Virus record (IMG/VR): IMGVR_UViG_3300030060_002703
Location: 1-22,083 of that record
Source of the DNA: a virus
Direction: 5' to 3' (one strand)
Length of the DNA stretch: 22,083 bases
Shown: positions 1-22,083 of the stretch, piece after piece
Position numbering within the stretch: position 1 is the stretch's first letter
Layout of the letters: the number at the start of each line of letters is the position of its first letter
Program-made: the position numbers and the translations under genes
The notes under the pieces: model-generated
Told to the model about the DNA's origin: nothing
Databases searched by the model: none
Seen by the model: the letters and a program-made list of their open reading frames with translations, nothing else

Positions 1-155
1 GATTTCATAATTTTGGCTCTTTTTTCATCTGATAGCTTAATCCAAGAAGAAATTTCATCTAGGGTTCTAAAACAGCCGATACATATGTCATTTTCTATTT
101 TGCAGACGTTTAGGCACGGGCTTACAATACGCTGTGATCTTTCTGTTCTTGTCAT
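1..155 (-). CDS. DUF1289 family small Cys-rich protein (3' end outside window)
   Basis: I found this frame by reading the minus strand directly. It starts at the ATG at 155-153 and is still open at base 1, giving 51 residues. It carries the DUF1289 signature in full: S12-P13-C14-x3-C18, then C25-x2-C28, then the R30-T31-L32-D33-E34-I35 and W38 block and the S42-D43-E44-K45-R46 helix. The four cysteines look like a metal-binding knuckle. No function is established for the family, which is common in proteobacteria and occurs in marine phages. The gene overlaps the last 68 bases of the upstream 65-residue gene in a different frame. The only in-frame stop upstream is near 183, so this ATG is the only good start. 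No strong Shine-Dalgarno precedes it, so translation may be coupled to the neighbour. I am confident of the family; the exact start is inferred. Confidence 0.82.
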   Translation of the reverse strand, partial: MTRTERSQRIVSPCLNVCKIENDICIGCFRTLDEISSWIKLSDEKRAKIMK

Positions 156-285
156 CTGGGTATGGAATCTCTGGTTGTTGGTTTAATTTTCTGGCGAAAT
201 ACAAACAATCATTTATATTGTTGAATGTTTGACTTTGATTAACAACAACTGTGCCTATCATGTAAACTAAAGCAAATTCTATCAT
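88..285 (-). CDS. Small conserved phage protein with hydrophobic N-terminus
   Basis: This 65-residue protein has an N-terminal hydrophobic stretch (residues 3-15) and then a polar domain with two cysteines, C27 and C54. The pattern (C-L-Y-F-A-R-K-L-N then I-T-A-Y-C-K-P) resembles short proteins I associate with marine phages. The hydrophobic start could be a signal or membrane anchor, which would let the two cysteines form a disulfide outside the cytoplasm; that is inference. It lies downstream of the lysin, so a lysis accessory role is possible but unproven. It starts by ATGA overlap with the 213-residue gene upstream. Its 3' third overlaps the DUF1289 gene in another frame. No function recognised. 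Confidence 0.65.
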   Translation of the reverse strand: MIEFALVYMIGTVVVNQSQTFNNINDCLYFARKLNQQPEIPYPDDKNRKITAYCKPVPKRLQNRK

Positions 286-923
286 TCATCTTTTGTCTTC
301 CAAAAATACTCGTCTGTATCTCCGAGTCTAAACTTTTGTCCATTCTCAACTTGATATATTTCTGTGCTAACTTTGAAATCTGGCTGCAGTGGTTTGTCTG
401 GAGTCAATGAATTATCATATACTCTCATTCTGTTGTTTGGATATAAACAGAATTGTCCGTTCTCTAATTCTATTATGTTATTTGATTTATGTTCTGCTGG
501 TTTTTCGCTGGTAGAAAAATCTATTGCGTTTACATTCTCATGATAGTTATCAAGAGTGCATACATAAGATCCTTTTAGGATGCCGTGGTCTCTTGTATAT
601 ACTTCAAAGTCCATGGATCCTATAAATTGTTTACTAACAGCCACCACCCCATAATCCATGCAATTCCAAAACTGAAGATTATAAAGATCCATATCTGGAG
701 TTGGGGTTTGTGGTTCAGAAGTAAAAGCACTAATAGGTAGTTTATCATAAAGAGCACCATAGTCAGGCAGATAAGTTTCAAAATAAAAAGCTCTACCTGG
801 AATAGACTTTGCCGTAACCCAGATACCTTTTACGAACTCTCCATGTCCATCTTCTCCATCTCTTAAATATTCTTTTCGTACCCACACATCTATGGAGGGT
901 AAATTAACAACTAATGTAGACAT
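282..923 (-). CDS. Conserved hypothetical phage protein, 213 aa
   Basis: This 213-residue soluble-looking protein has no signal peptide, no membrane segment and no family I can name. It is rich in aromatic and acidic residues and in short beta-like stretches, and ends with a charged tail (W-K-T-K-D-E). Cysteines lie near residues 88, 122 and 159, with no metal-binding spacing. The start is linked to the end of the HNH-like gene upstream, sharing the base at 923, and the end overlaps the next gene by four bases (ATGA). It therefore belongs to the same transcript as the lysin and could be a late accessory protein. The reading frame is convincing from length, packing and composition. Confidence 0.7.
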   Translation of the reverse strand: MSTLVVNLPSIDVWVRKEYLRDGEDGHGEFVKGIWVTAKSIPGRAFYFETYLPDYGALYDKLPISAFTSEPQTPTPDMDLYNLQFWNCMDYGVVAVSKQFIGSMDFEVYTRDHGILKGSYVCTLDNYHENVNAIDFSTSEKPAEHKSNNIIELENGQFCLYPNNRMRVYDNSLTPDKPLQPDFKVSTEIYQVENGQKFRLGDTDEYFWKTKDE

Positions 924-1177
924 TATGACTTTGGATTCTTCTTTCTAGCTTTTCTTGTTCTTGCGTATGATCTGTTCTTAGAAGCAGACACAACTTTTAA
1001 TTTACTATGTTTCTTTAATGCATTACCCCCCACATGATGTACATCCTTGCCATCGCCTTTTTTGACGAGACCTTTCTTCATCATTTTTTTACGAGCATAA
1101 TTACGATTGACTCTTTTCTTTCTACGAGATTTAGGTTCTATCGCATATTCTCTTTGATAATCACGCTCGTATGCCAT
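923..1177 (-). CDS. Small basic HNH-like protein, probably degenerate
   Basis: This 84-residue, very basic protein has a core of D45-V46-H47-H48-x2-G50-N52, followed by L60-K-V-V-S and then S-K-N-R. This matches the D-x-H-H-x-x-G-N first half and the following helix of small HNH-type nucleases. The last metal-binding histidine of the classical motif is not present; an Asn-Arg pair (about residues 68-69) occupies that end. The Arg/Lys-rich flanks would bind nucleic acid. It could be a minimal HNH nuclease, a nicking enzyme, or a DNA-binding relic; many phages place an HNH protein near structural genes. The start ATG sits in a TAATG overlap with the upstream gene. The family assignment is moderate and activity is uncertain. 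Confidence 0.62.
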   Translation of the reverse strand: MAYERDYQREYAIEPKSRRKKRVNRNYARKKMMKKGLVKKGDGKDVHHVGGNALKKHSKLKVVSASKNRSYARTRKARKKNPKS

Positions 1178-1386
1178 TAATGCATTGTCTCCAGTGGGAT
1201 TTCTTTAAAGTCAACTAAAGGTTCAGTCATATAACTGTCTTGGTAATCTCCACAGAAAGTATGATTTCTCATGTGTGTTTCTTTGATAAGTTGACCCTTT
1301 TTAATTTTCAAAACTATAAACTGTTGCATGATGATTGTATCTTCATCTTCTTTTTCTATAGCTCTTTTAAACGGCCCGTCTTTCAT
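1177..1386 (-). CDS. Small hypothetical protein, 69 aa
   Basis: This 69-residue protein has a charged N-terminus, a short beta-like segment (residues 20-31) ending in K-K-G-Q-L-I-K and an acidic C-terminal half with one cysteine. I recognise no family. The start ATG overlaps the stop of the M15 lysin gene (TAATG) and is preceded by an A-G-G-G core encoded by the last lysin codons. The stop likewise overlaps the start of the HNH-like gene. This tight coupling on both sides is the main evidence that it is expressed. An antisense frame over the same bases is not credible. Confidence 0.6.
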   Translation of the reverse strand: MKDGPFKRAIEKEDEDTIIMQQFIVLKIKKGQLIKETHMRNHTFCGDYQDSYMTEPLVDFKEIPLETMH

Positions 1387-1841
1387 TATACTATCCCTTT
1401 CGTGTATCCATCTGCTCTTGTATATGTTAACACATCTTTTCTATTTGTTGTATCGTCAACATAAGAAACATGCACCCACCCAGAATTAGGTTCTACACCA
1501 TCCCAACATTCTAAAATTAATTGGTCAAAGTTTAAATTTTTTTCAATATATTTTGCCAGATCATAATTACTAATACCAAATATTTCTATATCCGCCGCCT
1601 CACCATCACAATGTTGTGAGGTAGGTTTTGAGCCAATGGCTTCACACAAGGCAGGACTGCGATACCCAGAGTTGATCATGACTGGCTTACCAAAAGCAGA
1701 CCTAACTCTTTCAAGTATATTAAAACACAAAGACTCCAAGGCGATAACATGTATTTCATTTGGATTATTTTGTATACCTTTTCTTTCGGCTGTCTGTGAT
1801 TTAGTAAATTCAATTAGTGAAAAATTATCTGATAGTTTCAC
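1386..1841 (-). CDS. M15-family zinc peptidase, probable endolysin (GTG start)
   Basis: This 151-residue single-domain protein matches the Peptidase_M15_3 type of D-Ala-D-Ala carboxypeptidase/endopeptidase. N-S-G-Y-R-S-P occurs at about residues 57-63. The zinc ligands are H77 and D84 in S-Q-H-C-D-G-E-A-A-D, and H124 in W-V-H-V-S. An acidic residue, probably E111 in Q-L-I-L-E, fits the catalytic base. Phages use such enzymes to cut peptidoglycan cross-bridge peptides at lysis, or sometimes at entry. It has no signal peptide, so a holin would normally be needed. The start codon is GTG (1841-1839), overlapping the stop of the giant gene as GTGA. A strong A-A-G-G-A-G-A site lies within the last codons of that gene. 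Family and catalytic residues are clear; the lysis role is inferred from position and size. Confidence 0.9.
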   Translation of the reverse strand: MKLSDNFSLIEFTKSQTAERKGIQNNPNEIHVIALESLCFNILERVRSAFGKPVMINSGYRSPALCEAIGSKPTSQHCDGEAADIEIFGISNYDLAKYIEKNLNFDQLILECWDGVEPNSGWVHVSYVDDTTNRKDVLTYTRADGYTKGIV

Positions 1842-4800
1842 TGGTTTCTCCTTTGTAAAATTTGTAAATTTTTAGCGGCTTCGATGGGATTGCCTCCTAA
1901 AAGTTCTGGAAACATGGTATTAGTCGTACCTATTATTTCAGATAAAGTAGATGATTTTACTTTCTGTGGAATAATGCTTTTTTGTGGAGGAGGTGTAACT
2001 ACTTTAGAAACATTTTTAGGTTTACCAAATAATGTTGTTTCACTAGGCATATCAAAATCAATTTTTTGAGCTTCTTCTACTCCACTAACTTCTAATGATT
2101 TCCCGTTTAAATCATCGTATATTTTTGCTATTTCTACTCTAGGAAATTCTTTTGCTACAGTTGGTTCATTTGAAATTATTCTAGTATTATAAAAATCTTG
2201 AATAAGATCTTTACTAATTGAGTATGGAGCAAATTTACCTCTAGAAATAAATTCAAAATCTTTTTCACTCATTTTACCTTGAAGTCTCATTACCTTAAAT
2301 ATAGTATTGTCATCCATTCCAAGTTCTTTTAATGATTTTATTTTGGCATATAGATTCTGTTGTAATTTAAATAAAGTATTATTTGCATCTGTAAAACCTT
2401 GCACTATGTCTGTTTCTTTTATATTTGCATCATCTATAAAAGCATTTAAAGTTGTTTTTATATTATTTCTTTCTCTAGTAAATTCTTTAGCACCATAATA
2501 CAAAGAGTCATTTAAATTAGCTTTTAATCCTCTTACTCCAGTAAATGCAGTTAAAATTTCAGAAGGTACATCATATACTATACCACTTTTACTAGGAACA
2601 ACTTCACCAGTTAATTTTTCTGTGAACGCTTTACCTATTCTTCCTTGCTCAATATCGAATCTACCACCAGGTCCTACTGCAACTGGTTTAAAAATAGTTT
2701 GTTCTAAAATAGCAGGATTAAAAGCATTTAAAACATGAGCAATTCTTTTTTTCATTTTAGTTCCAGGAGCATCTGCTTGATCATATATCTTTATTCCCAT
2801 AGATGTTCTTCCATCTCTAAAATTAGGTAACACATCAAATATTCTTTCTGCAAATAAAGACTCACCAGCAAAAGGTTCTGAAAAATTCTTGAATGCTTCA
2901 AATATAGCTATTCCTACATCATCAACATCTTGTGCTTCTAAGAATCCTTTTTTATTGTAAACATCTATTGCTGCTCTTGCAGGTTGTAGAACAAAATCAT
3001 ATGGCATCATGTAACTTAGATCTGCATACTCAAATTGATATTCACCTCTAGAATCTTTTTTTATACCAGTAAGAGGCATTATATTATGACCTAGCATATA
3101 GTCTGGTAATGCGTGTATTCTGATTTTTTCTAACTCTTCATCAGACACACCAGTTAATTTTTGTGCTGTCATAACTGTTGCCTTTGGTACTATATATGCA
3201 GATGAAATATATCCAGTCAATCTTTGAGCACCTATTCCTCTTATCTGTTTTTGTAATTGTTTCGCTGCATTAGCACCTATCTTTGATATTAATTCTGGTG
3301 ATGCAGTAAAAGCTAATTCATCTACACCTCTCGATAAAATATTTGTACTGTTTCTAATAACTTCTGCGGGGAAAGATGCAAAGGCACCGAAGAAAGGAAC
3401 TCTTCTTATCTTTTTTACAACTTCTGGTACTCGACTATAAATTGGCATTGTGTCTTTCACAATATCTCCAGCTAAAATATCTAATCCATCAATATCGCTT
3501 ATAAGTTCATTCTTCTGTCTTTTAGCTATACCAGCTTTTATTAAATCATCTGTTATTTCATCAACATTTTGTATACCAGCTTTTCTAAATGCAGCACTAT
3601 ATTTCGCTTTTTCTGCTAGAAATCCTACTGTTTTCCAATAAGTATCTGTTCCAGTATATAATCTTTGTAAAGGCTTTGCTCCTGGTATTTTATCTACTAA
3701 ACCCAAAAGACCATAATCTTTTCCTTCATTTTGTATTAACTCTTTAAACTCATTAACAACTAAGTTTTCATCTCGTATACCTAATCTAGCCGTTAAATCA
3801 AAAAATTCTTTTTGTTCTTTTGTAGATAAATTTTGTAATTGTTTAAATGATAAAGCCATGGATTCACCTAGATTCATGTTTCTCATTATATTACCATTAG
3901 CTCCTATAAAGAACACACCAGAATTAAAATTTCTAATTTGAGAAAGAGGATTATAAACAGTTTTAGTCATTTGTGCTAAACCTTTTAATTGAAGAGAAGC
4001 ACCCCATACCGTGTTAAAAATACCATCTCCTCTTAATCCCATGGTTAAAGAATTATAAACTTCTGGTGCAACGTAATCTCCAGATAACTTTCCATATTTA
4101 CCACCAAAAACAGACATTTTTTCTGCAACTTCTTCTGTAAGTTCTGCTCCACCTGCTTCATCTAAAACAGAACCTGGAACTCTTTGTGGTTTATATTCGC
4201 CTAATTTTACATATCCGTTTTGTTTCAAAAAATTTATTGAGTTAACGTCTGTTAAATTTTCACCAGAAATAATTAGAGGTCTACCACCGGCACTCAAAGA
4301 AGATATTCCTTCGTCAGCATTAACTTTTAATTGAGCTGATAAGCTAGAATATAAACGACTTCCATTTAATGTCATAGACATGTCCTCTATTGTTCTTTTA
4401 TAAACATTTAAAGGATCTTTTGTTTCATTCAATAATTGTCTAAGTTCTGGTATTCTTTGTAAAAAAGGACTTCTTTTTTGCAAAAGATCTTCTGAAATTT
4501 CATATAAAGCTTTTTGTGCAACTCTCGAGGGACCTTGTCTTAATGCAGCCGCAGTTTTTTTCATTGTTTCTTGTGCAGTTATTCCACCATTTATAGAATT
4601 ATCTTTTATTATATCTTCCACTATTTCGGTTGCTCTTATTGCTGCATTTTCATCTTCTGGAAAACCACTAGCTATTTTTCTAACTGCCTCAGCATACTCT
4701 GGTTTTGATCTTATTTGAGCAAGTGTTTCACCTTTACTAAAAGCACCTTCATAAACTCTTCTTATATATTCACCTTGTTGCTCGTTAATAATATTAACAA

Positions 4801-5995
4801 GTTGATTTCCATAATTTGCATCTAATTCTCCACTAGTTATTCTTGTTTGAATATCATCTCTAAACTGTGTTGATAAATCGTCTATATGAGTTCTCATTTT
4901 TGTTGCAGCCGTTTTTACTGCTGCTCCGTATGAGTCTAACGATGTTGAACTTCTATTCGTTAAAAAATCATATAAGTTATTATGTGCTTGATTTATTCCT
5001 AATCTACCTCTACCAAATAAATTTTGTCCTCCAACAACCTTTTTTAATTCTTTTTCAAAGGAAGCTACGTTAGCTGCAATTTTATCTGCGTCTAGTTTGG
5101 TGATTCCTTTTATATCTGCAAGTTGTTCATAAACTTCGTTTGGAGTTACACCTTTACTAGCAAAATATTTTTCTGGAAATCTACCTAATCCTCTGTTTAT
5201 GGAAGATCCTAAAAAAGAAAAACCTTTACTTACCGCGTTCATAACAGAAGGAACACCAGGAAGTTGTAAGGTAGATTTTGCAACCACTCCAACAATTGGA
5301 AATGCTGCTTCGACTGCTAAACCAAAAGCAGTTGCTTCTGCACCTAATTTTAATTTATTAGATATTCTTCTTTTTGCTTCATCAATAGAGTTAACTTTAA
5401 TTTCATTGTCTGTTTTTAAAGCATCTGGCAAAGCATCAAAACTATCCGATAATGTAACTGCATTATCTGGTGAGGATAAGAATTCTGATGCTCCTCCTCT
5501 TACACTCGTTCTACCAGCTTGTTGTACTCTTCTAGCAACAGTAGCTTTTTCTCCTAATTTTAAAGGTTTTTGAGCTATTTTAAAAACTTTAGCTACTTTT
5601 CCTAATCCCAAAAAAGAACCTAGAAAACCAGATAATCGCTCCGCTATTTTACCTCCTCCAGATTCGGGAGTAAGTCCAGAATATTCTTGAAATTTATTAA
5701 AAGATTTTTCTACCTTGTCTGCTCTTTCAGAATTACCCATTAAATTAAAAACAGTTTTAGTAGGTTCAACTACCAGACCTCTTACCAACCCAGAACCAAC
5801 GCCTTGTGCTACATCACTGAATGTAGTTTCTTCAACTTGTTTTGGAGTTTCAAGACTTTTGGTTTCTATAACATCAGTTTTTGTTTTGTTTAACTGTTCT
5901 TGAATGGCATCTATAACTTGCTCTTCGGTAGCACCTTCTGGACCATCTATAGAATATCTTTTTCCATCATCTCCTTGTATTGTGTAAGTAGGCAT
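1838..5995 (-). CDS. Giant internal virion / DNA-ejection-like protein, 1385 aa
   Basis: This is the longest gene in the window. Residues 3-35 form a small opening domain (Y-T-I-x-G-x-D-G-K-x-Y-x-I-x-G-P-E-G-A-T-E-E-Q) that I know from the N-termini of several large phage virion proteins. Hydrophobic glycine-rich segments follow, at about residues 63-75, 121-140 and 217-243, which could insert into membranes. The rest is mostly helical and Lys/Asn-rich, with no catalytic motif I can see. Size, position just upstream of the lysin and downstream of other Gly/Ala-rich virion proteins, and membrane-active segments suggest an ejection protein analogous to T7 gp15/gp16 or to polyvalent ejected proteins. 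That is inference; similarity to T7 proteins is not visible. The start has a good site (A-G-G-A-G-T, four bases before ATG). Confidence 0.75.
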   Translation of the reverse strand: MPTYTIQGDDGKRYSIDGPEGATEEQVIDAIQEQLNKTKTDVIETKSLETPKQVEETTFSDVAQGVGSGLVRGLVVEPTKTVFNLMGNSERADKVEKSFNKFQEYSGLTPESGGGKIAERLSGFLGSFLGLGKVAKVFKIAQKPLKLGEKATVARRVQQAGRTSVRGGASEFLSSPDNAVTLSDSFDALPDALKTDNEIKVNSIDEAKRRISNKLKLGAEATAFGLAVEAAFPIVGVVAKSTLQLPGVPSVMNAVSKGFSFLGSSINRGLGRFPEKYFASKGVTPNEVYEQLADIKGITKLDADKIAANVASFEKELKKVVGGQNLFGRGRLGINQAHNNLYDFLTNRSSTSLDSYGAAVKTAATKMRTHIDDLSTQFRDDIQTRITSGELDANYGNQLVNIINEQQGEYIRRVYEGAFSKGETLAQIRSKPEYAEAVRKIASGFPEDENAAIRATEIVEDIIKDNSINGGITAQETMKKTAAALRQGPSRVAQKALYEISEDLLQKRSPFLQRIPELRQLLNETKDPLNVYKRTIEDMSMTLNGSRLYSSLSAQLKVNADEGISSLSAGGRPLIISGENLTDVNSINFLKQNGYVKLGEYKPQRVPGSVLDEAGGAELTEEVAEKMSVFGGKYGKLSGDYVAPEVYNSLTMGLRGDGIFNTVWGASLQLKGLAQMTKTVYNPLSQIRNFNSGVFFIGANGNIMRNMNLGESMALSFKQLQNLSTKEQKEFFDLTARLGIRDENLVVNEFKELIQNEGKDYGLLGLVDKIPGAKPLQRLYTGTDTYWKTVGFLAEKAKYSAAFRKAGIQNVDEITDDLIKAGIAKRQKNELISDIDGLDILAGDIVKDTMPIYSRVPEVVKKIRRVPFFGAFASFPAEVIRNSTNILSRGVDELAFTASPELISKIGANAAKQLQKQIRGIGAQRLTGYISSAYIVPKATVMTAQKLTGVSDEELEKIRIHALPDYMLGHNIMPLTGIKKDSRGEYQFEYADLSYMMPYDFVLQPARAAIDVYNKKGFLEAQDVDDVGIAIFEAFKNFSEPFAGESLFAERIFDVLPNFRDGRTSMGIKIYDQADAPGTKMKKRIAHVLNAFNPAILEQTIFKPVAVGPGGRFDIEQGRIGKAFTEKLTGEVVPSKSGIVYDVPSEILTAFTGVRGLKANLNDSLYYGAKEFTRERNNIKTTLNAFIDDANIKETDIVQGFTDANNTLFKLQQNLYAKIKSLKELGMDDNTIFKVMRLQGKMSEKDFEFISRGKFAPYSISKDLIQDFYNTRIISNEPTVAKEFPRVEIAKIYDDLNGKSLEVSGVEEAQKIDFDMPSETTLFGKPKNVSKVVTPPPQKSIIPQKVKSSTLSEIIGTTNTMFPELLGGNPIEAAKNLQILQRRNQ

Positions 5996-6008
5996 AGTTA
6001 CTCCTGGG

Positions 6009-7805
6009 TTACTTTATAATTAAACTTCCAGGCACAAAAGTTATTTTATTTTTATTTTCTTTTACTATGTTTTTAGGTATTTTTCCCTCTGCACTACCTT
6101 TTAAAATGGAAAGTATATCAAAGTTTTTAGCTTGATCTTTAAAAGGACTGGCTTCATAAAGTGAATTAACTTTATTTGTTATAATTTGTGTTTTTTCTGG
6201 TTCAGATGCTTTAATAAAATTAGCATATTCTGTCTCACTCATATAATCTGAAACATTAGCTGCCACTGTGTTAGTTAAACTTTGTCCAAATTTAGCATTA
6301 CTTTCACCTGCTTGATCTATTAATTTGTTTATAGTTGTAGTTACTCTATTTAATTTATTTTCTTGTGCCTTAAATACTCTTTCTTTTGCAGACTCTTCTG
6401 CTTGAATAGCTAGTTTAGTTGCAGTTAATTGTATTTCTCTCTTTTCTTTTCTATCTTCAGACAAGGCATCGCCAAACATTTTAAAACCTTGTGCAAGTCC
6501 TCTTGTTATGTTTGTTAATGCATCTGGACTATCTCCAGCAGCAATCAATAATCCAGTCATAATTATATTAAAATCTTTATCTGTTTTAATATCTGCTTTG
6601 TCGCCAACTGTTGACTCTAAAATACTAGAATATAAATTTTTTCTGTCATCTAAAGATAAATTTTCAAACTGTTCATATCCTAAAACCTTACCTAAGTTAG
6701 CTGATGTAAGACTTTTCTCATTTTCATTTAATAAGTTAGTGGATAAATTATGATTATTTACTGTTGCATTTAATCCATCTTCTTTTGCTTTTTGTGATTT
6801 TTTAATATTATTAGTTTTAGTTTTATTAGTAACTAAATCTACTTCTCCTTGATCTTCTGACTCTATCTTTTGATTGTAAGCATCATTGCCAACAGCTGTT
6901 AGTTTTTTAGTAATTGATGCTTTTTGATTTTTTTCTCGTTCTAAGTCAGACAACCTTGAAATTGAAGACTCACCTATAAAAACTCTTTCGTCATCTATTT
7001 GAGCCACTTTGTCATCATAATCTTTTTTAGCTTTTTTAAATTTTTCTACTCCCGCCTCTAAAACATTAAGAAATTTTTTACCACCTGAAATTAAAAAATT
7101 TTCTGAAGTTTCACCTGTAAAAGCTTTTTCTTCTTCTACTTGATCCTCATCACCTGGTTTAGGTGACATGAATTGTTGAAAAGTTGGATTAGCAATTAAA
7201 TCACTAGCTAAACCTTGAACATACTGGTTAGATTTATCTATGAGGCCTGGCACACTTTTTAAAAATTCAACAAAAGGCTTATTTTGTTGTTTAAATCTAA
7301 CTGCTACATCTTTAAAACTTAAATCTGTTCCTGGAACTTTCAGACTAGCATCTCCTTCAGTCATAGAACCAGCGCCTACTGGTGTGGTTTCAAAAACATC
7401 CACTCCTTGTGTTGCAGCAACTCTTTGCTTTAATGAGCTTTCTCCTTTTCTATTCTTAGCTCTTGCGATTTCATTTTTAACTCTTTGTTTTTCATCTTCA
7501 AGAGAATCTACTCTTGATTCATATATGCTCATAAAAGGTTGCATTCCAAGAGATTTTAATATTGTCTGTCCAAAACCTGGAGACGGAGGTATGTAACTAG
7601 TGTTTAGTCTTTCTAATTCAGTAGGAAATTGTGACATACGAGCTGGTGCTCTTGTTTTTACTGTATCATCAAAACCTCTTGGATCACCTAATCCAATATT
7701 TGCAAAAACACCTTGTTGTGCTTTTATTAATTCTGGTCCACTAGCCATGATGCCATTAACGCCACCACCTTTTTTACGAAACATTTTTCTATTGTATACG
7801 GTCAT
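6009..7805 (-). CDS. Probable virion/ejection protein, 598 aa, helical
   Basis: The N-terminus has the pattern M-F-R-K-K-G-G-G-V-x-G-I-M-A-S-G-P-E-L (residues 8-26), which I associate with a structural protein of uncultured marine phages. A charged coiled-coil-like helix follows at about 97-128. A second conserved-looking block at about 417-495 contains A-A-G-x-S-P-x-A-L-T-N-I-x-x-G-x-x-x-G and then a long Lys/Glu/Arg helix. The rest is polar and Lys/Asn-rich, without catalytic residues. It sits between the Gln/Ala-rich 331-residue protein and the giant protein, which suggests a shared role in the particle interior or ejection apparatus. The start ATG is in a TAATG overlap with the upstream gene and has only a weak ribosome site. 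Exact function unknown. Confidence 0.7.
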   Translation of the reverse strand: MTVYNRKMFRKKGGGVNGIMASGPELIKAQQGVFANIGLGDPRGFDDTVKTRAPARMSQFPTELERLNTSYIPPSPGFGQTILKSLGMQPFMSIYESRVDSLEDEKQRVKNEIARAKNRKGESSLKQRVAATQGVDVFETTPVGAGSMTEGDASLKVPGTDLSFKDVAVRFKQQNKPFVEFLKSVPGLIDKSNQYVQGLASDLIANPTFQQFMSPKPGDEDQVEEEKAFTGETSENFLISGGKKFLNVLEAGVEKFKKAKKDYDDKVAQIDDERVFIGESSISRLSDLEREKNQKASITKKLTAVGNDAYNQKIESEDQGEVDLVTNKTKTNNIKKSQKAKEDGLNATVNNHNLSTNLLNENEKSLTSANLGKVLGYEQFENLSLDDRKNLYSSILESTVGDKADIKTDKDFNIIMTGLLIAAGDSPDALTNITRGLAQGFKMFGDALSEDRKEKREIQLTATKLAIQAEESAKERVFKAQENKLNRVTTTINKLIDQAGESNAKFGQSLTNTVAANVSDYMSETEYANFIKASEPEKTQIITNKVNSLYEASPFKDQAKNFDILSILKGSAEGKIPKNIVKENKNKITFVPGSLIIK

Positions 7806-8800
7806 TATGTAGGTCTCACTCTAGTGTTAAACAAGTTACCTATTCCACCTGCACTACCAGCCGCACCCAGACCTGCAATACCAAGTCCCAATAATTGTGA
7901 TGTTCTGCTTGGTGGTGGTGTGGTGGTAGTTGAATATGTTTGTTGCAGTGCTGGGACACCTCTAAAGATATCAGACATAAATCCTATTCTCTGGAAAGGT
8001 AGTGCTTGTTGTGCTAACTGATTAGCTCTTGTAACATCAAGCTCTCTTTGTCCTTGTTGTTGTTGCAATCCACCAATACCTAATAATGTATTAATGTCTT
8101 GTACACCTAACTGTTGACCTAATTGACCTAACCCAGCAGTTTGCACACCCATCTGACCAATCTGTGCTCCAAGAGCACCAGTTGTTTGCCCTAATTGCCC
8201 AGTAAGTTGTGCTTGTCTTAATGCTTGATTAGCTTGTTGTTGTGCTAAATTTTGTGCTTGTTGAAAACCAGCAGATCTTAACTGTGCCCCAGTTCTTGCT
8301 TGTTGATCTAAAATATTTGCTGCGATCTCGCCTTGTGCGATTCCTTGTCTTGATCCACCAAAAGCACCTGCACCTACGGCACTTGCTCCTAATTGAGCTT
8401 GTTGCTTGGCTCCTTGATCTGCAATGTCTTCATATTGTTTTCGTATTACATCTTCCATAAATGGATTCATGAACTGTTGATAAGAGCTTGGATCAAAACC
8501 TGCTTGGGCTGTTTGTCCTATTGCACTTCCTATTGTCCCAAGACCAGTGCCAACTGCTCCTATTCCTTGCCCTAAAGCCTCTGTACCTTTTTCAAGTAAA
8601 GGTTGAAAAGCTCCTACACCTTGAGTAGCTCTTGTTATCGCATCCCTTTGTCCTTGTGAAAGACCAGCCAACTGTTGTTCAGAAAAAGGCATTTGTGTGC
8701 CACTTCCAGTTATGTCCTTTGCACTTTTAAATATATCAGCTAAAAACTGCTCTTGAAAGGGAGCGAGTCTTACTACTTGTTCTTGTGTGGTCTGTGCCAT
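7805..8800 (-). CDS. Gln/Ala/Gly-rich virion protein, DNA-transfer type
   Basis: This 331-residue protein resembles a widespread phage family. Its N-terminal part has P-F-Q-x-Q-F near residue 14. F-M-N-P-F-M-E-D-V-I lies at about 110-119, G-A-G-A-F-G-G-S-R-Q at about 143-152, and a long Gln/Ala helix at about 160-260. Near 275-281 is the F-M-S-D-I-F-R-G-V-P motif, then a Thr/Pro linker and a C-terminal glycine zipper-like segment. The family is found beside ejection and tail genes and usually carries no named function. The alanine/glutamine helix could form a coiled bundle in the tail or inner core (inference). The start lies in a TAATG overlap; the A-G-G-G-T-T-G-C-A before it also encodes the end of the upstream protein. 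Confidence 0.75.
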   Translation of the reverse strand: MAQTTQEQVVRLAPFQEQFLADIFKSAKDITGSGTQMPFSEQQLAGLSQGQRDAITRATQGVGAFQPLLEKGTEALGQGIGAVGTGLGTIGSAIGQTAQAGFDPSSYQQFMNPFMEDVIRKQYEDIADQGAKQQAQLGASAVGAGAFGGSRQGIAQGEIAANILDQQARTGAQLRSAGFQQAQNLAQQQANQALRQAQLTGQLGQTTGALGAQIGQMGVQTAGLGQLGQQLGVQDINTLLGIGGLQQQQGQRELDVTRANQLAQQALPFQRIGFMSDIFRGVPALQQTYSTTTTPPPSRTSQLLGLGIAGLGAAGSAGGIGNLFNTRVRPT

Positions 8801-9558
8801 TATGCAACCCTCTCTAGATTAGACATCATATCATACATTCTTGCCGCACCCAAGTCCCTGTCACCACCTCCAGCGCCTCTCACGGCTTTGGCTGTTAATA
8901 CAAACTCTCCATCTGATAGTCTTGCTGGTACAGAGTCACTTGTGCCTGTTCCAGGCCCTTCTACTTCTCCACCTGCTGCACGAAATTCAGTTGGAGATAC
9001 TCCTTGTTGTCTTCTAAGATCTTCAAAATATTTTTTTCTGTCTTCATCATCATCTAAATCGTAAGCTTTATCTCCTATTAGACCTACCCCTAATCTTGAT
9101 TTACCCACTGGATCTGGTCTTCTTGATCCTATCATTGGTTTTTCTTCTTCACCTAAACTGCCTAAAGCTGCCGCTCCTAAACCAAGAGTTGCTATACCAG
9201 TTGGAGAGGTAAGAAAACTTCCAGATTGACTTACGGGTACAGATTTTACCATACTACCTCCACCATAACTAGGTATAGCTGTTTTAGCACCACCAACTAC
9301 CTCTCTACTAGCAAAAGGAGATCCAGATGTATCAAAATTAAATCCTTTACCAAAATCTTTACCACCCATCGCATATGTTGTAGCACCAGTCAGAGCTGCA
9401 TTTCTTAACGCTTCTTCTGCACTTCTACCTGCTGCAAGAGAACCTATACCAGAACCTATTGACGCACCTAAAGGTCCACCAAAATACATACCAATCGCAC
9501 TACCAATCACTGGTGCCGCTTGTTTTAATGTTTTAGTGATGTTTTTAAATATTCCCAT
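8800..9558 (-). CDS. Small virion-associated protein with glycine zipper and DGEF motif
   Basis: This 252-residue protein begins with an amphipathic helix (residues 1-15) and a glycine-zipper hydrophobic stretch at about 16-43, likely membrane- or bundle-forming. A Gly/Ser-rich middle follows, with a second hydrophobic segment at about 120-135. An acidic block (about 167-173) leads to a conserved end: P-A-R-L-S-D-G-E-F-V-x-T-A-x-A-V-R-G-A-G at about 211-230, then M-Y-D-M-M-x-N-L-E. I know this terminal motif from many marine phage structural loci, without an assigned biochemical role. The ATG directly follows the upstream stop (TGA then ATG, no spacing), so re-initiation is likely. It is probably part of the ejection block. 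Confidence 0.72.
   Translation of the reverse strand: MGIFKNITKTLKQAAPVIGSAIGMYFGGPLGASIGSGIGSLAAGRSAEEALRNAALTGATTYAMGGKDFGKGFNFDTSGSPFASREVVGGAKTAIPSYGGGSMVKSVPVSQSGSFLTSPTGIATLGLGAAALGSLGEEEKPMIGSRRPDPVGKSRLGVGLIGDKAYDLDDDEDRKKYFEDLRRQQGVSPTEFRAAGGEVEGPGTGTSDSVPARLSDGEFVLTAKAVRGAGGGDRDLGAARMYDMMSNLERVA
8801..8811 (-). promoter_or_regulatory. Ribosome-site module AGGGTTGCA before 8800 ATG
   Basis: The minus strand reads A-G-G-G-T-T-G-C-A-T-A-ATG. The AGGG core lies seven bases before the start, and the same bases encode the final R-V-A and stop of the upstream gene. The near-identical module occurs before 16740, 13538 and 14072, so it is probably the signal that decides these starts. Confidence 0.55.
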
Positions 9559-9858
9559 TCAAGATACCGACACAGTTACTGTTCCAATAGATGTGGTTGC
9601 AGATGATCCATCAACACCAGCTATGTTTATTAAACTTATCTTAACATCATTTCCTTGTCTATACAAGGTTCCAACCTCTAAGCCTACATCACTTGTGGGC
9701 ATAGCTGTAAAAACTGTTTTAGTATTTCTTCCTTCTCCAGGATTATCAGACTGTTGTATAAAAAAATCTAATGCTCTAACTAAATCAATTATATAGTTTT
9801 GATCAACATTTCCAATAGGAAGAGGAAGTCTAGGTGACGCAATATCTCTTGAGGACAT
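9559..9858 (-). CDS. Small conserved virion-locus protein, 99 aa
   Basis: This 99-residue protein has L-P-L-P followed by Y-I-I-D-L-V-R-A-L-D-F-F (residues 11-33). That pattern matches a family of short phage proteins found next to tail genes. The C-terminal half is Gly/Thr/Val-rich beta-like sequence (V-G-T-L-Y-R-Q-G-N-D-V-K-I). No signal peptide or catalytic residues are present. A very good ribosome site (G-G-A-G-G-A-G-A) ends two bases before the ATG and doubles as the last codons of the 621-residue tail protein. The stop abuts the next ATG. Function unknown; a minor structural or fibre-attachment protein is likely. Confidence 0.68.
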   Translation of the reverse strand: MSSRDIASPRLPLPIGNVDQNYIIDLVRALDFFIQQSDNPGEGRNTKTVFTAMPTSDVGLEVGTLYRQGNDVKISLINIAGVDGSSATTSIGTVTVSVS

Positions 9859-11723
9859 TATCTCCTCCCGTCTAGTCTAACATCTACTCTTGGTGTTCCT
9901 AGTTTCCATGCCACACCTTGATCTGTCGATTCGAGCTTCATATTAAAAGATCGTCCTCTTAGTCTTACATTAACTAAATCTGTGAACTGCTCTACTGGTG
10001 TGGTTGCAGTTCTTGTACTAGTGCCACCAGAAGCATTAGCATAAGTGCTACCAGGTCCTTTTCTTGCTTGTAGTGTAAAAGTGGCTGTTGGGTTACCAGT
10101 GGTTGATGTAGATCCATCAAATGTAATATCTGGAACAAGCTGTTTTATAAAACTAAATTGATATCCATCTCCAATATCAAGTTGACTAGATTCTACAGAA
10201 GCAGTCATAGCTGATCCATCGTCATCGTTGCCATTTTCATGTTCAAATAAATGAGATGAACCTGCTGCTAACGGAAATTGTCTTATACCTCTATCATGCC
10301 AAGCCGTTCTTGATAAAGTACCATAATACCATAGCTTTTCTAAATAGTTGTATATTACATATTTATCGTTTTCTTCTGAGGTGGCGGATGGATAGAACCA
10401 CCATATCTCACCCCACTTAGAATTAACACCTGCTACTACTTTATCTGCTTGAGAAAAATTAAAATCTAAAAATATCTTGTCTCTGACTGTGCATGGTATT
10501 TGTTGTGTTTGTCCAGCGTACAAATAAAAATTATCTTTACCCATCCAAAAAACTGCATCATCTACTGCGACAGCTGATTTAGGACTCATGATTGTAATAT
10601 TTTTAGAAAGTTCTTGTAAACCAAAAGTAAATGGAGGACCTATAAATCTCATACTAAATAAACTTCTGTCTGTGTATACAAGTATTTGTTGTTTTGTTTC
10701 TACAGCTTGAACAAAAGTAGACCCGCTACTTAATCTTAAGTCTCCAGCAGTGTTTGTGGTGGTTGGCGTAAAATCTGTTAAAGATTCTTGAGAGCCAAAA
10801 CGAATTAGAAGAGGATCTTGTATTGATGTTCCAATCGTGTTTGTTCCAAAAAAGATTATGTGACGATCTAAATCAGATACCAAAATTTGTTTTGCAATAG
10901 TAGGTGCGTCTGAAGAACCACTTAAACTTGTTATGTTTACTGCTCTTGTGCCAGTGCCATTTGTTTTATCCCAATAAAATATACCACCATCTCTTGGATT
11001 AATTAGTAAATCTTCACCAAAATTGTCATGCGACCACAAACGAATGGTTGCAGTTGTTCCACTAGCGGCAGCCTCACCCCAACCAAAGGTTGAAAGATCT
11101 GCGTTGACTCCACCATAACTACCTGCACCCCAACCGTTACCACCAACAGAAGTGTTTAGTCCTACATTAACTTGATATACTCCATCTACACCAGATCCAC
11201 CATTACCACTATCAGATGAATTAGCAGTTACACTTACTGTTATTTTATATGAATTACCATTAACAATAGATGTTATTTGATGTTCAGTATTAAGTACACT
11301 TGCTGTTATATTGCCACCTAAACTTACTGCACCCGATATAACTACAAAATCATTTGCAACTGCACCATGAGATGAATCTGTAACTGTGATTTCAGCAGAG
11401 CCATTTGATGCAGAAAATGTAATACTATTTGTAGAGGTTTTACGAGTAGGTGTTATATCATTGAAGCTACCACCCTCTTCTATGTAATACTTTAAATGTG
11501 TGCCTACTCCTAAAAAATTTGAACCATCTAATGCTACCCAGTTATGTAAAGCTCTCGCAGTTCCTAAATAAGTATTGTCAGATTGTTTAACCCAACCACC
11601 TATTTTTTCTGGAAACCCAGCATAAAACCTTACTTTTTCACAATCAAAAAAACCACCCTCATTTGAAAAAGAGGTTATTTCTCTATTGATACCAGGTCTA
11701 AATTTTAACGATGTTAAAGGCAT
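9858..11723 (-). CDS. Phage tail/stabilisation structural protein, 621 aa
   Basis: The N-terminus (M-P-L-T-x-L-x-F-x-P-G-I-N-x-E, then G-G-F-F-D-C-E-K-V-R-F and G-F-P-E-K-I-G-G-W) matches a widespread structural protein of short-tailed and marine phages. An immunoglobulin-like or carbohydrate-binding-like insert lies at about residues 98-190 (I-T-V-T-D-S-S-H-G-A, then G-N-I-T-A-S-V-L). A repetitive beta-strand region with several W/Y-rich blades follows, suggesting a propeller fold as in P22-type tail stabilisation proteins (fold inferred). It is upstream of the ejection genes and just downstream of the oxygenases. The ribosome site is weak, with a small spacer after the oxygenase stop. I am confident it is virion structural and less sure of the exact tail position. 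Confidence 0.78.
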   Translation of the reverse strand: MPLTSLKFRPGINREITSFSNEGGFFDCEKVRFYAGFPEKIGGWVKQSDNTYLGTARALHNWVALDGSNFLGVGTHLKYYIEEGGSFNDITPTRKTSTNSITFSASNGSAEITVTDSSHGAVANDFVVISGAVSLGGNITASVLNTEHQITSIVNGNSYKITVSVTANSSDSGNGGSGVDGVYQVNVGLNTSVGGNGWGAGSYGGVNADLSTFGWGEAAASGTTATIRLWSHDNFGEDLLINPRDGGIFYWDKTNGTGTRAVNITSLSGSSDAPTIAKQILVSDLDRHIIFFGTNTIGTSIQDPLLIRFGSQESLTDFTPTTTNTAGDLRLSSGSTFVQAVETKQQILVYTDRSLFSMRFIGPPFTFGLQELSKNITIMSPKSAVAVDDAVFWMGKDNFYLYAGQTQQIPCTVRDKIFLDFNFSQADKVVAGVNSKWGEIWWFYPSATSEENDKYVIYNYLEKLWYYGTLSRTAWHDRGIRQFPLAAGSSHLFEHENGNDDDGSAMTASVESSQLDIGDGYQFSFIKQLVPDITFDGSTSTTGNPTATFTLQARKGPGSTYANASGGTSTRTATTPVEQFTDLVNVRLRGRSFNMKLESTDQGVAWKLGTPRVDVRLDGRR

Positions 11724-11738
11724 AGCTCATAATAGCAT

Positions 11739-12347
11739 TCATGATGGTTTGTGTAAAGTTACACTAACATTGAAGGAAACAGAAATTCTAGGACTGTCTG
11801 AAGCATTAGGATGAGCCATATGTTGTAAAAAAGATGGAAAAAGCAAAAGATCTCCCTCTTTTGGTAACACTCTATATTCATCTCTGTTTTGTTGGTCACC
11901 TTCAATAGAAAGCATATTAACATGAGATCTAGGGTCAAAAAAAGATATATGTGATGGAGCTAAATCTTTTCTATGAGATTGATCATTACGTTGATTCGGC
12001 ATACTTACATAGTAAACCCCAGATAACCAACTATGTGGATGATTATGAGGAACATGATAATCGCCTTTCATGTTTACATTTGCCCATGCAAAAATAGTGT
12101 ATTGAAGATTATATTTAATTTTTGATTCATAGATATATTTGTTAACAGCTATGGCTAAATTATTTTTTAGCCAAACAACTGCCTCATGATTATTTTCTAA
12201 AAAATTTTCACTTTTATATTCTTCAGTCATGTTTTTAGTAACTCTATTTTTTTCTAAAATAATTTTACTAAGATCAATGTTTGCAACTTCGTGGGATTCT
12301 AAATTATCTTGGAAAATTGTAGTAGACCACAACTTTTCAAACTTCAT
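11739..12347 (-). CDS. 2OG/Fe(II) oxygenase, TIGR02466-like, HxH variant
   Basis: This 202-residue protein has the hallmarks of the TIGR02466/PF13759 family of putative 2OG-Fe(II) oxygenases. H98 is followed by P-H101-N-H103, then L-S-G-V-Y-Y-V (108-114). A distal block reads G-D-L-L-L-F-P-S-F-L-Q-H176, and R187 in P-R-I-S-V-S-F-N would bind 2-oxoglutarate. Iron ligands are probably H101 and H103 (HxH in place of the common HxD) with H176; this assignment is inferred from the family pattern. Such enzymes hydroxylate an unknown substrate using O2 and 2OG. It is the last of four adjacent oxygenase genes, overlaps the previous one by 11 bases, and takes its ribosome site (A-G-G-A-A-A) from that gene's C-terminal codons. 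Confidence 0.85.
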   Translation of the reverse strand: MKFEKLWSTTIFQDNLESHEVANIDLSKIILEKNRVTKNMTEEYKSENFLENNHEAVVWLKNNLAIAVNKYIYESKIKYNLQYTIFAWANVNMKGDYHVPHNHPHSWLSGVYYVSMPNQRNDQSHRKDLAPSHISFFDPRSHVNMLSIEGDQQNRDEYRVLPKEGDLLLFPSFLQHMAHPNASDSPRISVSFNVSVTLHKPS

Positions 12348-12945
12348 ACTGTTTTCCTAAAAGTTCGGGGTTTTTACTAAAAGTCGGATGTGGGTTTATT
12401 ATATGTTCCATATACCAATGAGATATACCCCTACCAAAGTAATTTACATTTATGGTAGATCTATATAAAGCATCACTTGGAGAAGAACTGGAGTGAGATG
12501 TTGAAGGATCAAATAACAAAAGCCTATTTTCCTTTGATTCTATGCCCACTCCATCTGCCATAGTGGTTGGTGCATTACAATTGGTTAGAAAAAACAAGGC
12601 ACCATTATGTTTAAAGTCAGCGTCAATATGAGGAGCATGATGTGTAATTTGTTCTGATTTACTAGGAAAATATAAATTAGCTTTTATTCTAAATAAACTA
12701 AGAACACTAATTTTACTTAATAAATCTAAAAAAGGTTGTAGTCTGACTGCCTTATTCCATTGCTCTTCTGGTGGTCTGTTAGCACCATAAACAACCGAGC
12801 CAAAATACATATCATTATTGTTACCATCATTATCATTTATTCTACCACTAAAATTCCAAGGAAATAAACCATTTGGACCTAAATAAGATTTTAGAGCACC
12901 AAACTCGTGTGGTGGTAAAAAATCATCATATACTATGTAATACAT
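12337..12945 (-). CDS. 2OG/Fe(II) oxygenase, phage-type (second of cluster)
   Basis: This 202-residue protein has the double-stranded beta-helix pattern H106-I-D108, then A-L-F-F-L, then R-L-L-L-F-D-P-S-T-S-H151, then R162 in Y-R-S-T-I-N-V-N-Y. H106, D108 and H151 form the expected iron triad, and R162, 11 residues after H151, fits 2OG binding. The N-terminal 90 residues are helical with a poly-Asn loop (N-D-N-D-G-N-N-N-D near 37-45). It is similar in design to oxygenases found in many marine phages, whose substrate is unknown. It has its own ribosome site (A-G-G-A-G-A, four bases before ATG) and overlaps the next oxygenase gene. All active-site residues are intact, so it is probably active. 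Confidence 0.85.
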   Translation of the reverse strand: MYYIVYDDFLPPHEFGALKSYLGPNGLFPWNFSGRINDNDGNNNDMYFGSVVYGANRPPEEQWNKAVRLQPFLDLLSKISVLSLFRIKANLYFPSKSEQITHHAPHIDADFKHNGALFFLTNCNAPTTMADGVGIESKENRLLLFDPSTSHSSSSPSDALYRSTINVNYFGRGISHWYMEHIINPHPTFSKNPELLGKQYEV

Positions 12946-12953
12946 ATTTTCTC

Positions 12954-13538
12954 CTATTTAAAATTAGGACCCTTGACCCAACACACTAAACTATATCGTG
13001 TTCCTTTTGTAACTGGTTTTACACCATGATTTATGTAAGATGGAAAAAATATTACTGTGCCTTGACCTTTAGAATCTTCTACATTAAATTTTTCTTTATC
13101 ATCGGGAAACTCAAATTCCCCTCCTTCATAATATTCTGGTGGCGTAAGTTGTATTGATAATGAAAGCTTTCTAACTAACGCATCAGGTGGAACTGGATCA
13201 TACACTCCATCCATATGTGGTCTATAAAAACCTTGATTTTTTTCATCGTATTTAGTTATTTGAAAAGCTTCAGGTTCCATTAAATCAAAACCATAAAACT
13301 GATCATTAATATTTTTAATTATTTGTAATACTGGAATAAATACATCCAAATGCCGTATAGAACCATTTAACCAACTAGTTTCACTTCTACGTTGTGTAGC
13401 GTCTCTATGTCCTGCTGACCCACCCTCTATAGGACCTCCTATTTCGGCAGGTCTAAAATCATTTTGTGCTAATTTAATTATAGTGTTACATAAAGTTGGA
13501 CTCAATGCGTCTCTCGCTACAACAATATTTCTTTTCAT
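12954..13538 (-). CDS. 2OG/Fe(II) oxygenase, prolyl-4-hydroxylase/PKHD type
   Basis: This 194-residue protein looks like the P4Hc/PKHD hydroxylase group. Y-R-P-H108-M-D110 is the first pair of iron ligands. L-S-L-S-I-Q-L follows, then E-G-G-E-F-E-F at about 138-144, then F-F-P-S-Y-I-N-H171 and G-T-R181-Y-S-L-V-C-W. The triad H108/D110/H171 and the 2OG-binding R181 are all present, so it should be catalytically competent. Family members hydroxylate prolyl residues or other small substrates; the target here is unknown. It starts within a recurrent A-G-G-G-T-A-G-C-A ribosome-site module, in which the stop codon of the upstream oxygenase (TAG) is embedded. Neighbouring fibre proteins rich in Gly/Pro are plausible substrates (inference only). 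Confidence 0.88.
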   Translation of the reverse strand: MKRNIVVARDALSPTLCNTIIKLAQNDFRPAEIGGPIEGGSAGHRDATQRRSETSWLNGSIRHLDVFIPVLQIIKNINDQFYGFDLMEPEAFQITKYDEKNQGFYRPHMDGVYDPVPPDALVRKLSLSIQLTPPEYYEGGEFEFPDDKEKFNVEDSKGQGTVIFFPSYINHGVKPVTKGTRYSLVCWVKGPNFK

Positions 13539-13548
13539 TTGCTACCCT
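13539..13548 (-). promoter_or_regulatory. Ribosome-site module AGGGTAGCA before 13538 ATG
   Basis: The minus strand reads A-G-G-G-T-A-G-C-A-A-ATG. The TAG stop of the upstream oxygenase lies inside the module, so it serves both termination and re-initiation. The core is shared with the site before 14072. Confidence 0.5.
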
Positions 13549-14072
13549 TGTACTGACTCTTGATATAAATATTCTCTTTCATCATATGCTTGATCTTTGT
13601 TTTTACCATTAGCATCAACATAATGTAGAAAGACATGATTTGAGTAATCATGTGGGCATGGATCTCTATAATGTTCTTGTTCACAACCTTTATAAACCAC
13701 TCCTTGACCTATTTTTAAATCAACGGGAACATTGTCCATATATATTGACCAAGGTGTGTTCGTGTCAGAAGAACCCAAGTAAACTGTTGTGCTATACTCG
13801 CAAGCTGGTCTATCACGATGTGCTCTTAACACAGAACCTTTGACGTAAGACCTAAAGAAAGAATAAGTAGGTATTAATTTTTTTCCCGTTAAAGACTCAA
13901 TTGTTGGTTGTAAGTGCAACAATAAACTTTCAAAAACAATATCACCATATTGATACTTGCATGGCATCCATGCCATCTCTTTTTTTATGTTAAGATTATT
14001 AGTTAAACTTTGTGTGTGTGTAATTAAAAAGTATAATAAATGTTCTGGAAGAACAAAAACAGAATTTTTCAT
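13542..14072 (-). CDS. 2OG/Fe(II) oxygenase-like protein, lacks usual Arg
   Basis: This 176-residue protein has R-A-H85-R-D87 followed by Y-S-T-T-V-Y-L-G (a typical beta-strand pair), then G-Q-G-V-V-Y-K-G-C-E-Q-E-H134, and then V-F-L-H-Y-V-D. H85, D87 and H134 give a full iron triad. The conserved Arg or Lys expected 10-11 residues after the distal His is absent: residues 144-146 are S-N-H. Co-substrate binding may therefore differ, or R136 or another residue may serve. Residues 1-60 are helical. It heads the four-gene oxygenase cluster, after a 37-base gap. Its ribosome site is the A-G-G-G-T-A-G-C-A module and lies in a weak hairpin. The fold assignment is good; activity is uncertain. Confidence 0.75.
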   Translation of the reverse strand: MKNSVFVLPEHLLYFLITHTQSLTNNLNIKKEMAWMPCKYQYGDIVFESLLLHLQPTIESLTGKKLIPTYSFFRSYVKGSVLRAHRDRPACEYSTTVYLGSSDTNTPWSIYMDNVPVDLKIGQGVVYKGCEQEHYRDPCPHDYSNHVFLHYVDANGKNKDQAYDEREYLYQESVQG

Positions 14073-14082
14073 ATGCTACCCT
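14073..14082 (-). promoter_or_regulatory. Ribosome-site module AGGGTAGCA before 14072 ATG
   Basis: The minus strand reads A-G-G-G-T-A-G-C-A-T-ATG, here in non-coding sequence at the head of the oxygenase cluster. A TACTTTT/AAGGGTA pairing with a six-base loop (GCAAAA) could hide part of this site; it includes two G-T pairs and only one G-C pair, so it is weak. Confidence 0.45.
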
Positions 14083-14109
14083 TTTTTGCAAAAGTAACAC
14101 ATTTTTAAG

Positions 14110-14487
14110 TTAACTCCAAGGAAAACTTGCTACAAAGTCATCACCACTTCCTGAGCCTTTTGCAGTAGAGCCATCTATCTCGTCTTCATGCTCCAACCCG
14201 TTTTCCATAAATTTTTTTACGTCAGCTATTGATTCTGAACCTATTTTATTTTCTATCCAACCTTCCACTTGTGATTCTGTAAGAGACCCATAAGCAACAA
14301 AATTTGTCCAATCTGCTGGATTTTTTAAAGCAAGATCATAACCATGATCCAATGAGTTACCAGTCTCACTACTTGTTGCAGTTAAAAGACCAAACACTCT
14401 TTTTACGACATCATTATATGTTTTACCACTATCTGTGATATTTTTTGTATATAATGTTTTTATTGTCCATTTATATGATACTGACAT
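14110..14487 (-). CDS. DUF7936-like small phage protein, 125 aa
   Basis: This 125-residue protein begins M-S-V-S-Y-K-W-T-I-K-T-L-Y and has N-P-A-D-W-T-N-F-V-A-Y-G-S-L-T-E-S-Q-V-E-G-W (about 56-77). This resembles a family of small phage proteins (DUF7936-like) often encoded close to tail-fibre genes in marine phages. The C-terminal part is acidic and helical, then Gly/Ser-rich, ending P-W-S. It has no transmembrane segment or catalytic motif. It lies between the glycine-rich adhesin and the oxygenase cluster and has a good ribosome site (A-G-G-A-G-A). A role as fibre chaperone, fibre-associated protein or small capsid decoration is possible; nothing in the sequence decides it. Confidence 0.66.
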   Translation of the reverse strand: MSVSYKWTIKTLYTKNITDSGKTYNDVVKRVFGLLTATSSETGNSLDHGYDLALKNPADWTNFVAYGSLTESQVEGWIENKIGSESIADVKKFMENGLEHEDEIDGSTAKGSGSGDDFVASFPWS

Positions 14488-14496
14488 TTTTTTCTC

Positions 14497-15741
14497 CTAT
14501 GATGTCGGGGCTGATCCAGTTATAGTTCCGTTATTTGTTGATGATATAGTAACACCAGAACCTCTTTCCCAAGCCGCTCCAGCACTACCGACCGACCCAG
14601 CTGAGCCACCACTAGATCCACTAGTTGAGGAACTAGTTCCAGTTGCTCCAGCATTACCAGAACCTCCTGCTGAACCAAAGCCACCACCTGTGCCACCAGT
14701 TCCGCCAGTTCCGCCATTTCCACCAGGTGTACTAGATCCTCCAGCCGAACCACTTGCTCCAGAGTCACCTCCAGGTTGATTATTAAATCCTCTACCTAAA
14801 CCTCCAGCACCACCAGCTCCTCCAGCCTCTCCAGCCGTTTGTTGTTGTTGTTGTATTGGTCCAGGATATGTACGATAAATTGAATAATTATTCCCGCTCC
14901 CTGGACCTCTATAATATGTGTATTGTCCACTTGAATAAGATGTAATTCCGTATGGTAAAGTATTAGGAGCACCTGTACTTGCATTATAAGGAAAACTAGA
15001 AGCGTTCCAAGCTATAGCCGTTCCATTTGGAGATCTAGGACCCCAGTAGTAATTAGGATTACTTGTTTGGAAAATAGGACCTTGTTGTAATGTGCCAGTT
15101 GTTTGTTGTTGTTGTTGATTTGCACCACCGAGACCACCGCCTCCACCACCAGCTCCTCCTCCTCCACCACCAAGAATAGAACCATTATTTATTATAGTAC
15201 AGTCAACAGCAAACTTCATAGCATCACCACCAGCAGATCCACTGCCACCAGCCCCTCCTGCACCAGCAGATCCAGCAGATCCAGCAGAACCCCCAGCTCC
15301 ACCAGCACCCATAATTGTTCCGTTATTTGTTACTGTTATTGTTCCTGCACCACCAGAATCTATCTCTAACCCATATTCTGCTGTATTATTGGAACCTAAA
15401 GTAATAGGCGATGGTATAACTATATTTTTAGGGTAGTTAACATCATAATCATCGCCAAATAAAGTAGAAGCATTTTGGTCTGTGCCACTCGAACCACTCA
15501 AAAAACTAGTAGAATATGTAAAAGTAAAACCTTTCGCTTGATCATAAAAGTCACTGGTACTCAAGGTTCCAGAAGTGGCAACAGATGCGGCGAGGTTTGT
15601 TGCTTGATTATCACCTGCTTTTTTTAATATATTAGAACCACCTCTGTAAAGATCGCCTAAACCAATTGCACTTGACCCACCAACAAATTCGGTTCGTAAG
15701 GATGAAAAAGATAATGATTGTCCAGAACTTGGGATTGCCAT
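14497..15741 (-). CDS. Polyglycine-rich tail-fibre adhesin (gp38-like, PGII type)
   Basis: This 414-residue protein has an N-terminal module (residues 1-40, S-F-S-S-L-R-T-E-F-x-G-G, then L-G-D-L-Y-R-G-G) that I link to marine phage fibre-attachment domains. A beta region follows to about 143. Beyond that lie long glycine runs at about 146-171, 191-206, 303-316 and 324-386, with Ala/Ser/Thr between glycines. This resembles the polyglycine-II sandwich of receptor-binding adhesins such as Salmonella phage S16 gp38. An aromatic cassette (about 214-296, Y/W/P/N-rich) interrupts the glycine blocks and is bounded by two identical Q-Q-Q-Q-Q-T tracts (209-214 and 297-302). The last 20 residues return to beta sequence with N-N-G-T-I. 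It is probably the host-recognition tip; the structural analogy is inference. Confidence 0.8.
   Translation of the reverse strand: MAIPSSGQSLSFSSLRTEFVGGSSAIGLGDLYRGGSNILKKAGDNQATNLAASVATSGTLSTSDFYDQAKGFTFTYSTSFLSGSSGTDQNASTLFGDDYDVNYPKNIVIPSPITLGSNNTAEYGLEIDSGGAGTITVTNNGTIMGAGGAGGSAGSAGSAGAGGAGGSGSAGGDAMKFAVDCTIINNGSILGGGGGGAGGGGGGLGGANQQQQQTTGTLQQGPIFQTSNPNYYWGPRSPNGTAIAWNASSFPYNASTGAPNTLPYGITSYSSGQYTYYRGPGSGNNYSIYRTYPGPIQQQQQTAGEAGGAGGAGGLGRGFNNQPGGDSGASGSAGGSSTPGGNGGTGGTGGTGGGFGSAGGSGNAGATGTSSSTSGSSGGSAGSVGSAGAAWERGSGVTISSTNNGTITGSAPTS
14839..14853 (-). repeat. (CAA)5 tract, C-terminal side of adhesin cassette
   Basis: Five CAA codons followed by ACG encode Q-Q-Q-Q-Q-T at residues 297-302 of the glycine-rich adhesin. 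An identical tract lies at 15103-15117. The two flank the aromatic cassette and could recombine or slip. Confidence 0.85.
15103..15117 (-). repeat. (CAA)5 tract, N-terminal side of adhesin cassette
   Basis: Five CAA codons followed by ACA encode Q-Q-Q-Q-Q-T at residues 209-214 of the adhesin. It pairs with the identical tract at 14839-14853. The segment between them, 249 bases, has lower glycine and higher Tyr/Trp/Pro/Asn content than its surroundings. Confidence 0.85.
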
Positions 15742-16740
15742 TTATTCACCTTTTAATGTATCAATTTCTTGTTTTAATTCTTTTATAGCTTCTATTAAGA
15801 CTGCCGTTAGTTTACCATAATCAACCGACTTTGTTTCCATTGCATCTTCTGCCGTTAAAACAACTTGTGGTAAAACTACTTCCATGTCTTGTGCTAAAAC
15901 ACCTATTTGTTCTTTAGCGTCTTCTACATCATTCCTTTTATAGTATACACCTTGCATTTGAGTAACTTTATCCAAAGCATTTGCTATAGGTTCAATATCA
16001 GTTTTTAGTCTTTTGTCAGAAAAAGCTGTAACATCGTTGTTAAATGTAGCGGCTCCAGCGGCAGACATATCAATAGTCAATGCAGTTATCTCACTTGTAG
16101 AGTCTTGTCCTTTTATAATAAAATCTTTGTCATCAACATCTGTTGCTATTACAAAGTCACTTGAAGAGTTTATAAATTTTGCGATTGTAGTGCCACCATC
16201 TTTAAATATAAGGTCAGCACCATCTGCATCAAGAACAATATCTCCAGCAGAATCAAATGTCATATCGCCAGAGTTAGTTTTAACTGTGCTAACATTTACA
16301 GAACCACCAGATAAATCTAAATCAACAAAAGCATCAACAACTGCGGCTCCAGATCCAGCTCCATCCAGATATACACACTTAGCATCTCCAGGACCGATAG
16401 TAATGTTTGCACCTGAACCTTGTGATATAATTATGTTTTGTGAACCACTCGTTGCATTTTCAATAATATGTACTCTTTTTAAAGTATTAGGACCTATTGT
16501 AATAGTACAAGATGAATCTAATGTACCCGTGTATTTTAAAAACAATGCACGACCCGCATCAGAAGAACCATCTGCTATTGTCGTTGTATGTGTGTCTGCA
16601 TTTGTTGTTATGGCTTCTGTGCCAAAACCTAATGCTTCACCAATAAGTTCAAGATTTGTGTTGGTTGAAGTACCCCATGTTCCTGATTCATCACCAGTGG
16701 CTATTTCTTTCAACCTAAGATTATTAACATATGTTGCCAT
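15742..16740 (-). CDS. Tail fibre with C-terminal S74 intramolecular chaperone
   Basis: This 332-residue protein has an N-terminal attachment-like part (residues 1-40: L-K-E-I-A-T-G-D-E-S-G-T-W-G), then a repetitive beta-helix-like shaft (about 41-235) rich in Gly/Thr/Asp. The C-terminal domain (about 241-332) matches the peptidase S74/endosialidase chaperone family: S241-D242-K-R-L-K246-x-D248-I, then Y-Y-K-R, G-V-L-A-Q-D-M, P-Q-V-V and V-D-Y-G-K-L-T-A-V-L-I-E-A-I-K-E-L-K. In this family the domain drives trimer assembly and is released by self-cleavage just before the Ser, here predicted between F240 and S241. It overlaps its upstream gene by TAATG. The S74 assignment is firm; the receptor is unknown. 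Confidence 0.87.
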   Translation of the reverse strand: MATYVNNLRLKEIATGDESGTWGTSTNTNLELIGEALGFGTEAITTNADTHTTTIADGSSDAGRALFLKYTGTLDSSCTITIGPNTLKRVHIIENATSGSQNIIISQGSGANITIGPGDAKCVYLDGAGSGAAVVDAFVDLDLSGGSVNVSTVKTNSGDMTFDSAGDIVLDADGADLIFKDGGTTIAKFINSSSDFVIATDVDDKDFIIKGQDSTSEITALTIDMSAAGAATFNNDVTAFSDKRLKTDIEPIANALDKVTQMQGVYYKRNDVEDAKEQIGVLAQDMEVVLPQVVLTAEDAMETKSVDYGKLTAVLIEAIKELKQEIDTLKGE

Positions 16741-17948
16741 TATGCGACCCTTTCAATCCAATTAGCAAGTTGGTCTGGTTTTATTATACTGTACACTTGT
16801 TCTTCTCCAGTAGCACCAGTACCACTAACTCCTGTTAAAGATAACACAGAAGTGCCAGTTAAGGCAAGTGTCCCTGCCGAAATAGCTAAACCATTTAATG
16901 TGACTGCCACTAAAGAAGTGCCAGTAACAGTTTCACTGCCTAATGCAGTTGTTCCTACATTCCCAGTTGCAGGAGCTCCAGTTGTTGTCACTATTAACAC
17001 AGAGAATGGAGTGTTTGCTGTCCAACCCATCGCGGAATGGTTAGTACAATAATAATATAAGGTCGGTGCTCCATCTGCTACTGTGATTTCTGTGTATGCC
17101 CCAGCTTGTCCTGGTGTTCCGTTTGTTGTCACACCAGTTGTATACTCTGAACCACCACCATGAGTACCATTTGCAGTCGTGCTAAGTCTTAATGGGTGTC
17201 CAGAATTACTAGAATCACTTTGATCAAATCTGTAAGTATTACCTTCATAAAGCTCTAGTGTAACATCCGCAGTAGCAGTTGATCCATTTATTGCAAATTT
17301 GTTTGAAGAACCAACATTATAATAAGGATGATTTGAAGGATTACCACTCACAACAGTAATAGTAAAAGTTATTGTAGAAGAAGATGTCCCTGCAATTAAA
17401 GCTTCAGCAGATACACTTGGTAATGTAAATATACCATTACCCACATGAGTAACTGAGCCAAGGGAACCAGTCATCGCTGATTGTGTAACGGCTACCTTGT
17501 TTTGTGGTACAGTTGCCTCATCACCTAGACCACTAACACCTTGAACACCAGTAACGCTAAAGACACCTGCTCCAGTAACAGTTGGGTTGTTAGATTGACC
17601 AGTTGCCTCAACTCCAGTTTGAGGTAAAACTTGTCCTACATCTGCAAATACACCACCACCCCAAACACCAGAGTCCCAAGCAGAACTACCCCAACCAGAT
17701 AAAAATCCGATTGTTCCAGCTACACCAGTAACACCAAAACTTATTGGAATAATTATGTTTACGGCAGGATTAAAACCTAAAGCAGTTGTAGCAGAAACAC
17801 CAACTGCTTCTGCAACATTAGCTATCTCAACGGCTTCATTACCAAGCGAGGTAGTTCCAGCATTGCCAGTAACACTAAAACTAGTGTCTAGCTGCCCACC
17901 CCACTTGTTATTACCCCAAGTGCCTTGTCCCCAGCCGATGTTAGCCAT
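16740..17948 (-). CDS. Repetitive virion protein with amicyanin-like cupredoxin domain
   Basis: This 402-residue protein begins W-G-Q-G-T-W-G-N-N-K-W-G-G and contains imperfect V-T-G-x-x-G-T-x-x-L-G modules near residues 26-36, 73-82, 132-142 and 328-344. Between about 195 and 320 lies a separate beta domain: K-F-A-I-N-G, then L-E-L-Y-E-G-N-T-Y-R-F-D-Q, then S-G-H251-P-L, and near its end Y-Y-Y-C301-T-N-H304-S-A-M307-G. Those four residues match the His-Cys-His-Met ligand set of type 1 copper cupredoxins, with the C-x2-H-x2-M spacing of amicyanin. Marine phages carry similar domains in fibre-like proteins. The C-terminus (Y-S-I-I-K-P-D-Q, ending N-W-I-E-R-V-A) is also conserved-looking, and its codons carry the next gene's ribosome site. 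Copper binding is inferred. Confidence 0.78.
   Translation of the reverse strand: MANIGWGQGTWGNNKWGGQLDTSFSVTGNAGTTSLGNEAVEIANVAEAVGVSATTALGFNPAVNIIIPISFGVTGVAGTIGFLSGWGSSAWDSGVWGGGVFADVGQVLPQTGVEATGQSNNPTVTGAGVFSVTGVQGVSGLGDEATVPQNKVAVTQSAMTGSLGSVTHVGNGIFTLPSVSAEALIAGTSSSTITFTITVVSGNPSNHPYYNVGSSNKFAINGSTATADVTLELYEGNTYRFDQSDSSNSGHPLRLSTTANGTHGGGSEYTTGVTTNGTPGQAGAYTEITVADGAPTLYYYCTNHSAMGWTANTPFSVLIVTTTGAPATGNVGTTALGSETVTGTSLVAVTLNGLAISAGTLALTGTSVLSLTGVSGTGATGEEQVYSIIKPDQLANWIERVA
16741..16751 (-). promoter_or_regulatory. Ribosome-site module AGGGTCGCA before 16740 ATG
   Basis: The minus strand reads A-G-G-G-T-C-G-C-A-T-A-ATG. It differs from the site at 8801-8811 by one base and, as there, encodes the C-terminal R-V-A of the upstream (cupredoxin) protein before a TAATG overlap. 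Confidence 0.55.
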
Positions 17949-17958
17949 CGTGGATTCC

Positions 17959-18414
17959 TTATGCTATACGGATAATAGCGTTTGAAGCGTCAGCAGTTGG
18001 AAATTGTATTGTAAAAGTTCCAGAGGTAGATGATTTATTAGATGTAAAATCTAAAACAGCAACTGCTTTGTTACTGTCAGAACTATTATAAATCAAAGCT
18101 CCCATTGCAGTAATTGTTGCAGTTGTAAAACTTAAATCAGCAAAATCTGTAAATGCTGTAGTTCCAGAAGTAGTTGGATCAACTCTTGTTAGAGAACCAC
18201 CACCAGTTGCATATGTGCCACTAGATGCAACTTCGCCTGTTGTAGTAAAAGCGGTTGTTGTTGCTCCTAATGTTGCCGTTGTAGATGATTTACCACCACT
18301 ACCCTCTGCATAAAGTGCTAACTTAAAAGTGTCTCCACCTGAGTTTTTAAAATTGTGTACACCTTCTAACAACTCTTTCTTGAAGGAAGTACACATTGCT
18401 TGTGCTATAGCCAT
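17959..18414 (-). CDS. Conserved phage structural protein, 151 aa
   Basis: The start, M-A-I-x-Q-A-M-C-T-S-F-K-x-E-L-L-x-G-V-H-x-F, and a Thr/Ser-rich beta body identify a family abundant in marine phage tail regions. Marks are F-K-L-A-L-Y (residues 30-35), G-T-T-A-F-T-D-F-A-D-L-S-F, G-A-L-I-Y-N-S-S, V-A-V-L-D-F and a closing F-T-I-Q-F-P-T-A-D-A-S-N-A-I-I-R-I-A. It has no known enzymatic role; a head-decoration, tail or fibre component is likely. The ribosome site (A-A-G-G-A-G-A) precedes the ATG at 18414. The short distance to the cupredoxin gene downstream (10 bases) indicates the same transcript. Confidence 0.76.
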   Translation of the reverse strand: MAIAQAMCTSFKKELLEGVHNFKNSGGDTFKLALYAEGSGGKSSTTATLGATTTAFTTTGEVASSGTYATGGGSLTRVDPTTSGTTAFTDFADLSFTTATITAMGALIYNSSDSNKAVAVLDFTSNKSSTSGTFTIQFPTADASNAIIRIA

Positions 18415-18415
18415 A

Positions 18416-18703
18416 TTAGAGTCTCCTTATATATTCAGCCATTTCCTTGTGACCACTTGATCTCAAGGCTTGGATAATAGTACCACGCTCTTCGTTTCTT
18501 GCCAATAGGAGATAATGATATAGAACTTTTTTGAGGTGCTCTCTAAATTGATTTGCTTGTTGTCTTATGTGTGATGGTGCATCATCTGAGATACTAACTA
18601 TTTTATCTACAGCTAAATCTGCTAGTTGTTCGTTTGATAAACCACCTTTATCTGAAGTCATGACATTTACTTTTCCTGCTTGTGATATCCCTACATTAAA
18701 CAT
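18416..18703 (-). CDS. Small conserved phage protein, 95 aa
   Basis: This 95-residue, mainly helical protein has a helix with A-P-S-H-I-R-Q-Q-A-N-Q-F at about residues 42-53 and a conserved-looking end, G-T-I-I-Q-A-L-R-S-S-G-H-K-E-M-A-E-Y-I-R-R-L. This family occurs in marine phage structural clusters, with no assigned function. It follows a 37-base gap containing a purine-rich site (G-G-G-A-G-A-A-A) before ATG. The stop lies one base from the start of the 151-residue gene. A chaperone or minor structural role is possible but not shown. Confidence 0.7.
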   Translation of the reverse strand: MFNVGISQAGKVNVMTSDKGGLSNEQLADLAVDKIVSISDDAPSHIRQQANQFREHLKKVLYHYLLLARNEERGTIIQALRSSGHKEMAEYIRRL

Positions 18704-18740
18704 ATTTAACTTTCTCCCAGTAGTTCTGATTCGCTATAAT

Positions 18741-19358
18741 CTATACTATAAATAACGGGTTTTTAGGAGTAAAAACTATCCACCCTGTCATAATCCATTT
18801 TTCATTTGATATTGGGGGATTTCCCCTATGCGTATGTGTCCAATCAGAGGGAAACAAACACAAACTCCCTTGTTTTGCTGGAACTCTTGCAGATTGATAC
18901 AAGAACTCTGTTTCTCCACCTTCTTCAACATTGTTTAAAAAAACTGACCATGTAAGAAATCTATCTCTAATGAGTCCATCTTCAAAGTGCCATTTATGAA
19001 AGCCACCACTTCTAGAAGTTTTTTGAATTTTAAATCCATCAAAAGAAACATTACATTGATCAAGAAAAAAATCTTTTATAATGGGAAATTTTTGTCCATA
19101 TGCTTTTACCCCCTCTCTTAAAACATACCCTAATTTATTAAAATACAGAGGATAATTATTAAATGAGCCAAAGACTATTTTTCCGTCCCACTGTTTGTCT
19201 TGCCTTTCGGGAGCGTTTACTTCCATGACAAGAATAGGTTCTTGTGATTCTGAGTTATAAACGAATCTTTCTTCCACAATAGGTATAATATTAATAATGT
19301 CTTCACATTCTTCTTTACTGTAAGCATCAGGTACTACCATGATCGTATCAGGTATCAT
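18741..19358 (-). CDS. 2OG/Fe(II) oxygenase, HxE type (fifth in window)
   Basis: This 205-residue protein has G-F-H-K-W-H124-F-E126, then S-V-F-L-N-N, then E-E-G-G-E-T-E-F (145-152), then L-C-L-F-P-S-D-W-T-H-T-H177-R-G, and K187 in E-K-W-I-M-T-G-W. This matches PF13640-like oxygenases where the second iron ligand is Glu and the co-substrate binder is Lys. The triad is H124, E126 and H177 (H175 is an alternative distal ligand). The N-terminal 100 residues are helical, with an E-E-C-E-D-I-I start. It overlaps the MAF/DUF115-like gene by four bases. Its ribosome site (G-A-G-G-A-G-A-A-A) is encoded within the last codons of that gene, which suggests tight co-expression and a shared task. The substrate is unknown. 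Confidence 0.85.
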   Translation of the reverse strand: MIPDTIMVVPDAYSKEECEDIINIIPIVEERFVYNSESQEPILVMEVNAPERQDKQWDGKIVFGSFNNYPLYFNKLGYVLREGVKAYGQKFPIIKDFFLDQCNVSFDGFKIQKTSRSGGFHKWHFEDGLIRDRFLTWSVFLNNVEEGGETEFLYQSARVPAKQGSLCLFPSDWTHTHRGNPPISNEKWIMTGWIVFTPKNPLFIV

Positions 19359-20071
19359 TCAGTTTTCTCCTCATAAGTTACTCCTGGAATATCTTCACGA
19401 CCTATGATGTTGGGTTTATTGTCTATAGGGTTAGGGGGTTCTAATTTTGACTTTTTTGTTATCAACATACTACCTTGTGTTGTTGTAGAAATAAGTGGAT
19501 CCTCAAGTCTATGGTAACCATACAGTTTCTGGTCATCTGGTACATTAGTATCTAACAAAGATGAATTGTGTGCTATATGTACCTTTATGTTTTTTGTTGT
19601 AGCTATCGCTAACCAAAACTCACAACAAGCTCTACCAGCTTCTGCAAAATTAACTGCTTTGTGCGTAAAATCAATTCCATATAAATGTATCTCTGAAACT
19701 TCTTGTGCAATAGCATATGCAAAAGCATACGCCACAGTGTTATTCAAATAAGCATATTTTGTTTTTTGCAGTGTTTCTTGTAATGGATATTCAACAACAT
19801 CTGGACATCTCTCATCTAAGCAACAAGAAAAAACAGGAATACCAAGTTTAGTTTTTAATCTTTCTGCCATTGCATTTGTTTGTTTGCCTGCATTTGGTGT
19901 GTCAAGAAATCTTGATGGGGGATCCATCATAAAACATTTATCATGATAAATAACAGAAGACATGGAGTTAATTGCCCAAACTTCATCAAATTTTTCACTT
20001 CTAATTTTAGCTAATATATATTCGTTGAAACTATTGCCTAGACCAACAATAGCAATACTTTTATTTTTCAT
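19355..20071 (-). CDS. MAF/DUF115 (MptE)-like Rossmann protein, 238 aa
   Basis: Residues 5-14 (S-I-A-I-V-G-L-G-N-S) form a nucleotide-binding-like Rossmann opening. D-E-V-W-A-I-N-S (29-36) follows, then M-M-D-P-P (48-52). A later block (N-N-T-V-A-Y-A-F-A-Y-A-I-A-Q, then E-I-H-L-Y-G-I-D-F, about 109-135) resembles the core of the MAF_flag10/DUF115 and MptE-like families, some of which are sugar-transfer related. Cysteines cluster at about 83-84, 89 and 149-150. The C-terminal 55 residues are polar and Pro-rich. It is the first gene after a possible promoter and lacks an obvious ribosome site, fitting a leaderless start. It overlaps the oxygenase downstream. The family call is tentative and the reaction unknown. 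Confidence 0.55.
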   Translation of the reverse strand: MKNKSIAIVGLGNSFNEYILAKIRSEKFDEVWAINSMSSVIYHDKCFMMDPPSRFLDTPNAGKQTNAMAERLKTKLGIPVFSCCLDERCPDVVEYPLQETLQKTKYAYLNNTVAYAFAYAIAQEVSEIHLYGIDFTHKAVNFAEAGRACCEFWLAIATTKNIKVHIAHNSSLLDTNVPDDQKLYGYHRLEDPLISTTTQGSMLITKKSKLEPPNPIDNKPNIIGREDIPGVTYEEKTE

Positions 20072-20078
20072 AATAGAT

Positions 20079-20106
20079 AATATAAAGTCTAGCTTATAAA
20101 AGTCAA
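20079..20106 (-). promoter_or_regulatory. Possible sigma70-type promoter in 36-base gap
   Basis: Reading the minus strand, TTGACT (20106-20101) is followed after 16 bases by TATATT (20084-20079). Each differs from consensus at one position. The predicted start of transcription would lie at or next to the ATG at 20071, so the mRNA for the MAF-like gene could be leaderless; no ribosome site is seen. The element also holds an imperfect GACTTTTATA / GACTTTATAT direct repeat. The sequence is AT-rich, so chance is possible, but this is one of only three gaps of this size. Confidence 0.42.
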
Positions 20107-20107
20107 T

Positions 20108-20743
20108 TTATTTACTAGGTAGTCCTTTTCTGTAAGAATCAATATTTTCTTGTCCCTCGGCATAACCTTTTAACCTTTGAATAGCCTCGACAAACCTAGA
20201 AGAATACAATTGAATCAAGTCGTTTTCACCTTTCATAAAAGTGTAGGCTTCTACAAGACAAGCATATAAAAGTGCATCTGGTGCATTTGTACTAATCCAT
20301 GTGGTTCCAGAATCATCTGTAGTCAATGATGCTGGTCTATAATAATAATGTAATTCAACAGAATAATTTGAATCAGGCGTTGGAGCCACTATGTAATTAT
20401 CAACATCAAACGAAGCATAATATATAGGAGAACCAGTTGTTACTGGATTAGCTGTATATTCTTGAATAAAGTTTACATCTTTTTGTAAAAGAAAAACATT
20501 TGAACTATCTTTTACAAAAGATAAAGAATACGTTGCTAGATAATCAGACGGTTTTTGTAGAAACTTATTACCACTTGTCATAGTTCCAGTAGCATTTTTT
20601 CTAAAATAATCTAAATCAACAAGTTTAAAGATTCTTTCTTCTGCATTTTTTATAAAAAAATCTAACTCATTTACAAAAGTTGTTTCATCATTTTCTGTCC
20701 AATCTTGTATTGATTGTTTTAATGTTGTTAATGTAAAACTCAT
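20108..20743 (-). CDS. Head-tail adaptor-like protein, 211 aa
   Basis: This 211-residue protein begins with a helical D-W-T-x-N-D-E-T-x-F motif, then F-I-K-N-A-E-E-R-I (residues 30-38), then L-D-Y-F-R-K, and has the P-S-D-Y-L-A-T pattern and a Y-Y-Y-R-P-A strand (133-138). A helix with P-D-A-L-L-Y-A-C-L-V-E-A-Y-x-F-M-K-G-E follows (about 154-172). This arrangement matches adaptor proteins of short-tailed phages (SU10-adaptor type), which sit between portal and tail. It overlaps the 105-residue gene upstream by ATGA. It is similar in plan to the 222-residue protein upstream, but not obviously a duplicate. Adaptor function is inferred from family features. Confidence 0.72.
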   Translation of the reverse strand: MSFTLTTLKQSIQDWTENDETTFVNELDFFIKNAEERIFKLVDLDYFRKNATGTMTSGNKFLQKPSDYLATYSLSFVKDSSNVFLLQKDVNFIQEYTANPVTTGSPIYYASFDVDNYIVAPTPDSNYSVELHYYYRPASLTTDDSGTTWISTNAPDALLYACLVEAYTFMKGENDLIQLYSSRFVEAIQRLKGYAEGQENIDSYRKGLPSK

Positions 20744-21057
20744 GTTGTACTCACTGTCACCTCTCCAAGACTGGTTGTAGCCTCAAAGCTTGTTAATTTT
20801 TTACCTATTATACCATCTCCTGCGTTTGTGTATACCACGAATGCAGTCAAATCAGTGTCTTGATTTGGTCTTGGTTCATACAAAGCTGTTGGGTCTGGGC
20901 CTGGATAATTAGGTTCTAGTTGTGGGTGTTTAGGTTCGTACTCATCTGGACCTACTTTTAAACCATTCCATTCTTTTATCATTTCACGCAAACGATATCG
21001 AAATCCAGATCTGTCTGAATATCCATAAGCTCTTCTGCCACTTGCATATCTAGCCAT
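20740..21057 (-). CDS. Small conserved phage protein, 105 aa (RYASG type)
   Basis: The protein opens M-A-R-Y-A-S-G-R-R-A-Y-G-Y-S-D-R-S-G-F, continues L-R-E-M-I-K-E-W-N-G-L-x-V-G-P-D-E-Y-E-P-K-H-P-Q-L-E-P and ends with a short beta-like domain (about 80-105). This N-terminal signature belongs to a small family seen between connector genes of marine phages. The Arg-rich front could contact nucleic acid or the portal (inference). The ribosome site (G-A-G-G-T, 8 bases before ATG) is provided by the final codons of the upstream adaptor-like gene, and the stop overlaps the next start. Function unknown. Confidence 0.72.
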   Translation of the reverse strand: MARYASGRRAYGYSDRSGFRYRLREMIKEWNGLKVGPDEYEPKHPQLEPNYPGPDPTALYEPRPNQDTDLTAFVVYTNAGDGIIGKKLTSFEATTSLGEVTVSTT

Positions 21058-21058
21058 T

Positions 21059-21727
21059 TTAATACCTCAAGTAAGAAATATTAGGTGTCAATTTTAATGG
21101 TGTACTATTTGCATCTTCTGACATGGCTCTTTGAAACTCTTCTTCATATATACTTTTCAAAATTTGTATTCTGTCTGGTGCTCTTTTTACAGCTATATAG
21201 TATGCAAGTCCAGCCGCCATGCATGGTAAAAACCTAAAAGGTGCATCAGTTGTATTAACTAAACTATCTGCATCTTCGATTCTTCTTACATAATAATACA
21301 CTAAAGTATACGAGGTATCTGGAGTAGACCACAATGTAATTGTAGGAGTTACTTGTCTATCAAAAAAATATTGACTTGGTTGTCCACTATTAGCCTTGTT
21401 TGGTATTCTTAAATATTCACCACGACTCATTTGTGTAAGAGTAAAATCTACATTATTACTATTTCTTAAAACAACTTCTAATAAGTCTACAACAGTAGCG
21501 TCTAAAAGAGTATAAGAAGCAGTTCCAGAAGTTATAGATAAAGTTTCTTGTTTAACTGTCCAAAGATTTAACCCTCTATTTGCCCAATCTGCAAACATAA
21601 GATTCAAAGAACGTCTTGCAGTTCTGGCATCGTAACCAGTTCTCATCTCTAAACCACACCTTTCGTATGCCTCTTCGATAAGTTCTGCTACATCTAAATT
21701 AAAATCTCTTGAACTTGAAGTTGCCAT
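21059..21727 (-). CDS. Head-tail connector/adaptor-like protein, 222 aa
   Basis: This 222-residue protein starts with a helical region with E-E-A-Y-E-R-C-G (residues 17-24), R-R-S-L-N-L-M-F-A-D-W-A-N-R-G-L-N-L-W (43-61) and a strand domain (T-L-S-I-T-S-G-T-A-S-Y). A second beta block (P-T-I-T-L-W-S-T-P, then Y-Y-Y-V-R-R-I) and C-terminal helices with P-F-R-F-L-P-C-M-A-A-G-L-A-Y-Y-I-A follow. Such proteins are found next to portal genes and resemble tail adaptor components (P22 gp4 or T7 gp11-like plan). The adjacent connector genes support this. The start follows the TAA of the Lys-rich gene immediately. Structural role likely; precise position unknown. Confidence 0.74.
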   Translation of the reverse strand: MATSSSRDFNLDVAELIEEAYERCGLEMRTGYDARTARRSLNLMFADWANRGLNLWTVKQETLSITSGTASYTLLDATVVDLLEVVLRNSNNVDFTLTQMSRGEYLRIPNKANSGQPSQYFFDRQVTPTITLWSTPDTSYTLVYYYVRRIEDADSLVNTTDAPFRFLPCMAAGLAYYIAVKRAPDRIQILKSIYEEEFQRAMSEDANSTPLKLTPNISYLRY

Positions 21728-21994
21728 TTATTTCTTCTTTTTTGTCTTTTTCTTTTTAGCTAAATAAGCTTTTAAACCAGGATTTAATTTATTCATTTTA
21801 CCTTTTTTAGCCATAACAGGCTTTTTCATCGTGCCACCCATCATTTTTTTAACACTAGGAGGACTTAAACTCTGTAATTGTACTATTTTGTCCTCTAGTT
21901 TTGAAATTTTTCTAGTTAAAATATTCTCATTTTTCATTTTATCAGCTATTTGTTTTCTAAGACCAGCCATGGTTTGTTTTGTTGTATCTGGCAT
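21728..21994 (-). CDS. Small Lys-rich protein with coiled coil, 88 aa
   Basis: This 88-residue protein has a charged coiled-coil-like stretch (residues 13-43, with K-I-S-K-L-E-D-K-I-V-Q-L-Q), then a Pro/Met/Lys-rich linker. It ends in a highly basic tail with K-M-N-K-L-N-P-G-L-K-A-Y-L-A followed by 9 Lys and one Thr in the last 10 residues. The N-P-G-L-x-A-Y-L-A-K motif is familiar from short basic proteins of marine phages. The coil and tail suggest a DNA-binding or packaging-associated protein (inference). The start overlaps the stop of the upstream partial gene (TAATG). No enzyme motif is present. Confidence 0.66.
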   Translation of the reverse strand: MPDTTKQTMAGLRKQIADKMKNENILTRKISKLEDKIVQLQSLSPPSVKKMMGGTMKKPVMAKKGKMNKLNPGLKAYLAKKKKTKKKK

Positions 21995-22083
21995 TATTTT
22001 TTCTTTCTCTTTAATGATTTAACTCTTCTAGGAGCGCCTGCTGGTTGACCTAGACGATTCTTTTGTCTTATTCTACTTCTTTT
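21994..22083 (-). CDS. C-terminal end of an upstream gene (29 aa, partial)
   Basis: The minus strand from the window edge reads 29 codons in one open frame before a TAA whose last A is the A of the next ATG (TAATG). The peptide is Arg/Lys-rich: it contains L-G-Q-P-A-G-A-P-R-R-V-K-S-L and ends K-R-K-K-K. The tight overlap with the following gene and the matching basic composition make a real gene end likely. It is too short to assign a family. From its place upstream of the adaptors, a portal, scaffold or capsid-locus protein is possible, but the sequence does not show it. Confidence 0.6.
   Translation of the reverse strand, partial: KRSRIRQKNRLGQPAGAPRRVKSLKRKKK

What the first reader, a model, noticed from the sequence alone, without database searches (positions are those of the whole stretch)
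11739..14072. Four consecutive, divergent 2OG/Fe(II) oxygenase genes inside a virion operon
Genes at 11739, 12337, 12954 and 13542 each show an H-x-(D/H)...H triad, yet differ so much in motif context (TIGR02466-like, generic phage type, PKHD type, Arg-less type) that simple tandem duplication is unlikely. Single 2OG oxygenases are common in marine phages; four adjacent ones between fibre and tail genes suggest a dedicated modification cassette. Candidate targets are fibre residues, host surface glycans or DNA. They also give the particle locus an unusual iron demand.
Basis: partly seen in the sequence, partly recalled or inferred. Interest (0 to 1): 0.72.

Follow-up and report, generated by a model that had tools for sequence, protein, structure and literature searches.

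The report
Hydroxylase gene battery beside phage fibre
This marine phage carries four different iron-dependent hydroxylase-type genes in a row directly after the genes for its host-recognising fibre tip; related phages carry 0 to 8 such genes in the same slot and swap them together with the tip, which suggests, without proving it, that the enzymes chemically finish the tip.

Summary
Confirmed and extended. All four ORFs exist exactly as stated and are 2OG/Fe(II)-oxygenase-fold proteins. A is TIGR02466/PF13759 and C is PF13640 (PKHD-like). B and D match no Pfam-A family, and PHROG names them 'DNA endonuclease V' and 'ferrochelatase', but both fold confidently (pLDDT 94-95) as prolyl-hydroxylase-like double-stranded beta-helices with conserved iron triads. 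A fifth 2OG gene (18741-19358) was missed.

Runs of 2OG genes are already known in HTVC023P-type pelagiphages and cyanophages, so the kind is not new. New here: in 32 non-redundant relatives the slot between fibre tip and stabilisation protein holds 111 2OG genes against 7 others. The set tracks fibre-tip type independently of the phage backbone (partial Mantel r=0.33, p=0.0002). The Gly-rich tip always comes with the D-C-B core (13/13); tip, D, C and B sequences co-vary while C and B do not follow the backbone. In two complete pelagiphage genomes every detected 2OG gene lies at this locus; one has the same A/B/C/D quartet reordered.

Best reading: a modular set of protein hydroxylases that modifies the exchangeable fibre tip. 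Fold, location and linkage are shown; substrate and activity are not. Host-surface modification remains the main rival.

The parts
11739..12347 (-). A: 2OG/Fe(II) oxygenase-fold protein, TIGR02466 / PF13759 / phrog_81 type, H101-x-H103..H176, R187
   Evidence: TIGR02466 82.5 bits over cut-off; PF13759 94 bits; conservation
12337..12945 (-). B: 2OG/Fe(II) oxygenase, phrog_274 (misnamed 'DNA endonuclease V'), H106-x-D108..H151..R162
   Evidence: phrog_274 122 bits; AF2 pLDDT 94.0; best structural matches are 2OG oxygenases and prolyl hydroxylases, best Z 14.3; triad and Arg invariant in 29 sequences
12954..13538 (-). C: 2OG/Fe(II) oxygenase, PF13640 / phrog_61, PKHD-like, H108-x-D..H171
   Evidence: PF13640 55 bits; phrog_61 109 bits; NF003974 below its cut-off; H108/H171 in 151/151
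13542..14072 (-). D: 2OG/Fe(II) oxygenase-fold protein, phrog_2954 (misnamed 'ferrochelatase'), H85-x-D87..H134
   Evidence: phrog_2954 136 bits; AF2 pLDDT 94.6; Pseudomonas prolyl-4-hydroxylase and PHD2 among top matches; triad invariant in 53 sequences
14110..14487 (-). DUF7936 small protein, constant companion of the Gly-rich tip and D
   Evidence: PF25590 35.8 bits; co-occurrence; identity matrix correlates 0.81 with that of D
14497..15741 (-). GLY: Gly-rich putative fibre-tip adhesin with conserved scaffold and hypervariable central loops
   Evidence: phrog_10745 and weak tail-fibre match; alignment of 17 relatives
15742..16740 (-). S74: tail fibre with Peptidase_S74 chaperone domain
   Evidence: PF13884 60.5 bits; phrog_5668 and many tail-fibre PHROGs
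16740..17948 (-). FIB: tail fibre protein
   Evidence: phrog_30742 and phrog_693
9858..11723 (-). STAB: tail stabilisation-type virion protein, downstream border of the slot
   Evidence: phrog_3287 202 bits; homologues annotated stabilization protein
18741..19358 (-). E: fifth 2OG/Fe(II) oxygenase, phrog_61, at a second sporadic insertion site
   Evidence: phrog_61 140 bits; alignment with other 2OG genes at this site

Best explanation
The four genes are a modular battery of non-orthologous 2OG/Fe(II) hydroxylases, placed among the virion genes, that oxidise residues of the exchangeable fibre tip encoded just upstream: the Gly-rich adhesin at 14497-15741 with its hypervariable Tyr/Pro/Asn/Trp-rich loops, and perhaps its DUF7936 partner. 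Each tip type carries its own enzyme set because enzyme and tip loop must fit each other; tip and enzymes are therefore exchanged between phages as a block. Shown: fold, conserved iron sites, location, slot specificity, linkage to tip type independent of backbone. Inferred: late co-expression, catalytic activity, the tip as substrate, hydroxylation as product, an effect on adsorption.
For: Fold and iron site of B and D; A and C by curated families. Nearest solved structures are largely hydroxylases of proteins and peptides: EF-Tu P4H, PHD2, viral collagen P4H, AspH. The slot holds 111 2OG against 7 other genes in 32 loci. Set similarity follows tip type with backbone held constant, r=0.33, p=0.0002. 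Gly-rich tip with the D-C-B core in that order in 13/13 loci, against 2/19 other loci holding all three. GLY co-varies with B (r=0.54, p=0.0003), D and C given the backbone, whereas B and C do not follow the backbone given GLY; the GLY-B coupling exceeds that of GLY with its immediate neighbour S74. All 2OG genes detected in two complete pelagiphage genomes lie at the fibre locus, one with the same four families reordered. Fe(II) oxygenases are listed among host-recognition genes of metaviromic islands (PMC3909814).
Against: No substrate, activity or virion modification was tested. Adjacent genes recombine together, so linkage alone does not prove interaction. On the tree only 4 supported independent tip changes exist: the core goes the same way in about 3, the other way in 0, sign test p=0.25. 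The D, C and B families also occur with another tip type (L026, L035). One Gly-rich-tip locus has no 2OG gene (L044), nor do several relatives with other fibres, so tips can work without. Cyanophages also carry 2OG genes beside uvsX/uvsY. D lacks the canonical 2OG-binding Arg.
Confidence: 0.48

Rival explanations
1. The enzymes modify host surface molecules (LPS, outer-membrane proteins) during infection, for example to block re-adsorption of progeny or superinfection by phages with the same tip; linkage to tip type arises because the receptor is shared.
For: Would equally predict coupling of enzyme set to tip type. HTVC023P has a glycosyltransferase gene a little downstream of the same locus.
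Against: Nearest folds are largely protein/peptide hydroxylases; a position among virion genes is late for superinfection exclusion (inference). Signal peptides or membrane segments were not looked for.
Confidence: 0.2
2. Moron hot spot: the junction of fibre and stabilisation protein is a place where auxiliary genes accumulate, and the 2OG genes act on metabolism (2OG/nitrogen signalling) or small molecules, unrelated to the fibre.
For: Published work treats them as auxiliary metabolic genes (PMC9599517, PMC3037559, PMC11561400); composition is highly variable.
Against: A general hot spot would hold other gene kinds; here 111 of 118 slot genes are 2OG. Metabolic roles do not predict coupling to tip type.
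Confidence: 0.2
3. Nucleic-acid chemistry: the enzymes repair or hypermodify phage DNA, as the PHROG name 'DNA endonuclease V' and the uvsX/uvsY neighbours in cyanophages suggest.
For: In S-SM1 two C-type genes sit beside uvsY/uvsW and uvsX/gp41; literature proposes DNA repair (PMC9146016, PMC3037559).
Against: In the two pelagiphage genomes read in full all detected 2OG genes lie at the fibre locus, away from the replication genes; B folds as a 2OG oxygenase, so its endonuclease name carries no weight; tip coupling is unexplained.
Confidence: 0.1

Closest known systems
2OG-Fe(II) oxygenase / 'ferrochelatase' gene groups of HTVC023P-type pelagiphages (PMC9599517)
   Same: Eight non-orthologous 2OG families near each other in the genome, with 'ferrochelatase' beside them; phage 023Pt_psg01 has a contiguous B-C-A-D run at the same locus
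   Different: That paper takes the ferrochelatases as a separate iron/heme partner; here they are shown to be 2OG-fold proteins themselves, and linkage of the set to fibre-tip type was measured
Tandem 2OG runs after tail-fibre genes in cyanomyoviruses (S-SM1, P-RSM4; S-SCSM1 with 24 copies, PMC9602691)
   Same: Up to nine 2OG genes of classes A-E in one stretch downstream of tail-fibre genes
   Different: Cyanophages also hold 2OG genes at other loci, including beside uvsX/uvsY; the Gly-rich tip was not found in phage isolates and DUF7936 only once, weakly
Protein hydroxylases: Pseudomonas P4H acting on EF-Tu, HIF PHD2, viral collagen P4H (PBCV-1)
   Same: Same double-stranded beta-helix with two His and (in B, D) one Asp iron site; among the top structural matches
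   Different: Sequence identity only about 10-20%; substrates unknown here; D lacks the usual 2OG-binding Arg; A has His in place of the Asp
gp38-type fibre-tip adhesins of T-even-like phages
   Same: Gly-rich conserved segments with hypervariable loops between them, at the end of a fibre gene group
   Different: No Pfam match and no real PDB relative by sequence; T-even phages have no such enzyme set beside gp38 (general knowledge)

Membership tests
2OG/Fe(II)-dependent oxygenase superfamily (genes A-D) | Double-stranded beta-helix fold | tested here: met
   B and D: AF2 pLDDT 94.0/94.6, Z of 13-15 to 2OG oxygenases and prolyl hydroxylases; A and C by PF13759/PF13640 over cut-off
2OG/Fe(II)-dependent oxygenase superfamily (genes A-D) | HxD/E...H iron triad | tested here: met
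   B, D invariant; C has H108-x-D..H171, both His 151/151. Exception: A has HxH..H instead of HxD..H, 74-75 of 75
2OG/Fe(II)-dependent oxygenase superfamily (genes A-D) | Basic residue for the 2OG carboxylate about 10-14 residues after the distal His | tested here: inconclusive
   B R162 and A R187 conserved; D has no Arg there, although R74, R88, R136 are conserved
2OG/Fe(II)-dependent oxygenase superfamily (genes A-D) | 2OG turnover coupled to substrate oxidation | not testable with these tools
   needs biochemistry
Ferrochelatase (PHROG name for gene D) | Profile match to a ferrochelatase family | tested here: not met
   No Pfam ferrochelatase match at E up to 1 in any of 53 members; no ferrochelatase among solved-structure sequence matches; the model folds as a 2OG oxygenase
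DNA endonuclease V (PHROG name for gene B) | Profile match to a DNA endonuclease V family | tested here: not met
   No such Pfam match at E up to 1 in 44 members, while 16 match PF13640; the model folds as a 2OG oxygenase with conserved triad
gp38-type adhesin (GLY) | Match to a known adhesin profile or solved structure by sequence | tested here: not met
   No Pfam family; only low-complexity PDB matches
gp38-type adhesin (GLY) | Polyglycine-helix sandwich with distal receptor-binding loops | not tested
   GLY was not folded; Gly-rich segments and hypervariable loops seen in the alignment only
HTVC023P-type pelagiphage | Shared virion genes and gene order with HTVC023P | tested here: inconclusive
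   Gene order agrees in part, but STAB identity is 35% and the nearest records include Roseobacter and lake phages; the record is a 22 kb fragment

The most novel reading that the evidence does not exclude
Marine phages run a combinatorial post-translational oxidation system for receptor-binding tips: sets of up to eight hydroxylases are matched to, and exchanged with, each hypervariable tip, so that host range is set by tip sequence and tip chemistry together.
Probability: 0.35. Interest if true: 0.85.

Novelty: new variant of a known kind. Interest (0 to 1): 0.55.

Why it matters
2OG oxygenases are among the most abundant and least understood gene families of marine phages, usually filed as metabolic helpers together with 'ferrochelatases' and 'DNA endonuclease V'. 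Showing that these last two are the same kind of protein, and that whole sets travel with the fibre tip, moves the question from metabolism to host recognition and makes it directly testable by mass spectrometry on a cultured phage (HTVC023P). If true it would be an uncommon case of phage tails chemically modified by a dedicated enzyme set, and would matter for predicting host range from sequence.

Tried and rejected
Recent tandem duplication of the four: rejected, no mutual similarity by BLASTP, though paralogues of the same family do occur side by side in other loci. Heme/iron partner idea (ferrochelatase beside oxygenases): rejected for D by fold and sequence. A general moron hot spot: disfavoured by the 111 to 7 gene count. 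GLY homologues among phage isolates: none found; DUF7936: one weak match. Independent-pairs test of tip and core on the tree: too few supported changes to decide. Promoter/terminator scan of the region: no more sites than in shuffles, so transcription units were not defined. Paper search for phage fibre hydroxylation by 2OG oxygenases: no such report in the held library.

Full report
WHAT IS THERE. The window is a whole 22,083-base virus record. Reading the minus strand, the virion genes run: two SU10-type adaptor proteins with a small gene between them, p19355, a 2OG gene (E), p18416, p17959, fibre FIB, fibre S74, Gly-rich GLY, DUF7936, then D, C, B, A, then the stabilisation protein STAB, tail and ejection genes and a long 1385-aa virion protein. 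A fifth gene of the same superfamily, E, lies 4.7 kb upstream at 18741-19358.

FOLD AND IRON SITES. A is TIGR02466 over its cut-off and PF13759; C is PF13640 and PKHD-like. B and D have no Pfam hit; PHROG calls them 'DNA endonuclease V' and 'ferrochelatase'. AlphaFold2 on alignments of relatives from viral contigs gave pLDDT 94.0 (B) and 94.6 (D). Foldseek and VIA-align 2 put both among 2OG oxygenases and prolyl hydroxylases. For D the best row is an uncharacterised Oceanicola protein (2rg4, Z 16.5, 148 residues, 2.2 A), followed at Z 14-15 by SnoN, PHD2 and others; for B the best is a Burkholderia 2OG-Fe(II) oxygenase (6n1f, Z 14.3, 155 residues, 2.6 A), then PHD2. B keeps H106, D108, H151 and R162 invariant in 29 sequences; D keeps H85, D87 and H134 invariant in 53 sequences, but has no Arg at the usual place for 2OG. 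A has His where the Asp of the triad is expected. Thus the names ferrochelatase and endonuclease V are not supported for these families.

NEIGHBOURHOOD SURVEY. Anchored on STAB, 80 loci were fetched from viral contigs. In the 40 with at least 6 kb upstream, the number of 2OG genes before STAB is 0 to 8. In 32 non-redundant loci with a recognisable fibre tip, the slot between tip and STAB holds 111 2OG genes and 7 others, four of which are a PP-loop ATPase-like gene. Anchored on D, 80 further loci were fetched: 76 have another 2OG gene within 4 kb and 65 an immediate 2OG neighbour; 52 carry a recognisable STAB within 4 kb downstream, down to 30% identity with the window's. In the complete genomes HTVC023P and 023Pt_psg01 all detected 2OG genes lie at this locus, and 023Pt_psg01 has the same four classes as a contiguous run B-C-A-D; cyanophage S-SM1 has nine downstream of its tail fibres and five elsewhere, two of them beside uvsY/uvsW and uvsX/gp41.

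LINKAGE TO THE FIBRE TIP. Seven tip types were distinguished. The Gly-rich type with DUF7936 always has D, then C, then B, with further 2OG genes added or not (13/13 non-redundant loci); all three occur together in 2 of 19 other loci. Similarity of 2OG sets follows tip type after removing backbone similarity (partial Mantel r=0.33, p=0.0002). Within the Gly-rich type, sequence identities of GLY correlate with those of B (0.54, p=0.0003), D (0.42, p=0.002), DUF7936 (0.39, p=0.005) and C (0.35, p=0.02) given STAB; C and B do not follow STAB given GLY, and D does so weakly. The label of this tip type needs at least four changes on supported branches of the STAB tree. The stricter independent-pairs test has only four pairs and cannot reach significance, though none contradicts. 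GLY has conserved Gly-rich segments around a highly variable loop region rich in Tyr, Pro, Asn and Trp, the layout expected of a receptor-binding tip.

MECHANISM. The simplest account of slot specificity plus coupling to tip type is that the enzymes act on the tip, or on something the tip determines. The nearest folds are largely protein and peptide hydroxylases. I therefore favour hydroxylation of tip residues by a matched enzyme set, at 0.48; host-surface modification would give the same coupling and is the main rival. Activity, substrate and product are inferred. Physical adjacency inflates linkage; against this, GLY couples more strongly to B, four genes away, than to its immediate neighbour S74.

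WHAT IS KNOWN. Many 2OG genes in HTVC023P-type pelagiphages, beside 'ferrochelatases', are published (PMC9599517); so are up to 24 in one cyanophage (PMC9602691), their seasonal enrichment (PMC11561400) and the occurrence of Fe(II) oxygenases in metaviromic islands under 'host recognition' (PMC3909814). Structural likeness of phage 2OG proteins to the human prolyl hydroxylase EGLN3 is published (PMC12774648). I found no report in the held library that ties phage 2OG oxygenases to fibre modification. Proposed roles there are DNA repair and 2OG/nitrogen metabolism (PMC3037559). The feature is therefore a new variant of a known kind; the new elements are the corrected identity of B and D and the measured coupling to the fibre tip.

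LIMITS. The record is a fragment and its host is unknown. Only B and D were folded. Tip types were defined by clustering at 35% identity and 60% coverage, and some 2OG members (clusters 15, 18, 41) were assigned from weak profile hits or motifs alone. The fibre-tip role of GLY and of the other tip types is inferred from position and sequence layout.

Noticed in passing
18741-19358: Fifth 2OG oxygenase (E) at a second insertion site; four other loci carry other 2OG genes at or near this upstream site, 19-38% identical to E.
   Followed up: partly
11739-12347: Family A has three conserved His (H101, H103, H176) and no acidic residue conserved at 90% for the iron triad, 75 sequences; may be a non-standard iron site.
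   Followed up: partly
14497-15741: GLY protein: conserved Gly-rich scaffold with a hypervariable loop region flanked by Gln-rich motifs (QQQQQT), gp38-like layout.
   Followed up: partly
282-923: Strong match to phrog_3704 'ferredoxin' (360 bits) but no Pfam hit; a similar-sized S-SM1 gene is annotated both purM and ferredoxin, so the name is doubtful.
   Followed up: no
L005:7013-8080: D protein with an extra N-terminal part of about 190 aa of unknown kind; D proteins of 355-430 aa occur in several other loci.
   Followed up: no
L019:8720-9382: PP-loop ATPase-like gene (SGGPDST motif) inside the 2OG slot in 4 of 32 loci.
   Followed up: no
20108-20743 and 21059-21727: Two SU10_adaptor proteins in one virion locus.
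   Followed up: no
L058-L063 and L065: A group with about 62% identical STAB whose fibre (S74, 416 aa) is followed by STAB with no 2OG gene; shows the slot can be empty.
   Followed up: partly
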